A DNA stretch of 64,000 nucleotides from Gammaproteobacteria bacterium (GTDB lineage Bacteria > Pseudomonadota > Gammaproteobacteria > Chromatiales > Chromatiaceae). The first letter of the stretch is position 1, and every line of letters begins with the position of its first letter. The stretch lies in contig JAGRGQ010000013.1 of assembly GCA_020445405.1 (NCBI GenBank), positions 1 through 64,000 of the forward strand. Direction: 5' to 3'. The notes under the pieces are model-generated. The model was not told where the DNA came from. It searched no databases and worked only from the letters and a program-made list of their open reading frames with translations. Shown in pieces: positions 1 through 64,000 of the stretch. Position numbers and translations under genes: made by a program.

Positions 1-1
1 G

Positions 2-283
2 GACGACAGTGCCAGGAGCAGGGGCCGTTTCCTGGCAAGATTATCGGGTTTTCTGGATCCCGAGGAGTACCCCAAGGGACGGCTGCTTTCGGTGACCGGA
101 AATTTATCCGCCAACACTGAAAAAGCCATCGGGCAGTATCTCTACACCTACCCCGTGGTGGAAGCGGAAGCCCGCTACCTGTGGCCGGAGGAGGAGCCGT
201 ACTACCCCTATCCTTATTATCGGGATCCGTTTTTCCACCCCTGGTATCCCTATGGCTACAGACATCCGTATTACTGGTGGTAA
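2..283 (+). CDS. Slp-family outer membrane lipoprotein, C-terminal part
   Basis: The reading frame is already open at the left edge of the window, so only the C-terminal ~93 residues are present. They contain the Slp-type stretch GRFLARLSGFLDPEEYPKGR followed by LLSVTGN, then a YTYPVVEAEARYLWP segment; the Slp family (starvation- or stress-induced lipoproteins at the inner face of the outer membrane) has this pattern. The last ~27 residues are extraordinarily aromatic (Tyr/Pro/Phe/Trp-rich, ending YYWW). A second Slp-type gene follows 34 bp downstream in the same direction, so the two look like tandem paralogues in one operon. The family call is good; the function is not known in detail for any member. 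Confidence 0.75.
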   Translation, partial: DDSARSRGRFLARLSGFLDPEEYPKGRLLSVTGNLSANTEKAIGQYLYTYPVVEAEARYLWPEEEPYYPYPYYRDPFFHPWYPYGYRHPYYWW

Positions 284-317
284 CACGCTGCCGCTCAGAT
301 AAAAGAAGGACCGCTGC

Positions 318-848
318 ATGAACATCCGGATTCCGCTGATTCTCTTCCCGGCACTGCTGCTGGCATCAGCCTGCAGCACCATGGATTCGCAACCGGCATC
401 CGGCATCAGGTCGATAACGCCGGATCAGGTTTCCCGCAGCAGAAGCTCTCCCGACTCAACACCATTCGAGTGGGGAGGGATTATCGTCAGCCTGGAAAAT
501 CTGAAACAGAGCACCGAGCTTCAGATCATAGCTTATCCGCTCAACCGAAATGGTCGGCCCGACACCGACGAACCGCCCGCCGGTCGCTTTATCGCAGTGA
601 GCACTGGTTACCTGGAATCTGGTGATTACGCCCGCGGCCGCCAGGTGACGGTCACTGGCGAGATCGACCGCCTCCGGGAAGGAAAGGTCGGTCAGGCGGA
701 TTATCTCTTTCCGGTAATGCACGTTCGGGATATTCACCTCTGGCCGAAGCAGAATGTCGGCGGTGTTACCCCAAGATTCAATTTCGGATTCGGTATCGGA
801 TCGGGCGGCAGCACGCGTGGAAGTATGGGGGTCGGTATTGGATTCTGA
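318..848 (+). CDS. Slp-family outer membrane lipoprotein
   Basis: 176-residue protein with a lipoprotein signal: hydrophobic segment IPLILFPALLLASAC with the lipobox cysteine near residue 19. The body has the Slp features: WGGIIVSLENLKQSTELQII, a YPL...GRP...PAGRFIA stretch, then GDYARGRQVTVTGEI and HLWP. It ends in a Gly-rich tail (FNFGFGIGSGGS...MGVGIGF), quite unlike the Tyr-rich tail of the upstream paralogue. The start is supported by an AAGAAGGA ribosome site seven bases before the ATG. It is expected to be lipid-anchored in the outer membrane; its precise role is unknown. It sits directly behind the first Slp gene, so the two are probably co-transcribed. Confidence 0.8.
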   Translation: MNIRIPLILFPALLLASACSTMDSQPASGIRSITPDQVSRSRSSPDSTPFEWGGIIVSLENLKQSTELQIIAYPLNRNGRPDTDEPPAGRFIAVSTGYLESGDYARGRQVTVTGEIDRLREGKVGQADYLFPVMHVRDIHLWPKQNVGGVTPRFNFGFGIGSGGSTRGSMGVGIGF

Positions 849-924
849 GCCACTGGCTGTACCTGCGTCCGTTCCCGGCCGGATGCAGCGGACCTTCACT
901 GAACCGTGGAGTCCACTCCGGTTT

Positions 925-1257
925 TCAGCCGGTCAAAAGGACGATGTTAAAAGCGTTGAAGTGAAAAGTGAGAACGTAGCAGTAAGCCGTAAAGCAGAAG
1001 AAGATCGAGATTACAGCCAAGCCGCTGTCACGGCAGCGCCACAACAGTACCGTACCCAGACAGACCAATGCCATTTTAACCGATATGAAGAGAACGGGGT
1101 TGGTGTTGAGCAACATATCCATCAGCGGATTGGCTTCGGTGAAACGACCGGTTTCGATCCAGACAATGGTAAGCACGCCATCGATCGCATTGAGCATGAT
1201 CAGGCCGATGACTATGCCCCTCAACCAGCGATAATGCTCCCGTGTCCCGATAACCAT
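925..1257 (-). CDS. DUF5658-like small membrane protein
   Basis: About 110 residues with three to four hydrophobic helices. The first half carries a LNAIDGVLTIVWIETGRF segment followed by EANPLMDMLL and NPVLFISVKMALV, a pattern I associate with DUF5658 proteins (Asp in the first helix, Glu-Ala-Asn-Pro in the loop). Several in-frame starts exist: TTG at 1275 and an ATG at 1257; I chose the ATG, though its GGGAG site is very close, so the start is uncertain. It converges on the Slp genes and has no operon partner. The function is not known. Confidence 0.6.
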   Translation of the reverse strand: MVIGTREHYRWLRGIVIGLIMLNAIDGVLTIVWIETGRFTEANPLMDMLLNTNPVLFISVKMALVCLGTVLLWRCRDSGLAVISIFFCFTAYCYVLTFHFNAFNIVLLTG

Positions 1258-1859
1258 AACTCCCACCACCAACAATTTTGATCATCAATTTAACCTGCTG
1301 CCTCTTCGTCCGATGACTGCACTGTGAATTGTTGATGCAGACTGGCACGACCACACAGTTAGCGACCCTCCCAAGGCATCGATTGCCGTTTGAAAAATTC
1401 CCCTGCACTTTTTGCGCCACTTGTGTATTTCGCAATAAAAACATTTAGTTAACCAGATAATCGTTTATTGACTGGGCCGGTTTGTAAAAAATGCCGACAA
1501 AACTTACGAAACATGAAGCTGCTCTCGCGGCATCAACACAAGCGCCACAACAGGGACCCTGTGCCGCCGCGAAAAGATCCGTTCAGAACCCATCTCAGCC
1601 TACCGCGCAAACGCGACCATGACAGTTTTTTATGACAAGGCGTGCCGAGCCTATTGTAAGCAGCACGACATAAACGGGACCCAACAAAGCCATGGACGAA
1701 AACCGTCCGGTTCCCCTGGTGGACAACGTCCGGAATACGCGCCTGTTGCGCTGCCCGCTTGCCCGTACAACCCGTGCCCTGCGGCTGCGCGGTGCGCCTG
1801 ACAGGCTCGCATTTTGGGCGGCAACGCGTTTCACGGGGGGATTCTGAGTCAGGCGCTGC
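1258..1859. other. Intergenic region without a recognisable gene
   Basis: Roughly 600 bp between the DUF5658-like gene and the glycerate kinase stop codon. Short open frames on both strands have no recognisable motif, no good ribosome site, and are Arg/Ala-rich in a way typical of chance frames in GC-rich DNA. The part at 1390-1480 is AT-richer and may hold the promoter of the minus-strand membrane protein. I see no hairpin strong enough to call a terminator. Confidence 0.5.
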
Positions 1860-3122
1860 TTAAGCAGGCTTATGATCAGGCTTTGTTACGATACGCATGC
1901 CGATCATCAGGTCCATGACGTTTGTGCCGGTAGGGCCGGTATGTATCAAATCGCCGCTGGCTGCGAGCAGCGAACCCGAATCGGCACTGGCCAGAGACCG
2001 CTCCTGGTCGAATCCATGCCGTTTCGCGCGCGCGAGTGTACCGCCATCGACCAATGCACCGGCGTCCGTACCGGGACCGTCGCTGCCATCGGTACCGGCG
2101 GAAAGAAAAAGAATGTCGTCGGCACCCTCGATTACCCCGGCGGCGGAGAGGGCCAGATGCTGATTGCGCCCGCCGCGCCCCGGCTTATCGGGTAGCAGAA
2201 CACTGGGCTCACCACCCCATATGTAGACGCCCGGCAGGCTATCCATCAGTTCCAGCGCCAGTCGTCGTCCCACATTCTCCGCAGTCGCGTTGATAAACGC
2301 ATGGCTTACATGCACGTCGTAGCCGAGCGCCCTGGCCGCTTCTGCCGCGGCCTCCCGTGCATCGCGCAGACTGGCGACGATATGGAGGTCGACAGCGGCA
2401 GGTATCAGCGGTTGGTCCGCATCGCCTGGCGGTATCAAACGGCTTATCCAGTCGGGTAAATTGAGCGAATCGAGCGCTGCTTTGTCACGCTGTTCAGCCA
2501 CCAGCAGCCCGGAACCGATAACCGCCGGATCGTCCCAGCGCACATCGGAGATAAACAACCCGGTTACGCTGCGCGGACCAATATGGCGCAACAGGCGGCC
2601 GCCTTTTATCGCGGATAACGACTTACGCACCAGATTCATTTTCTCAATGGAAAAGCCGCTGCCGAGCAGCCACTGGTTGACACGCTTCAGGTCATCGAGG
2701 CCGATTCCCTGATGCAGCACCTCGACCAGGCTGGAAGTACCGCCCGAAATCAGGAACAGCAGGGCCCGATCCGGGGGCAATTCGGACAGGAAACTGATCA
2801 GCGCCCTCCCTGCGTTCAGGCTGTTTGCGTCGGGAAGCGGATGGCCACCTTCCATTGCCGTCAATCCCCGGGCTTCGAGCGCTGGACGATCCAGATGGCC
2901 GGGCTTGGAGATCACCAACCCGTCAACCAGAGGTCCATCCAGTTTATCGATGGCCCCCAGTGCCATCGCTTCCGCCGCTTTGCCGATCGCCACCACTGAG
3001 CACGCGTGCGTCACAGAATGCTGTGCGAGATACCCCGCTACAGCAGCGCGGCCATCCACCCCAGCCACCCCAGCACTGAAAATCCGCAGCAAATCGCTGC
3101 GCGCTTGTCCGATATTTTTCAT
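1860..3122 (-). CDS. Glycerate 2-kinase (MOFRL family)
   Basis: 420 residues, normal length for the GckA/TtuD family, which phosphorylates D-glycerate to 2-phosphoglycerate in the cytoplasm (serine cycle, glyoxylate or tartrate use, photorespiratory salvage). The N-terminal DUF4147 domain shows VVAIGKAAEAM, ISKPGH, EGGHPLPDANSL and FLISGGTSSLV. The C-terminal MOFRL domain shows GGEPSV, GRGGRNQHLALSAA, FLSAGTDGSDGPGTDAGA and the closing TGPTGTNVMDLMIG. The family was long annotated as hydroxypyruvate reductase, but kinase activity is the established one. The ATG at 3122 is preceded by GGGGTG. It is monocistronic here, with no other glycerate or serine-cycle genes nearby, so the physiological pathway cannot be assigned. 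Confidence 0.9.
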   Translation of the reverse strand: MKNIGQARSDLLRIFSAGVAGVDGRAAVAGYLAQHSVTHACSVVAIGKAAEAMALGAIDKLDGPLVDGLVISKPGHLDRPALEARGLTAMEGGHPLPDANSLNAGRALISFLSELPPDRALLFLISGGTSSLVEVLHQGIGLDDLKRVNQWLLGSGFSIEKMNLVRKSLSAIKGGRLLRHIGPRSVTGLFISDVRWDDPAVIGSGLLVAEQRDKAALDSLNLPDWISRLIPPGDADQPLIPAAVDLHIVASLRDAREAAAEAARALGYDVHVSHAFINATAENVGRRLALELMDSLPGVYIWGGEPSVLLPDKPGRGGRNQHLALSAAGVIEGADDILFLSAGTDGSDGPGTDAGALVDGGTLARAKRHGFDQERSLASADSGSLLAASGDLIHTGPTGTNVMDLMIGMRIVTKPDHKPA

Positions 3123-3426
3123 TTCACCCCATCCAGGCTTTCAGTGTGTTTTCATCCGGGTGGAGACCGGCATAACGGGATTTGAACAATCACCAGTTTC
3201 CGAATCAAGTCACGTGTTGACCCGCCAGTCTGCCATAGGGAGTATACGTTTTTGCAGGAGTGGGGAGAACCGGGTGAAAACCGGGGTGGTAAAGCGGAAG
3301 CCTACCGGGGTGACCCTTTATTCGGGCAGCAGGGGATTAAGAGATAGGTTCTATTCAGCAACTCGGCAACAGAGCGGCACTGAACAGCCAACTTCGGACT
3401 TCCCGATCCGGGGAGCGCCCCCCGGA
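3123..3426. other. Intergenic region with a solitary repeat end
   Basis: About 300 bp between the chemoreceptor stop and the glycerate kinase start. No gene is visible. The stretch near 3330-3353 matches one terminus of the dispersed repeat found in full at 5271, 10981 and 12318 (GGGGATTAAGAGATAGGTTC), but I found no partner terminus upstream, so it looks like a solo or decayed end. The remainder shows no clear promoter or terminator. Confidence 0.45.
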
Positions 3427-5127
<1,701 letters not shown>

Positions 5128-5174
5128 TCATCAGCGTTCCGGATACAGGGTTAGCGGTGGATTCAAACCGATAT

Positions 5175-5204
5175 TTATAACTATTTTTATATGGATTATT
5201 ACAA
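5175..5204 (-). promoter_or_regulatory. Candidate sigma-70 promoter of the chemoreceptor gene
   Basis: Read on the minus strand: TTGTAA (5204-5199), 18 bases, then TTATAA (5180-5175), about 110 bp before the chemoreceptor ATG. The region is strikingly AT-rich compared with its surroundings. The match is only moderate and no transcript data support it. Confidence 0.4.
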
Positions 5205-5230
5205 TAACATTACGATAACGTTACCGTAAT
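5199..5230. repeat. Three 11-bp tandem repeats upstream of the chemoreceptor
   Basis: TTACAATAACA (5199-5209), TTACGATAACG (5210-5220) and TTACCGTAAT (5221-5230) follow one another with a period of 11 bp, i.e. one DNA helical turn. They overlap the proposed -35 box of the chemoreceptor and extend upstream of it, where an activator or repressor would bind. The half-motif TTAC..TAAC recurs on one face of the helix. Confidence 0.6.
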
Positions 5231-5270
5231 ACTGTTTGCCCGCTGGCGCAGTCGTTGCTGGCTGATCGCA

Positions 5271-5451
5271 AGCCATCTCATAATCCCTCACGGCGCGACA
5301 GTGGCGGTTCTGGTTCATGGCGCGACGCGGCGCGCGCAGTGTCGCCGAAGCTGCAGCAGCGGGCCGCAAACAAAGCCGGGAGCCAAAACAGCCCGCTCCC
5401 CAAAGGGTTGCGTCAGAGATGCGGTTCGCGGGGATTATGAGATAGGTTCTA
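5271..5451 (+). repeat. MITE-like dispersed repeat, copy A
   Basis: A ~180-bp non-coding element bounded by near-inverted ends: left CCATCTCATAATCCC at 5273 and right GGGATTATGAGATAGG near 5432-5447. Inside it has TGGTTCATGGCGCGA (about 5311), AGCGGGCCGCAAACAAAGCC and CCCCAAAGGGTTG. The same internal order occurs, inverted, at 10981-11248 and 12318-12546. It lies between the chemoreceptor and the motor-like operon and carries no credible gene, which fits a miniature inverted-repeat element mobilised in trans. I cannot identify a target-site duplication by eye. Confidence 0.65.
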
Positions 5452-5517
5452 ATTCAACGCTTGTATGGTAAGCTTTTTGCGGCTGTTTCATGTACAGACA
5501 ATAACGAGGTAACGGAG

Positions 5518-6489
5518 TTGAAGAGCACACTGCAACACCGCCGTTTCAGCCGGAATATCCTGATCGAGATGTGTGTCCTGGGTGTTCTGGTCGGCATACT
5601 GATCGTCTGGCAGTTCGACTTTATCAACAGCGTCTACTTTCAGAATCAGCTGACCCATACCGGCATCGTACTCAACAGCGCAATCATTTCGCTTTTCGCA
5701 CTGGGCGTGCTGCGTATTATCTGGTTGCTGTTCGACTATGCCGGGGAGGAGAACGCCATCCTCAAGGTGATCGATAATATCGAACAGGGTTTCAAACCAT
5801 TGTCTGAGGTCCCGGAAGACAGAATCATTACCCGGCGCTATCACACGATGGAGCAGTTGCACAAAAGCAATACACCCATCAATCACAGCGCCCTCGCATC
5901 GACGCTGGTGGCATCGGAAAGCACCCGCAACAGCTTTCCCAAGTTCATCAATAACATCCTGATCCTGAGCGGCGTGTTCGGTACCATCGTTTCGCTCTCC
6001 ATCGCTCTGGTTGGCGCCTCCGATCTGCTGGAATCGGCGGTTAACATGGGTGGCATGGGAATGGTGGTGCACGGTATGTCCACCGCGCTCTCCACCACCA
6101 TTACCGCGATCTCCTGCTACGTCTATTTCGGTTATTTTTTCCTCAAGCTGACCGATGTCCAGACCAACCTGGTGAGTGCGGTGGAACAACTTACCAGTAA
6201 CCATTTCATGCCGCGTTTCCATATTCAGACGGAAACCGTTCTGCATCAGTTCGCCGACCTGATCCGGACTTTGCAGGAGCTGCTGGGACAGATGAACAGC
6301 TCACAGAAGTCCTACCAGGAACTGGCCGAGGAGATGCGCAACTCGCAGAGCGCGTTCGAAGATCTGGAGACTCGGATCATATCGGCGCTGGTGGACGTTC
6401 ATCGCACCAAGATCCAGCCGATCAACGAGGAGATGAATGACATCAAGCAGCTGCTTCGGCTCGGGTTCCGTCTGCCTGAAGAGCCATGA
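5518..6489 (+). CDS. MotA/TolQ/ExbB-family proton-channel-like protein
   Basis: 323 residues from the preferred TTG start at 5518, which has GAGG eight bases upstream; a longer frame opens at 5461 but lies against the repeat element. Four hydrophobic helices are predicted: two near the N-terminus (IEMCVLGVLVGILIVWQF and NSAIISLFALGVLRIIWLLF), then after a ~75-residue cytoplasmic stretch FINNILILSGVFGTIVSLSI and GMSTALSTTITAISCYVYFG. The last two match the MotA/ExbB core (GT-containing helix, then AL-TT helix). The C-terminal ~90 residues form a probable coiled coil. It overlaps the next gene by 4 bp (ATGA), as expected for two parts of one ion-driven motor. Flagellar, Tol and Ton genes are absent, so the machine it powers is unknown. 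Confidence 0.75.
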   Translation: MKSTLQHRRFSRNILIEMCVLGVLVGILIVWQFDFINSVYFQNQLTHTGIVLNSAIISLFALGVLRIIWLLFDYAGEENAILKVIDNIEQGFKPLSEVPEDRIITRRYHTMEQLHKSNTPINHSALASTLVASESTRNSFPKFINNILILSGVFGTIVSLSIALVGASDLLESAVNMGGMGMVVHGMSTALSTTITAISCYVYFGYFFLKLTDVQTNLVSAVEQLTSNHFMPRFHIQTETVLHQFADLIRTLQELLGQMNSSQKSYQELAEEMRNSQSAFEDLETRIISALVDVHRTKIQPINEEMNDIKQLLRLGFRLPEEP

Positions 6490-7583
6490 GAGCAGACGAG
6501 GCATTCATCGATCTCCGCCTGAATGCTCAGGAGGGGCATAATCAGGAGAGTTTCTGGCCGTCGTTCACCGACATCATGACGGTAGTCGTGATGATTTTCA
6601 TGATCGCCATGGTGGTGCTGCTGTTGCGCAATATCGACCTGGTCAACCAGTTGCGCGCTACCATGACTGCAGAACGGCAGGCGATGGAGCTCGCGCGTTC
6701 GACCGGTGAGGAGAAAGAGAATATTTCGCTGCGGCTGATCGCGGCCGAGAATGAGCTTGCCATTCGGCGGATGCAACAGCAGGAACTGGACGCAGCCAAT
6801 CGAGAGCAGAAGCGTCTTATCATCAATCAGACCGATCTGATCTCCAGATTACAAATGGAGATTGAAACGCTGACCCGTTCCAAGGCACAGCTGGCAACCG
6901 AAAACGAGTCGCTCAGCCAGCGGCTGGAGCGCGCCAACGAGCGCGTGCAGTCGCAGCAACAGGATCAGGTGAGACTGCAGCAGGACCTGTTGTCAACGCG
7001 CCAGCAACTGGAGAGCTCAAAACGTCAGCTGGCCAGCATGGAGCATGACGTCGCCAGCCTGCAGCAGTTGCAGCAGGCGACCCGGAGTGAGTACGACGCA
7101 TTGCAGCAAAGCTTCGAAGAGAGAACCAAAGAGCTGCAGCAGGCGCAAGTCGCCATGCGCAGTTCCGGTTTCAAGCTCAACTCACTGCAGGGTGAATACG
7201 ACAAACTGAAGGTTGAATACGACAAGCTGTTTCGCCCGGCGCGCTCGCCTGAAGGCAGATATCAGGTTATCGTCCGCTATTCGAAGGTGGATGGCGTACC
7301 CAAAATAGAGTTCACGACGGATGTGCTTTCCGGCTACGAAACCATCAGCCGAAGTGAGCTGGAACGGCGGCTCATCCGCCTCAAGGCGGAAAAATCCAAC
7401 GGCCTGTATGTCAAAGTGGTGTTCCCGGAAAACAGCGGTCTGGCATACAACGAAGCCTGGAAATTCACCTCTGAACTGCATGCGCGTTATGATTACTACT
7501 CCCAGCCGGATGCGCCGGATCCGGACCTGCCGCCGGAAAACGGCGAACAGTCGGATCACGCCCCGCCGACGCAGAAACCTTGA
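6486..7583 (+). CDS. MotB/ExbD-like membrane protein with long coiled coil
   Basis: 365 residues. A short cytoplasmic head is followed by a single helix with the MotB/ExbD-type aspartate: PSFTDIMTVVVMIFMIAMVV (Asp ~29). Residues ~60-245 are almost pure heptad-like Glu/Gln/Leu/Arg coiled coil, then a compact domain (~250-345) with GRYQVIVRYSKVDGVPKIEF and SGLAYNEAWKFTSEL, and an acidic Pro-rich tail. No OmpA-type peptidoglycan-binding domain is present, unlike MotB, PomB or ZorB. A fully helical rod of ~185 residues would reach roughly 25 nm, enough to cross the periplasm. Together with the upstream gene it looks like a proton-motive motor with an unfamiliar transmission rod; the function is unknown. 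Confidence 0.65.
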   Translation: MRADEAFIDLRLNAQEGHNQESFWPSFTDIMTVVVMIFMIAMVVLLLRNIDLVNQLRATMTAERQAMELARSTGEEKENISLRLIAAENELAIRRMQQQELDAANREQKRLIINQTDLISRLQMEIETLTRSKAQLATENESLSQRLERANERVQSQQQDQVRLQQDLLSTRQQLESSKRQLASMEHDVASLQQLQQATRSEYDALQQSFEERTKELQQAQVAMRSSGFKLNSLQGEYDKLKVEYDKLFRPARSPEGRYQVIVRYSKVDGVPKIEFTTDVLSGYETISRSELERRLIRLKAEKSNGLYVKVVFPENSGLAYNEAWKFTSELHARYDYYSQPDAPDPDLPPENGEQSDHAPPTQKP

Positions 7584-7964
7584 TTCACAGCGCACTCCCC
7601 ATCAGGATACGCGCGAATTTTTCAGATCCCGGCCGCCTACGCCGGGATGACTGAGAAATGATCTCCAACCTGCGAAAGTTGCGAATACTCCCCAACTGGA
7701 TAAATTTGCGCTGTTTAATCCCGGACCGCCCATCTTATCCGGACCCGGATTTTCCGGGCGGGCCGGCAAAGCAGCCTGGACGGTTGCCCGCGCAACCATC
7801 GCCGCCGCAAATCCTGAAGTCCGGTTTCGCCCGGTGCAACGAGTGGGCGGCACTTGCCGGCTTTCCGGTATGCCGGGGTTGCGGAATTTTCACCCTCTGG
7901 ATGTACTGATTCCATCTGCTTCGGCTAATATCCAACCTCTTCCGCAATCGGAGACCCCAGGATT
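7584..7964. other. Intergenic region, GC-rich with imperfect inverted repeats
   Basis: About 380 bp between the motor-like operon and the MFS gene. Apart from the hairpin at 7627-7647, it contains several Gly/Pro-coding chance frames and loosely complementary GCCGGC-containing stretches around 7745-7790 and 7850-7880. No convincing gene, promoter or repeat family member is seen. Confidence 0.4.
7627..7647 (+). terminator. Possible terminator hairpin after the motor-like operon
   Basis: TCCCGGC (7627-7633) and GCCGGGA (7641-7647) form a perfect 7-bp stem 44 bp after the stop codon. There is no T-run on the plus-strand 3' side, so intrinsic termination is doubtful; it could also be a small dispersed palindrome. 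Confidence 0.35.
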
Positions 7965-9200
7965 TTGACCATCGGCTTCAACAGACGACAGATCGTTCTG
8001 AGAATATTGCTGCCCTTTGCCGCCGGATACTTTCTCTCTTATCTGTTCCGCACCATCAATGCGGTACTCTCCCCCGATCTGGTGGCAGCACTTGACCTTG
8101 CCGCGGACGATCTTGGCCTGCTCACCGCCGCCTACTTCATCAGCTTCGGCTTTGCCCAGCTCCCGCTGGGACTGCTGCTGGACAGGTACGGCCCGCGCCG
8201 GGTGGAAGCCGGACTGCTCTGTATCGCCGCCCTGGGTGCGCTCATATTTGCGTTGGGGGATTCCAAACTGCAGCTGATAACAGGCCGCGCTCTTATCGGC
8301 CTTGGGGTTTCCGCCTGCCTGATGGCGGCCTTCAAGTCGTTTACCCAGTGGTTCGAGCCCGCCAGACTACCTCTGTTCAACGGCCTTATAATGGCCGCTG
8401 GCGGGCTCGGTGCGCTGGTTGCCACCGCACCGGTACAGGCGGCGCTGCGGGTAACCGACTGGAGGGGCATCTTTCTCTTTCTCGCCGGCTTTTCGCTGCT
8501 GGTGGCGTTCGCGATACTGAAGGCGGTACCGGACGCGCCAACACAACCCGCGCGTGAGGATCTGGCAACCCAGTTGCGGGGCATTGTAACCATATTCACG
8601 GATCCGTTCTTCTGGAAGGTCGCGCCGTCAGCCGTGCTTGCGCAGTCCTCCTTCATCTCTATCCAGAGCCTCTGGTCGGGACCCTGGCTGCGGGACGTCG
8701 CCGGGCTTGACCGTATGCAGTCGGCGGAAATACTGCTGCTGATTGCCGGTGCCATGACGCTCGGATTTCTCGGCATGGGGATCCTGGCGGAACGGCTCTC
8801 CCGTCTCGGGTTCGGCCCAACACAGGTATCCGCCGCCGGTGTGTTCTGCTTTATACTGACCCAGATGGTCATATTTGCGCAGCCGCCAGCAGGCTGGATC
8901 ACCGTTGTCTGGATGTTGTTCGGTTTTTTCGGTACTTCAGGGATCGTCCAGTACGCCGGACTGTCACAACACTTCGCACGCCACCTGGCCGGCCGTGTCA
9001 ACACCGCGATAAACCTGCTGGTTTTTATCATCGCGTTCATTCTTCAGTGGGTCAGCGGCGTAATCATTGAACTCTGGCCACAGACAGCGGCAGTACAGTA
9101 TTCAGCGCAAAGCTACCAGGCTGCATTCGGACTGCTGCTGTTGATGCAGATGGCTGCGCTGATCTGGTATTTTGTTCCGATGTCCGGAAAGCAACGCTGA
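7965..9200 (+). CDS. MFS transporter
   Basis: 411 residues with about twelve hydrophobic segments. Helix 1 contains FAAGYFLSYLFRTINAVLSP, a motif of DHA-type MFS carriers close to the YfcJ/NarK-like groups; loop 2-3 has the MFS signature GLLLDRYGPRRVEAG (DRxGRR variant), and helix 4 GRALIGLGVSACLMAAFK. The central loop is short. The start is a TTG with AGGA very close before it; no ATG is available near the N-terminus, so the exact start is uncertain. The substrate cannot be predicted. The alpha/beta hydrolase gene follows 28 bp downstream in the same direction and may be co-transcribed. Confidence 0.85.
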   Translation: MTIGFNRRQIVLRILLPFAAGYFLSYLFRTINAVLSPDLVAALDLAADDLGLLTAAYFISFGFAQLPLGLLLDRYGPRRVEAGLLCIAALGALIFALGDSKLQLITGRALIGLGVSACLMAAFKSFTQWFEPARLPLFNGLIMAAGGLGALVATAPVQAALRVTDWRGIFLFLAGFSLLVAFAILKAVPDAPTQPAREDLATQLRGIVTIFTDPFFWKVAPSAVLAQSSFISIQSLWSGPWLRDVAGLDRMQSAEILLLIAGAMTLGFLGMGILAERLSRLGFGPTQVSAAGVFCFILTQMVIFAQPPAGWITVVWMLFGFFGTSGIVQYAGLSQHFARHLAGRVNTAINLLVFIIAFILQWVSGVIIELWPQTAAVQYSAQSYQAAFGLLLLMQMAALIWYFVPMSGKQR

Positions 9201-9228
9201 CCGGGTGCATTTTCAACCGGGTTCAAAC

Positions 9229-10080
9229 ATGTCGAGATTCTCGCTCGAAAGCCTTTGGCCCTACCTGCTGATACCGCTGGCGGCTTACCTTTGCATGCTG
9301 GCCGTACTCTATTTTTACCAATCGCGGCTGCTCTACTACCCCAATCTGCCATCCAGACAGATCTTCGCCTTTCCGGATAGCATGGGCATGACTTACCAAT
9401 CTCTGGAGATCGTTGCCAGCGATGGCGTCAAACTGCATGGCTGGTTCCTCCCGGTTGAGAACCCGCGTGCAACCGTGCTTTTTTTTCATGGCAACGCGGG
9501 CAATATTTCTCATCGACTCGATTCCCTCAAACTGTTTAACGATCTTCGCCTCTCCGTTCTGATTTTCGATTACCGCGGATATGGATTGAGCGAAGGCAAA
9601 CCAGACGAAGCGGGAACCTATCTCGACGCTGCAGCAGCCTGGCGTTATCTGACCGGCAATCTTGCCGTTCCATCCCGGCAAATTGTTCTGTTTGGCCGCT
9701 CCCTGGGCGGTGCCATCGCCGCCTGGATGGCTGCCAGATCCGACGCCATCGGACTGATTCTCGAATCCGCATTCACTTCGGTACCTGACCTGGCGGCCGG
9801 GATCTATCCGCTGTTTCCGGTTCGCAGCCTCTCACGCTACCGCTACGATACGCTGCGCCATCTGCAGTCGGTAAAAATGCCGGTGCTGGTGATTCATAGC
9901 CGTGACGACGAGGTCATACCCATTGCCCACGCTCGCAGACTGTATGCCCGGGCGGCGGAGCCGAAACGGTTTCTGGAGATAGGCGGCGGGCACAACGACG
10001 GTTTTCTGCAGAGCCGAAGCCGTTACATGCAGGGCCTGAGGCAGTTCATCGAATCCCCGGCAGCAGCGCCGGAGGACTAG
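9229..10080 (+). CDS. Membrane-anchored alpha/beta hydrolase (BEM46/ABHD13 type)
   Basis: 283 residues from the ATG at 9229; a longer frame begins inside the preceding MFS gene and is less likely. One N-terminal helix (LLIPLAAYLCMLAVLYFY) should anchor it to the inner membrane, followed by the family's QSRLLYYPN motif. The hydrolase core shows the oxyanion strand FFHGNAGNISHR, the nucleophile elbow FGRSLGGAIAA (Ser), a late acid in IHSRDDEVIP and the catalytic His in GGGHND. Family members are serine hydrolases of mostly unknown substrate. It converges on pcm and the two stop codons overlap by 4 bp. Confidence 0.85.
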   Translation: MSRFSLESLWPYLLIPLAAYLCMLAVLYFYQSRLLYYPNLPSRQIFAFPDSMGMTYQSLEIVASDGVKLHGWFLPVENPRATVLFFHGNAGNISHRLDSLKLFNDLRLSVLIFDYRGYGLSEGKPDEAGTYLDAAAAWRYLTGNLAVPSRQIVLFGRSLGGAIAAWMAARSDAIGLILESAFTSVPDLAAGIYPLFPVRSLSRYRYDTLRHLQSVKMPVLVIHSRDDEVIPIAHARRLYARAAEPKRFLEIGGGHNDGFLQSRSRYMQGLRQFIESPAAAPED

Positions 10081-10817
10081 CCGGATGGTTTCGCCAATGG
10101 ATCACCGGTTAACGGAACGAATATGACATCGAGCACCTGACGGGTGGTGGTATTGCCCGTCTGGTCTTTCTCCAGCAGAATCAACTCCTGGTGCAAACCC
10201 GGCAGACCCACCGGAATCACCATCCGTGCACCGGGTTTCAACTGATCGACCAGAGGCTGCGGGATATTCGGCGCCGCAGCGGTTACCAGAATACCATCGA
10301 AGGGCGCTTTTTCCGGCCAGCCGAAATAGCCGTTGCCACATCGACATACGACATTGTCGTAGCCGAGTCTGGCAAGCGTGGATTCGGCGCGCAGGGCCAA
10401 CGGCTGCAGAATCTCCAACGAATAGACCCGGCTGACAAGTCCGGAAAGCACCGCAGCCTGATAACCGGATCCGGTACCGACTTCCAGCACCACATCCCCG
10501 TCGCCCGGTGCCAGCAGATCGGTCATCAGCGCAACGATAAACGGCTGGGAAATGGTCTGCCCCTCTCCGATAGGGAGCGGCTTGTTTACATATGCCTGCT
10601 CCTGATAATCGGGATTGACGAATTCGTGCCGCGGAACCCGTTCCATCGCCGCCATGACATCCGCCGAGAGCGCCGATTTTCCGATGAGCGTTGCGGTATA
10701 CTCGGCATCCTGCCTGATCTCACGCAGCATATTCTCATGCTCCGACACTCTCTCCATCCACGGCCGACCTATAGCCGGTCCCAATCCTTCAATCAGTGAC
10801 TTCAATCTTCCCGCCAT
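10077..10817 (-). CDS. pcm: Protein-L-isoaspartate O-methyltransferase
   Basis: 246 residues from the ATG at 10817; family members are usually 205-225, so an internal ATG could be the true start. The enzyme methylates L-isoaspartyl residues in aged proteins so that they revert to Asp. Visible hallmarks are RHEFV near the N-terminus, LPIGEGQTISQPFIVALMTD (substrate loop), the SAM-binding VLEVGTGSGYQAAVL, YSLEI, and FDGILVTAAAPNIP (post-motif II). Here it is not next to surE, nlpD or rpoS, its common partners in gammaproteobacteria. It converges tail-to-tail with the alpha/beta hydrolase. Confidence 0.93.
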   Translation of the reverse strand: MAGRLKSLIEGLGPAIGRPWMERVSEHENMLREIRQDAEYTATLIGKSALSADVMAAMERVPRHEFVNPDYQEQAYVNKPLPIGEGQTISQPFIVALMTDLLAPGDGDVVLEVGTGSGYQAAVLSGLVSRVYSLEILQPLALRAESTLARLGYDNVVCRCGNGYFGWPEKAPFDGILVTAAAPNIPQPLVDQLKPGARMVIPVGLPGLHQELILLEKDQTGNTTTRQVLDVIFVPLTGDPLAKPSG

Positions 10818-10980
10818 GACCTGTTCCGGATTACGCTAATATAAACCGTTAGAATATCCTTACTATTAAGTATAGATTCCGATTAAAATCCCGCCACTGT
10901 CCGGTAAACCGCTGCTGGTGGAAACCGCAATGCGAAACGGCGTTATCGTAATTGATTCCGGGAAAATACAAGCAGAGACT

Positions 10981-11248
10981 GGAACCTGTCTCACACTCCT
11001 CCGCAAACCGCGTTGGTGTCCGGATGCGTACCTGCGCTGCGCAGCATAAGTACAGCGTGTATGGGCAGACGGCACAAAACAGCAGGGACGCAGCTCGGAC
11101 ACAACCCCGTGGGGGACGGGCGGTTTTGACTGCTGTCTTCGATGCGGTCCGCTTATCCCGCACGGCGACACCACGCCCGCCGCGTTGCGCGATGAACCAA
11201 ATTCGCCGCGGTATCGTCGCGGCCGCGGGGGATCGTGCAGGAGGGTCC
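10981..11248 (-). repeat. MITE-like dispersed repeat, copy B
   Basis: In inverted orientation relative to copy A, this ~268-bp stretch keeps the same landmarks: TTTGGTTCATCGCGCAACGC on the minus strand, a CCCACGGGGTTGTGTCCG block, and GAGTGTGAGACAGGTTCC at one end (compare GATTATGAGATAGGTTCT in copy A). The other end is more diverged. It occupies most of the gap between pcm and the thioredoxin-like gene, and is ~85 bp longer than copy A because of an insertion in its middle. It holds no credible gene. Confidence 0.6.
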
Positions 11249-11276
11249 AGACTTTAACATCATGCCGGGGGATACC

Positions 11277-12317
11277 ATGTACATCAAACATGCAGCTCAA
11301 TTTAACAAGATACTGATACTCTCTATTTCGCTGCTGTTCATCTGGTCTGCCTCGGATGCGGCACCCGTTGCGAGGGGAAAATTGACAGGCGGCTTGATTT
11401 CGGAGCATCCAGGCTGGTTCAAGGAGAGTTTTCTCGATATAGCGGACGATGTCAACCAGGCAACGGATGCCGGCAAGCACGTGATACTTTTCATGTATCT
11501 GGACAACTGCCCCTACTGTCACCGGATGATCGAAGAGAACTTCAAACACGCACCCTATACCGACTTCATACAGAAAAACTTCGACGTGATTGCGCTCAAT
11601 ATAAAGGGTGACCGGGAAATAGCGTTCAATGCGGAGACCAGCGTAAGTGAGAAGGCTCTGGCATCTCTGCTCAAGGTGCGCTATACGCCCACGATCATTT
11701 TTCTCAACAGCGACAACAAGACGGTGCTGCGCCTGAATGGCTACCGGTCGGTGCGCGATTTCGGTTATGCCATTGAATACGTGCAGCAGAAAGCGTATCT
11801 GAAAAGCACGCTTTCACAATACATCGACAGCCGGCCGCCGGAAAAACAGTACAATTTCCGCTCTCATCCGCAACTCAGGCAGATCACCGACCTGCAATCG
11901 GTTGCCGCCAATCCGCTCGCTATTCTGTTCGAGGATATCCATTGCGATCTTTGCGACCTGCTGCATGATGGACATTTGAAAAGTCCCGGTGTCAGATCGG
12001 TACTGGAGAATTTCACCTTCGTACGTCTGGATGCGCTGAGCGATACCCCGATTATCGATCCGGAGGGTAACAAAACCACACCCAGAGAGTTTGCGGAAAA
12101 GCTCGGACTGAACTATCGGCCGGGTATCGTTCTATACGACAGGGGCAGGGAGGTCAGCCGTATAGACGGCATGCTTTACAGTTATCATTTCGAGGAGACG
12201 CTGCGTTATGTCGGTGAGCGGCACTACGAGAAGTACCCGAAGAGCTTCTATGAATATCTGGCAGTCCGGACCGAGCAACTGCTGGCCGAAGGAAAAGACG
12301 TGGATCTGTCCAAGTAG
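11277..12317 (+). CDS. Periplasmic thioredoxin-fold protein with two Trx domains (SoxW-like)
   Basis: 346 residues from the ATG at 11277, with a GGGGGA site upstream. A signal peptide (ILILSISLLFIWSASDA) suggests export. The first Trx-like domain has the redox motif NCPYCHRM (residues ~77-84) and the cis-Pro YTPTIIF. A second Trx-like domain carries HCDLC and LNYRPGIVLYD, so a second dithiol is possible. Two-domain proteins of this type are found in sulfur-oxidiser genomes as SoxW-like thiol transferases, but no sox gene lies nearby, so the partner is unknown. The stop codon is immediately followed by MITE-like copy C. Confidence 0.75.
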   Translation: MYIKHAAQFNKILILSISLLFIWSASDAAPVARGKLTGGLISEHPGWFKESFLDIADDVNQATDAGKHVILFMYLDNCPYCHRMIEENFKHAPYTDFIQKNFDVIALNIKGDREIAFNAETSVSEKALASLLKVRYTPTIIFLNSDNKTVLRLNGYRSVRDFGYAIEYVQQKAYLKSTLSQYIDSRPPEKQYNFRSHPQLRQITDLQSVAANPLAILFEDIHCDLCDLLHDGHLKSPGVRSVLENFTFVRLDALSDTPIIDPEGNKTTPREFAEKLGLNYRPGIVLYDRGREVSRIDGMLYSYHFEETLRYVGERHYEKYPKSFYEYLAVRTEQLLAEGKDVDLSK

Positions 12318-12546
12318 GGCCTATCCCACAAGCCCGCGCGAACCGCGTTGCGGTCCGGAATGCGTCCCCGTAAGGCGCGCTGCGCAACACAGCGGGCAGG
12401 GACGCTTCGGACACAACCCCTTGGGGAACAGACGATTTCTGGCCACCGGCTTGGTTGCCGCCCGCTGGTGTAGCACCGGCTGCAGTGCGCTCGCAGATCG
12501 CGCCATGAACCAAAATCGCCACGGTCGCAGCCGTGGGAGATAGGCG
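12318..12546 (-). repeat. MITE-like dispersed repeat, copy C
   Basis: This copy exactly fills the space between the stop codons of two convergent genes. The ends are GGCCTATCCCACAAGCCCG on the left and CCGTGGGAGATAGGC on the right, so they are near-inverted. Inside, read on the minus strand, lie TTTTGGTTCATGGCGCGA, AGCGGGCGGCAACCAAGCC and TCCCCAAGGGGTTGTG, in the order seen in copy A. It may have come to act as a two-way transcription barrier, but no T-run is present. Confidence 0.65.
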
Positions 12547-14682
12547 CTAGCCTGTTTCCGGCAGCCGCTGGTCGGTGTCCGCCCGGTGTTCCGGAAAAGA
12601 GATTCGAAACTCAGCGCCCGGATCGCGGTTGACCACATCCACCCGAGCATTCATGGCGAGAACCAGTTGATGCACCAGCGCCAGACCAATGCCTGTTCCG
12701 ACGGTTTCGCGTGTCAGTTCGCTCTCGCTGCGATAGAACATGCGGAAGATCTTTTTCGCCTGGTTTCTCGCCACGCCCGGGCCATGGTCCCGCACCGACA
12801 GCCGAATTCGCCCCTCCGGTTCGAGCCGGCAGCGCACTTCAATCAGCTTTTGCGCTGCCTTGGCCGAGAACTTGATGGCGTTGTCGACGAGATTGATCAT
12901 CACCTGGGTCAGACAATCCGCATCCACCAGAATCCGGCTGGCTGAAGCCTGCGGCTCGCAATTCAACTCAAGGGTAAAACCGGCATGTTCCGCCTGTGAG
13001 ATCAGGCGTGGACCTATCTCTTCCATCAGACCGGCTATCACTCTGGATTCAACTTCGATCCGCGCTTCGTTGCGATTCATTCTCGCCAGTTGCAGCACAT
13101 TGTCGATCAGGCGCGAAAGCCGTTCGCCTTCGCTGGCAATGTAGCGGTAATAGGTTTGCCGTTTCGCCTCGCTTACCCACCCTGCCATCAGCATCTCTCC
13201 GTACATGCGAATCGATGTCAGCGGCGTCCTGAGTTCATGACTGACCGCCGACACGAAATCCTGCTGTTGACGCGCCAGTTCAATCTGTCCAATACCCAAT
13301 CGATACATCAGCAGAAAACCACCGCAGAGCGTCACCAGCAGGATGCCGGAAGTCCATAGGATGATGGACCCTTCGGTACCGGAAGGCAGGCTGGTAATGC
13401 TGAAAATCAGATCCAATCCATCCAGTGGTGCCGACAAGGCCTTGCGGAAAAGCAGCGAGCCCTGGAAATCCTCGTTGCCGGAAAAATAACCGCGCCCACC
13501 GGCCGCACTAAAAACGGAGAGCAGATCACCCCGGTAAGCGACCAGCAGATCGCTCATCCCCGACAGCGTTCCCTCAAGGAACATGGAACGGATAACTTCC
13601 TGCAAGAAAGGCTGTTGAGCGATTACAATTCCCTGAATATAGCGTTTCCCATCACGCCAGACTTTGCGAAACATAACGAATTGTCCGCTGTCGAGCAGAC
13701 TTAATTGATAGGGGTCCAGCTCGCTTTCAAATATCCTGACCGGTACGCCGGAAAGCGGACGATACTCCTTACCCGGTGTATCCCGCGATACGGGCGCGGC
13801 GGGCAGCGGCAGAGCGCTGCGTTCCTTGCGTGCGCGCTTTTCGGAGGACGGTGACAGAAGTTCGGATTCCCCACCCGCCGTCTTCCCGGCGCCCGACTGA
13901 AACTTCTCGTCCAGCTTCAGATCCTCCACCCGTCCGAGCACCCCCGCCCGCTGTGCCGCATTGCTCTTCTGGCCGACGACTGCCGATTTCTCCAAAAGAT
14001 CGAACGCCGCCTGTGCCTGAACCTCCGCCTTGGCGGGCGGTGCCGTCAATCTGGATTCACCACGGCTGCCGGAGATATCGGAGGACCCGCCTGCAGCCAC
14101 GCTGTCCCGCTGCGCCGCATCCCGGCCGGCATCGCCCGATGCCGCGTAGTCACTCCGTGCATCGGTCTCCCGCGTCTCAGGCACCAAACGGTTGCTGCTC
14201 AGGATATGCTGTATTCGCAGCGACAGCGCCAGCCGCTGCCGATACTCGGGTTCCGGAATACCGTAGATTGACGCATTGCCTTCTGCTGCCGGCAGCAGCG
14301 GCGTGCTGAAGCGCCCTTCGGCATCTATCTGAAAATAGCCGATCAAGCCGGGAATTTCGGACTTCACCGGGAAGACGGCAAGTGCCGAACGCTGCAGAAA
14401 ATTCGCCGTGGTATCACCCAGTACATTGAGAAACGAAAAATCGGTGAAAGGCCGCTCCTCCTCGGTTTTCACCAGCTGCTGGTAGCGCTTGTCAATACGG
14501 GCCGCCAACTCTTCGGCCAGAATCCGGTGCCGATGAATCACCTCCCATTTCAATTCCGAGTAAGCCTGCCGAACCAGCACAGCGGCGGGAACAGCAAGCG
14601 CCAGAAAAAAGAGCAGCAGCCAGCGTTGCAGCCGCTTTCTATCCAGCCCGGCAGCTGCACTTCGACCCGGCATGCCGGTCAC
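12547..14682 (-). CDS. Sensor histidine kinase with large low-complexity sensor region
   Basis: 711 residues, much longer than a typical EnvZ-type kinase. A helix at ~20-40 and another at ~440-460 bracket a ~400-residue presumed periplasmic region whose middle (~170-315) is Ala/Gly/Ser/Glu-rich and probably disordered. The catalytic part has the H-box FVSAVSHELRTPLTSIRMYG, N-box QVMINLVDNAIKFS, G1 RDHGPGVA and G2 GTGIGLALVHQL. It lacks an evident HAMP domain. The start overlaps the response-regulator stop by 4 bp, so the pair is translationally coupled. The divergent PspA-like/VWA operon is the obvious target candidate (inference). Confidence 0.9.
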   Translation of the reverse strand: MTGMPGRSAAAGLDRKRLQRWLLLFFLALAVPAAVLVRQAYSELKWEVIHRHRILAEELAARIDKRYQQLVKTEEERPFTDFSFLNVLGDTTANFLQRSALAVFPVKSEIPGLIGYFQIDAEGRFSTPLLPAAEGNASIYGIPEPEYRQRLALSLRIQHILSSNRLVPETRETDARSDYAASGDAGRDAAQRDSVAAGGSSDISGSRGESRLTAPPAKAEVQAQAAFDLLEKSAVVGQKSNAAQRAGVLGRVEDLKLDEKFQSGAGKTAGGESELLSPSSEKRARKERSALPLPAAPVSRDTPGKEYRPLSGVPVRIFESELDPYQLSLLDSGQFVMFRKVWRDGKRYIQGIVIAQQPFLQEVIRSMFLEGTLSGMSDLLVAYRGDLLSVFSAAGGRGYFSGNEDFQGSLLFRKALSAPLDGLDLIFSITSLPSGTEGSIILWTSGILLVTLCGGFLLMYRLGIGQIELARQQQDFVSAVSHELRTPLTSIRMYGEMLMAGWVSEAKRQTYYRYIASEGERLSRLIDNVLQLARMNRNEARIEVESRVIAGLMEEIGPRLISQAEHAGFTLELNCEPQASASRILVDADCLTQVMINLVDNAIKFSAKAAQKLIEVRCRLEPEGRIRLSVRDHGPGVARNQAKKIFRMFYRSESELTRETVGTGIGLALVHQLVLAMNARVDVVNRDPGAEFRISFPEHRADTDQRLPETG

Positions 14683-15383
14683 GCTTCCGTCAGCAGACGA
14701 TAACCGGCACCGCGCACCGTCACCAGGTAACGGGGCTGTGCCGGATCGGGCTCGATCTTACGTCTCAGCTTGGCAATATGTATATCGACGGTGCGCGTCT
14801 CCAGGCCGAGATTTTTCCCATAACCCCAAACCTTGTTCAACAGCTCTTCGCGCGATACGGGACGCGCTGAGTTGGCGCGCAAATAGTGAAGAATATCCAC
14901 CTCTTTGCGTGTGAACCCGATCCTCCGCCCGCCTGACAGACCGCAAAGATTGAGACAATCCACATCACAGTAATCGCCAAGCCGGATTGTGTGCTGCAGC
15001 TGCTGGCCTGCGTGCGCGCGCCTCAGCACCGCTTTCACCCGCAGCACCAGCTGTGTGACGGAAAAAGGCTTGGCGACATAATCATCGGCGCCAAGGGTGA
15101 GCCCCCGGATAATCTCTTCGTCTCCGGACTTGGCGGTCAGCATGATTATCGGCTGTTCCGGATCAACGGCGCGCAGTCTGTCGCAAACCTCGAACCCGTC
15201 CATACCGGGGAGCATTATGTCGAGAAGTACCAGCTCAAAGCCCCCGGTAAGTGCCTTTTCGAGACCGGAGACACCATCCGCTGCAGTATCGACCGCATAA
15301 CCGTGATACAGGAAAACATCCGCCAGCCCATTGCGGATAGCCGCTTCATCTTCAATTATCAAAATGCCTGTCTTTCTCTGCAT
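14679..15383 (-). CDS. OmpR-family response regulator
   Basis: 234 residues, usual size. The receiver domain (1-~115) has the acidic pair IIEDEAAI, phospho-acceptor LVLLDIMLPGMDGFEV (Asp ~54), MLTAKS with the switch Thr and DDYVAKPFS with the conserved Lys. The C-terminal winged helix shows FTRKEVDILHYL, VSREELLNKVWGYGKNLGLE, TRTVDIHIAKLRRKIE and the terminal GAGYRL. It is co-transcribed with the downstream kinase (overlapping stop/start) and is divergent from the PspA-like operon across a 157-bp shared control region. DNA sites for it cannot be defined from sequence alone. Confidence 0.95.
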   Translation of the reverse strand: MQRKTGILIIEDEAAIRNGLADVFLYHGYAVDTAADGVSGLEKALTGGFELVLLDIMLPGMDGFEVCDRLRAVDPEQPIIMLTAKSGDEEIIRGLTLGADDYVAKPFSVTQLVLRVKAVLRRAHAGQQLQHTIRLGDYCDVDCLNLCGLSGGRRIGFTRKEVDILHYLRANSARPVSREELLNKVWGYGKNLGLETRTVDIHIAKLRRKIEPDPAQPRYLVTVRGAGYRLLTEA

Positions 15384-15390
15384 ATCTCTC

Positions 15391-15423
15391 CTGTTGAGAG
15401 TCAGTCTAGCAGTCCGTCAACAG
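15391..15423. promoter_or_regulatory. Inverted repeat in the divergent control region
   Basis: CTGTTGA (15391-15397) and TCAACAG (15417-15423) form a perfect 7-bp inverted repeat, 19 bp apart, just upstream of the response-regulator start and within the 157-bp spacer shared with the PspA-like operon. It is a candidate operator, perhaps for autoregulation. Only one such dyad is seen and no promoter boxes are clear, so the call is weak. Confidence 0.3.
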
Positions 15424-15540
15424 CACCACACGTAAATTTCTTGTAAAAAACGCCCGCCGTTATTTTACCAAAATCTGTCTATTTTCCGGCTCTCTCCGTT
15501 CGTAGACTGGAAACAGTTCATTAACAGGAGGCATGCAATC

Positions 15541-16077
15541 ATGGCACTGATCAGACGCGTTTCAACTCTTCTGCGGGCAGACCTGCACGCGCTGCTCGAC
15601 CAGCTGGAGGAACCCGAAACTCTGCTGCGCCAGGCTATGCGCGAAATGGAGGAGAGCCTGGCGAGAGATAAACAGGCCTGCAAACACCTTTTGCACGAGC
15701 AGGAGATGCTAGAGCAGCGTGAGCAGGAGATCAGGAAGTCGTTCACCAACGGCGGCGATGAACTGGACCTCTGTTTCGAAAGCGGCCAGGAGGCACTCGC
15801 CAGGGATCTGATCAGGCGCCGGCTGGAAGCCGCGGGTTTAGCAAAAGCCCTTGCGGCAAAACGCAGCAGACTGGCGACGCACTGCGCTGAACTCAAGGCT
15901 GCGATCGAACAGAACCAATCCCGCCTGGAGGATATCCGTCAGAAGAGTGAACTGCTCTGCGTGGAGACGACCCACAGGCGTTCGCAAGAGGAGTGGCCGG
16001 CCATGGAGGTTCAAATCCGGGAGCAGGAGGTGGAGTTGGAACTACTGAAGGAGAAGCAGAAGCGAGGTTTGTCATGA
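15541..16077 (+). CDS. PspA/IM30-like coiled-coil protein
   Basis: 178 residues, shorter than true PspA (~220). The N-terminal MALIRRVSTLLRADLHALLDQ followed by EEPETLLRQAMREMEESL resembles the amphipathic start and first helix of PspA/IM30 (FSRxxDIxxANxNALLDxxEDP...). The rest is almost continuous charged coiled coil. Family members bind the inner face of the cytoplasmic membrane and protect it under stress. The start has a very good AGGAGG site nine bases upstream. It overlaps the next gene by 4 bp and is divergent from a two-component system, which suggests stress-regulated expression (inference). PspF/PspB/PspC are not present. Confidence 0.75.
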   Translation: MALIRRVSTLLRADLHALLDQLEEPETLLRQAMREMEESLARDKQACKHLLHEQEMLEQREQEIRKSFTNGGDELDLCFESGQEALARDLIRRRLEAAGLAKALAAKRSRLATHCAELKAAIEQNQSRLEDIRQKSELLCVETTHRRSQEEWPAMEVQIREQEVELELLKEKQKRGLS

Positions 16078-16631
16078 AACAACCGACATTTCTTGAAGGC
16101 GCATTGCTGGCACTGGTTGCCGCATTGGCGGGTACCGTCCTATTCAGTGCGTTGAATCTGATATTGCCCGCAGATACGACCCTGAGGCTTCTGGTCTCTC
16201 TGCTGAGTCTCGCATATACCGGATATCTGATGTTTCGCAGCCGCGAGCGGTTGGGCCGGATTACCGCGTTGGGGAGCTGGATTCTCACCAGCATGACCGG
16301 ATTTCTGCTGGCGCCTTCGCTGCTGATCTTCGTTCTGCTGCACTGCGGATTCATCTGGATCATCCGCTCGCTCTATATTCACAACGGTGTACTGGCCGCC
16401 ATAGCCGATCTTGCGTTGACCGCATTGAGCCTGGCGGCCGCCGTCTGGGCAACGGTGCAGAGCGGGAGTCTGCTGCTCAGTCTCTGGTGCTTTTTTCTGA
16501 CTCAGGCACTGTTCGTCGTGATACCCAAAAGCTGGTCAGGAAAACAGGTTCGTTCGGAGCCGGCGGAGGCCGGTTTTGAACAAGCTTATCAGACCGCGCA
16601 GAGGGCACTTTCCAAACTGGTTTCCGGTTAG
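16074..16631 (+). CDS. Polytopic inner-membrane protein of unknown function
   Basis: 185 residues from the ATG at 16074, whose ATGA overlaps the stop of the PspA-like gene. About five hydrophobic helices are visible (for example ALLALVAALAGTVLFSAL, LLVSLLSLAYTGYLMF, LLAPSLLIFVLLHCGFIWII, LALTALSLAAAVWATV, LLLSLWCFFLTQALFVVIP), followed by a short hydrophilic C-tail. I recognise no named family. Tight coupling to a PspA-like and a secreted VWA protein suggests that the three act together at the inner membrane, perhaps as the membrane receptor of the PspA-like protein (inference). Confidence 0.7.
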   Translation: MKQPTFLEGALLALVAALAGTVLFSALNLILPADTTLRLLVSLLSLAYTGYLMFRSRERLGRITALGSWILTSMTGFLLAPSLLIFVLLHCGFIWIIRSLYIHNGVLAAIADLALTALSLAAAVWATVQSGSLLLSLWCFFLTQALFVVIPKSWSGKQVRSEPAEAGFEQAYQTAQRALSKLVSG

Positions 16632-16660
16632 GTTCCAGTAACACGTCAGGAGATAATTTG

Positions 16661-17866
16661 ATGAAAACGAAACTGATTGCAATTGCGCTGTTCGCCGCAA
16701 CGGCGGCGGCTATTGCCGCTTACCCGGCACTGGAAGCTTACGATGTGGGAAAAACCGTTCCCCAACCGCCCGTGGATCTCAATCCGGCGATGAATGAGCG
16801 GCCGAAAGTCGACGTGGTATTCGTACTGGATACCACCGGCAGCATGGGGGGCATGCTCGAGGCTGCCAAGGAGAAGATTTGGTCCATCGCATCCAATATG
16901 GCGTCAGCACGTCCGGCGCCTGAGATACGCATTGGACTGGTAGCCTTTCGCGACCGGGGAGACGACTATGTCACCAAGGTACGCGACCTCTCCCCGGACA
17001 TGGACGGTATGTATGCCACATTGATGGATTACCAGGCCGCCGGCGGAGGCGATGGCCCTGAAAGCGTCAATAAGGCGCTTGACGACGCGCTGAGCAGGAT
17101 TTCCTGGAGTCAGGACCGGAACACCTACAAAGTCATTTTCCTGGTGGGCGATGCACCACCACACATGGACTATCCAAACGAACGGCAGTTCCCCGCAATA
17201 CTGGCCGATGCCAGAGGCAGACAGATCGTCGTCAATACCATTCAATGCGGCCGGGATGGCGCAGCACGCATGAGTTGGGTGGATATAGCCCAGCGCGGTG
17301 CAGGTGAATATTTTCAGGTGGATCAGACAGGCAGTGCACTGGCGCTGGCCACACCGTTCGACCGCAGGATTGCGCATCTGTCCAAACAGCTTGATGAGAC
17401 CCGGCTCTATTACGGAACCGCGCAACAGAAGAAGAGACAGCAGATGAAACTGGACGCCGCCGAAAAACTGCACAACGGTTCATCGATAGAATCGCTCGCG
17501 CGGCGGGCGGAATTCAATCTCTCGAAGAGCGGAGAATCAAATTTTCTCGGAGAAAACGAACTGGTGGCCGACATTGCCAGCGGCCGGATCGAACTGGACA
17601 ACATTGAGACCAGTGCACTGCCATCGACGATGCAGGCAATGGCCCCGGCCGAACAGAAACGGATAATCGCTGAAAAAGCTGAGCAACGGAAAGCGCTGCG
17701 GCAGGAGATTGAAGCACTTACCAGGAAAAGATCCGACTATCTTGACAAAAAAGTGGAAGAACTCGGCGGCAGCAAAGACTCCCTGGACTATAAAATCCAG
17801 AGTGCGGTTAAAGTCCAGGCGGCTGACAGCGGCCTCAATTACGCAGGGAGCAAAATGCGCTACTGA
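16661..17866 (+). CDS. Secreted von Willebrand factor A-domain protein
   Basis: 401 residues from the ATG at 16661 with AGGAG upstream. A signal peptide (LIAIALFAATAAAIAAYPA) is followed by a VWA domain (~48-250) whose metal-binding MIDAS motif is DVVFVLDTTGSMGGM (DxTxS), with GLVAFRDRGDD, the conserved QAAGGGDGPESVNKALDDAL and VIFLVGDAPPHMDY. The C-terminal ~150 residues are Lys/Glu/Ala-rich helix, probably coiled coil. It is the third gene of the PspA-like operon. VWA domains mediate metal-dependent protein contacts, so a periplasmic scaffold is likely; the partner is unknown. A strong hairpin follows the stop codon. Confidence 0.85.
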   Translation: MKTKLIAIALFAATAAAIAAYPALEAYDVGKTVPQPPVDLNPAMNERPKVDVVFVLDTTGSMGGMLEAAKEKIWSIASNMASARPAPEIRIGLVAFRDRGDDYVTKVRDLSPDMDGMYATLMDYQAAGGGDGPESVNKALDDALSRISWSQDRNTYKVIFLVGDAPPHMDYPNERQFPAILADARGRQIVVNTIQCGRDGAARMSWVDIAQRGAGEYFQVDQTGSALALATPFDRRIAHLSKQLDETRLYYGTAQQKKRQQMKLDAAEKLHNGSSIESLARRAEFNLSKSGESNFLGENELVADIASGRIELDNIETSALPSTMQAMAPAEQKRIIAEKAEQRKALRQEIEALTRKRSDYLDKKVEELGGSKDSLDYKIQSAVKVQAADSGLNYAGSKMRY

Positions 17867-17878
17867 GTCAGCGCGACC

Positions 17879-17903
17879 GGGGATGCGTTCAGCGCGCATC
17901 CCC
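17879..17903 (+). terminator. Stem-loop after the VWA gene
   Basis: GGGGATGCG (17879-17887) pairs perfectly with CGCATCCCC (17895-17903) around a 7-base loop, 12 bp after the VWA stop codon. There is no clear T-run after it, so it may work with Rho or as an mRNA-stabilising end for the three-gene operon. Confidence 0.6.
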
Positions 17904-18574
17904 GAACAACCAAGCCATGATCCAAATGCACGCGACACCAGCCGATGATCCTCTCCGGTTGTACCTTGCATTTCACACAGCACGTGATGACACCGGTTTT
18001 TTTGTATAAGTGTTCGCACTCAGGCCCGCCCGTCAGACTATGCGGCCACTCTTCGGGCCGTCACTCAATTCCAATCTGCAAAATTCATATCGTCTTCCTG
18101 TTGCCGTTTTTGTTACTCCGAACAGATCGGATGATGTTCTCAATCGAAACCCGGAACCAGCACTGTGAAAATATGCATCGAAAAAGATGGCACGGGTGAA
18201 GTGGATGAACACTGCCAAATGAAACTGCAGACTCTGAAGATATAAAAAGCGAAAAGAGTGCAGTAACAGTTGCCGCGGTATATAGTAAACCAAGGTGTCT
18301 GTCACAGACCGTTGACTATACTATATTAATTCTAAAGATATCCTGAACTCTTCCGATCAGATAAGGCATGTACCGCGGCATGGATTGAATACATGCCGAA
18401 AAATCTGACGCCGTGAATAGTATCTCTATAACTGCTGCAGAGCGGATTTTCAGATCCAAAGAATGTCGGAAGATGCAGGTAATTTGATTTATCCCTAGTT
18501 CTTTCGAGTTGTGTTTGGCATTATTGGCACGGTAGGTATCATCTCTGTTTTTTAATTGATCAATAGGAAAAAAA
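17904..18574. other. Long AT-rich intergenic region with inverted repeats
   Basis: About 670 bp without a credible gene; the minus-strand frame at 18316-18750 is antisense to the H1-like gene. Two nested hairpins stand out. One is TATAGTAAAC (18281-18290) with GTTGACTATA (18311-18320), enclosing GTCTG/CAGAC. The other is GGCATGTA (18365-18372) with TACATGCC (18390-18397), flanked by CAGAT/ATCTG. The region could contain a small RNA or the promoter and operator of the downstream H1-like gene. A TTGACT at 18312 is a possible -35 box, but its -10 partner is poor. Confidence 0.45.
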
Positions 18575-19180
18575 ATGGCACTAAAGAAAGCAGCTAAGAA
18601 ACGCGTTGTAAAAAAGGCCGTTGCGAAAAAAAGCACTGTAAAGGCAGCAGTCAAGAAGCGGACGGTAAAGAAAGCAGCAGCCACTGCATCAGTTTCTCCG
18701 GTGTCGGTAGCAGAGAAGGAGCTTTCCAGCGCACAGAGCAAACTGACCAAAGTCTACGAAAGAGAGACAGCGCTGCGTGAAAAAGAGGTGGCAAAACTTA
18801 AATCGCAGTTGGAAAAAGCGCTGGCAAGGCAAGCTGTTCTGAAAGAGAAAAAATCAGCTGCGCTCAAGAGCCAGACGGATAAACCATCCCCGGCGGCAAA
18901 ATCCAGAGTGGCTCGCGCCAACGCGGCATTGCAGGCGCACAATGTTGTTATCAGAAATATCCGTGCGGCCTTGCAGAATGCCAGATCGGCTCATGGTGCC
19001 GCGCAAAAAGCCCAGAAGAAGTTCGCGGCCATGGAGAAGTTGCTGGCCGGTTTCGAACGCAGTTGGGTGAAAACCACCTCGAAAACTCGAAAGAGTGTTC
19101 GCCGAGTTCGTAAATCCCCATCACCCAAAGCAGCGGCGACAGCCGGCGAAGCGGCAGCGGCGACCTCTAAGGCAGACTGA
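18575..19180 (+). CDS. Histone H1-like Lys/Ala-rich DNA-binding protein
   Basis: 201 residues, very basic. The N-terminal ~40 residues are KAAKK-type repeats (ALKKAAKKRVVKKAVAKK), the middle (~48-165) is a predicted long helical or coiled region rich in Ala, Lys and Gln, and the tail is again basic (SKTRKSVRRVRKSPSPKA) with an Ala-rich end. This composition matches bacterial histone H1-like or AlgP-like nucleoid proteins, which bind DNA non-specifically through Lys/Ala repeats. An AGGAAAAAAA stretch precedes the ATG. The gene stands alone behind a long AT-rich region and is followed by a strong two-way terminator. Low-complexity composition means homology cannot be argued from sequence alone. 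Confidence 0.65.
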   Translation: MALKKAAKKRVVKKAVAKKSTVKAAVKKRTVKKAAATASVSPVSVAEKELSSAQSKLTKVYERETALREKEVAKLKSQLEKALARQAVLKEKKSAALKSQTDKPSPAAKSRVARANAALQAHNVVIRNIRAALQNARSAHGAAQKAQKKFAAMEKLLAGFERSWVKTTSKTRKSVRRVRKSPSPKAAATAGEAAAATSKAD

Positions 19181-19199
19181 TCCGTGGTAAATAAGGGCC

Positions 19200-19231
19200 G
19201 GCACCCTCAACATGTATGCGTTAAGGGTGCC
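19200..19231. terminator. Bidirectional terminator hairpin
   Basis: GGCACCCTCAAC (19200-19211) and GTTAAGGGTGCC (19220-19231) form a 12-base stem with one mismatch around an 8-base loop. It lies between the convergent H1-like and aldolase genes. Confidence 0.7.
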
Positions 19232-19239
19232 AGCGCCTT

Positions 19240-19887
19240 TCAGATTTTCTTCGGGCCGTAATTCTTGAACAGTGCGATGTTCGTTTCGATCTCGTGATCG
19301 GAGAGGATGACCGGATGCCCGATAGTCAGGCTGATCACGTACTGATGAGCGAGATTTTCCAGTTCCGATGCCAGCCAGAGTGCTCTTTCCAGGGTTGCGC
19401 CGGTAGCGATCATTCCATGGTTGGCCAGCAGGCAGCAGTTTCTTTCACGCATCGCATCCAGCACATTGATCGATAGCGCCTTGGTACCGAAAGTTGCATA
19501 TTCGGCACAGCGGACCGTGGCGCCTCCGGCAGCGGCAATCATATAGTGGACTGCGGGAATTTCACGTCTGCAGATGGCCAGCGATGTTGCATAGAGCGGA
19601 TGGCCGTGCACCACCGCATTGACATCGTCCCGGCTTTGCATGATATCCAGATGAAAACGCCATTCCGAAGAGGGGGCGAGTTTCCCCTGCCAACTGCCGT
19701 CGAATCCCATACCGACGATGTCCTCCCCGGACAACTTGTCGTAGGGAACGCCGGAAGGTGTGATAAGCAGTCCGTCGCCGCAGCGTACGCTGATATTGCC
19801 TGAAGTACCGTGACTCAAGCCAAGCCGCTGCATGCGCCTGCAGGCAGCCACGACAGCATGACGCAGTTGCTGTTCGTCGCTACGCAT
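19240..19887 (-). CDS. Class II aldolase/adducin-family protein (L-fuculose-phosphate aldolase-like)
   Basis: 215 residues from the ATG at 19887; upstream TTG/ATG codons at 19920 and 19917 are alternatives. The zinc-dependent class II aldolase fold is shown by GLSHGTSGNISVR, LITPSGVPYDKL, PSSEWRFHLDIM (catalytic Glu), VVHGHPLYAT (two zinc His) and LLANHGMIATG (third zinc His). The family cleaves or forms sugar phosphates such as fuculose-1-phosphate or methylthioribulose-phosphate. No fucose or methionine-salvage neighbours are present, so the substrate is open. The next upstream gene on the same strand ends 33 bp before this start. Confidence 0.85.
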   Translation of the reverse strand: MRSDEQQLRHAVVAACRRMQRLGLSHGTSGNISVRCGDGLLITPSGVPYDKLSGEDIVGMGFDGSWQGKLAPSSEWRFHLDIMQSRDDVNAVVHGHPLYATSLAICRREIPAVHYMIAAAGGATVRCAEYATFGTKALSINVLDAMRERNCCLLANHGMIATGATLERALWLASELENLAHQYVISLTIGHPVILSDHEIETNIALFKNYGPKKI

Positions 19888-19920
19888 CACTCGATTCACC
19901 CCGCCTGTACACAACATCAA

Positions 19921-20322
19921 TCACTGTTGACTCTGCCTGACACGCCAGAAAAGAGCACCCGTGGTCGCGAACACCAGACCCAGCGTGAAAAAAACCAGAC
20001 TCATGGGTTTGATATCAACGGCGTCGAGTGAGAACCATAGCGAAATGCCGGCTGTCACCGCACCCACGATCAATGCATTCAATACAACCTGGTTGCGTGC
20101 AATGGATGCGGTTACGTAACCGCCTACCGCCATCACAAGAAAATAACCGCCAAACCCGACCAGATAAGGTACGGTACTGATTGCGCGTGAATATTCAGGA
20201 AAATTTCTGCTCGCCTCCATTTGCCCCACCACGATGGAAGTAAAGGCCAGCTGCAGCAACAGACCCAGCAGCATAACAACGGCGATACCCGCGAACAACG
20301 CCTTCCATCTGATCATTGACAC
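19921..20322 (-). CDS. Small four-helix membrane protein, unknown function
   Basis: 133 residues with four hydrophobic segments (ALFAGIAVVMLLGLLLQLAF, VGFGGYFLVMAVGGYVTASI, NALIVGAVTAGISLWFSL, MSLVFFTLGLVFATTGALFW). I recognise no named family. It has a plausible ATG at 20316 or the TTG/ATG just before it, and lies immediately upstream of the aldolase gene on the same strand, so it is probably its operon partner. Divergent from the atl gene. Confidence 0.55.
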   Translation of the reverse strand: MSMIRWKALFAGIAVVMLLGLLLQLAFTSIVVGQMEASRNFPEYSRAISTVPYLVGFGGYFLVMAVGGYVTASIARNQVVLNALIVGAVTAGISLWFSLDAVDIKPMSLVFFTLGLVFATTGALFWRVRQSQQ

Positions 20323-20451
20323 GGTTTCCGAATGAGTTTATTCACCTTAATCCAACACCCGTGTAACCCTCGTCCGGGCTGTGATTCCGCTCTCCCTTCC
20401 GGGTGCGGTTGTTTCCGGACGAACAGTGACCGACACAGCTTCAACAGCGAT

Positions 20452-20790
20452 ATGCACAATGCAAATTATCAAAAAATATGGAAGGTTGTCACGCTGATAC
20501 CGCAAGGGGCAGTTGCCAGTTACGGCCAGATCGCGGATCTGGCCGGGTTGCCGGGCAGTGCCCGGTTGGTAGGCAGGGCACTGCGCGCAGCGCCCGCGGA
20601 TTCAGCGCTTCCCTGGCATCGCGTGATCAACGCTCAACGGCGAATCTCTTTTCCATTCGCCACGCCCGGATACATCAGACAAAAAGCGTTGCTGACCGGC
20701 GAAGGCATCAGATTCTCCGGTCGCACTGTCAATCGGGAACACCTGTGGCAACCCGATCTGGCGCTGCTGCTGTGGGAGCTCGACGGGTAA
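20452..20790 (+). CDS. Alkyltransferase-like (Atl) DNA-repair protein
   Basis: 112 residues from the ATG at 20452; a longer in-frame start at 20332 would add a low-quality N-terminus. It corresponds to the C-terminal DNA-binding domain of O6-alkylguanine-DNA alkyltransferase: IPQGAVASYGQIADLAGLPG, ARLVGRALRA (arginine finger) and PWHRVI. The acceptor cysteine of PCHRV is replaced by Trp, which is the defining feature of Atl proteins. They bind O6-alkylguanine, flip it and hand the lesion to nucleotide-excision repair without transferring the alkyl group. Confidence 0.9.
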   Translation: MHNANYQKIWKVVTLIPQGAVASYGQIADLAGLPGSARLVGRALRAAPADSALPWHRVINAQRRISFPFATPGYIRQKALLTGEGIRFSGRTVNREHLWQPDLALLLWELDG

Positions 20791-21037
20791 TCCAGGCGGC
20801 TATTCGAGCGCCGCTTTATAACCGGCTGCCCCCACACAGTAAGTACAGCCCATATCCGGCACCACTGAGTCAGTACGCCGGTGCAACCACGCCGCCGGTT
20901 TCCCCCGGTGGAAACCCGGAATCATTTCGACCTCGTTGCGCCGCGTGGTATTCCGCAGTGCTGTTTTTTTATTTCGGTGTTCAATGATCTGCCGAACTGA
21001 TTCTGTCGATTTATATTTCAGCCTGGAAAAGCCCAAC

Positions 21038-21664
21038 TCAACGGTTAGTGGTGGCCAACCGCACAGCGAGCAGCAGGAAAACCGTACCGGCGATTCGATT
21101 CAGTATTTTCTGAGCACGCTCCGATTTCCCTATTCTCGCGCCGAGCGATCCGGCGACAAAACTGATAGCACCGAACACCAGAAGCGTGGCAACGATAAAC
21201 AATCCCCCCAGCGACACAATCTGAAGGGCCACGGGGCCTGCTTCCGGGTTAACAAATTGGGGCAGAAACGCAAGAAAAAAGATGGACACCTTGGGATTGG
21301 TCACATTCATGACTATCCCGCGACGATACAACTGCCAAAGCGTGCGTCTGCTTTCGCGACTGACTGTCAAACTTCTGCCCCTGGCTCTGAATGCCTGCCA
21401 TGCAAGCCACAAAAGGTAGAGGGCCCCCGCCAGTTTGAGCGCGGTAAACGCGGTTGCGGATGTTTGCAGAACCGCAGCTATTCCAAGCGCAACCGCAGCC
21501 GTGTGTACAAGGAGACCGGTACAGAGACCGAACACCACGGAAATCCCCGCTTTTCTACCATAAATGGAGGACTGCGCCAGAACGAAGATATTGTCCGGAC
21601 CCGGTGCCAGACCGAGTAACACAGAGGCGAAAAAAAATGGAACCGCGGCATCGACGCCGATCAT
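21038..21664 (-). CDS. LysE/RhtB-family amino-acid exporter
   Basis: 208 residues, standard length, with six hydrophobic helices. The N-terminal LLGLAPGPDNIFVLAQSSI is the LysE/RhtB signature (GP-N motif), followed by GLCTGLLVHTAAVALGIAAV and LAGALYLLWLAWQAFR, then MNVTNPKVSIFFLAFLPQFV, also highly conserved. Members export Lys/Arg, Thr/homoserine or similar amino acids; the substrate cannot be set here. It appears to be monocistronic. Confidence 0.9.
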   Translation of the reverse strand: MIGVDAAVPFFFASVLLGLAPGPDNIFVLAQSSIYGRKAGISVVFGLCTGLLVHTAAVALGIAAVLQTSATAFTALKLAGALYLLWLAWQAFRARGRSLTVSRESRRTLWQLYRRGIVMNVTNPKVSIFFLAFLPQFVNPEAGPVALQIVSLGGLFIVATLLVFGAISFVAGSLGARIGKSERAQKILNRIAGTVFLLLAVRLATTNR

Positions 21665-22035
21665 CGGAAACTCCGGATACGACCACTAAGCACTCCCGGT
21701 CCCGAAACCGACCTGCGTACGATCCCGGCATCCGCCGGCATCACGGGAATAAACAGGCGCATGCGTTTCCGGCCAAAAACCGGTGATGCATGCCGTCGGA
21801 AAAGCGGACCTCGCTTATCTCTGCGCGCAGAAGAATAACGCTGTATGGGTCGCGCTGCCCGCGGCGGGTCCAACGCACATCCGCCTGTTCGGGAACGCTC
21901 AATTTCAGGATTGTCGATGGTTAAAATCGCGAACTGTCCATAGAGATTTCCAACGGAGAATCCTACTCCCCCGTCCGGCCGCAGGCAAAAGCTGGTTGTT
22001 TTCACGGTGACCTGAATATTCACTTGGCTGACGCA
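21665..22035. other. Intergenic region without a supported gene
   Basis: About 370 bp between the LysE-type gene and the cold-shock terminator. A minus-strand open frame here translates into a phrase like FIPVMPADAGI, which is the usual read-through of a short dispersed palindromic repeat (GATGCCGGCGGATGCCGGGAT on the minus strand near 21725-21745) rather than a protein. No promoter or other repeat can be defended. Confidence 0.4.
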
Positions 22036-22070
22036 CAAAAAAAGCCCCGCTCACAGGCGGGGCTGCTTTT
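22036..22070 (-). terminator. Rho-independent terminator of the cold-shock gene
   Basis: On the minus strand AGCCCCGC/GCGGGGCT (plus-strand 22043-22050 and 22057-22064) form an 8-bp GC-rich stem with a 6-base loop, followed by a run of T (the A-tract at 22036-22043). It lies ~35 bp after the cold-shock stop codon. Confidence 0.85.
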
Positions 22071-22102
22071 CCCAAAATATATATTATCTGGTCAAAGACG
22101 GC

Positions 22103-22306
22103 CTACTGTGGAACAACGTTTATCGCGCTAAGTCCTTTGGGGCCGTTTTCGGTATCGAAAGTCACCTGCTGCCCCTCTGCGAGTGACTTGAAACCGCTGC
22201 CCTGGATTGCGCTGTAATGGACGAATACGTCGTCGCTTCCGTCAGATGGGGCAATAAAACCAAACCCCTTACTATCGTTGAACCATTTAACTGTGCCTGT
22301 AGCCAT
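22103..22306 (-). CDS. Cold-shock domain protein (CspA family)
   Basis: 67 residues from the ATG at 22306 ([10 protein letters not shown], the canonical start); an ATG two codons earlier is the alternative. It is a single cold-shock OB fold with RNP1 KGFGFI and RNP2 VFVHY and the closing [10 protein letters not shown]. Such proteins bind single-stranded RNA/DNA and melt RNA structure. It is monocistronic with its own terminator. Because CspA-type mRNAs often have a long structured leader, the 340-bp AT-rich gap upstream may hold one, but I cannot identify a cold-shock box. Confidence 0.95.
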
Positions 22307-22648
22307 TCGCATTACCTAACTCTTTCATTAAAAATAAACGGTGTAAAAATATGCAGATCATTTCTGATTAACTTCGGTGGAAATACTGCGCTCGATGCAT
22401 TTAACCCACCGGAACTGCTGCAAAAAAATACTGCAACGGAATAACCATATACCATCAGCAACGGGGATTCCAAGCTTTTTTATGATTGCGCAAGCGGGGG
22501 TTGAATAAGATTTTTCCGGTGCGTGCCTGACGGTTCCCGGTTGCAGGCATATCAGATCCGTACAAACCCAACCATGCAGTTGCAATCACCAAGGGTAAAC
22601 CCTAGGTGATCCCCTCCTGCTGCTCCGCTATACGCCGTTGTGAGTGAC
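22307..22648. other. Upstream region of the cold-shock gene
   Basis: About 340 bp between the cold-shock start and the end of the kinase gene. It is AT-richer than its surroundings, particularly 22315-22450, consistent with a promoter and long leader for the minus-strand cold-shock gene. I see no convincing protein frame, and no consensus boxes that I would defend. Confidence 0.4.
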
Positions 22649-24154
22649 TTAGCCGGAAACCGGCACCGGTTTTTTCAACGGCAACGTGAAAGTTATGGTC
22701 GCACCCTCTCCCGGTTCACTGCGGGCAAAAATGCGGCCTCCCTGCATTTCGGTAATGCGGCGCGCAATAGCCAGTCCCAAACCGGCATGCTGCCGACTCT
22801 GGCCGCTGTTTCCGGACTGAAAAAAAGGCTCGAAGATATGCTGCAGATCCTGTGCCTCTATTCCCTTTCCGTTGTCGCGCACGGATACCGATATAAAGTC
22901 GCCCACAGGTTCTGCCAGGACGCTGATGACGCCCTTCTCGGGCGTATGCGTGAATGCATTCTCGATCAGGTTCTCCAGCACTCGCTCCGTCAAACCGATA
23001 TCAGCATGGACAAAAGGAAGTGCGCCCGATGACGGCATCTGCATTTTAATATTCTGACTTTCGGCTCGCAGCCGATACTTCTGCACGACATCCTGTATCA
23101 GCTCCGCCAGCGGAAAGGGCTCGCTGTGCGGTTCGGTTTCACGCGCATCCAGGCTCGCCAGCTCGAAAAGTTCGTTCAACTGTTGCGACAGCCGCCTACT
23201 CTGGCGAAGTGCAATGCCGAGATACTCATCCCGCTCCTCGCTGGTCAGGCTGTCCCCTTTGATACTCAGCGATTCCAGATAGCCCTGCAGTGAGGTCAGC
23301 GGGGTACGCAGATCGTGCGATACCTGCGCTACCAGACGTCTGCGCAGGCTGTCCTGGGTTTTCAGTTGACCCAACTGATCCTGAATCCGGACTGCCATCT
23401 GCTCGAAGTTTACACCGATGCGGTCGACTTCATCTCCCAGCATTCTGCTGGACTCCGCATAGACCGGAAGCGCGCTGAAGTCGCTCTGATGGAAACGATC
23501 CATCAACATCGAGAGGCGGTGCAGGCGTCTGGTCAACAGTCGAAAAATAAGCAGTCCGGCGATCAGTCCAAAACCGAGACTGGCCGCCACCGACCAGCCG
23601 CTCAGGCGCAGAAAGAAACTCTCCCTGGCCAATTTGTCGGCTGCTTCATACTGCTCGCCGCGTAGAACCACATACAGATAACCTTCCGGATGCTCGGTAG
23701 ACGGCACCTGGGTCACTGAAAATGCCTTCTGCCGGTCGTGACTGCGCGGGTCGTCGCCGAGCAGAGGCATTTTACCTCCCTGCCTGATGAACTCGTTTAT
23801 CGGTTCCAGCGAGACCCGGTTCCGCTTGACCTTCCCCGGATCCGCTGAATAGGCCAGAATTTTTCCGCTCAGATCGAGCAGATAAATTTCAATACTCGGA
23901 TTGATCACCATGTACTGGGCAAATGTCTCTTTGAGCGCCAGCTGATCGATACGCCCCTCAGCAACGAGGTTTCGATCCGCAACCAGATTCCTGGCCAGAT
24001 CCCGGTTCAACTTCTGGTTCAGTTCATCCATATAGTGAACAGTTGCTGAAGTACTGATCAGCGCGTACAGCAGTCCCACCGAGGCGAACAGCAGAACCAG
24101 CACCACCGCCATTCTTGCGTAAAGGGTTTTCAATGTACCTTGGACTCCAACCAC
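22649..24154 (-). CDS. Sensor histidine kinase with HAMP domain
   Basis: 501 residues. Two membrane helices (~13-33 and ~183-207) enclose a ~150-residue periplasmic sensor with IEIYLLDLSGKILAYSADPG (PAS/Cache-like strand). Then come HAMP (RRLHRLSMLMDRF), the H-box AQVSHDLRTPLTSLQGYLES, N-box LIENAFTHTP, G1 RDNGKGI and G2 HAGLGLAIARRI. The order of genes on this strand is Met-rich exported protein, regulator, kinase; the kinase starts 15 bp after the regulator stop. The stimulus is unknown, but metal or oxidant sensing would fit the Met-rich neighbour (inference). Confidence 0.92.
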   Translation of the reverse strand: MVGVQGTLKTLYARMAVVLVLLFASVGLLYALISTSATVHYMDELNQKLNRDLARNLVADRNLVAEGRIDQLALKETFAQYMVINPSIEIYLLDLSGKILAYSADPGKVKRNRVSLEPINEFIRQGGKMPLLGDDPRSHDRQKAFSVTQVPSTEHPEGYLYVVLRGEQYEAADKLARESFFLRLSGWSVAASLGFGLIAGLLIFRLLTRRLHRLSMLMDRFHQSDFSALPVYAESSRMLGDEVDRIGVNFEQMAVRIQDQLGQLKTQDSLRRRLVAQVSHDLRTPLTSLQGYLESLSIKGDSLTSEERDEYLGIALRQSRRLSQQLNELFELASLDARETEPHSEPFPLAELIQDVVQKYRLRAESQNIKMQMPSSGALPFVHADIGLTERVLENLIENAFTHTPEKGVISVLAEPVGDFISVSVRDNGKGIEAQDLQHIFEPFFQSGNSGQSRQHAGLGLAIARRITEMQGGRIFARSEPGEGATITFTLPLKKPVPVSG

Positions 24155-24169
24155 GGGGATGGGACGGGA

Positions 24170-24874
24170 CTACTTTTCGGCGAATTTGTAGCCGATTCCC
24201 CAAACCGTGAGAATGTATTTCGGATCGGCTGCATTCTCTTCTATCTTCGCGCGCAATCTGTTGATATGCGTGTTAACCGTATGTTCGTACCCTTCGTGAT
24301 TGTAACCCCACACCTGATCCAACAGTTGTGTCCTGCTGTAAACACGGCCTGGATTACGCGCGAAACAGGCAAGCAGTTCGAACTCTCTCGCAGTCAGATC
24401 CACGTTCCGTCCCGCAATCGATACCTTGTGTTTGGACTGGTCGATAGAGAGATCTCCATATTGGATCAACTCCCCATCAGCGGGCGCGACATGTGACGGC
24501 GAAAGCGCATCGACCCGTCTGAAAAGCGCTTTGATCCTTGCCATCAACTCGGGGATGCTGAATGGCTTCGTCAGATAGTCGTCAGCGCCCATCTCCAGCC
24601 CGAGCACGCGGTCCAGTTCCGAGGATTTCGCGGTCAACATCAAAATCGGTATGTATTTCTCCCCTGAGCGCAACTCACGGCAAACGGAAATACCATCCTT
24701 GCCGGGAAGCATGAGATCGAGCACAACCAGATCATATTCGCCGGCTCTGAATCGGCTGATACCCTCGTTTCCGTCCACCGCGATATCCGCCTTGCAGTCA
24801 ATATCCTGCAGGTGCATCTGCACCAGACGTGCGATGTCGGGGTCGTCCTCAATGATCAAAATCCTGTGGCTCAT
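24170..24874 (-). CDS. OmpR-family response regulator
   Basis: 234 residues from the ATG at 24874 (MSHRILIIEDD), the natural start of the receiver; an upstream in-frame start at 24946 would add 24 unconserved residues. The receiver shows ILIIEDDPDIARLV, YDLVVLDLMLPGKDGISV (phospho-acceptor Asp), MLTAKSSE and DDYLTKPFSI. The winged helix has DLTAREFELLACFARNPGRV, YSRTQLLDQVWGY, VNTHINRLRAKIE and VWGIGYKF. It is coupled to the kinase gene downstream. An unusual perfect inverted repeat lies 130 bp upstream, possibly within its control region. Confidence 0.95.
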   Translation of the reverse strand: MSHRILIIEDDPDIARLVQMHLQDIDCKADIAVDGNEGISRFRAGEYDLVVLDLMLPGKDGISVCRELRSGEKYIPILMLTAKSSELDRVLGLEMGADDYLTKPFSIPELMARIKALFRRVDALSPSHVAPADGELIQYGDLSIDQSKHKVSIAGRNVDLTAREFELLACFARNPGRVYSRTQLLDQVWGYNHEGYEHTVNTHINRLRAKIEENAADPKYILTVWGIGYKFAEK

Positions 24875-25003
24875 ACGCTGCTCATCGCAAAAAGCATACC
24901 GGTCCGATGCCGCATCATCGCGGGCAAGGGAAACCTGCCCGACCATGCAGGCAGATACTCCGCACGCATCGGGCTGTTGTCAACCGTATTCAATATCCGC
25001 CGC

Positions 25004-25083
25004 GAATACATGCCTGCTGTGCCGTGCCGGTTGCCGGTACATTGTGTACAAAGCTGCGCAGCACGCCTTGCAGGCATGTATTC
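25004..25083. repeat. Perfect 14-bp inverted repeat upstream of the response regulator
   Basis: GAATACATGCCTGC (25004-25017) and GCAGGCATGTATTC (25070-25083) are perfect inverted copies 52 bp apart. The core GAATACATGCC also occurs at 18387-18397 in another intergenic region. Between the arms are GTGCCG/GCGCAGCAC-type partial complements, so the whole could fold into a long cruciform. It lies in the 303-bp spacer between the regulator start and the Met-rich gene stop, so it could be a terminator remnant, an operator pair or a small mobile repeat. Confidence 0.55.
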
Positions 25084-25177
25084 AGGACAGTAGCACAGGC
25101 CGTGTGGAATCAGGGGACAGTTTCCCGGCAACCGGCTGACGGACAAGTCAGCAACTCCGCCGGCAACACAGATGCTA

Positions 25178-25534
25178 TTACTTCATGCCCTCTTTCATCA
25201 TTCCCTTGTCGTCCTTCATCATCTTCTTGCCGTCGTCCATCATCGCTTTCTCCTCCTTCATCATCCCCTTGCCATCGTCCATCATCGCTTTTTCCTCCTT
25301 CATCATTCCCTTTTCCTTCTCCATCATCATCCCTTTTTCATCCTTCATATCCGTTTTCTCCATCATCTCCTCCCCCTTTTTCATAGCGGAGTCCTTCATC
25401 ATGCTGTCCGCGCTGGCCGCGGTTGCACAGGCCAGAGCAACGGACAGCAGAACGGTTGGCATCAGCCTGCCGTAATAACCGGAGTCGGAATTTGCGATGC
25501 GGGATTTGAACTTATTGCCGGGTTTGTCAGTCAT
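25178..25534 (-). CDS. Exported Met/Lys/Asp-rich repeat protein
   Basis: 118 residues from the ATG at 25534 (GGAGATACCG site before it). After a signal peptide (LMPTVLLSVALACATAASA) the mature part is almost entirely imperfect repeats of the type KGMMKEEKAMMDDGKGMM; about one residue in four is Met. It resembles the MXKDX-repeat small proteins annotated in proteobacteria. Met-rich exported proteins can bind Cu(I)/Ag(I) or scavenge oxidants, so a role in metal or oxidative stress is plausible but unproven. It precedes the two-component system on the same strand and is divergent from yaeQ. Confidence 0.7.
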   Translation of the reverse strand: MTDKPGNKFKSRIANSDSGYYGRLMPTVLLSVALACATAASADSMMKDSAMKKGEEMMEKTDMKDEKGMMMEKEKGMMKEEKAMMDDGKGMMKEEKAMMDDGKKMMKDDKGMMKEGMK

Positions 25535-25784
25535 CGGTATCTCCAAAAAAGTTTTATTTGTAGAAGCGATATGCTTCGAAGCCTATCTGACAATGAATAG
25601 ATCTCCGGAGAGTCACGAATTCCTAACAAATCTGTAAATTACCTGATCGGTCATCTGGTTGTCTGCGACTTCTGTACCGCACACCGAGGTCCGTGGTGGT
25701 ATGATGAGATCCTCACATCAGGCAGAAAACATGCCAGCGAATATTCCACCAGACTGAAGCCCAACGTTTTTTGAGACGGTATTC

Positions 25785-26330
25785 ATGGCCCTGAAAGCGA
25801 CCATTTTCAAAGCGGAACTCCAGGTTTCCGACATGGAGAGACACTACTACAGGGAACACTCCCTGATCATCGCGCGCCACCCTTCCGAATCCGCTCAGCG
25901 GATGATGGTGAGAATCCTGGCGTTTGCATTGAATGCCAATGACCGGTTGGCCTTTACCAGGGGATTGAGCAGCGAAAACGAGCCCGACCTGTGGCAGCAT
26001 AGCCTCAGCAACGAGATCGAGCTTTGGATAGAGTTGGGGCAACCTGATGTAAAACGGATCGGAAAGGCCTGTGGAAGAGCAAAAAAGGTGATCGTTTACT
26101 CCTATGCAAATCTGAGCAACCTCGTCTGGTGGGAGCAAAACCGCGAGAAACTGAAAAAATTCGACAACCTCTGCGTGGTCGATCTATCCGCAGAATCGAC
26201 CCGAGAGCTGGCGCTGCTGACCGATCGCAGCATGCAGCTGCAATGTACGATACAGGACGGTGAGGTGTGGCTGGGCAACGGAATTGACAGTGTTCACCTG
26301 TCACCTAAAGTACGGATGCGCTCCGATTGA
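25785..26330 (+). CDS. yaeQ: YaeQ family protein
   Basis: 181 residues, usual length. The start MALKATIFKAELQVSDMERH followed by YYREHSLIIARHPSES, the central NEPDLWQHSLSNEIELWIELGQP and RAKKVIVYSYAN are typical of YaeQ, a conserved proteobacterial protein with a restriction-endonuclease-like PD-(D/E)xK fold. The E-W-ELG-P region retains the acidic and Gln/Glu positions of that fold. E. coli YaeQ was once linked to rfaH suppression, but its biochemical role is unsettled. The gene is alone, divergent from the Met-rich protein. Confidence 0.9.
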   Translation: MALKATIFKAELQVSDMERHYYREHSLIIARHPSESAQRMMVRILAFALNANDRLAFTRGLSSENEPDLWQHSLSNEIELWIELGQPDVKRIGKACGRAKKVIVYSYANLSNLVWWEQNREKLKKFDNLCVVDLSAESTRELALLTDRSMQLQCTIQDGEVWLGNGIDSVHLSPKVRMRSD

Positions 26331-26418
26331 GGGCACATGGGACAGCCCCCGGCGAAGCATGTACACCGGCAGCCGGGAAAAAATGCAATATCTTCAGGCT
26401 CTCCCGAAACAGCTTTAA

Positions 26419-27225
26419 TCAATCGGGGCCCTTCCATACCGGCGGACGTTTCTCCATGAACGCGTCTATTCCCTCCGCCACATCTTCGTGCAGCATATTG
26501 CAGGTCATGACGCCACCGGCATAGCGATAGGCATCTTCCACCCCCATCTCCAACTGGCGGTAGAACATCTGTTTGCCTGTGCGCACAGCCATGCCGGACT
26601 TTGCGCAGATCGCATCGGTCAGGCGCGCCACCTCTGCGTCCAGCCGCTCCAGCGGGACCGCCCGGTTGATCAAACCCTCCCGTACAGCCTGTTCGGCACC
26701 GATAAATTCTCCGGTCAGCAGCATCTCCAGCGCGCGCTTTCTGCCGATATTGCGCGACAATGCAACGCTGGGTGTGCTGCAGAAAAGACCGACGTTGATG
26801 CCGGAAACCGCAAACCTGGCACTATCCGCCGCCACCGCCATATCACAGGAGGCGACAAGCTGGCAGCCGGCCGCAGTGGCAATACCCTGCACCCGGGCGA
26901 TAACCGGTTGCGGCTGATACATGATGCTGGTCATCAGCGCACCCATTTTTGAAAACAGGCTTTGGTAGTAAGCTTCGTTATTGTTGGCCCGCATCTGCTT
27001 CAGATCATGCCCCGCACAGAACGCTTTTCCATTGGCGGCAATCACGATCGCCCGGACACCTTCGTTCCGGGCCAATTCACTCAATGCAGTTTGCAGCGCC
27101 TGCAGCAGCTCCTCGGAGAGCGAGTTGAACTGGTTGGGACGATTGAGGGTGAGCGTTACCACCCCCTTGTCTTCGCTGCGCAGCAGTACCGACGCTCCAT
27201 CCACGGACTGGTTATCAAGATTCAT
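26419..27225 (-). CDS. Enoyl-CoA hydratase/isomerase-family protein (ECHDC3-like)
   Basis: 268 residues from the ATG at 27225, which overlaps the hypF end by 11 bp; the open frame extends further upstream inside hypF but is not conserved there. Crotonase-fold signs are VTLTLNRPNQFNSLSEELLQ, FCAGHDLKQM (CoA oxyanion loop), VQGIATAAGCQLVASCDMAV and a C-terminal FMEKRPPVW. The second oxyanion/catalytic loop reads INVGLFCSTPSVALSR instead of the usual GxxPGxGGTQRL, with no catalytic Glu, as in ECHDC3-type proteins; activity on classic enoyl-CoA is therefore doubtful. Translational coupling to hypF has no obvious metabolic reason. Confidence 0.85.
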   Translation of the reverse strand: MNLDNQSVDGASVLLRSEDKGVVTLTLNRPNQFNSLSEELLQALQTALSELARNEGVRAIVIAANGKAFCAGHDLKQMRANNNEAYYQSLFSKMGALMTSIMYQPQPVIARVQGIATAAGCQLVASCDMAVAADSARFAVSGINVGLFCSTPSVALSRNIGRKRALEMLLTGEFIGAEQAVREGLINRAVPLERLDAEVARLTDAICAKSGMAVRTGKQMFYRQLEMGVEDAYRYAGGVMTCNMLHEDVAEGIDAFMEKRPPVWKGPD

Positions 27226-29629
27226 GGTTTTCTCTCCGATTTTCCGTCGCCTTCGCGGCGGCGACCACAGCCTGACCCAAACAGAGTCCGCCGTCGTTGG
27301 CGGGAATCGCAGCGGGAGTGAGGACACGCAATCCCGATGCGCCCAATCTGCCGGTTACACCTTCCAGCATTAATCGATTCTGGAACACCCCGCCGTTCAA
27401 AACAACCGTATCCACTCCATGTTTTTGGCAAAGATTCACCGCGGACTGTTCGATCAATGTACAGATTGTGTGATGAAATCGCGCCGCGACAACACCAATG
27501 TCGCATCCTTGCGCCAGATCGTCCAGCAATGCCCGCCACAGTGACCGGAAGTGAAGGATGCGTATCTCCTGCTCCGGTTGCACCAGGTCGAGTGGATAGG
27601 CATTGCCGTACTCTGCCGGAAAAGCGGCTGCAGCAATGGACTCCATCTCCATCGCGGCCTGCCCTTCGAATCCTTGGGATTCCGGGCAGATTCCGAGCGC
27701 CGCCGCAACCGCATCGAACAACCGGCCGCAGGAAGAGGCTCGCGGGCTGTTTATACCGCGCTCGACCATCAACGCCAGGTTCCGCAACGGTCTCCTCTCC
27801 AACGACCGGACCATTTTCAGATCCGGGTAATTTTCACTCACCCAATCCCAGCCGAACGCCTGGTGCAGATGGGCAAAGGTGTTACGCCAGGGCTCGCGCA
27901 TCGCCTGGACGCCGCCAGGCATTGCCACGGGCGTGAAGTGAGCCAGCCGCCGGCACTCCCGGTAGTCCGCCAGCAGAAATTCCCCGCCCCAGAAGCCGCC
28001 GTCATCGCCATAACCCAATCCATCCATGGCGACGCCCAGCACCGGCCTGGCAGGCAATGGCACACCATGTTCAGCCATACAGGCGGCTATATGGGCGTGA
28101 TGATGCTGTACTTCAATCAGCCGCAACCCCTCCATCCGCGCGATCTCCGTTCCCAGCCGGGTGGATAGGTAGTCCGGATGGCAGTCAACCGCGACAAGTT
28201 CGGCTCTATGATCGAAAAGCCTGCGATACAACCCGAGATTGTGGCGGTAGTCGCTGCAGGTCAACGCGTCCTCGAGATCCCCCATGTGTTGTGAGAGAAC
28301 CGCGCTGCCTCCTTTCAAAAGGCAGAATGTATTTTTCAATTCGCCACCCATGGCGAGCACCTGAACACCGCTTTCGAAACCCTCAGGCAATGCAACGGGT
28401 GCCGGTGCATATCCACGAGCCCGACGCAGGGCGCGGGTAACCCCGGACACTATTCGTACCACCGAATCGTCCAGCCGGTTGACGATATCCCGATCATGCA
28501 GCAGAAAATAGTCGGCGACTTGAGCCAGCCGGTTGCGCGTATCCTCATTGTCGATGCATTGGGGTTCGTCGCTGCGGTTGCCGGATGTGAGCACGATCGG
28601 ACAGGCCATCTGCTGCATCAGCAGATGATGCAACGGCGTGTAGGGCAGCATGAATCCGAGCGTGTTCTGCCGTGGCGCCACCCCGGACGCGACCGCCTCG
28701 CCACGTGAATCCAGCACAACGATGGGTGCTGAAGCAGACTGTAGTGCACGGCGTTCCGGCTCATTGAGGAAGGCGTATTTTTCAATCATGGGGATATCCC
28801 TGGCCATCAGGGCAAAGGCCTTCTGATAGCGCCGCTTGCGCTGCCGCAATCGATCTACGGCGCGTTCGTTACGGGCGTCACAGGCCAGATGAATACCGCC
28901 GATCCCCTTCACCGCGACAATATTGCCCTCCGCTATCAGACGTTGAGCCAGCGAAATTGCGTCTCGATCCACGCCGCTCCCGACAATCTTTCCCGAGGTA
29001 TCCTCCAGCCATACCTTTGGACCGCAGGCCGGGCAGGCGTTGGGTTGCGCGTGAAATCGCCTGTCGGCCGGATCCCGATACTCCGCAGCGCACTCGGGAC
29101 ACATCGGAAACGCCGACATGCTGGTATTGGCACGGTCGTAGGGAACATTGCGGATGATTGAGAGTCTTGGTCCACAATGCGTGCAGTTGGTGAACGGGTA
29201 GCGAAACCGCCGGTTTGAATGGTCATCGACCTCATTCAGACATGCGCTGCAGGCGGCTGCATCGGCGGTGACATGAGTCCGTGTTTCGCCCGCCCGACTG
29301 GCGACAATACGGAACAGGTCCGGCATCCGGCCAACGGCTATCGGGCTGCGTTCGATGCTGTCGATCCGGGCCAGCGGTGGGCACTCGAGTTGCAGCGAAG
29401 CGATAAAATCCTCCAGTTGCTGCGCACCTCCCCACACCTGTATACCCACGCCTTCGGCATCGTTCCAGACCGAACCCCGGAGCTGATGCAGGCGCGCAAG
29501 CCGCCAGACTGTGGGTCGGAAGCCGACCCCCTGCACTGTGCCTTTGACGCGGATGGTCTCCGCAACAATTTCAGGGTCTAGTTGCACATCGCGTATCCCG
29601 CCACCGACAGGATGGCATTCGGCGTCCAC
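27215..29629 (-). CDS. hypF: [NiFe]-hydrogenase maturation protein HypF (carbamoyltransferase)
   Basis: 804 residues, normal for HypF (750-800). The protein converts carbamoyl phosphate to the CN ligands of [NiFe] hydrogenases with HypE. Domains in order: acylphosphatase (VKGTVQGVGFRPTVWRLARL), two zinc fingers (CSACLNEVDDHSNRRF, TNCTHCGPR, CPECAAEYRDPADRRFHAQP, CPACG), YrdC-like (GNIVAVKGIGGIHLACDA, PIVLTSGNRSDEPQ) and the carbamoyltransferase Kae1-like domain (VQHHHAHIAACMAEHG, NGGVFQNR). The start is a GTG directly after the methyltransferase stop. No other hyp or hydrogenase genes are in the window, so it is separated from its usual cluster. Confidence 0.95.
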   Translation of the reverse strand: MDAECHPVGGGIRDVQLDPEIVAETIRVKGTVQGVGFRPTVWRLARLHQLRGSVWNDAEGVGIQVWGGAQQLEDFIASLQLECPPLARIDSIERSPIAVGRMPDLFRIVASRAGETRTHVTADAAACSACLNEVDDHSNRRFRYPFTNCTHCGPRLSIIRNVPYDRANTSMSAFPMCPECAAEYRDPADRRFHAQPNACPACGPKVWLEDTSGKIVGSGVDRDAISLAQRLIAEGNIVAVKGIGGIHLACDARNERAVDRLRQRKRRYQKAFALMARDIPMIEKYAFLNEPERRALQSASAPIVVLDSRGEAVASGVAPRQNTLGFMLPYTPLHHLLMQQMACPIVLTSGNRSDEPQCIDNEDTRNRLAQVADYFLLHDRDIVNRLDDSVVRIVSGVTRALRRARGYAPAPVALPEGFESGVQVLAMGGELKNTFCLLKGGSAVLSQHMGDLEDALTCSDYRHNLGLYRRLFDHRAELVAVDCHPDYLSTRLGTEIARMEGLRLIEVQHHHAHIAACMAEHGVPLPARPVLGVAMDGLGYGDDGGFWGGEFLLADYRECRRLAHFTPVAMPGGVQAMREPWRNTFAHLHQAFGWDWVSENYPDLKMVRSLERRPLRNLALMVERGINSPRASSCGRLFDAVAAALGICPESQGFEGQAAMEMESIAAAAFPAEYGNAYPLDLVQPEQEIRILHFRSLWRALLDDLAQGCDIGVVAARFHHTICTLIEQSAVNLCQKHGVDTVVLNGGVFQNRLMLEGVTGRLGASGLRVLTPAAIPANDGGLCLGQAVVAAAKATENRRENHES

Positions 29630-30220
29630 TTATGCCACAGGCTTCTCGGCTACCAGCATCGCAATATCCCTGGTCCCCATCCGGCACTCCCCCAGCCGTC
29701 CCTCTTCGCGATAAAACCTGACTTTCAACGGTCGAAACAGCGCCAGCAACTCGTTGTCCTGCAGCCGGAAAGCCGGATTGGAAGGGCCGCTATCGGAGAC
29801 CGCATTGACGCTGAAAGTTTGGTAATAGAGCAGTCCGCCCGGACTCAGTGCGCGCATGATTGCAGGTGCCAGCGAACGCTCGAGAAAGTAGCTGACCAGA
29901 ATCAGATCGAAACTCTCCGGTTCCGGCGGCCGGGCGATCACATCACGTACCCCGGCCGTTATTGAAACCCGCTGAGTGCGGGCAGTGCTGTTCAATCGTT
30001 CAATCGCGACAGCCGATAAATCCCAGGCGGTAACCCGCAACCCCGCCTGCGCCAGTCGGATGGCATTGGCCCCGCGTCCGCATGCGAGATCCAATGCATC
30101 CCCCTTCGCAGGCAGCAGATGTAGATTGTCGGCAAGTACTGCGGCCACCTCTCCCGGACCCTCCGCGTTCCGGTGGCGTCGATCCCATTTCCGCGTCAAT
30201 TCGTCGTCAGATCCGGTCAT
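29630..30220 (-). CDS. Class I SAM-dependent methyltransferase
   Basis: 196 residues from the ATG at 30220, four bases after the metZ stop. Motif I is ALDLACGRGANAIRLAQAG, followed by VTAWDLSAVAIERL (acidic loop) and FDLILVSYFLERSLAPAI, then SPGGLLYYQTFSV and ECRMGTRDIAMLVAEKP at the end. This layout resembles TehB/tellurite-resistance-like and thiopurine-methyltransferase-like small methyltransferases. The substrate is unknown. It sits between metZ and hypF on one strand with 0-4 bp gaps, so it is transcribed with metZ and could profit from SAM made in that pathway (inference). Confidence 0.8.
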   Translation of the reverse strand: MTGSDDELTRKWDRRHRNAEGPGEVAAVLADNLHLLPAKGDALDLACGRGANAIRLAQAGLRVTAWDLSAVAIERLNSTARTQRVSITAGVRDVIARPPEPESFDLILVSYFLERSLAPAIMRALSPGGLLYYQTFSVNAVSDSGPSNPAFRLQDNELLALFRPLKVRFYREEGRLGECRMGTRDIAMLVAEKPVA

Positions 30221-30224
30221 GAGC

Positions 30225-31418
30225 TCAGACTTTGCCAAACGCCTGTGCCAGGTCCGCCTGGATATCGCTGAAATCCTCCAGTCCGACAGCGATGCGCAGC
30301 AGACCGTCGCCGATGCCAGCCGCCGCTTTCTCCTCCGGGGTCAGACGACCGTGCGTGGTGCTGGCCGGATGGGTGATGGTGGTCTTGGTATCGCCCAGAT
30401 TCGCGGTAATGGAGAGCAGCTCCAGCGAATCTATCAGTTTCCAGGCCGCTGCCTGTCCCCCTTTTATCTCGAACGAGCAGATACCACCGGCCGCTTTCTG
30501 CTGACGCGCGGCGAGATCATGCTGGGGATGGCTTTCGAGTCCCGGGTAGTGGACCCGCTCCACCGCCGGGAGCGATTCAAGCCAATTCGCCAGCGCCTGC
30601 GCATTTTGCGAGTGGGCTCGCATGCGCAACTGCAGCGTCTCAAGTCCCTTGAGGAAAACCCAGGCATTGAACGGGCTCATGGTCGCGCCGCCGGTGCGCA
30701 ACACCCCGTAGATCTCCTCTCCCACCTGTTCGGCGGAACCGACCACCGCACCACCCAGACAGCGCCCCTGACCATCAAGGTACTTCGTGGCGGAATGGAT
30801 GACGATATCCGCGCCCAGTGCGAGCGGCAGCTGCAGCGCCGGCGTGCAGAAGCAGTTATCCACCACCAGCAGGCAACCGTTGGCATGCGCCAGATCGGCG
30901 AGCGCCCCGATATCAGCCACTTCAGTGAGCGGATTGGAAGGCGTCTCCAGAAAAAGCACGCGGGTTTCCGGACGCATGGACCGCGCCCACTCTTCGGGAT
31001 TACCGGAGGGTGCATAGCTGGTCTCGATGCCGAAGCGCGAGAGATACTTGTTGAACAGCATCGTGGTGCTGCCGAAGATACTGCGTGAAGAGAGGATATG
31101 GTCCCCGGTCCGGAGCAGCCCCATGCAGGTGGCGAGTATTGCCGACATGCCCGAGGCCGTCGCCACACAGGCCTCACCCCCCTCCATCGCTGCCAGGCGT
31201 TGTTCGAAGCAGGCTACTGTCGGGTTGGTGAAGCGCGAGTAGATATTGCCCGGGTCGTCTCCGGAAAATCGCGCGGCGGCTTCTGCCGCACTGCCGAATA
31301 CGAAACTGGAGGTCGCAAAAATCGGCTCCGAGTGCTCACCTTCCGCTGTGCGTCTGTGTCCTGTCCTGATTGCCTGGGTCGCCAGTCCCCATGCGCTGTT
31401 CCGTTGTTCCTTTTTCAT
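30225..31418 (-). CDS. metZ: O-succinylhomoserine sulfhydrylase
   Basis: 397 residues, expected length for MetZ of the Cys/Met PLP-dependent family, which makes homocysteine directly from O-succinylhomoserine and sulfide. Seen are the PLP-contacting YSRFTNPTVACFEQRLAAME, ATASGMSAI, VVDNCFCTPALQ, the PLP lysine in HSATKYLDGQGR, and GDTKTTITHPASTTHGRL. The location directly after purF (with cvpA and a SPOR gene before) is the conserved arrangement in Pseudomonas-like genomes, where this gene is metZ. Its leader contains a SAM-II riboswitch and a terminator, so expression should fall when SAM is abundant. Confidence 0.95.
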   Translation of the reverse strand: MKKEQRNSAWGLATQAIRTGHRRTAEGEHSEPIFATSSFVFGSAAEAAARFSGDDPGNIYSRFTNPTVACFEQRLAAMEGGEACVATASGMSAILATCMGLLRTGDHILSSRSIFGSTTMLFNKYLSRFGIETSYAPSGNPEEWARSMRPETRVLFLETPSNPLTEVADIGALADLAHANGCLLVVDNCFCTPALQLPLALGADIVIHSATKYLDGQGRCLGGAVVGSAEQVGEEIYGVLRTGGATMSPFNAWVFLKGLETLQLRMRAHSQNAQALANWLESLPAVERVHYPGLESHPQHDLAARQQKAAGGICSFEIKGGQAAAWKLIDSLELLSITANLGDTKTTITHPASTTHGRLTPEEKAAAGIGDGLLRIAVGLEDFSDIQADLAQAFGKV

Positions 31419-31465
31419 GATTCACCACCTGTTTTAAGCAGTGACCCCGCTGCCTGAAAGCGGGC

Positions 31466-31489
31466 AAAAAAAATCCTGCCCGGCGCAGG
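31466..31489 (-). terminator. Intrinsic terminator in the metZ leader (riboswitch expression platform)
   Basis: On the minus strand CCTGC-GCCGG-GCAGG is followed by A and eight T residues (plus-strand A-tract 31466-31473; stem 31475-31479 with 31485-31489). It lies between the SAM-II aptamer and the metZ start, where SAM-dependent attenuation would be expected. A second hairpin, AAAGCAG/CTGCTTT (31492-31498 and 31505-31511), links it to the 3' end of the aptamer and is a candidate switching strand. Confidence 0.75.
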
Positions 31490-31500
31490 CCAAAGCAGGT

Positions 31501-31557
31501 TTCTCTGCTTTAGCTGAATTTATTGAGCGCCCGCAATCTGAGACAAATCGGCGCTTC
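31501..31557 (-). ncRNA. SAM-II (SAM-alpha) riboswitch aptamer
   Basis: Read on the minus strand, the leader of metZ contains AGCGCCGATTTGTCTC, then AGATTGCGGGCGCTCA and ATAAATTCAGCTAAAGC. This follows the SAM-II pattern GCGCyGATTT ... TTGC..GCGC ... ATAAAT..AGCTAAA closely: P1 is the perfect six-base pair set AGCGCC/GGCGCT, and the conserved A-rich AATAAAT and AGCTAAA joining segments are in the right places. SAM-II usually precedes metX/metZ/metA, as here. Identified by eye; a covariance-model search would confirm it. Confidence 0.8.
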
Positions 31558-31600
31558 AGTTGAAACTTAACCCATTGGGACGTTTTTTACAACTCAACCG

Positions 31601-33115
31601 TCACAAATTGTAGTGCAGTTCCAGCAGAGAATCCGAGGACTCCTCCCATAACTGCTTTGCACTGTCGCTGCGTAGCAGTTGCAACTGCTCCAGATAATGG
31701 TTGCTCACGTCGCCGGTGACATACTGGCCGTCGAAGACCGAGGTGTCGAATCGCTCCACTTCGGATTTACCCAGCTTTCTGACTGCCTTGATGAGGTCCT
31801 CCAGGTCCTGGAAGATCAACCGGTCGGCGCCGATAATCTCCCTGACCTGGTCTTCGCTCCGTCCATGGGCAACCAGTTCATCGGCGGCCGGCATATCGAT
31901 GCCGTACACATTGGGAAAGCGTACCGGCGGTGACGCGGAGGCGAAATAGACTTTTTTCGCGCGCGCATCCCGGGCCATCTGTACGATCTGCTGAGATGTC
32001 GTGCCGCGTACGATGGAATCGTCGACCAGCAGCACATTCTTGCCGTCGAATTCGGATTCAATAGCATTCAGTTTCTGCCGTACCGACTTCTTGCGCGCCT
32101 GCTGTCCGGGCATGATGAATGTTCTTCCGATATAGCGGTTCTTGATGAATCCCTCCGTGTACTTGATCTGCAGCCGATTAGCCAGCTCCAGGGCCGCGGT
32201 GCGGCTGGTCTCAGGAATCGGGATGACCACGTCAATATCATGGTCGGGCCAGATCCGTTGAATCTTCTTGGCCAACCGGGCCCCCATGCGGGAGCGCGCC
32301 TTGTGCACGAAAATGTTGTCAATAATGGAGTCTGGACGGGCGAAATAGACGAATTCGAATACGCACGGCGTATGCACCGGATTGGCCGCACACTGAAACT
32401 TATGCAGTTCCCCCGCCATGTCGATAAATACAGCCTCACCTGGTTGCACGTCGTTTATCAGCTCAAAATCCTGTGCATCCAGCGCGACGCTCTCCGAGGC
32501 GATCATGTATTCAGTGCCGTCGGCACTTTCCCGTCTGCCGTAAACCAGCGGCCGGATACCGTGGGGATCACGAAAACCCAGCATACCGTAGCCGGTGACG
32601 ATGGCGATGGCGGCATAGCCGCCGCGACAACGTTGATGAACCGCGGCAACGGCCTTGAAGATATCCTGGGCGCCGATCCGTATTTTACCCAGCGACTGGA
32701 GTTCGTGGGCGAATACATTGAGCAGAATCTCGGAATCGGAGGATGTGTTGATATGACGCAGATCCTCGCGGTAGAGATCACTGGTCAGCTCCTGCGCATT
32801 GGTCAGATTGCCGTTGTGGGCCAATGTGATTCCATACGGCGAATTTACATAGAAAGGCTGCGCTTCGGCGGAGGAGGAGTTTCCCGCTGTTGGATAACGC
32901 ACGTGACCAATGCCGATGCTTCCCTTGAGATCGATCATATGACGCGTTCGGAAAACATCCCGGGCAAGACCATTGTCTTTACGCATATGCAACTGGCGCC
33001 CCTCCATGGTGACTATGCCCGCAGCATCCTGTCCTCTATGCTGCAGCACCATTAGCGCGTCATAGAGTGCCTGATTGACCGGGCTGTACGCGAAAATTCC
33101 GACGATGCCACACAT
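31601..33115 (-). CDS. purF: Amidophosphoribosyltransferase
   Basis: 504 residues from the ATG at 33115, chosen so that the catalytic Cys2 of the Ntn glutaminase domain is exposed after Met removal (MCGIVGIF); the TTG two codons earlier would block this. First committed step of purine synthesis (PRPP plus glutamine to phosphoribosylamine). Glutaminase motifs: [34 protein letters not shown]. PRTase motif: [19 protein letters not shown]. This is the non-propeptide, Fe-S-free E. coli-like form (C-terminal Cys ligands not seen). It lies in the standard cvpA-purF-metZ order; a 7-bp inverted repeat at 33187-33218 lies in its leader. Confidence 0.97.
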
Positions 33116-33448
33116 GTTCAAGCCTCTTTAGAAAAACCCGTCTCACTATCCAACACTGCCAATATACCGGAACGCTGAATGGCAATCTCCTCAATATTTT
33201 TTGTGCTCAAATGAGGAGAAGTTTTACGCACCCCTTTACCCGCCAGCGCGATTCGCGATCCACCCTTCGGGATTTGCTGTGGCAATCCCGCGGCATTGCC
33301 ACGGTTCAAGGGGTCGAATGCGGGAGGTGAGGCCAACACAGGAGCGGTTATTCGCCTTTTTCCGCTCGGCGCTCCGAATAAAGCGCCTGATCGGTATGCT
33401 GCAGTCACCAGGCGGAATGGTGCGCAGCCGGTGACTAATGGCCTGGCA
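33116..33448. other. cvpA-purF spacer
   Basis: About 330 bp on the minus-strand path from cvpA to purF. It holds an inverted repeat CTCCTCA (33187-33193) / TGAGGAG (33212-33218), spaced by an A/T-rich loop, 70 bp upstream of the purF ATG, which could be a leader hairpin. No PurR-type palindrome (ACGCAAACGTTTGCGT) is seen. The rest has only chance frames. Confidence 0.4.
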
Positions 33449-33937
33449 TCAGGCAAACCTGAACTTTTCACCGAGATCCTCCGGCAGCAGGGTTTTCAGC
33501 CAGACGGCCAATTCTTGGAAATAACCTATCAGCTGGGATGCGTTCCACCATGGATCCTCCGGCAGCGGCGTCAAACCTGCGAGAAAAATCAGCAGCGTCA
33601 CCAGCAGTATGCCCCTGGCGGCACCGAACAAGACACCGATCAGGCGGTCGGTACCCGACAACCCGGTTTTCTCCACCAGTTGTCCGATCAGATAGTTGAC
33701 CATACCGCCGAGGATCAACGTCGCCAGAAACAGGATCGCCAGTGCAACGCCGAGCCGGACCGAAGGGAGCGAAAACCACACGAGGTGCTGTGCCAGATCG
33801 CGAAAAAATGTCCAGGCCACCCAGCAAGCGAGTACCCAAACCAGCAGAGAGAGTGCCTCCCGCATAAAACCGCGGATAAGACTGATCAGTGCGGAGAGTC
33901 CTATTATTCCGATGATGATGTAATCGACCCAGATCAT
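33449..33937 (-). CDS. cvpA: CvpA family inner-membrane protein
   Basis: 162 residues with four hydrophobic helices. The start MIWVDYIIIGIIGLSALISL, the conserved RGFMREALSLLVWVLACWVA (the Arg-Gly-Phe-x-Arg-Glu motif of CvpA) and GMVNYLIGQLVEKTGLSGTD and RLIGVLFGAARG are all characteristic. CvpA was named for colicin V production and is now linked to envelope and bile-stress tolerance; its mechanism is unsettled. It precedes purF with a 333-bp spacer, rather than the tight coupling often seen. Confidence 0.92.
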   Translation of the reverse strand: MIWVDYIIIGIIGLSALISLIRGFMREALSLLVWVLACWVAWTFFRDLAQHLVWFSLPSVRLGVALAILFLATLILGGMVNYLIGQLVEKTGLSGTDRLIGVLFGAARGILLVTLLIFLAGLTPLPEDPWWNASQLIGYFQELAVWLKTLLPEDLGEKFRFA

Positions 33938-34153
33938 AAGGCGGGGAACTCGTTCCCAAAAGGCTTACGGGATCAAAATGGGGATTCTAGCAAAAGCCAC
34001 AGCACAGAAGAACCTTGCAGTGACACTTTCAATCACCCCGCATCCCGGCGCTCCTGTTCGGCTCTTGGGGTTTCCAACAGGAACAATGCTGGATTCGCGC
34101 CCGGTGTCACCGACAAAAACGACACAATTTGCGCCGCAATCTGAAAGCTTACC

Positions 34154-34711
34154 TCAGGGATAGCTTTTAAGCGCACCCTCTATATTGAGCGGCTTGATCT
34201 CAGCGTTAACCCTTTGCAACAGCTTTTCCGCCTCGTTCCGGTCGACTTCCGGTCCCACCAACACGCGAAACAGCATATTCCCTTTCACAGACACCTGCTC
34301 GATATCCGCGGCGAATGCTTTTTCCCGCAGTTGTTTTACCAGATTTTCTGCGTTTTCCCGGAGTGAAAAGCTGCCCACCTGAATCATCCAGGCCGACAAT
34401 CCCTCCCGGGTCTCGACCTGCCCGGACTGGGGCGCTGCAGCTGCCGCCGGTCGCCCCGCGGTTCCATCCGGCCCGTATTCACCGGTTGCCCCGTCGACCG
34501 GTGCGAATGTCCTGGACGCCGGCGGCGCGGGTTCGCTCTTCTGCGGGATCACGCGGGAGCTGAAATCGGTTTTCGGAGGCGGCGGGATATTGCTTTCATG
34601 AATGCCCTGCTCCAGAACAGGCTCATGCTGAAGGAGCATCGGAACAAAAATCACGATCAGCGACACCAGTACGGTAGCACCGATCAGTCGCTTTTTGAGG
34701 CCATCATCCAC
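34154..34711 (-). CDS. SPOR-domain protein (DedD-like)
   Basis: 185 residues. A short cytoplasmic N-terminus (MDDGLKKRLIGATVLVSLIV) with one membrane helix is followed by a Pro/Ala-rich linker and a C-terminal SPOR domain (WMIQVGSFSLRENAENLVKQ, FRVLVGPEVDRNEAEKLLQR). SPOR domains bind denuded peptidoglycan at the division septum. DedD occupies this position (folC-dedD-cvpA-purF) in enterics and pseudomonads, so the call DedD-like is supported by order, but here the por block separates it from folC. Confidence 0.88.
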   Translation of the reverse strand: MDDGLKKRLIGATVLVSLIVIFVPMLLQHEPVLEQGIHESNIPPPPKTDFSSRVIPQKSEPAPPASRTFAPVDGATGEYGPDGTAGRPAAAAAPQSGQVETREGLSAWMIQVGSFSLRENAENLVKQLREKAFAADIEQVSVKGNMLFRVLVGPEVDRNEAEKLLQRVNAEIKPLNIEGALKSYP

Positions 34712-34889
34712 CGGATCGATCCTTAACTTGTTACTTGATTTATTGTAACAGCTAGTTGGTGCTAGCAGGGATTTCTCTCAAGCAAGGAAGGATCAGCAGG
34801 ACAGGGAAGAGCACAAAGCCTCAGCGGCGTACATTTTTGGTGATTCTGGTTTATGGTTGACCAATTGCCACCCATGCGAGGAAAAACCG

Positions 34890-35348
34890 TTGAAACGCCT
34901 GCTTGTCGTCTATCACAGCCAGACCGGTCATACCAAGTCGCTGGCCGAGTCGGTGTTCCGTGGAGCATCGACCTGCTCCGAAGAGGTGGAAACCAGATTG
35001 CTGCAAGCCTTCGATGCCGGGCTGGAAGATCTGCTTTGGGCCGACGCGGTGCTATTCGGCACACCGGAAAACTTCGGCTATATGTCGGGTGCACTGAAGG
35101 ATTTTTTCGACCGCACCTATGAAGCGGCCAAAGAGCGGACGATAGGCCTCCCTTATGCCACATTCATCAGTGCGGGGAACGATGGAACCGGTGCAGAATA
35201 CAATATCGACAGAATCGCCCGTGGTTACTCCATGAAACGGGTCTCCGACTCTTTGATTGTACGGGGTGAACTCACCGATTCGGATTTGCAACAGGCATAC
35301 GAACTGGGGCAGACAGTGGCTGCAGCGCTGGATCTTGGCATCTTTTGA
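34890..35348 (+). CDS. Flavodoxin-like FMN protein
   Basis: 152 residues from TTG 34890 with GAGGAAAA upstream; a longer TTG frame at 34857 exists. The start LLVVYHSQTGHTKSLAESVF is the FMN phosphate-binding loop of flavodoxins, and TPENFGYMSGALKDFFDRT is the second FMN loop, as in NAD(P)H:quinone reductase/flavodoxin_5-like proteins. It converges on the por operon with 3 bp between the stops and is the only plus-strand gene between SPOR and folC. It may carry electrons for the 2-oxoacid oxidoreductase (inference from proximity). Confidence 0.75.
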   Translation: MKRLLVVYHSQTGHTKSLAESVFRGASTCSEEVETRLLQAFDAGLEDLLWADAVLFGTPENFGYMSGALKDFFDRTYEAAKERTIGLPYATFISAGNDGTGAEYNIDRIARGYSMKRVSDSLIVRGELTDSDLQQAYELGQTVAAALDLGIF

Positions 35349-35351
35349 CCT

Positions 35352-36995
35352 TCAGATCTCCTCGGGCACCACTTCGATCGCGCCACAGGGGCATTCGGTG
35401 GCGCACATGCCGCAACCCTTGCAGTAATCGTATTTGAATTCAAACCGATGTCCCGGCCCCAGCTTGGTGATAGCGTTGTCCGGACAGATGCCGTAGCAGT
35501 TGTCGCACTCAAAACAGTTACCGCACGACATGCAGCGGCGAGCCTCAAACAGTGCGTTCTCTTCGTTGAGATCACCAATCACTTCGGCAAAACCACTCTG
35601 CCTGCGGATCACCTCCAGCGTTGGCCTGATGGTGCGTGGTGCATCCGAGTAGTACCAGGTGTTGAGCATATCGTATGTAACGATTTGATGCTTGGTGTCG
35701 GTTTTGTAGGACTCGCCTCGCAACCAGGCGTCGATATTTCGCGCCGCTTTCTTGCCGTGGCCGATGGCGGTCGTGACCGTTCGCTCCGAAGGCACCATGT
35801 CTCCGCCGGCAAAAATACCCGGATGGCCCGTCATCATGCCGGCATTGACTGTAACCACACCCCACTTAACCTCTATACCCGGGAGACTCCTGAGCATGCC
35901 AAGCTCGCTCTCCTGACCCAGTGCCATTACCAGGACGTCTCCCTCAATTTCCTCAAACTGTCCTGTGGGCAAGGGCCGCCCGCTGTCGTCGGGAACCATT
36001 TTTTCAAGTACGAAGGTATTTCCCCTGATCTCCTTGATGGTGCGGAGATTGAATATGTCCACCACCTCTTCCAACGCTTCGTGTACCTCAAAATCGTGTG
36101 CCGCCATCCGCTCCCGCGCCCGTCGAACGATCACCCTGGGGGTAAAGCCGGTAAGACGTTTGGCTGTTCGCGCCACATCCATGGCGGTGTTGCCGCCACC
36201 GTAAACCACCACTCTGCCCTTCAGATATCTGGTCTGCTCCAGCTCAACGTCGCGCAGCAGATTGATGCCTTCGATAACAGGTATGTTGCCGCTGATGGGT
36301 ATATCCAGGCTCTTCGGTGTGTGTGCGCCAACGGCGAGAAAGGCGGCGTCGAAACCTCCCTCTTCCATCGCAGCCTTGAGGTCGTCCACTGGTGTGTCGA
36401 GCCGGATTTCGACGCCCATCTCCTCGATCCGGTCTATTTCGACGTTCAGCTTCTCACGCGGCAGCCGGTACTTGGGAATACCCCAGCGCAGCATGCCACC
36501 AGCTTTGGAGGCGGACTCAAATACCGTTACCTCGTGTCCGAATCGACGCAGATGGTATGCGGCCGCCAAGCCGCCCGGTCCGGCGCCAACCACTATGACC
36601 CGCTTGCCGGTCGGTTCACCTGCAGCTATCTTCCAGTCGTACTTACTCGCCTGATCGCCAAGAAAGCGTTCCACCGAATTGATTCCGACGGACTCATCGA
36701 GCTTTACCCGGTTGCATGCGGTTTCGCAGGGTTGATAGCAAACCCGGCCCATTACGGAAGGGAAGGGATTCTCCTCCATGATCTTGCGCCATGCCGCTTC
36801 GTAGTTACCCTCCTCCGCTTCAAACAGCCAGGCCTGGATGTTCTCACCCGCGGGGCACGCATTGTTGCACGGCGGCAACCGATCGACATAAACCGGGCGG
36901 TTGGTTCGCCAGCTGCCGGTTTTGTTGAGCAGACTGGTGCCGACATCGAGCGTGACGGCAAAGGGTTTTTTCTGAATGACGGACTCTTTGCTCAT
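35352..36995 (-). CDS. NAD(P)H:ferredoxin oxidoreductase subunit fused to a two-cluster ferredoxin domain
   Basis: 547 residues. An N-terminal 4Fe-4S helical domain (NNACPAGENIQAWLF, VCYQPCETACNR) as in the glutamate-synthase small subunit, an FAD site (VIVVGAGPGGLAAAYHLRRF), an NAD(P)H site (VVVYGGGNTAMDVARTAKR) and a closing FAD motif (GIFAGGDMV) are followed by two ferredoxin-type clusters (CMSCGNCFECDNCYGICPD, CKGCGMCATECPCGAI), equivalent to PorD. This fusion should shuttle electrons between NAD(P)H and the porABG enzyme. It is coupled to porB with a one-base overlap (TAATG). Related proteins accompany 2-oxoacid:ferredoxin and phenylglyoxylate oxidoreductases. Confidence 0.85.
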   Translation of the reverse strand: MSKESVIQKKPFAVTLDVGTSLLNKTGSWRTNRPVYVDRLPPCNNACPAGENIQAWLFEAEEGNYEAAWRKIMEENPFPSVMGRVCYQPCETACNRVKLDESVGINSVERFLGDQASKYDWKIAAGEPTGKRVIVVGAGPGGLAAAYHLRRFGHEVTVFESASKAGGMLRWGIPKYRLPREKLNVEIDRIEEMGVEIRLDTPVDDLKAAMEEGGFDAAFLAVGAHTPKSLDIPISGNIPVIEGINLLRDVELEQTRYLKGRVVVYGGGNTAMDVARTAKRLTGFTPRVIVRRARERMAAHDFEVHEALEEVVDIFNLRTIKEIRGNTFVLEKMVPDDSGRPLPTGQFEEIEGDVLVMALGQESELGMLRSLPGIEVKWGVVTVNAGMMTGHPGIFAGGDMVPSERTVTTAIGHGKKAARNIDAWLRGESYKTDTKHQIVTYDMLNTWYYSDAPRTIRPTLEVIRRQSGFAEVIGDLNEENALFEARRCMSCGNCFECDNCYGICPDNAITKLGPGHRFEFKYDYCKGCGMCATECPCGAIEVVPEEI

Positions 36996-38011
36996 TAGAT
37001 GTCGCCCTCGCGTGAGATCAAATCAAAGCGCCTGATGTTACGATCCGCGATTGCCTGAAGCTGTTCCAGTTGATGCGCATTCCCGGGTTTGAAAACATGG
37101 GCGAAGCGTCGCTGCAGCTTCAGGTAATCCGCAACCGACACGCGCCTGCGTATCTTGGTTACCGCAGTTATCTCTCCGTACTCCCCCTCCAGCAACGGAT
37201 ACATGCCGCATTCCACCGCGTAGCGGGCAATCTTTATGGTGTCCCCGGGCAACGAACCCCAGCCCAGCGGACAGGGAACGAATATCTCGATGTAACGGGC
37301 CCCCCGTATCTGCATCGCCCTGGTAACCTTCAGTTCCAGATCGTGCAGATCGTGCACCGATGCGGTGGCCACATATGGAATCTGGTGAGCAATCGCCACC
37401 AGCGGCACGCTCTTGCCGGTGTTGAACACATTCCCCGGTTCGTCGCCTACCGGCTGGGTTGTGGCGGTGCGGGCAGCCGCCGGGGTGGCGCTGGATCGCT
37501 GTACACCGGTGTTCATGTACGCCTGATTGTTGTAACAGATGTAAAGCACGTCGTCATTGCGGTCGAAGGTTCCGGAGAGACATCCAAAACCGATATCGGT
37601 CGTCCCCCCGTCCCCGCCCTGGGCGATGACTCTCACATCATTGCGGCCCTTCACCTTCAGCGCAGCCGCGATACCTGATGCGACCGCAGCAGCATTGCCG
37701 AACAACGAATGAATCCAGGGTATGGACCAGGCGGTTTCCGGGTAAGGCGTGGTAAATACCTCCAGGCAGCCGGTGGCATTGGCGGCGATGAGCTGGTTGT
37801 TGGTCGCACGCATCGCCGCATCGATGGCGAACCGCGCACCCAGCGCCTCGCCGCAACCCTGACAGGCCCGATGCCCGGAATCCAGGGAGTTCGAACGGTC
37901 GATCGTCGCCTGCACGGTTCGTTGATCCTGTTCCAGCAGGCGATTGCCGACGGTGAATGTACCGGTCTGGTAAAATTTGACCTTCTGTTTTGATTCAGGT
38001 AGCTGTGGCAT
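36995..38011 (-). CDS. porB: 2-oxoacid (pyruvate):ferredoxin oxidoreductase, beta subunit
   Basis: 338 residues. The TPP-binding motif is AQGGDGGTTDIGFGCLSG followed by VLYICYNNQAYMNTGVQRSS. Cluster-binding cysteines occur as RACQGCGEALG, NATGCLEV and VPCPLGWGS, the normal PorB set. Together with the alpha and gamma subunits this makes a CoA-acylating oxidoreductase that decarboxylates a 2-oxoacid and reduces ferredoxin. Sequence features alone do not separate pyruvate from related substrates, but a PdhR-like operator upstream of the operon favours pyruvate (inference). Confidence 0.88.
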   Translation of the reverse strand: MPQLPESKQKVKFYQTGTFTVGNRLLEQDQRTVQATIDRSNSLDSGHRACQGCGEALGARFAIDAAMRATNNQLIAANATGCLEVFTTPYPETAWSIPWIHSLFGNAAAVASGIAAALKVKGRNDVRVIAQGGDGGTTDIGFGCLSGTFDRNDDVLYICYNNQAYMNTGVQRSSATPAAARTATTQPVGDEPGNVFNTGKSVPLVAIAHQIPYVATASVHDLHDLELKVTRAMQIRGARYIEIFVPCPLGWGSLPGDTIKIARYAVECGMYPLLEGEYGEITAVTKIRRRVSVADYLKLQRRFAHVFKPGNAHQLEQLQAIADRNIRRFDLISREGDI

Positions 38012-38034
38012 CTGTCTCTCCTGCCGGGGCAGTG

Positions 38035-39291
38035 CTAGATAGTTTTTGCGGCGGCGACCATACCCACGTCGCTGAGAATGTTTTCCGCGGCCGAACCGGA
38101 GAGCCGCTGCGCCTTCTCCCGCTCGAGTTCACGATTAACCACATCCATTCTCATATCGTGGAAATGGATCCTGTTGAGTTGGTCGTTCAAGCCCTTTTCG
38201 AACATGCGCCGCAGATTCGCACGGGTGATGGGGCGTCCGCCCAGTCCCCCGATTACCGAATGCACTTCCAGGTTCAGTCCGCGGGTGGCCATGCGAATAT
38301 CGTTGGCGAGAATTCCGCCCATGCCGACGGCCAGGGATTTTTCAAATACGATGACCCGCCTGGCGTCTTTCAGCGCCTCCTGCAACGCTTCAATCGGGAA
38401 AGGACGAAAAGACCGCACGGTCAACGCACCGATCGAGTGACCCTCCTCGCGCATTCCGGCCAGCACCTCCTTCATGGTGCCGATCACCGACCCCATGGTG
38501 ACGACAACGGTCTCTTTCCCGGCACTGTCATACTCTTTCAGGAGTCCGCCCGAATCCCGCCCGATCAACTCTGCAAACTCCGCCGATTGCTCGGTTATCA
38601 GCTTCAGCGCCTCGCGCTGCTTGTGGTGAGCCAGATATCGGACTTCGGTGAATGCCTCCGGTCCCACCATCGCCCCCATGGAGACAGGTGCCGACGGGTC
38701 CAGCACCTGACGCGGCTGGAAAGGCGGCAAGTATCGGTCGACCAACTCCTGGGAGGGGATATCCACCTGGCTGTAGGAGTGGGTAAGAATAAAACCGTCC
38801 ATACACACCATGACCGGCATGCTGAGCTCTTCCGCCAGCTTGAATGCCTGAATGTGTACGTCCACCGCCTCCTGATTGGTCTCCACGAACAACTGAATCC
38901 ATCCAGCGTCCCGCGCCGACATGGAATCGCTCCAGTCATTCCAGATATTGATGGGAGCGCCAATGGCACGGTTGCCGACCGTCATAACGATGGGCAGTCC
39001 CATGCCCGAGGCGTTGTACACCGCCTCCATCATGAACAGCATTCCCTGGCTGGAGGTGGCTGTGTAACTGCGTGCGCCGGCAGCGGAGGAACCTATGCAG
39101 GCGGATAGCGCGCCGAATTCCGACTCCACCAACAGGAACTCACAGGGCGATAGCTCCCCCGATTTAACCATCATTCCCAGATCCTCAACGATGTGTGTCT
39201 GGGGGGTGATCGGGTACGCCGAGATCACCTCGGGGCGACTCAGCGCCACGGCCTGGGCTACCGCTTGCGAACCTTCAATCTGCTTCAACAT
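38035..39291 (-). CDS. porA: 2-oxoacid (pyruvate):ferredoxin oxidoreductase, alpha subunit
   Basis: 418 residues, as expected for PorA. The N-terminal part shows EVISAYPITPQTHIVEDLG with VESEFGALSACIGSSAAGAR (conserved substrate/TPP region) and TSSQGMLFMMEAVYNASGMG; the C-terminal transketolase-like part has VTMGSVIGTMKEVLAG, LTVRSFRPFP and VFEKSLAVGMGG. No Cys-rich ferredoxin domain is present in this subunit. Gene order porG-porA-porB-flavoprotein with 0-30 bp gaps makes a single operon. The four-subunit architecture is typical of anaerobes and of autotrophs using reductive carbon assimilation, and unusual within a housekeeping cluster. Confidence 0.9.
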   Translation of the reverse strand: MLKQIEGSQAVAQAVALSRPEVISAYPITPQTHIVEDLGMMVKSGELSPCEFLLVESEFGALSACIGSSAAGARSYTATSSQGMLFMMEAVYNASGMGLPIVMTVGNRAIGAPINIWNDWSDSMSARDAGWIQLFVETNQEAVDVHIQAFKLAEELSMPVMVCMDGFILTHSYSQVDIPSQELVDRYLPPFQPRQVLDPSAPVSMGAMVGPEAFTEVRYLAHHKQREALKLITEQSAEFAELIGRDSGGLLKEYDSAGKETVVVTMGSVIGTMKEVLAGMREEGHSIGALTVRSFRPFPIEALQEALKDARRVIVFEKSLAVGMGGILANDIRMATRGLNLEVHSVIGGLGGRPITRANLRRMFEKGLNDQLNRIHFHDMRMDVVNRELEREKAQRLSGSAAENILSDVGMVAAAKTI

Positions 39292-39321
39292 GACTGGCTT
39301 CTCCTCTGAATTCCCGGCTGC

Positions 39322-39882
39322 TCAAGCGGCGGTGGCCTGCTGGTGCGCAGCCCGCGCAGCGACAACGTTGGCTTCGCCGACCTTTCCGGGAAATTTTCTC
39401 ATGATGGCGTTGCACACGGCGTCGATTTGTATCTCGCTGCTCATCGCTGCAAGCGCACCCAGAAGTACCGTGTTCGGCGTTGGCCGCCCCAGATGTTTCA
39501 TTGCCAGTTCGGTGGCGGGTACAGCGATGACATGGCCGGCAGGCAACCGGTTGGTCGCCTCGCCAATGTGCAGATCCTCAAGATTTTTCGAAGTATTGAT
39601 CAGAACCCAGCCATCGTCGCGCAATCCGCCGAATACATCGATCGCATTGAAAAGAGTGGGATCCTGCACAATCAGCAGGTTGGGGTCGAGTACCGGCTCT
39701 CTCAACTCGATCGGATTGCTGTCTATACGAACGTAGGCAACCACCGGGGCTCCCATACGCTCTGAGCCGAAACTGGGTACCGCCTGGGCGTGTTTACCCT
39801 GCTCGAAAGCGGCTATGGACAACATTTCGGCAGCAGAAACCACACCCTGGCCGCCGCGGCCATGAATACGTATCTGAAACAT
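39322..39882 (-). CDS. porG: 2-oxoacid (pyruvate):ferredoxin oxidoreductase, gamma subunit
   Basis: 186 residues, first gene of the operon. The start MFQIRIHGRGGQGVVSAAEM is the PorG signature, followed by SFGSERMGAPVVAYVRID and TPNTVLLGALAAM. Gamma subunits contribute to CoA binding and holoenzyme assembly. A short AGGA site precedes the ATG. Upstream lie a TATAAT and two TGGTATTACCA-type palindromes, which are the likely promoter and operators of the operon. Confidence 0.9.
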   Translation of the reverse strand: MFQIRIHGRGGQGVVSAAEMLSIAAFEQGKHAQAVPSFGSERMGAPVVAYVRIDSNPIELREPVLDPNLLIVQDPTLFNAIDVFGGLRDDGWVLINTSKNLEDLHIGEATNRLPAGHVIAVPATELAMKHLGRPTPNTVLLGALAAMSSEIQIDAVCNAIMRKFPGKVGEANVVAARAAHQQATAA

Positions 39883-40017
39883 TTCCTAAATTTATCCTCG
39901 TTACGATGTGCGATGTTTTTCGCTGACCGAACAGAACCGGGATACGGCAGGGAACCTTTCCGGTCCCTACCCCGCTTGATATGGGCCGGATACCGGCCTA
40001 CCTTGGCAATGACGCTC

Positions 40018-40028
40018 TGGTAATACCA
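40018..40028. promoter_or_regulatory. PdhR/FadR-like operator, proximal site
   Basis: TGGTAATACCA is an 11-bp palindrome with the TGGTnnnACCA core bound by PdhR, LldR and other FCD-type GntR regulators (E. coli PdhR consensus AATTGGTnnnACCAATT). It lies 9 bp downstream of the TATAAT proposed for the por operon, i.e. over the expected transcription start, a classic repressor position. Confidence 0.6.
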
Positions 40029-40036
40029 ATTTAGAC

Positions 40037-40042
40037 ATTATA
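40037..40042 (-). promoter_or_regulatory. Candidate -10 box of the por operon
   Basis: On the minus strand TATAAT is a perfect -10 hexamer ~155 bp before porG. No good -35 box is found 16-18 bp upstream, so activation or a weak -35 is implied. Confidence 0.45.
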
Positions 40043-40201
40043 ATACCGCATCGACCACGTTTGTGTCTAATATTTAATGCGCCTATAAACAGGACTTTTC
40101 ACTTGTTAAGTTCAATGTTTTTATGGCTATAGGAAACTAGTCTGATGTTGCCACAGCGCCTCGTGCCTGCTCCCGGGGTGCCCTGGGAAACGCCCGTTAT
40201 T

Positions 40202-40216
40202 ATTGGTATTACCAAT
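40202..40216. promoter_or_regulatory. PdhR/FadR-like operator, distal site
   Basis: ATTGGTATTACCAAT is a perfect 15-bp palindrome of the same type as the proximal site 185 bp away; it fits the PdhR consensus at every fixed position. Two sites of one kind around a promoter suggest looping or cooperative binding by one GntR-type regulator, which is not encoded in this window. Confidence 0.65.
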
Positions 40217-40403
40217 TTTTAATCGAGTCTTCGATCAGACCTTGAAGCAATCTTAGCAAGTTTTCACCGGATTTCACGCCTGCCGCCGCTGCCCGCTTCC
40301 GACCCATCTGCGTGCGGAAACCGCTACTTCAGTCATCCCGGCGCATTGCAGGCAGGTTCTGTGCCACCCGGCTGGATCCGGCGCTATCGACGGGTAACCA
40401 GGA

Positions 40404-40688
40404 CTTGTTAACACTATGCGGACACCCATCGACGGAGGCCATTTTTTTACAGAGCAAGGCGCGCTGAGCGTCGTGTACTTACCATACGTGAGCGAAAGTG
40501 CAACGCAGCCATGTGAAAAAATCGCCCCGTCCCTTCGGGTTGGCGCTCAAATGAGCCCATTCGGTGTTGCGCAACGCTCATTTGGAATGACCAAACTTCG
40601 CTTTGCGCGCCTTGCACCGAGGGCACTTCCTTCGGTCGACTGGGCTCATTTGAGTGCCAACGCCGGGTATCCGCATAGTGTTAACAGG
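40404..40688. mobile_element. 285-bp palindromic MITE-like element
   Basis: The ends are inverted copies over ~24 bp with two mismatches: left begins CTTGTTAACACTATGCGGAC (40404), right ends CCGCATAGTGTTAACAGG (40671-40688). Nested inside are further inverted parts: TTGGCGCTCAAATGAGCCC against GGGCTCATTTGAGTGCCAA, and a centre around CGTGTACTTACCATACGTGAGCG. A plus-strand open frame across it is an accident of this structure. The right end stops 2 bp before the folC stop codon, so the element marks the border between folC and the por block. It contains no transposase and would need one in trans. Only one copy is in the window. Confidence 0.7.
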
Positions 40689-40690
40689 CC

Positions 40691-42013
40691 CTAGATACAG
40701 TTGCCTGCCGGAGCGCTCAGTTTATTGGGTTTTGACTGTTTTCGTTCGACCAGGGGAAGAATGTCTCCGACCAGCCAGAAAGATCCGAACACCAGAACCG
40801 TGTCGCCTGCAGAAGCATCTGCCATCGCGCCCTCGAACGCCGTAACCGCATTCGAGTATTGCGTGATTTTGACATTGTCCAGGGCTACTGCGGCGATGAT
40901 TTCCGACAGCCTGGCCGTGGGCATGCCCCGACTTACCCCGAGGTCTGCGAGATACCATTCATCCACCAGCGGCGCCACTACAGCCACCACAGATTTGACG
41001 TCCTTATCCGACATCATGCCGAACACGGCTTTGGTCTGACCAGCACGCGGCAGCCGTCTCAGATTTTCCACGAACACCTGGACCGCTTCGACATTGTGCG
41101 CAACATCCAGCACAATCCCGGGGGTTCCGGGAATCACCTGAAACCGGCCCCGCACCTGTGCTGCCTGCAATCCCTGCTCAACAGCCCCGCGCTCGACCGC
41201 AAGCCAGGACCGCATCAACGTCAGCGCCATGATCACGCCGGCAGCATTCTGCAGTTGATACTCCCCTTGCAGGCAGGGCAGTGGCAGCTCTTCCATGCGC
41301 CTGCCCTCACTCCACCAGTCCCAGCTTGCACCATTGTTCTGATAGGAGAAATCGATGCCGGAAACGTAGATTGCCGCGTGCAGTCGTCGGGCATGATCAA
41401 ACAGTAACTCGGACGCGGAAGGTGACGCACAGACGACAGGTTTGCCGGGGCGCATGATGCCTGCTTTTTCCCGGGCAATCTCATGCAACGTACTCCCCAG
41501 CCACTCTGTGTGGTCCAATCCGATGGTGGTGACCAGCGCCAGGTCGGGGTCAAGGATGTTTACCGCATCCAGGCGTCCACCCATGCCCACTTCAAGCACC
41601 ACCACATCGAGTTGCGCATCGAGGAATATACTTAGCGCCGCCAGCGCGCTGAATTCGAAATAGGTTATCGAGGTACCACCACGAGCCTGGTCGATGCGTT
41701 CGAAGGCTGCGCAGATCAGCTCGTCATCCGCCGCCTTGCCGTCGACACGGATGCGTTCGTTATAGTTGACCAGATGGGGGGAGGTGAAGCATCCGACCCG
41801 ATAGCCCGCCGCTCTGTATATCGCATCCAGAAAGGCCACACAAGAGCCCTTGCCGTTGGTACCCGCAACCGTAATCACCCGGAACGGCAACTGCGCCCGG
41901 TGCGCTGCTTTTCGCCAGACCGAGGCCACCCTCTCGAGACCAAGATCGATCTTCTTTGGATGCAGACCCTCCTGCCACCGCAGCCACTCGTCAAGTTTCC
42001 GGAAACGAGACAA
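40691..42013 (-). CDS. folC: Dihydrofolate synthase / folylpolyglutamate synthase
   Basis: 440 residues from a TTG start one base after the accD stop (TGAATTG). Adds glutamate to dihydropteroate and to reduced folates. Motifs: ITVAGTNGKGSCVAFLDAIY (P-loop), TSPHLVNYNERIRVDG, ALVTTIGLDHTEWLG, EKAGIMRPGKPVV and VRGRFQVI, then LDVAHNVEAV. Length is that of the FolC family. Order accD-folC is conserved in gammaproteobacteria. Its stop codon abuts the MITE-like element, but the C-terminal domain looks complete (DTVLVFGSFWLVGDI). Confidence 0.95.
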   Translation of the reverse strand: MSRFRKLDEWLRWQEGLHPKKIDLGLERVASVWRKAAHRAQLPFRVITVAGTNGKGSCVAFLDAIYRAAGYRVGCFTSPHLVNYNERIRVDGKAADDELICAAFERIDQARGGTSITYFEFSALAALSIFLDAQLDVVVLEVGMGGRLDAVNILDPDLALVTTIGLDHTEWLGSTLHEIAREKAGIMRPGKPVVCASPSASELLFDHARRLHAAIYVSGIDFSYQNNGASWDWWSEGRRMEELPLPCLQGEYQLQNAAGVIMALTLMRSWLAVERGAVEQGLQAAQVRGRFQVIPGTPGIVLDVAHNVEAVQVFVENLRRLPRAGQTKAVFGMMSDKDVKSVVAVVAPLVDEWYLADLGVSRGMPTARLSEIIAAVALDNVKITQYSNAVTAFEGAMADASAGDTVLVFGSFWLVGDILPLVERKQSKPNKLSAPAGNCI

Positions 42014-42014
42014 T

Positions 42015-42875
42015 TCAGGGTCTTGGCTGATGCGTAAGTGTGCTGATCAGGCTGGCGAGCCGGTCCCGCATCTCCCGCCGATCGATGATCATGTCGACCG
42101 TCCCATGTTCCAGCAGAAATTCACTGCGCTGAAATCCGTCCGGCAATTTTTCCCGTACAGTCTGTTCGATGACACGTGGCCCGGCAAAACCGATAAGCGC
42201 ATTGGGTTCGGCAATATTCACGTCGCCCAGCATGGCGAAGCTGGCAGAAACACCACCCATGGTCGGATCGGTCATGATGGAAATATAGGGGATCCCCTTT
42301 TTTGCCATCCGACCAAGCGCCGCGCTGGTCTTTGCCATCTGCATCAGCGAAAAGAGAGACTCCTGCATTCGTGCGCCTCCGCTGGCGGAGAAACAGACCA
42401 GGGGAATACAGTGTTCAATACAGATATTGACCCCCTGCACAAACTTTTCTCCGACTACCGAGCCCATCGAACCACCCATGAAATTGAACTCAAATGCCAG
42501 CGCAACCAGGTCCATGCCTTTCAACTGACCACGCATCGCTATCAAGGCCTCTTTTTCGCCACTGACCTTCTGCGCCTGGGACACACGATCCTTGTACTTC
42601 TTGCTGTCCTTGAACTTGAGCGGATCGCTGGGAACCAGTTCGGCAGCAATCTCCAAGCCGGAATCCGGATCCAGAAATATTTCCAAACGGCGGCGGGCAC
42701 TGACCCTGTTGTGGTAGCTGCACTTGGGGCAGACATCCAGGTTCCGCTCCATTTCCGCTCGGTATAGAATCGCGCCGCAACCGGGACATTTAGCCCATAA
42801 TCCTTCGGGTACCCCCCGTTTATTGCCGCCTTCGATGCGAATGCGACTGGGAATCAATTTTTCGAACCAGCTCAT
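42015..42875 (-). CDS. accD: Acetyl-CoA carboxylase carboxyltransferase subunit beta
   Basis: 286 residues from the ATG at 42875 ([10 protein letters not shown], the typical AccD start). The N-terminal Cys4 zinc ribbon is [10 protein letters not shown] and [20 protein letters not shown], then the carboxyltransferase fold with [19 protein letters not shown] and [19 protein letters not shown], and [20 protein letters not shown]. With AccA it forms malonyl-CoA for fatty-acid synthesis. Located between trpA and folC as in many gammaproteobacteria; co-transcription with folC is nearly certain. Confidence 0.97.
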
Positions 42876-42967
42876 ATGGGTAAAGTCCTGTTTACGGTAA
42901 CTACTCGATAACCCGGGACGAAACGATGACAAAAGAGAGCGTTTACAGAAGCGGTTATCTATATATC

Positions 42968-43774
42968 TCAGATCAGATCCATGGCCGCGCGCATCTGCGA
43001 GATTGAACGGGAAAGTGCTGGTGCGATCGCATCGGGTTGATCGGCCAAAGATTCGATCTGATTCACCAGCACACTGCCGACAATAACCGCATCCGCAACC
43101 TGCGCCACCGCCTGGGCGGATTCCGGGTCTTTGATACCAAATCCGACTCCGACGGGCAGTCCGGTCGATTTACGGATATGAAAAACCTTGCTCGCCACTT
43201 CCCCGATGGCAAGGCGTGCCGATCCGGTCGTGCCTTTGACCGAGACATAGTACACAAAACCGGCGGCTGCATCACAGATCCGTTTAATGCGTTGCTCATC
43301 GCTGGTCGGGGCCAACAGGAAGATCGGATCTATCCGCTGCGCACGCAATGCCGCCAGATAATCGTCCGCCTCTTCCGGCGGAATATCCACAGTAATAACA
43401 CCGTCCACACCGGCCGCGCCGGCCATCTCAGCAAACCGCTCATAGCCAAGCGCTTCGATCGGATTGAGGTAACCCATCAATACCACCGGCGTATCCCTGT
43501 CCCGTTCGCGAAACCGGTGCACCATTCCAATCACGTCTCTCAGGCTGGTATTGTGTTTCAATGCGCGTTCATTGGCCCGTTGAATCACCGGGCCATCAGC
43601 CATCGGGTCCGAGAACGGCACACCCAATTCAATGATACTGCCGCCGGCCGCCACCATTGCATGCATCAACGGGACGGTCACTTCAGGATCCGGGTCGCCG
43701 GCGGTTATGAAGGGTATAAGCGCGGTTTTATTGTGCGCTGCAAGTTGCTCGAATCGTTGACTGATGCGGCTCAT
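42968..43774 (-). CDS. trpA: Tryptophan synthase alpha chain
   Basis: 268 residues. TIM-barrel subunit that cleaves indole-3-glycerol phosphate; the catalytic Glu lies in [20 protein letters not shown] (Glu ~50, Asp ~61) and [12 protein letters not shown] and [15 protein letters not shown] are conserved phosphate-site elements. It overlaps trpB by 4 bp (ATGA), giving the stoichiometric coupling typical of the alpha2beta2 complex. Order trpF-trpB-trpA-accD. Confidence 0.97.
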
Positions 43775-44988
43775 ATCTTTATTCCATCCAACCCGGCCAC
43801 GGTGTGCATATCCTTGTCACCGCGGCCCGAAAGATTGACCAGAACCACCTGATCAGGATTCATTTCCGCCGCCAGCCTGGTGGCATAAGCCAATGCGTGG
43901 CTGGATTCAAGCGCCGGAATTATGCCCTCGCAGCGGGTGAGTTCATGAAACGCATCCAGCGCCTCCTGGTCGGTCACCGAGACATAGTTGGCACGCCCAC
44001 TCTCCTTCAGCCACGCGTGTTCCGGACCAACGCCGGGATAATCGAGCCCCGCGGAGATGGAGTGAGTCTCGATAATCTGTCCATTCTCATCCTGCATCAG
44101 ATAGGTTCGGTTGCCGTGCAGCACGCCGGGAGTTCCGGCGCAGAGCGGAGCCGCGTGACGACCGGTTTCCAGCCCCTCGCCCGCTGCTTCGACGCCGTAC
44201 ATGGCGACCGAGGTATCATCGAGAAAAGGATGGAACAGGCCAATTGCATTGGAGCCACCTCCCACGCAGGCAACCAGCGCATCGGGCAGTTGTCCCGCCT
44301 GCTGCAGAATCTGCCTGCGCGCCTCGCGTCCGATCACCGACTGAAACTCCCGGACCATTACCGGATAGGGGTGGGGGCCGGCTACGGTACCGATGATATA
44401 GAAGGTGTTGTCGATGTTGGTGACCCAATCGCGCATCGCCTCGTTCAACGCATCTTTCAGGGTTTTCGAACCGGATTCCACCGCCACCACTTTCGCACCC
44501 AGCATACGCATGCGATAAACGTTCGCTTCCTGACGTACGATATCAACCGAACCCATATAAACCACGCATTCCAGCCCGAGTCTGGCGGCAACCGTAGCCG
44601 TGGCGACACCGTGCTGGCCGGCGCCGGTCTCCGCAATTATCCGGGTCTTGCCCATACGTTTTGCCAGCAGCGCCTGTCCGATGGTGTTGTTAATCTTGTG
44701 CGCACCGGTGTGATTGAGATCCTCCCGTTTAAGATAGATCCGGGCACCGCCGCACCTTTGACTCAACTGCCTGGCAAAATAGAGGGATGAAGGGCGGCCG
44801 ACATAATCCCGCAAATCAGCTTCCAGCTCCGCCTTGAAGGTGTCGTCCACGATAAATCTGTCATAGGCCTCCCGCAGCTCCCGCAACGGTCCCATCAGGG
44901 TCTCCGACACGAACATTCCCCCAAAACGGCCAAAGTGGCCGCGGGCATCCGGCTGGCCGGAAAAATCAGTCTGATTGGTTGTCGGCAC
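43771..44988 (-). CDS. trpB: Tryptophan synthase beta chain
   Basis: 405 residues from the GTG at 44988, chosen because GAGGAG lies six bases before it; a TTG two codons earlier is also possible. The PLP-dependent subunit condenses indole with serine. Hallmarks: [33 protein letters not shown] (PLP Lys), [26 protein letters not shown] (phosphate-binding GGGSNA) and NLSGRGDKD. It overlaps the end of trpF by ~23 bp and trpA by 4 bp. Confidence 0.97.
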
Positions 44989-45598
44989 GCTCAACTCCTC
45001 TGATAAACTCTGCGATCATTGCCTCGTCCTTTATACCCTTTTCACGCTCAACGCCACCGCTGACATCCACAGCATATGGCCGGACAGTGCGAATTGCCCG
45101 TTCCACGTTGTCCGGAGTCAACCCACCTGCCAGTATGATGGATTCCGCAATATCCGATGGTATACGGTCCCAATCGAACGCATCCCCGGTGCCTCCCGGA
45201 ACGCCCTTGCGGTAGGTATCCAGCAGCAGCGCTGCGGCATCCCTGTAACGGATGCGTTCCTGATAAAGATCTATGCGTTCGCGCATGCGTATCGCCTTAA
45301 TATAGGGCTTGTTAAATACGCTGCACGCCTCGGCTGTTTCATCGCCATGAAACTGCAGCAGATCGATCCGCGTGGCCGCGAGCACTCGCTCAATCTCATA
45401 CGGTTGTGCGTTCACAAACAGCCCGACGACGGATATAAACGGCGGTAAAGTACGAACCAGCTCCGCTGCCTGCTGTGGGGAAACGGCGCGCGGGCTTCGG
45501 GGATAGAACACCAATCCGACCGCGTCCGCCCCCTCTCTTACAGCCACTGCGGCATCCTGCCGGCGGGTTATGCCACAGATTTTAATCCGGGTTCGCAT
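44966..45598 (-). CDS. trpF: Phosphoribosylanthranilate isomerase
   Basis: 210 residues from the ATG at 45598 ([16 protein letters not shown]); the open frame runs 77 codons further upstream but without conservation. TrpF isomerises phosphoribosylanthranilate in tryptophan synthesis. Catalytic features are the Cys in [45 protein letters not shown] and AVDVSGGVE with the catalytic Asp. Gap to truA upstream is ~235 bp, so trpF may have its own promoter. Confidence 0.96.
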
Positions 45599-45832
45599 AG
45601 GGTGCCTGACGATACTTGCATAGGGCGGTTTAAGATACAGGATCCAGGCGCCGGGAGGAAGGTTTGACCGCAAAACAGCGACTTGATTCGGCTTTTGTCG
45701 CAATTGAACCGTTCCCCTGTTGCCGGGCGGTTGCATCTTGAATTCGACTGTTGTTCGGGGATTGTGCCATTGATGACAGGCTTGTGTCCGCCCCTGGCGA
45801 GTCGGTTGAATGGAGAGGCGCAACTGCAACGT

Positions 45833-46600
45833 TTACGGACAGGGGTTTGCCGGCAGCTCAAACTCCTGTGGATATCCTACACTCACGAGATAGAGTCCCT
45901 GCGGCGGTGCGGTTACCCCCCCTAAAGTGCGATCCCGGAGCCGAAGCACTTCCCTGGACCAGTCGACCGGACGGTCCCCCTCACCAACGGCAATCAGAAC
46001 GCCGGCAATATTGCGCACCATATGATGCAGAAAACCATCCGCCTCCACATCGATGCTGATGCGGTCTTTCTCACGTTCGATCCCCAGCGCGGCAATGGTC
46101 CTCACCGGGCTCTTTGCCTGGCAGCCAAGCGCCCGGTATGAGGTGAAATCGTGAGTTCCGAGCAGATGCCGGGAGGCCTGGCGCATTCTTTCCATATCAA
46201 GCGGCCGATGGATCCAGACGGCGCGATCGCGCCATAGTGCCGAACGCGTCATCCGATTCAGAATCAAGTAGCGGTAATGCCTGCTGCATGCGGAAAATCT
46301 GGCATGGAAGGACTCCGGCACCTGTTGCGCCCAAGTCACGTTGATTTGCATGGGCAGATTGACATTGGTGCCGAGAATCCAGCTTCGCATTGTGCGTCGG
46401 GCGGAGGTATCGAAGTGAATAACCTGACCAAGCCCATGAACACCGGCATCGGTACGGCCAGCACAATGGACCCGAACCGGATGATCGGCGACAACGGCGA
46501 TCGCCTGCTCAAGCTTCCCCTGCACGGTTTCGACGTTATCCTGCATCTGCCAGCCATGGAAAGAACTCCCATCGTACTCGACTCCCATCGCTACCCGCAT
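45833..46600 (-). CDS. truA: tRNA pseudouridine synthase A
   Basis: 255 residues from the ATG at 46600 with GAGGGG nine bases upstream; two other ATG codons lie close before it. TruA modifies U38-U40 in the tRNA anticodon stem. Seen are MGVEYDGSSFHGWQMQDNVE, the catalytic CAGRTDAGVHGLGQVIHF (Asp in RTDAGVH), ARFSACSRHYRYLI and FLHHMVRNIAGVLIAVGEG. A terminator palindrome separates it from fimV. Confidence 0.97.
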   Translation of the reverse strand: MRVAMGVEYDGSSFHGWQMQDNVETVQGKLEQAIAVVADHPVRVHCAGRTDAGVHGLGQVIHFDTSARRTMRSWILGTNVNLPMQINVTWAQQVPESFHARFSACSRHYRYLILNRMTRSALWRDRAVWIHRPLDMERMRQASRHLLGTHDFTSYRALGCQAKSPVRTIAALGIEREKDRISIDVEADGFLHHMVRNIAGVLIAVGEGDRPVDWSREVLRLRDRTLGGVTAPPQGLYLVSVGYPQEFELPANPCP

Positions 46601-46628
46601 CGAAACCATCCCCTCACTTAACGCAAAA

Positions 46629-46650
46629 AAGGCGCACCTTGGTGCGCCTT
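46629..46650 (-). terminator. Terminator between fimV and truA
   Basis: AAGGCGCACC followed by its mirror GGTGCGCCTT forms a perfect 22-bp palindrome; on the minus strand it runs into TTTTTT, so it should end the fimV transcript. truA therefore probably starts from its own promoter or by read-through. Confidence 0.85.
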
Positions 46651-46674
46651 CTCTGCATACGATCAATCTCTGCT

Positions 46675-49500
46675 TTAGGAGAAACCGCCCAGTATCTTCT
46701 TCGCTGCGAGCTTCTGCTGCTCGCCTCCTTCATTCAAGACCTCCTGCAGAATGCTGCGGGCACCCTCTTCATCACCCATATCCAGGTAAGCCCGCGCCAG
46801 ATCCAGTTTGGTGTTGACCTCGTCCGAGGTGTAGCCGGTAACCGCGCTCAGCTCATCCGGCACCTCCTCCGGCAGCTCCTCCACATCGGGCAGTTCCAGT
46901 CGTTCCACCTCCTCTGTCTCGAAGTCCAGGCTTTCAACTCCTTCAACTGACAAGTCCGGGGTTTCCGCTGAATCCGTAACCTCTTCCAGGTCAAGCGACG
47001 AAATATCCAGCGAAACATCGTCCAGTTCAGCCGGGTTCACCGCATCCTTGGCCAGCTTTTCCAGATCCATCCCACCATCTTCCAATTCGTCCAGATCAAG
47101 TTCCAAAGCAGAGTCCAGCGAGGCCAGGTCCGCTTCGAGATTATCCATATCGGCCGAATTACCGCCTGCGGCATCAGAAAAGTCCAACATATCCGGGCTT
47201 TCCTGAAGCTGTGATTGCTGTTCCACCTCGGGCAAAACGGGGGGAACCTCTTGTACCTGAGCGGTTTTCGCTTCATCGTCGAGATCAAGACTTGCGGCCA
47301 GGTCGCCGAGGTCAAGCTCTCCCAGTTCGTTCAACTCTTCCCGGGAATCCGGCTCCTGCGGAGTCGAAGCGGCTGGAGCAGCGGTAAAAAGTGCGTTGCC
47401 GGGAAGCAGTTTCGCCCCCATGGCTGCCACTGATTTCCAGGCACCCGGATCGGCTTCCGGCAAACCCTCTGCTTTTGCGCTTTCCGCAAGCGAGGTAAAG
47501 GCTTCAGCATTCTTCGTGGAGTAGAGGATTTCAAAAAGTTTGAGCCTCAACTCCTTGTTCTGCGGACTGCGTTCCAATCCCTGCCGGATCAACTCCTCAG
47601 CCTGCCCATATCTTCCGTAGGCGATATAGACATCCGCTTCCGCCATCGGATCGACTTCGCCGGTCTCTTCCGGCAGCACATCGATTTCGCTGGGTGAAAA
47701 ATCACTCAGGAACGATGTCTCTTCGGTCGTTCTCGACTCGGGCTCACTGGGTTCTGCCTGTTCGACGACTGCAGCCTCCTCCTTTCCACCGACCGTATCC
47801 GTCAGGATGCTCTCTTGAAATTCCTGGTCGTTCCTTCTTCTCCGGCCTGTCAACAGCCAGATCAAAGCCAGCAGCACTGCCACCACGCCACCCCCAATAG
47901 CCATCATTGTGGGATCGCTGGTTATCTTTTTCAGCAGCGGATGACTCATCAGTTTTTCCAGGAAACCCGGCTCCGGTTGCGGAACCGGTTCGGCCTCCAC
48001 CGCAGGAGCAGGCTTGGTCTGCACCGTGGAAGCAGGTTTGGTCTCCATCTTCTCAGCGGTCGCGACGACCGCCGTATCCGGGGACATTGCCGCTTGTTCC
48101 GCTTTTTCTGCAACGGCCGGCGGCGCTTCATCCTGAGCGCCAGTGGACGACTTCATTTGTTCGTCCATGGCATTGAGTTGCGGTATTTCGACCTCCACCT
48201 TCCCGGCTTCCGCGTTTTCCGTCCCGGATGCTGGGGATGGGCCGTCAGCGGAAGCCATTTCCATTGGCGCTTTGCCTGCCTCGTCCGAAACAACCGGGGC
48301 AGCCATGGTATCGGTTGTCATGCTCTCATCCGCTTTCGCCGGCACAGATACCTCGGGTTTCTCCCCCAATGCAATCTGCAGTTTGGCAAGCTGCTCATCC
48401 TTCAGCTCCAGTAGACGCTGCAGGTCCTCAAGCTGGGATGCCAGGTTCTCAACCCGGCTTTTAAGCTCCTTACTCTCTTCGAGAGCGCTCTCCCTGGTCT
48501 CCCTGGCTTCCAGCAGATCCTCCTTGAGTCTGTCACTGACACCTTTCTGGTCTGTGCTGTCTGCAATACTCTTTCCCGCCTCTTCCGCGGTATGCATTCT
48601 GGCGATTTTCAGCTCTGCCTCGGGTACTGCCTCCTGCTCCATGGCGCCAGCGGGCGTCGCCATCCCCTTCCCCGCAGTTTCCGAGTCTCCGGCCGCTCTC
48701 TCCTCTGCCGGTTGCTGCGCGCTCTCTGCAGTGCGGTCAAGACGCCAATTTTCAACCTGATCGCGAAATGCGGTATGCGCTTCGCTGGCGGTCATTGCCA
48801 GCACCGTTTCGCGCTCGGGTACCCGTAATATTTCGCCGACCCTGAGATTGTTGATATTTTGTCTGATGAATGCCTGCGGGTTTGCCCGGAACAGCGCCAT
48901 CATCATCTGCTCCATCGAGGCACCCGGGTGGCGAACCTCAGTGGCGATTTTCCAGAGTGTGTCGTTTCTGCGCGTCGGACCATATTCGGTCGCGCCAAGA
49001 TTGCCGGCACCTGTGCTTCGATCGGCCGCTGCCGTGCTGCTTCGGGCGGTTCCGGATATTCCGGAGGTGGTCGCGGCCTGTACCGGGGAGGGTCTTCGGC
49101 GCAAACTCACCGGCGGATCGAGCAGTACCGTGAATTCACGAAACAGGCGGCCTTTGGGCCAGTTCAACTCAACCAGGAAATTGAGAAAGGGCTCGCGAAC
49201 TGGCTCTCTGCTGGTCACCCGGATGATACCTTTGCCATTCGCCAGAAGGACGGGTTTGAATTTCAACTGAGAGAGGAAAAAGGGGCGATTCACGCCTGCT
49301 TTCGCGAAAACCTCCTCGGAAGCGAGGGAGGCTCGTATATCGCCTATCTCCTCGTCTCTTACCGACAGCAGTTCGATGTCCGCCTGGAACTGTTGGTTAA
49401 GCCCCGACTTGGTTTTGATGTCGCCAAGGCCCAGGCTGTGTACAGCAAATGGAGTAACCCCCAGTGCCAGCGCTATTGCCAGGGAAAGTTTACGAACCAT
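46675..49500 (-). CDS. fimV: FimV, peptidoglycan-binding type IV pilus/polarity hub protein
   Basis: 941 residues. Signal peptide (LSLAIALALGVTPFAVHSLG), conserved FimV N-terminal domain (GLGDIKTKSGLNQQFQADIE, LNWPKGRLFREFTVLLDPP), LysM domain (~180-235, RRNDTLWKIATEVRH with INNLRVGEILRVP), a coiled coil (~325-380), one membrane helix (~528-546, MAIGGGVVAVLLALIWLL), and a very acidic cytoplasmic part ending in a TPR-like FimV C-terminal domain (LDLARAYLDMGDEEGARSIL). FimV/HubP organises the cell pole and type IV pili. Position next to asd and truA is conserved in Pseudomonas-like genomes. Confidence 0.96.
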   Translation of the reverse strand: MVRKLSLAIALALGVTPFAVHSLGLGDIKTKSGLNQQFQADIELLSVRDEEIGDIRASLASEEVFAKAGVNRPFFLSQLKFKPVLLANGKGIIRVTSREPVREPFLNFLVELNWPKGRLFREFTVLLDPPVSLRRRPSPVQAATTSGISGTARSSTAAADRSTGAGNLGATEYGPTRRNDTLWKIATEVRHPGASMEQMMMALFRANPQAFIRQNINNLRVGEILRVPERETVLAMTASEAHTAFRDQVENWRLDRTAESAQQPAEERAAGDSETAGKGMATPAGAMEQEAVPEAELKIARMHTAEEAGKSIADSTDQKGVSDRLKEDLLEARETRESALEESKELKSRVENLASQLEDLQRLLELKDEQLAKLQIALGEKPEVSVPAKADESMTTDTMAAPVVSDEAGKAPMEMASADGPSPASGTENAEAGKVEVEIPQLNAMDEQMKSSTGAQDEAPPAVAEKAEQAAMSPDTAVVATAEKMETKPASTVQTKPAPAVEAEPVPQPEPGFLEKLMSHPLLKKITSDPTMMAIGGGVVAVLLALIWLLTGRRRRNDQEFQESILTDTVGGKEEAAVVEQAEPSEPESRTTEETSFLSDFSPSEIDVLPEETGEVDPMAEADVYIAYGRYGQAEELIRQGLERSPQNKELRLKLFEILYSTKNAEAFTSLAESAKAEGLPEADPGAWKSVAAMGAKLLPGNALFTAAPAASTPQEPDSREELNELGELDLGDLAASLDLDDEAKTAQVQEVPPVLPEVEQQSQLQESPDMLDFSDAAGGNSADMDNLEADLASLDSALELDLDELEDGGMDLEKLAKDAVNPAELDDVSLDISSLDLEEVTDSAETPDLSVEGVESLDFETEEVERLELPDVEELPEEVPDELSAVTGYTSDEVNTKLDLARAYLDMGDEEGARSILQEVLNEGGEQQKLAAKKILGGFS

Positions 49501-49771
49501 GCAACCCCCTCTCCTGCTTCAACCCATCCCTGGAAGCGGCCTGACGCGAAGACTCGTTCGAGCTTATCGCCTTTACCATTTTCCTAATCCGGGTTGACAG
49601 TTTTCCTAAAGTAAACGGCTTCCGCCCGAATTTCAGGGGAGGAGAGCCCGCCAGCGGCACCACAGCTATAGAATACAACTGAATATTACCACCCAAGTAT
49701 AGATAACTTATAGCTTTTCAACTACTGGTATTAACACTTGTCTCAGACTGCCCGATCCGCCACTCAAAGCA

Positions 49772-50890
49772 CTAGTCCCGTTGGAGTATCCTGAGCATGC
49801 GGCGCAGAGGCTCGGCCGCACCCCACAGCAGTTGATCACCAACGGTAAAAGCTGACAGATATTCACCGCCCATCGCCAGCTTTCTCAGACGTCCGACCGG
49901 GATCGATAGGGTTCCCGTGACGGCTGCTGGCGTCAACTCGGCAATGCTTCTTTCCCGGTCGTTGGGGATCACCTTGACCCACTGGTTGGCACTGGCCAGT
50001 ATCTCGACAATTTCGTCTATCGGCAGATTCCGCCTCAGCTTGATAGTCAATGCCTGACTATGTGACCGCATCGCCCCTATGCGTACACAAATGCCATCGA
50101 CAGGCACCGGTTTTTCCTGCGTTCCTAGAATCTTGTTGCTCTCAACCCCTGCTTTCCACTCTTCGCGACTCTGGCCATTCTCCAGCTGACTGTCAATCCA
50201 GGGAATCAGACTGCCTGCCAGCGGCACACCAAAATGCTCGGTGGGGAAGCTGTCGCCCGCGCGCAGAGTCTCCGCGACCATTCGGTCAATTTCAAGTATT
50301 GCGGATGCGGGATCTTCCAGCAGTGTTTTGACCGATCCATGTACACAGCCCATCTGGGCCAGCAACTCCCGCATATGCTGGGCGCCACCGCCTGAAGCCG
50401 CCTGGTAGGTCATGACACTGGCCCACTCCACCAGTCCCCGGCGAAACAGACCGCCCAATCCCATCAGCATGAGGCTGACTGTGCAGTTGCCACCGATGAA
50501 GTTTTTCACACCTGCATGCAAAGCGTCTGTGATCACGTTCAAATTCACCGGATCCAGTATGATCACGCTATCCGCCGACATACGCAGCGTCGAAGCCGCA
50601 TCAATCCAGTAACCCTGCCAGCCCGAACTACGCAATTCGCCGAAAATTGAACTGGTGTAGCTGCCCCCCTGACAAGAGACGATCGCGTCCAGTTCCCGCA
50701 GTGCCGCCAAATCATGGGCATCTTTGAGCAAGGGTACGTCCCTGCCTATATCCGGTCCCGGCTGACCCGGCTGCGAGGTCGTGAAAAATACCGGTTCGTC
50801 GATCTGATCAAAATCCTTTTCCGCCAGCATTCGCTCCATCAGCACTGAACCAACCATCCCTCTCCAACCAACAAAACCGACTTTTCTCAT
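49772..50890 (-). CDS. asd: Aspartate-semialdehyde dehydrogenase
   Basis: 372 residues, gammaproteobacterial type. Reduces aspartyl phosphate to the semialdehyde for Lys, Met and Thr synthesis. The NADP site [29 protein letters not shown], the active-site [17 protein letters not shown] (Cys ~135), and [15 protein letters not shown] with [14 protein letters not shown] (catalytic His) are present. The 50-bp gap to leuB suggests one leuCDB-asd transcript, a common order. Confidence 0.97.
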
Positions 50891-50940
50891 TAATTTAAGC
50901 CATATTGATAATAATCTTTGTTAATGTTGCCAAAGCAGCT

Positions 50941-52023
50941 TCAGTCTTCACGAAGCGCAGCCACGATGGCATCCCCCATCCGCCCGGTACCAACCTGTTC
51001 GGTACCCGCGGAATGTATGTCAGCGGTGCGAATACCGCTGTCCAGCACCTTGTTGACCGCCCCCTCTACACGCGCCGCCATTTCGGATTCATGCAGCGAA
51101 TAGCGCAACAGCATAGCCACGGACAGGATTGTGGCAAGAGGATTGGCCAAGCCCTTGCCGGCTATATCCGGAGCGGAACCGTGGATCGGTTCGTACATCC
51201 CCTTACCCGCTGCGTCCAGAGAGGCGGAGGGAAGCATGCCGATGGAGCCAGTCAGCATGGAGGCGCAATCCGACAGGATATCGCCGAACATATTGGTAGT
51301 GACCATGACATCAAACTGTTTCGGCGCTCTCACCAGTTGCATCGCCGCGTTATCGACGTACATATGGGAGAGATCCACCTCGGGATAATCCGCGCCGGTA
51401 CGTGCCGCCACCTCACGCCATAACTCGGTGCACTCAAGTACATTGGCCTTATCCACCGAACAGACCCTGCGGCTGCGTTTCATGGCAATGTCCATCGCTA
51501 CCCGCATGATGCGCTCGACCTCGGACTCGCGGTAGACCAACGTGTTGAAACCCTCCCTTTCGCCGCTATCGAGCCGGCGCACACCTCGAGGCTGCCCGAA
51601 ATATATCCCGCCGGTCAATTCCCTGACAATCATGATATCCAGCCCCGAAACGACTTCCGGCTTAAGGGAAGAGGCTTCCGCCAGCTGTGGATAGAGAATG
51701 GCCGGACGAAGATTGGCGAACAACTTCAATTCCGAGCGTAATCCAAGCAACCCCTTTTCCGGGCGCACCGAAATATCCAGTGGCTCCCACTTGGGGCCGC
51801 CGACCGCACCCAGAAGTACAGCGTCCGCATCGCGCGCCAGATTCAAGGTCGCTTCCGGCAGCGGGTGACCGTCTGCATCATAGGCCGCACCACCGACCAG
51901 CGCCTCTTCCATTTCGATATCCAGACCAAAATCGTCGCGCAGGCACGTCAGTACCTTGACCGCCTCGTTAACGATCTCCGGTCCGATCCCGTCGCCCGGT
52001 AAAACTAGAATATGCTTACTCAT
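50941..52023 (-). CDS. leuB: 3-isopropylmalate dehydrogenase
   Basis: 360 residues. Oxidative decarboxylation of 3-isopropylmalate in leucine synthesis. [18 protein letters not shown] at the N-terminus, the substrate-binding [13 protein letters not shown] and [18 protein letters not shown], the metal-binding [20 protein letters not shown] and [18 protein letters not shown] close to the NAD-binding loop are all intact. Third gene of the leuCDB operon; gap to leuD 19 bp. Confidence 0.97.
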
Positions 52024-52042
52024 CCGTTCAATACCTTAGTAA

Positions 52043-52678
52043 TCAGAATACCCAGGGCGCGCGTTTTCTCCGCTGCGCCTCGAAAGCGCGAATTTCGTCT
52101 CGGTACTGCAGCGTCAACCCGATATCGTCCAGACCCTCCAACAGGCAATGCCTGCGAAACGGATCGACATCGAAAGATAACACTTCCCCCGCTGGCACGA
52201 TAAGTTGCTGCGAAGAGAGGTCAACGCCAAGTTCAATCGGCTTCTCCCTTATTGCCTCAGTGAAGAGATAATTTATTGTTTCTTCTTTTAAAACAATAGG
52301 TAATATTCCATTTTTAAAGCAATTATTAAAGAATATATCGGCGAAACTGGGCGCAATAATGACTCTGAAACCATAATCCGCCAACGCCCAGGGCGCATGC
52401 TCCCGGGAAGAGCCGCAACCGAAGTTTGCCCGTGTCAACAGTATCGAAGCATTGCGATAACGGGGATCATTAAGAATGAACTCCGGGTTGAGCGGACGAC
52501 CTGTGCAATCCTTGTCGGGTTCGCCCTGGTCGAGATAACGCCACTCATCGAATAGATTCGGCCCAAAGCCACTGCGCTTGATCGACTTCAGAAACTGCTT
52601 GGGAATGATGGCATCAGTATCCACATTGGAGCGATCCAGTGGAGCAACAATACCGTAGAACTTGGTGAATTTTTCCAT
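52043..52678 (-). CDS. leuD: 3-isopropylmalate dehydratase small subunit
   Basis: 211 residues. Small subunit that swaps the hydroxyl of isopropylmalate together with LeuC. It has [40 protein letters not shown] and [18 protein letters not shown], typical of LeuD in proteobacteria. A 36-base run within 52255-52320 is markedly AT-richer than the rest of the operon but still in frame. Preceded by AGGA and 11 bp from the leuC stop. Confidence 0.97.
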
Positions 52679-52689
52679 ATCGGCGAATC

Positions 52690-54093
52690 CTACAAATCTC
52701 TTACGTCCACAAAATGTCCGGCAATCGCAGCCGCAGCAGCCATGGCGGGGCCCACAAGATGGGTACGACCGCCCTTCCCCTGACGCCCTTCGAAATTACG
52801 ATTTGAAGTGGACGCGCAGCGCTGGCCGGGCTTCAGTTTATCGGCGTTCATCGCCAGGCACATGGAGCAGCCCGGTTCACGCCATTCAAAACCGGCTTCT
52901 ATGAATATTTTATCCAGCCCCTCTTTTTCCGCCTGCGCCTTGACCAGTCCGGACCCCGGAACGATCAGCGCCTGGACCAGGTTTCCAGCAACCTTGCGTC
53001 CCCGGGCGATGGAAGCCGCGGCGCGCAAATCCTCGATGCGGCCGTTGGTACAGGAGCCGATGAAAACCAGGTCAACCGGAATATCCTTGATTGGCGTACC
53101 TGCCTGCAATCCCATATAGTCGAGTGCCCGGCGCATGCCTTCGGCCTTGGTCGAATCCGACTCCTGTTCCGGATCGGGAACCCTGTCGAGCACAGAGACA
53201 ACCATTTCCGGTGATGTTCCCCAAGTCACCTGGGGTGCTATACCTGCGGCATCGATGTGGATTTCGCGGTCGAAAACCGCCCCGGCGTCAGTGTGCAGAT
53301 TTCGCCAGAAGCGTACCGCTTCATCCCAGATTTCGCCGGCCGGTGCGTGTGGCCGGCCTTTCACGTATTCGATGGTGGTGTCGTCTACCGCGACAATGCC
53401 CGCGCGTGCACCCGCCTCAATGGTCATGTTGCAGACCGTCATACGCCCCTCCATCGAGAGCGCACGAATGGCATCGCCGGCAAATTCGATGACATAACCG
53501 GTACCGCCGGCTGTTCCAATCTCGCCGATGATTGCGAGTACAATGTCTTTGGCGGTAACCCCGGCACCCAGTGCGCCATCGATACTGATTCGCATACTTT
53601 TCGACTTCTTCTGAATCAGGCACTGAGTTGCAAGCACATGCTCCACCTCCGATGTACCTATCCCAAAGGCCAGCGCACCCAGCGCGCCGTGGGTGGAGGT
53701 ATGAGAATCGCCGCACACTACTGTCATTCCGGGGAGCACCAGTCCCTGTTCGGGTCCCACCACATGAACCACGCCCTGACGGGTGTCGCTCATACCGAAT
53801 TCGGTGATTCCGAACTCAACGCAGTTTCTATCCAGGGTTTCGACCTGAACCCGGGCAACCGGATCTTCAATGCCCGAGGCGCGATTGGTGGTCGGTACAT
53901 TATGATCCGGCGTTGCGATCACGGCGTCGGCCCGCCATGGCTGACGCCCTGCCAGCCTCAGACCTTCAAAGGCCTGCGGAGAAGTCACCTCATGCACCAG
54001 ATGACGATCGATGTAAAGGAGTCCGGTGCCGTCATCGTCGGTGCGCACCAGGTGATCTTCCCAAAGCTTGTCGTACAGTGTTTTTGCGCTCAT
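52690..54093 (-). CDS. leuC: 3-isopropylmalate dehydratase large subunit
   Basis: 467 residues from the ATG at 54093 ([16 protein letters not shown], the usual start; GTG at 54105 is an alternative). Aconitase-family Fe-S enzyme; the cluster cysteines lie in [13 protein letters not shown] and [20 protein letters not shown]. Other motifs are [20 protein letters not shown] and [20 protein letters not shown]. First gene of the operon, divergent from a LysR regulator. Confidence 0.97.
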
Positions 54094-54173
54094 GACCCTA
54101 TCCACCTGTTATTGGAGCGATAAGCATATGCCGGGAATTCATATAAAACAAATTCATCTTTTTCATATTTATC

Positions 54174-54188
54174 ATTCTAAACTAGAAT
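54174..54188. promoter_or_regulatory. LysR-type dyad between leuC and its divergent regulator
   Basis: ATTCTAAACTAGAAT is a perfect 6-3-6 palindrome with the T-N11-A form expected for a LysR-family operator; it ends 7 bp before the regulator's ATG, where it would mediate autorepression. Two direct AATTCAT repeats lie nearby at ~54135-54155. The spacer is AT-rich and must contain both divergent promoters, but I cannot place them firmly. Confidence 0.5.
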
Positions 54189-54195
54189 AGTAATC

Positions 54196-55107
54196 ATGGA
54201 ATTCAACGAGCTCAAAGCTTTTACCGCGGTTGCGGAAACCCTCTCGTTCTCACGTGCGGCTGACCAGCTCCATATCACCCAGCCGGCGGTTAGCAAACGA
54301 ATTGCGTCACTGGAAGAAAAACTCGCCGTGAAACTGTTTGACCGGATTGGCCGCAACGTGAATCTGACCGAAGCAGGAGAACATCTGCTTGCCCGCACCA
54401 CCCGGATACTCCAGGATATCGAGGAACTGCAACGCAGTATCAGCGGCCTTGACCGCGAGCCCTGCGGAACCCTGATCATGGCAACCAGTCACCATATCGG
54501 ACTCAGGCGTTTGCCGCCGGTGCTGAAAGCCTATAATCAGCAGTATAACCGGGTAAAACTGGATATCCGCTTTATGGATTCGGAATCCGCCTGCGCTGCT
54601 GTGGAGCAGGGAAACCTTGAACTGGCCATCGTCACCCTTCCGCCAAACCCCGCCGCCAGCCTCACCCTCAGACAGATCTGGTGCGACAACCTGCGGTTTG
54701 TGGCCTCCCCCGGCCATCCTTTCACCCGCATGGAGACGGTAAATCCGGAGGATCTGGTTCACTATCCGGCCGTGCTGGCCTCCTGGGGGACTTACACCAG
54801 GGATATCCTGGAGCGGGCGATAAAGCCCACCCAACAGCGGCTTCAGCTCGGTATGACAACCAACTATCTCGAAACGCTGAAAATGCTCGCCTCCATCGGG
54901 CTGGGATGGAGCCTGCTCCCGGAGACGATGACCCGCGACGGCGATCTTGCAGCATTCAGCGTAGCCGGTATAAATCTGACCCGCGCCCTGGGGGTGGTGC
55001 ACCATCGCGGCCATACCCTGTCGAACTCAGCGCAGGCCATGCTGGACACCTGCCTGCGCTTTGCCGAGCAGACGACCGCGGTATCCGGTCGACTCACAAC
55101 TCGTTAA
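54196..55107 (+). CDS. LysR-family transcriptional regulator
   Basis: 303 residues, standard length. The N-terminal winged helix-turn-helix is ELKAFTAVAETLSFSRAADQ, HITQPAVSKRIASLEEKLAV; the co-inducer domain (~90-300) has GTLIMATSHHIGLRRLPPVL and LPPNPAASL. Divergent from leuC, across 100 bp, so it is a strong candidate regulator of leuCDB, possibly responding to a pathway intermediate as in other bacteria (inference). The C-terminus overlaps the convergent MFS gene by 14 bp. Confidence 0.9.
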   Translation: MEFNELKAFTAVAETLSFSRAADQLHITQPAVSKRIASLEEKLAVKLFDRIGRNVNLTEAGEHLLARTTRILQDIEELQRSISGLDREPCGTLIMATSHHIGLRRLPPVLKAYNQQYNRVKLDIRFMDSESACAAVEQGNLELAIVTLPPNPAASLTLRQIWCDNLRFVASPGHPFTRMETVNPEDLVHYPAVLASWGTYTRDILERAIKPTQQRLQLGMTTNYLETLKMLASIGLGWSLLPETMTRDGDLAAFSVAGINLTRALGVVHHRGHTLSNSAQAMLDTCLRFAEQTTAVSGRLTTR

Positions 55108-56227
55108 CCACCCAGCGCCAGGCGACAACCGCCGCCAGAAAAGTTATTGCCGTGGACACACCGAAGACAAACGCAGGACCGGTGCTGTTCCAAAGGTATC
55201 CACTCAGCAGACTGCCCAGTGCGCCACCTGCGCCGAAGCTGAGGCTGCTGTAGAGAGCCTGTCCCCTCCCCTGATGCCTGCCCGTAAAATAGTGGTGCAC
55301 CAGGTGAATGGCCGCAGCATGGAATGTCCCGAAAGTCGCCGCGTGCAACAGTTGTGCAAACAGCAGTATCGGCAGCGAAGTTGAAAAATTGCCGATCAGC
55401 GTCCAACGCAGCGCCGCCAGCAGAAGGCTGGCCAGCAGAACGCCGCGCGCGCCGAATCGTTGCAGAAGCCGGTGCATAACCAGAAATATCATCACCTCAG
55501 CTAACACGCCAACGGCCCAAAACTGCCCGATCAACGTTTTGGAATACCCGACATCCTCCATATAGATTGAATAAAAAGTGTAATAACTCCCGTGCCCCGC
55601 CTGCAGCAGAAAACAGACCAGGAAAAAGGCGATAACCGGCGGCTTCCTGAGAATGGAGAGGATAGGCGGTTGGGTCCCGCCGGCGATGTCAGTCTGCGGA
55701 TCGCTGATCAGCAGACTGGAAACCCAAATTGAGAGATAGATCGCAAACAGGACCGGCAGCACAACCGCCGGCCCGTTATCGTCAACCGCCACACCGAGCA
55801 GCAGCACCGTCACTATAAACCCGACGGAGCCCCAGACCCGGATACGGGCATATCGATCCGCCCGCTTATTAAGATAGAGCAGCGTGACCGATTCGAACTG
55901 AGGCAAAACCGCATTCCAGAAAAAGCTGAAAAGCGCCATCGCGATTCCAAGTTCCCAGAATCCATGCAGCCAGAACACCGTCAGAAATACCAGACTCGTC
56001 AGCAGTGTACCGATACGGACGATCGACATCCTGCGACCAAGATGATCGCCGATCCATCCCCAGAGATAGGGCGCAACGAATTTGGTGGCCATCGGAATCG
56101 CCATCAATTCACCGATTTCTACCGCACTGAAACCCAACTGCTTCAGATAGAGACCCCAGAAGGGAACGAGTGCACCCAGCGCCGCGAAATAGCAGAGATA
56201 GAAGGTGGAGAGGCGCCAGTAGGGCAT
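55094..56227 (-). CDS. MFS transporter of the HcaT (3-phenylpropionate) type
   Basis: 377 residues with twelve helices. The start WRLSTFYLCYFAALGALVPF and WGLYLKQLGFSAVEIGELMA, APYLWGWIGDHLGRRMSIVR and RIRVWGSVGFIVTVLLLGV are characteristic of the PPP/HcaT-type subfamily (MFS_1-like) that is widespread in gammaproteobacteria near aroC. The substrate is not known in most cases. Converges with the LysR gene (14 bp overlap of the ends). A gap of 35 bp separates it from aroC upstream on the same strand. Confidence 0.85.
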   Translation of the reverse strand: MPYWRLSTFYLCYFAALGALVPFWGLYLKQLGFSAVEIGELMAIPMATKFVAPYLWGWIGDHLGRRMSIVRIGTLLTSLVFLTVFWLHGFWELGIAMALFSFFWNAVLPQFESVTLLYLNKRADRYARIRVWGSVGFIVTVLLLGVAVDDNGPAVVLPVLFAIYLSIWVSSLLISDPQTDIAGGTQPPILSILRKPPVIAFFLVCFLLQAGHGSYYTFYSIYMEDVGYSKTLIGQFWAVGVLAEVMIFLVMHRLLQRFGARGVLLASLLLAALRWTLIGNFSTSLPILLFAQLLHAATFGTFHAAAIHLVHHYFTGRHQGRGQALYSSLSFGAGGALGSLLSGYLWNSTGPAFVFGVSTAITFLAAVVAWRWVVNEL

Positions 56228-56262
56228 AAAAAGGAATGTGAAGATTTAACTTTCAGACAGAC

Positions 56263-57360
56263 TCACGCGGAAGCGGGAATAGTCGGCGTTTTGGACACCA
56301 CATCGATGTTTTGTGCGCGATGCCTGAGCAGATGATCCATCAGCACCAGAGCCAACATCGCTTCGACAATGGGCGTGGCCCGAATACCGACACAGGGATC
56401 ATGGCGTCCCTCGGTAATCACCTCCACCGGCTCACCCTGAAGGTTCACGCTGCGGCCCGGCAGGCGCAGGCTGGATGTGGGTTTGAAGGCGACACTCACC
56501 AGAATATCCTGACCGCTGGAGATACCGCCCAGCACCCCACCCGCCTGGTTTCCGAGAAATCCCTCGGGCGTCATCTCATCTCTGTGTACCGTGCCCTTCT
56601 GCGTGACCGACTCAAAACCGGCGCCAATCTCGACCCCTTTGGCTGCGTTGATGCTCATCATTGCGTGCGCAATATCGGCGTCCAGGCGGTCGAATATGGG
56701 TTCACCCAGTCCGGGCGGTACATTACTGGCTACCACATTGATACGCGCTCCCACTGAATTCCCCTCTTTGCGCAGCGCATCCATGTAAGCCTCCATCTCA
56801 CTCACCTTGGCTTCGTCCGGACAGAAAAACGGGTTTTTTTCCACCTGTTCCCAGTCGAGTTTATCAGCTGTTACCGGTCCAAGCTGCGCGAGGTAACCAC
56901 GAATAATTATACCGCACTTCTGATAGAGGTACTTTTTTGCAATCGCACCGGCTGCCACCCGCATCGCGGTTTCACGGGCAGAAGAGCGACCGCCGCCGCG
57001 ATAATCCCGGAACCCGTACTTCTGGGTGTAGGTGTAGTCTGCATGGCCCGGCCTGAAGCGGTCCATGATTTTCGCGTAATCCTTGGAGCGTTGATCGGTA
57101 TTGTAGATGACAAGCGCTATCGGGGTACCTGTTGTACGCCCCTCAAACACCCCTGAAAGAATCTCCACCCGATCCGCCTCCCTTCGTTGCGTGGTGTGGC
57201 GGGAGGTGCCTGGTTTGCGTCTGTCCAGATCGGCCTGCAGATCTTCCACCGCCAGTTCCATTCCCGGTGGACAGCCGTCCACGATACAGCCGATGGCCGG
57301 CCCATGGCTCTCCCCGAACGAGGTGACAACGAACAGTTTTCCATAGGAGTTACCTGACAT
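56263..57360 (-). CDS. aroC: Chorismate synthase
   Basis: 365 residues from the ATG at 57360 ([20 protein letters not shown], the canonical start). Last enzyme of the shikimate pathway, FMN-dependent. Signatures: [76 protein letters not shown] and [20 protein letters not shown]. Likely co-transcribed with the MFS gene. Confidence 0.97.
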
Positions 57361-57388
57361 CTCTGTTCGGACTGCTGAGAACAGTCCG

Positions 57389-58708
57389 TTACTTCTGCAG
57401 CCAGGAATTGACCCGGACCATGTCTTCCCTGGAGAGAATACCTGCACGCTGCTTCAACAGCAGTCCGTTGATAATATAGTCGTAGCGCGAGCGCAGGAAG
57501 TTTCGGGTGGCATCGAACATCAGGGTCTGAGCGGCGAGCACGTCAACCAGCGTGCGTGTTCCCACCTCGTATCCCGCCTGGGTTGACTCCAGCGCACTTT
57601 TTGAGGAGACAGTGGCGGCTTTCAGTGCTCTGACCCGGCTTATGGTGGAGATCACACCGCGGTAGGCATTACGTATATCGGCACTGACCGACCGCCGTTC
57701 CTGATCCAGTGCATCCCGGGCGGCCTGGTAATCGAATTGTGCCTGGCGCACGCGGGAACTCACTCCCCCACCCTGGTACAGCGGGACAGAAAGCTGAAGC
57801 CCGATCACCGCGTCATCCCTGTCCGAAGCAATATCCGAATCCGATGTCCGGTCGATACCATAGCTTGCCTGGAGATCGAGCACCGGATAATGCCCGGAAC
57901 GTTCGACCTCAATCCGCTTCCGCTGTGATTCTGCAGCGTTCATCTTGGAAATAATCGAATAGTTTTGTTCTATTGCGGACTTTGCCCAACTCTCCATGTC
58001 GGCTGGTTTTGGCGGAGTCAATGGCAGATCTTCGCCCAGTTTGGCAATATCCTTGGCCTCGGGACCCACGATGACAAACAACGCCTCCCAGGCATCGTCG
58101 ACACTGTTCTCCGCCGCGATAAGATCGGCACGCGAACGGTCATAGGCTGCCTGGGCCTCATGCACATCGGTAATGGCGATCAGGCCCACGTCAAAACGCT
58201 GCTGTGCCTGCTCCAACTGTCTTTTATTGGCTTCAGTCTGCGCTCTGGAGACAGTCAGATCGTCCTGCGCCGAAAGAATATTGAAATAGACTTGGATCAC
58301 CCTGGCCATCAGCCCCAGTTCTGCCTGGGCATAGTCCGCTTCGGCCTGCGCGATTTGATTACTGGTCCGATCCAACTCGATCCAGTAATCACGCCGGTAT
58401 ATTGGCTGTGTCAATAGGAGGTCAAGCGCGTAGTTGCCGAAATCGTCCTTGCCTTCGGACGAGGAGCTGCTGCTTCTGACGGTATTCCGGTTGGTATAGT
58501 TGGTACTGCCGCCTATGGAAATAGTGGGTAAAAGCTGTGCTTTGGCCTGTGGCCCCACTTCGCGTACCGACTCCAACTGTTGTTTCGCCACTTTCAGCTC
58601 TTGATCATTCTGCAGGGCGAGATCATATATGGACAGCAAGTCCTGTCCCTGCGCTGCGCCGGTCGCCAATATACAGAGAGTGATCAGTATACGATTGGGT
58701 AAATTCAT
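57389..58708 (-). CDS. TolC-family outer membrane efflux protein
   Basis: 439 residues from the ATG at 58708 ([20 protein letters not shown], signal peptide). Two repeats of the outer-membrane efflux domain: [40 protein letters not shown], then [40 protein letters not shown] and [19 protein letters not shown]. Such trimers span the outer membrane and periplasm for type I secretion or RND/ABC efflux. It is followed by aroC and preceded by the M23 gene on the same strand; a divergent MsbA-like exporter is 1 kb away. Whether it is the main TolC cannot be said. Confidence 0.92.
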
Positions 58709-58784
58709 TTCCCGCGCTTCCTTTGTTGCCACAAATTCAGTTTGACAGTAAAAACAGAATATCCCGAGAGTTGGAGTATACCTG

Positions 58785-59630
58785 TTAATTCGTTTTATTC
58801 CGATCACTCTTCTGTGCCGGCATCGCCCCTACCAGAAGTTGCGGATCGATTCTTGCGTTACGCAGGTTCATACGCCAGTCCAGGTGCGCTCCGGTCACCC
58901 TGCCGGTCGCTCCCACCTCGGCAATAATATCACCTTTGTGTATCCGGTCTCCCGCCTTGACCAGCGTCCTGTTCAGGTGCAGAAACGAAGACGAGAGTTT
59001 GTGCCCGTGATCCAGCACCAGTGTCGCGCCGGAATAGAACATATCCGGATGCACCAGCGTCACGATACCGTCGGCAGGCGCTTTTACCGGCGTTCCCACC
59101 GGTGCCGCAATATCTACGCCGTAGTGGGGTCGGCGCGGCTTTCCGTTGAGCACCCTTTGGCTGCCATAGACGCCCGAAATCGGACCTTCTACCGGCCAGA
59201 TCCAGCCCTGCAGAAAATCGGTGCGCGGATCATCCTGTTTCCGGGCCTGTTTGATCGCCTCCGTCTCCCTGCGAATACGTTCATAGTCAATCTTTTCCGG
59301 CGTCACCTTACGTTTCGGCAGACCGTCGATTCTCTGAATATCGTAATCCCGCTTTTTAATCTTCAGCGTCCGGGATTCGATGCGACCATCAGGATAGACA
59401 ACTTTCACCTGGCTCACAGCGCCGTGATCGCGGTCGAAACCGATAAGAAAATAGCCCTCCTCAGATACCCGCACAGGGGCACCATCGATGGTCACCTTGA
59501 CGCCGGAATCACTCTTACCCGTAACCAATCCTCCTTGTACCAAAGGGCCGGAGAGAGACAGTCTGGCTCCGGCAGGGGTGGCGGTAACCGCGACGAAGAG
59601 CAGAAACAGGATTTTTCTCAACCAAGGCAT
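58785..59630 (-). CDS. M23 (LytM) peptidase-family protein, variant active site
   Basis: 281 residues with a signal peptide (ILFLLFVAVTATPAGA). N-terminal beta domain (~25-90: VTIDGAPVRVSEEGYFLIGF) and C-terminal LytM domain (~140-265). Zinc site: RPHYGVDIAAPVGTPVKAPA (His, Asp) and the closing motif is TGAHLDWRM, i.e. His-x-Asp where classical LytM enzymes have His-x-His. LHLN supplies the extra His. It may be an active variant or a degenerate regulator of amidases (EnvC/NlpD-like). It starts 77 bp upstream of the TolC-type gene on the same strand. Confidence 0.85.
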   Translation of the reverse strand: MPWLRKILFLLFVAVTATPAGARLSLSGPLVQGGLVTGKSDSGVKVTIDGAPVRVSEEGYFLIGFDRDHGAVSQVKVVYPDGRIESRTLKIKKRDYDIQRIDGLPKRKVTPEKIDYERIRRETEAIKQARKQDDPRTDFLQGWIWPVEGPISGVYGSQRVLNGKPRRPHYGVDIAAPVGTPVKAPADGIVTLVHPDMFYSGATLVLDHGHKLSSSFLHLNRTLVKAGDRIHKGDIIAEVGATGRVTGAHLDWRMNLRNARIDPQLLVGAMPAQKSDRNKTN

Positions 59631-59801
59631 GGGTAAAGTATTTCTCTGACAATCAAAGCGTTAGAGTATCGCACCAGTAGATATAAATTGGTATGCTGAA
59701 AACTGTCATGTTAGACAAAACATCGAATAATCGCGCCCCTTGCAGTTCACCTGATTGTCGGATTCAGGCGAAGTAAGCTTAACCCCGAGCAGTCGCACCC
59801 G

Positions 59802-61619
59802 ATGCCATTAATTAACAGCGATACGGAGGAGACTATACGCAGCCAGCCCTACACCTGGGGTGAGATAGTCACCATGGTGCTCCACCACAAGTCGGAGCTG
59901 ATAAAAGCCAACATCATCGCTGTTTTCGGCGCACTGCTGAGCGTCCCGATTCCCCTGTTGATTCCAATGCTGGTGGACGAAGTTCTACTCAACCGGCCGG
60001 GGAGCGCGATTGCGTTCATGAACCGCGTTTTCCCCGAAGTCTGGCAGGGACCGATTCTGTACATCGTCACTATCCTGATGTTGACACTGCTGATGCGGTT
60101 TGCGTCTCTGCTGTTGGGTGTATGGCAGACTCGTCAATTCACCATCATTTCAAAAAATATCATATTCAGAATCAGAGAGTGCATGCTGCAGCGCCTGGCG
60201 CGGGTTTCCATGTCCGAATACGAGACCCTGGGCAGCGGTACGGTCGCCTCCCATCTGGTAACCGACCTGGACGCGGTCGACAACTTTCTCGGCGTCGCCA
60301 CCAGTAAGTTCCTGGTAGCAGTGCTGAGTATTGCCGGTACTGCGGTGGTACTGTTACTGATGCACTGGCAGCTCGCGCTGTTCATCCTGTTTCTCAATCC
60401 CCTGGTGATATGGGTAACAACCATCTTTGGACGCCGGGTCAAGCAGCTGAAAAAAAGAGAAAACAGCGCCTACCAGATTTTTCAGGAATCTCTGGCGGAG
60501 ACGTTGGACGCCATTCAACAGATCCGTGCGAGCAATCGCGAATCCCACTATATCGCACGGATCATCGCAAAGGCCGACCGCATACGTCATCACTCCGCGG
60601 CCTTCACCTGGAAAAGCGATGCCGCCACGCGCCTCTCGTTTACGATATTTCTGTTTGGCTTTGATATTTTTCGCGCACTCAGCATGCTGATGGTGCTGTT
60701 TGCGGACCTGAGCATCGGCCAGATGCTGGCAGTCTTCGCCTATCTCTGGTACATGATGGGGCCGGTGCAGGAGGTGCTGTCGATACAGTATGCCCACAAC
60801 AGCGCACGCGCCGCACTCGACCGCATCAACCGGTTGATGGATATCGATCTCGAACCCGTATTCCCTCACAACGCCGATCCATTCCGCGGCAAAACGACCG
60901 TCTCGCTGAGTCTGGAGCGGATCTGTTTCCGCTATGGCAACGGCCCAAGGGTATTGAACGATATCACGCTGGAAATTCAGGCCGGGGAGAAGATCGCCCT
61001 GGTCGGCGCCAGCGGCGGCGGCAAAACCACCTTGGTGCAGGTGATTCTCGGGCTCTATCCGCCGGAGTCGGGGAGGATTATGTTCGATGGCGTACCGGTC
61101 TCGGAGATCGGTATGGACGTGGTACGCGATAATGTCGCTACCGTGCTACAGCATCCGGCGCTTTTCAACGACAGTGTACGCGCCAATCTGACACTCGGCC
61201 GGGATAGGGACGATCACTCTCTCTGGCAGGCGCTGGAGATTGCTCAGCTGGCCGATGTGGTCCGCGAACTCGACCAGGGACTGGAGACACTGGTGGGGCG
61301 CGACGGCATCCGTCTGTCTGGCGGCCAGCAGCAGCGCCTGGCGCTTGCCCGCATGATTCTGAGCGAGCCGAAAGTGGTGATATTGGACGAAGCCACCTCC
61401 GCGCTGGACACGACCACCGAGAGCCGGCTGCACAATGCCCTGCAACATTTTCTCAGCGGACGCACCACGCTCATCATCGCCCACCGGTTGAGCGCGGTGA
61501 AGCAGGCCGACCGGGCGCTGGTGTTCGAAGACGGACGCATTGTCGAGCAGGGCAGCCACGATGAGTTGATTCGGAATCGGGGACTGTACGCTTCGCTTTA
61601 CGGACGTCAGGAACACTGA
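59802..61619 (+). CDS. ABC exporter, fused membrane and ATPase domains (MsbA-like)
   Basis: 605 residues. Six-helix membrane domain (~30-330: IAVFGALLSVPIPLLIPMLV, WQLALFILFLNPLVIWVTTI, AVFAYLWYMMGPVQEVL) and a nucleotide-binding domain with Walker A ALVGASGGGKTTLVQ, Q-loop TVLQHPALF, signature IRLSGGQQQRLALARMI, Walker B PKVVILDEATSALD and H-loop IIAHRLSAV. Typical of type IV ABC half-transporters working as homodimers in lipid, drug or peptide export. The substrate is unknown. The YheT gene follows by 2 bp. Confidence 0.93.
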   Translation: MPLINSDTEETIRSQPYTWGEIVTMVLHHKSELIKANIIAVFGALLSVPIPLLIPMLVDEVLLNRPGSAIAFMNRVFPEVWQGPILYIVTILMLTLLMRFASLLLGVWQTRQFTIISKNIIFRIRECMLQRLARVSMSEYETLGSGTVASHLVTDLDAVDNFLGVATSKFLVAVLSIAGTAVVLLLMHWQLALFILFLNPLVIWVTTIFGRRVKQLKKRENSAYQIFQESLAETLDAIQQIRASNRESHYIARIIAKADRIRHHSAAFTWKSDAATRLSFTIFLFGFDIFRALSMLMVLFADLSIGQMLAVFAYLWYMMGPVQEVLSIQYAHNSARAALDRINRLMDIDLEPVFPHNADPFRGKTTVSLSLERICFRYGNGPRVLNDITLEIQAGEKIALVGASGGGKTTLVQVILGLYPPESGRIMFDGVPVSEIGMDVVRDNVATVLQHPALFNDSVRANLTLGRDRDDHSLWQALEIAQLADVVRELDQGLETLVGRDGIRLSGGQQQRLALARMILSEPKVVILDEATSALDTTTESRLHNALQHFLSGRTTLIIAHRLSAVKQADRALVFEDGRIVEQGSHDELIRNRGLYASLYGRQEH

Positions 61620-61621
61620 GT

Positions 61622-62581
61622 TTGATCCGCAGCAGTGACTTCGAACCGGCGTGGTGGCTGCCAGGACCACATCTTCAGACCATCTGGCCGGTTTTTTTCA
61701 GACACCGGCCGCGCCTGCCGCTGCGCTTTGAACGGGTGGAGCTTCCGGATCACGATTTTCTCGATATCGCCTGGCTGAATCGATGCCCGGACGCCCCACA
61801 GGTTCTGCTTCTGCACGGACTGGAGGGCAGTATTCAATCCCATTATGCCGCCGGTCTTCTCCAGAATCTGTCGCAGGCAGGCTTCAACGCGGTATTCATG
61901 CACTTTCGCGGTTGCAGCGGTGAACCCAACCGACTTACCCGCGGTTATCATTCTGGCGAGACCGGTGATCTTTCAACCATAGTGGACCACGTTGAAAATT
62001 GTTCGAACGATGCGGTCAGTGCCATTGTCGGCTTTTCACTCGGGGGCAATGTGCTGCTGAAATGGCTGGGCGAGGCGAAGGAAAGACCGACGCTGAAAAA
62101 AGCGGTTGCGGTCTCGGTTCCCTTTCGGCTTGACCAGTGCGCCGAACGACTCGACCAGGGTGTCTCCAAACTATATCGGGACTACCTGCTGCGTAAAATG
62201 CGCTACTCCTATCGCCGCAAGTTTGCATCGATGCAGTCGCCGTTGGATGTCGATGTAAACAGCTTGAAAAGTTTCCGTGATTTCGATGACAAGGTCACCG
62301 CACCGCTGCACGGTTTTAACGGCGTCGACCACTATTACACCGAATCCAGCTCGCGCCAGTATCTGCAACGGATCCGTACCGACACGCTTTTGCTGCACGC
62401 ATTGGACGACCCGTTCATGCTGCCTGAAACCGTTCCGTTCGAATCGGAGCTTTCCCCATCGGTCACGCTCGAAATATCCGCACACGGCGGCCATGTTGGA
62501 TTTGTCGCCGGGTCCAGTCCGTGGAAAACACGTTACTGGCTGGATGAAAGAATTACCGCCTATCTTTCGGATCTGCGTTGA
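61622..62581 (+). CDS. YheT-family alpha/beta hydrolase
   Basis: 319 residues from a TTG start two bases after the ABC stop. Family marks: FEPAWWLPGPHLQTIWPVF, ELPDHDFLDIAW, VLLLHGLEGSIQSHYAAGLL, NAVFMHFRGCSGEPNRLTRG, YHSGETGDL and the nucleophile elbow IVGFSLGGNVLLKWLGE (Ser). HALDDPF (Asp) and GGHVGFV (His) complete the triad. YheT proteins are esterase-like and lack a settled function. Translation is probably coupled to the exporter. Confidence 0.92.
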   Translation: MIRSSDFEPAWWLPGPHLQTIWPVFFRHRPRLPLRFERVELPDHDFLDIAWLNRCPDAPQVLLLHGLEGSIQSHYAAGLLQNLSQAGFNAVFMHFRGCSGEPNRLTRGYHSGETGDLSTIVDHVENCSNDAVSAIVGFSLGGNVLLKWLGEAKERPTLKKAVAVSVPFRLDQCAERLDQGVSKLYRDYLLRKMRYSYRRKFASMQSPLDVDVNSLKSFRDFDDKVTAPLHGFNGVDHYYTESSSRQYLQRIRTDTLLLHALDDPFMLPETVPFESELSPSVTLEISAHGGHVGFVAGSSPWKTRYWLDERITAYLSDLR

Positions 62582-63473
62582 GTTCAGGCCAGCCCTTATC
62601 TCTTGCGGTACCCCGGATTACCAACACCGGCTCTTCGGAACAGTGGATGACGGCATGGGTTACGCTGCCCAGCATCCAACGACCGATACCATGCCGCCCA
62701 TGGGTGCACATGGCAATGAGGCTGTTTGGAGTCTCAACAGCGAAATCAGTAATCTGGTCGGCCGGCGACCCGCGGAATATCCTGTAGGAGATTTTAGTCA
62801 TTCCCCTGGCCTTTAACTCCTCGACCTTCGAGTTGATGTAGTTTTCCGCCGAATCATGCACGATTTTTGAAACGTCGTGCATTCTGACGGAGGCTCCGGG
62901 AAAGTTAGGGTCATAACATCTCACCAGGATCAACTCCATATCCAGCGCTTTGCAAAGATCTGTCGCATGCGGCAGGACACACTCGGCGAGTTTGGAGCCA
63001 TCCAGCGGAACGATCATCCGTTGAAATTCAACCAGATCAACTTCGGGACTCCTGGCATTGGCCGGAATCAGCAGAACAGGCGTAGTGGCGGCTTGCACGA
63101 CTTTACCGGCAACGCTTCCGAGCAGCAGCCGTTGCATCCCGGAGTGAACGTGGCTCGACATCAGGATTAGCGTGGATTTCCCGGACTCGGCGCACTCGAT
63201 AATCAACGAAGCCGGATGACCGGTCTGCACGCTGTAGCTCAATTTTTTCTCGTCTACAGTCTCTGCCAGGATTTTGATTTTCTGCTTGAGATAATTATCA
63301 GCGTCGGTTGCGGCCAAGGCGCTTATCTCTTGTGGAATCTCTTCTACCGGTGTCTCGACAACCAGGAGAAGTTCGATACTGGCACCCAGCGATTGGGAAA
63401 GATGTCCGGCAACAGGCAATACTCTTTCCGCAAGCGCCGAGCCATCAAGCGGCACCACAATTCGTTTATACAT
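62553..63473 (-). CDS. Tandem universal stress protein (UspA) domains
   Basis: 306 residues from the ATG at 63473 (MYKRIVVPLDGSALAERVLP). Two UspA folds in one chain. Each has the ATP-binding G-x2-G-x9-S/T motif: GMQRLLLGSVAGKVVQAATT in the first, GIGRWMLGSVTHAVIHCSEE in the second, and the second domain begins RMIVPLDGSKLAECVLPHAT. Such ATP-binding Usps respond to energy and stress states. It converges on yheT, with the 3' ends overlapping by 29 bp, and follows the permease upstream on the same strand. Confidence 0.93.
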   Translation of the reverse strand: MYKRIVVPLDGSALAERVLPVAGHLSQSLGASIELLLVVETPVEEIPQEISALAATDADNYLKQKIKILAETVDEKKLSYSVQTGHPASLIIECAESGKSTLILMSSHVHSGMQRLLLGSVAGKVVQAATTPVLLIPANARSPEVDLVEFQRMIVPLDGSKLAECVLPHATDLCKALDMELILVRCYDPNFPGASVRMHDVSKIVHDSAENYINSKVEELKARGMTKISYRIFRGSPADQITDFAVETPNSLIAMCTHGRHGIGRWMLGSVTHAVIHCSEEPVLVIRGTARDKGWPELNADPKDRR

Positions 63474-63530
63474 CCTTCCCTCCACTTCGCTTTGGGTCAA
63501 CCGTGTCTCTCCGTTAACGCTCCGATAGAG

Positions 63531-64000
63531 TCAGTGGGCGAAAGGCACGACCCAAAGCAGCATACCGAATACGAAGCAGATCACGCTGGCAGCCAGGGTA
63601 AAGGTCACACTCCATTTCAGGAACTCCTTAATCGGCACTTTCCGCTTTTCCTCCCGCTCCACAATGTTCAGTGCGACGTAAAGTGCCGGCGCCCCGGCAA
63701 TTGTCAGATTGCTTCCGAGCGTTCCGGACCACACCAGCATCCAGTAGAGAGGCCAGGCTTCAACCCCCTGTTCGCCGAGATCGCGTATCATATACAGGAA
63801 CGTCAATATGTACGCATCATGTTCAACGATTCCCACTATGGGTACGGTCACCCAATAGAGCAGAGATGCACCGGCGATAAGATTTTCCTGGAACAGGGGG
63901 GCGAGAAAATCCGCCAGTTGCTGCAACAGGTGGGTTTTTTCAAAGCCGCCCACCAAAGCAAAAAGTCCGATATAGAAGAAAATTGCCCGCCAGTCCAGCT
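63531..64000 (-). CDS. SLC13/ArsB-NhaD-type permease, C-terminal part (gene runs off the window)
   Basis: The minus-strand frame is open from the right edge of the window, so only the last ~156 residues are seen. They contain DWRAIFFYIGLFALVGGFEK, LYWVTVPIVGIVEHDAYILT and GTLGSNLTIAGAPALYVALN, the C-terminal repeat of the ion-transporter superfamily (ArsB/NhaD/SLC13), which move arsenite, Na+/H+ or dicarboxylates. The substrate cannot be decided. A TTG at 63956 is only an internal codon. The Usp gene follows 57 bp downstream on the same strand. Confidence 0.8.
   Translation of the reverse strand, partial: LDWRAIFFYIGLFALVGGFEKTHLLQQLADFLAPLFQENLIAGASLLYWVTVPIVGIVEHDAYILTFLYMIRDLGEQGVEAWPLYWMLVWSGTLGSNLTIAGAPALYVALNIVEREEKRKVPIKEFLKWSVTFTLAASVICFVFGMLLWVVPFAH

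What the first reader, a model, noticed from the sequence alone, without database searches (positions are those of the whole stretch)
5518..7583. Orphan MotA/ExbB-like plus coiled-coil ExbD/MotB-like motor without a peptidoglycan-binding domain
Two genes overlapping by 4 bp encode a four-helix MotA/TolQ/ExbB-type channel and a single-helix partner with a MotB/ExbD-type aspartate (PSFTDIMTV, Asp ~29). The partner has ~185 residues of periplasmic coiled coil and a compact C-terminal domain, but no OmpA domain. No flagellar, Tol, Ton or Zorya gene is adjacent. The rod is long enough to cross the periplasm (~25 nm if fully helical). This looks like an ion-driven machine that transmits force to something other than peptidoglycan. 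The family match is established knowledge; the transmission idea is inference.
Basis: partly seen in the sequence, partly recalled or inferred. Interest (0 to 1): 0.75.

Follow-up and report, generated by a model that had tools for sequence, protein, structure and literature searches.

The report
Ion-driven motor with quantised coiled-coil shaft
This bacterium carries an uncharacterised pair of genes, shared with many related bacteria, that likely builds an ion-driven rotary motor whose partner protein is predicted to be one long stiff rod; across species the rod's length changes almost only in whole seven-residue steps, which suggests that it would carry force outward to a predicted TolR-like head far from the inner membrane.

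Summary

New here: the Asp-to-head spacing runs from 173 to 572 residues yet keeps one heptad register in 170 of 176 homologues. On the A tree at least 33 length changes need only 5 register changes. None of 172 coil segments contains proline. This indicates a continuous canonical rod, about 22-33 nm in most members. Which part turns, and on what it acts, is untested.

The parts
5518..6489 (+). gene A: MotA/TolQ/ExbB-type subunit, 323 aa, TTG start
5545..5733 (+). A residues 10-72: predicted TM1-TM2 hairpin
   Evidence: model helices 10-31 and 47-90; exact TM ends inferred
5932..6153 (+). A residues 139-212: predicted TM3-TM4 core with G-V-F-G-T-I and H-G-M-S-T-A-L-S-T-T motifs, the most conserved part of A (39 of 72 columns invariant over residues 141-212)
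6154..6468 (+). A residues 213-317: predicted long cytoplasmic helix (tail)
   Evidence: side of the membrane inferred by homology
6463..6477 (+). A residues 316-320, tail-tip motif GFRL(P)
   Evidence: GFRL near the C terminus in 176 of 178 homologues, GFRI in 1, absent in 1 partial record
6486..6489 (+). ATGA overlap of A stop and B start
   Evidence: a gap of -4 in 29 of 53 printed A-B loci
6486..7583 (+). gene B: TM - coiled-coil shaft - TolR/ExbD-like head, 365 aa
6552..6635 (+). B residues 23-50: FWPSFTD motif and single membrane helix
   Evidence: 14 of 28 columns invariant; model confidence here is low (block pLDDT 43-62)
6570..6572 (+). Asp29 codon (GAC), expected ion-binding residue
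   Evidence: invariant in 58 of 58, D in 171 of 172
6636..7232 (+). B residues 51-249: proline-free heptad coiled coil (shaft), about 29 nm if straight; residues 51-80 are modelled with low confidence (pLDDT 51-60)
7233..7499 (+). B residues 250-338: RPAR motif and TolR/ExbD-like head (b-b-b-a-b-a)

Best explanation
Genes A and B likely encode an inner-membrane ion-driven rotary motor of the MotA/ExbB class, predicted as five A around two B, in which B's two membrane helices would continue into a rigid parallel coiled-coil shaft ending in a predicted TolR/ExbD-like head. Shown: the conserved two-gene unit, the conserved Asp, the almost heptad-only length changes of the shaft, the absence of proline in it, and conserved ends against a variable middle. 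Inferred from MotAB/TolQR: ion flow past Asp29 turns the A ring relative to the B dimer. Inferred from length: most shafts (about 22-33 nm) place the head in the distal periplasm, well beyond the roughly 9 nm to the cell wall, so the head most likely grips a target at the outer face of the wall or at the outer membrane, and the stiff shaft carries torque, or the reaction to it, between that target and the inner membrane. On the cytoplasmic side the A ring would carry a five-helix tail with a conserved GFRL tip that could act on an unknown partner. I favour the shaft as the force-bearing element; whether A or B is the part held still is untested.
Confidence: 0.6

Rival explanations
1. Fixed-axle (Zorya-like) reading: the TolR-like head anchors B to peptidoglycan, B is only a rigid spacer, and the moving output is the A ring with its cytoplasmic tail and GFRL tip, acting on a cytoplasmic partner.
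For: A has a predicted tail of about 105 residues with a conserved tip (GFRL in 176 of 178); A fits ZorA; a peptidoglycan-binding activity is reported for TolR (PMC4646322, abstract and section list); OmpA-ended relatives exist with long shafts.
Against: A 22-81 nm shaft is not needed to reach a wall about 9 nm away (PMC12905483, passage). The genes next to the window's pair are not Zorya genes and PADLOC gives only weak partial matches. The A tail length is not heptad-locked.
Confidence: 0.25
2. A divergent Tol/Ton energiser: an ordinary ExbBD/TolQR-type unit that drives a TonB/TolA-like protein encoded elsewhere, with the coil only as a long linker.
For: Head fold TolR/ExbD-like; A fold ExbB/TolQ-like.
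Against: A falls with PRK09039 partners, not with the 35 PF01618 proteins (split 98*; long branches present). No tol/ton gene among the window's Pfam-scanned neighbours or the recurring neighbour clusters that I read; single neighbours of other loci were not annotated. ExbD/TolR have an unstructured linker of about 20 residues (PMC12905483, passage), here replaced by a proline-free coil. The genome already has ExbB/TolQ-type genes beside ExbD/TolR-type genes on three contigs (C111, C221, C252).
Confidence: 0.1
3. Not a motor: the pair is a structural or sensory envelope tether whose ion channel has lost function.
For: No phenotype is known; one homologue (L040) has Gly in place of the Asp.
Against: Asp kept in 171 of 172; TM3-TM4 is the most conserved part of A (39 of 72 columns invariant).
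Confidence: 0.08

Closest known systems
PRK09039-type pair (NCBIfam NF006543, 'peptidoglycan-binding protein', with an upstream MotA-like gene)
   Same: A subunits align over nearly their whole length and form neighbouring clades; WPGFVD/WPSFTD Asp helix; long heptad-register coil (23 of 28 in one register); a copy lies in the same genome (G000:C188).
   Different: It ends in an OmpA domain; here the end is a TolR/ExbD-like head. I found no functional study of it (search for PRK09039: 2 papers, listing seen only).
TolQR / ExbBD
   Same: A fold; head fold at the level of a predicted model.
   Different: Short unstructured linker there (PMC12905483, passage read) against a coil of 145-544 residues here; locus differs; A has four predicted TM helices.
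MotAB / PomAB flagellar stators
   Same: Four predicted TM helices in A, Asp helix in B, A-B gene order.
   Different: No proline in the coil where MotB has a Gly/Pro-richer plug and linker (PMC12505986, passages), no OmpA domain found, no flagellar gene adjacent; the A tree keeps it apart from the PF01618 rows, among them L004-L006, which I read as MotA.
ZorAB (Zorya)
   Different: Much shorter A tail (about 105 residues against several hundred in ZorA, PMC11890865, passage), no OmpA domain found in B, other genes adjacent, no match of A in 72,556 plasmid or 50,697 phage records at E 1e-5.
GldLM
   Same: An axle protein with a long periplasmic shaft (18 nm in GldM according to PMC9389320, passage read).
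   Different: The GldM shaft is made of four domains; here it is a single predicted helix per chain.

Membership tests
MotA/TolQ/ExbB superfamily | A subunit fold | tested here: met
MotA/TolQ/ExbB superfamily | Pfam PF01618 above its cut-off | tested here: not met
   16.7 bits against 22.9; profile-profile E 2.6e-5 still links them
MotA/TolQ/ExbB superfamily | Asp on the B membrane helix | tested here: met
   58 of 58, 171 of 172
MotA/TolQ/ExbB superfamily | 5:2 stoichiometry and ion flux | not testable with these tools
   no multimer prediction or assay
TolQR/ExbBD | TolR/ExbD periplasmic domain on B | tested here: inconclusive
TolQR/ExbBD | tol/ton genes in the locus | tested here: not met
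   window flank by Pfam; recurring clusters of 58 loci read by eye; single neighbours of other loci not annotated
Flagellar MotAB/PomAB | OmpA domain in B | tested here: not met
   no Pfam OmpA match; profile E 0.25, no better than its reversed control 0.084
Zorya | OmpA domain in ZorB | tested here: not met
Zorya | zorC/D/E neighbours | tested here: not met
   the window's adjacent genes are an MFS transporter and a chemoreceptor; neighbours were not scanned with PADLOC
Zorya | ZorA sequence family | tested here: inconclusive
   PADLOC ZorA3 E 0.017, NCBIfam ZorA 14.7 bits against 250; the genome search with ZorA1 rang nowhere, so it is no test
PRK09039-type pair | homologous A subunit | tested here: met
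   E 3.7e-10 over 313 columns; neighbouring clade in the tree
PRK09039-type pair | OmpA domain at the end of the coil | tested here: not met
   B scores 18.5 and 15.8 bits to the PRK09040 and PRK09039 models against cut-offs 194 and 305, with no match to their C-terminal part
GldLM | folded domains between TM and tip | tested here: not met
   predicted B is one helix from 29 to 249 (low confidence up to residue 80)

The most novel reading that the evidence does not exclude
A drive shaft, not an anchor: a MotA-class motor whose axle continues as a phase-locked coiled-coil rod of whole heptads (about 22-33 nm, up to about 81 nm in some lineages) and turns or torques a TolR-like tool at the outer wall or outer membrane, a mode of power delivery that I have not seen described for Tol, Ton, Mot or Zorya.
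Probability: 0.3. Interest if true: 0.86.

Novelty: new variant of a known kind. Interest (0 to 1): 0.68.

Why it matters
The pair is widespread, compact (two genes) and unnamed, and its motor ends and head are conserved while the rod between them is free except for its heptad register. That gives a natural, testable ruler for a long-standing open question: how 5:2 ion-driven motors pass rotation across the periplasm, and which subunit turns. Shaft-length variants (+7 against +3 or +4 residues) would separate 'spacer' from 'phase-locked torque rod' directly.

Tried and rejected
Slp lipoprotein as third partner: Slp genes lie near A-B in 4 of 58 loci, the window included, but Slp is in 10 of 49 A-positive and 71 of 272 A-negative genomes of the class sample (Fisher p 0.48): rejected as a constant partner.

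Glycerate kinase, MiaE-like, TsaB, HisB, LpxL, RmuC and MlaC-like neighbours: none recurs in more than 10 of 58 loci (these names, except the window's glycerate kinase, are my reading of the sequences), taken as conserved synteny rather than function. Distant partners were not sought by genome-wide co-occurrence, Slp apart.

Sequence proof of the TolR/ExbD head: failed (a first attempt, read minus-strand loci on the wrong strand and was discarded).

Heptad locking of the A tail: rejected. Lengths 116 (79) and 131 (71) dominate among 162 of 178 measured, a difference of 15.

Flagellar MotB as a negative control for the register: only 2 usable sequences, dropped. PRK09039 as a negative control: it turned out to show the same kind of register (28 of 29 loci usable, 23 in one register).

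Internal duplication as the source of the long shafts: no self-hits at E 1e-3 in the 8 shafts tested.

Zorya genome search: rang in no genome, controls included, so uninformative.

Register counts: one search measured 170 of 177 (164 in register), 172 (168), 176 (169). The row P0231 was anchored on a second PAR after the head; with the right one (208) it is in register, giving 170 of 176. L260, which has no head, cannot be measured. Seven pairs of rows are identical; without them 163 of 169.

A draft of this report took the TAG reported for the A of L261's genome as a broken gene; it is the normal stop after GFRL.

Full report
What is there. Gene A (5518-6489) and gene B (6486-7583) are on the plus strand and overlap at ATGA. 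A starts with TTG; relatives of the same length support that start. Pfam gives A only a sub-threshold MotA_ExbB match (16.7 bits, cut-off 22.9) and gives B no domain above its cut-off. The sequences of solved structures give no match. Upstream, on the other strand, lie a Cache-type chemoreceptor and a glycerate kinase; downstream lies an MFS transporter.

Family and spread. A has at least 2637 and B 1427 matches at E<=1e-3 in the protein database (the best 120 of each listed), mostly unnamed; named ones include Sedimenticola, Thiodiazotropha and the Solemya velesiana symbiont. In 321 genomes of the class, A is found in 49 at E<=1e-10 and B in the same 49 below 1e-10 (sets compared). B has weaker hits only in 57 further genomes; nearly all listed ones cover just the coil part and I read them as generic coiled coils. 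The class is Gammaproteobacteria: a genome of the same genus is the named record HKST-UBA182. In 398 genomes drawn from the phylum A is in 28, the window's own and 27 from two families outside the class; one of these families is Zetaproteobacteria, since its A protein is identical to one so named. The other family was not named. Neither plasmid nor phage records match A at E 1e-5.

Locus. 58 loci holding A were examined. The next gene is B in 53 of the 54 that the script printed before it failed, with a gap of -4 in 29 of the 53; three more loci and the window hold both. L261 holds no recognisable B beside an intact A, and B of L260 ends after the coil without a head. No third gene is constant: the largest other cluster is in 10 of 58 loci. 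Many loci are cut by contig ends, and single neighbours were not annotated.

The shaft. I measured the spacing from the membrane Asp to the PAR (or PSR) motif at the head. Of 177 B proteins (120 database hits and 57 loci) 176 can be measured: 170 share one register modulo 7, 5 share a second (offset by 4, a stutter: L044, L231, L247, L251, L252), and 1 is odd (L263). Without identical rows it is 163 of 169; all 120 database hits are in register, and 50 of the 56 more divergent loci (earlier counts). The spacing runs from 173 to 572. None of 172 coil segments contains a proline. The ILVM core stripe sits at two fixed phases relative to the Asp over the last four fifths of the shaft; in the first fifth one of the two is shifted by one. 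In L242 the two phases lead in 11 of 13 blocks of a 544-residue shaft, in the window's own B in 2 of 5. These sequences are related, so I also counted on the A tree of 56 loci: at least 33 changes of length but 5 of register; moduli 3-6 and 8-11 need 22-32, and 14 needs 19. Controls: in ExbD/TolR the spacing between two conserved Asp columns shows no register (29 of 31 sequences, range 82-101); the A tail is not heptad-locked; the PRK09039 sister family is also in register (23 of 28, 4 in a second, 1 other). So the rule belongs to coil-shafted motors of this branch, not to this family alone.

Size. At 0.1485 nm per residue (a recalled value) 170 of 176 spacings lie in the band of 21.5-33 nm; the six others give 40.8-80.8 nm. 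In one family (f52) shafts of about 24, 68 and 81 nm occur with related A subunits. A review puts the wall about 9 nm from the inner membrane and gives ExbD/TolR a disordered linker of about 20 residues (PMC12905483, passages read). The long outliers cannot stand upright in an ordinary periplasm (recalled widths) and are unexplained.

How it most likely works. Shown: the gene unit, the Asp, the heptad rule, the lack of proline, and conserved ends with a freer middle (mean majority fraction: membrane helix 0.91, residues 51-80 0.84, coil 81-240 0.44, head 0.67). Predicted: both folds. Inferred from MotAB, TolQR and ZorAB: five A around two B, ion-driven rotation of one relative to the other; B's head in the periplasm. 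Inferred from length and stiffness: the rod holds the head in the distal periplasm and carries torque or its reaction. Not known: which part is fixed, and both end partners. Heptad-wise change supports a continuous canonical coil; it does not prove rotation. A precedent that coil length and phase can matter for force is SMC, whose arms work only at certain lengths (PMC5344682, passages read).

Print. Searches listed no paper that I recognise as describing this pair; two were for precedents. The mBio 2025 survey of MotAB relatives (PMC12505986; [quoted passage not shown] Zorya (PMC11890865) and the 5:2 review (PMC9389320) were read as passages, TolR (PMC4646322) as abstract and section list. 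Only an open-licence library was searched.

Verdict. A real, widespread and apparently undescribed family: a variant of the MotA/ExbB motor class, nearest to the PRK09039 pairs, with a TolR/ExbD-like head in place of the OmpA anchor, on a heptad-quantised shaft.

Noticed in passing
G000:C188:17090-18940 (L007, L288): The same genome holds a PRK09039-type pair: a MotA-like gene and a 425-aa TM-coil-OmpA protein whose shaft is in the main register of its family. I found no functional study of this family either.
   Followed up: partly
window 5-274 and 318-848: Two Slp-family outer-membrane lipoprotein matches in tandem (the first covers only part of the family model).
   Followed up: yes
window 3427-5064 and 1860-3122: A Cache-type chemoreceptor sits between the glycerate kinase and gene A; in several relatives the glycerate kinase directly flanks A.
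   Followed up: no
window 5295-5325 and 12498-12528; 11095-11126 and 12407-12438: Dispersed repeat pieces: a 31-nt inverted pair (90%), the first arm just upstream of gene A, and a 32-nt direct pair (84%).
   Followed up: partly
L260 and L261: In two genomes of one family outside the class, B has no head (L260) or is not recognised (L261) although A is intact, so B may be lost or replaced there.
   Followed up: partly
L040 (B): The membrane Asp is Gly in this one homologue (FTGIM) while the coil and PAR motif are present.
   Followed up: no
window 15541-16077: PspA/IM30-family gene, next to a two-component pair at 12547-15383.
   Followed up: no
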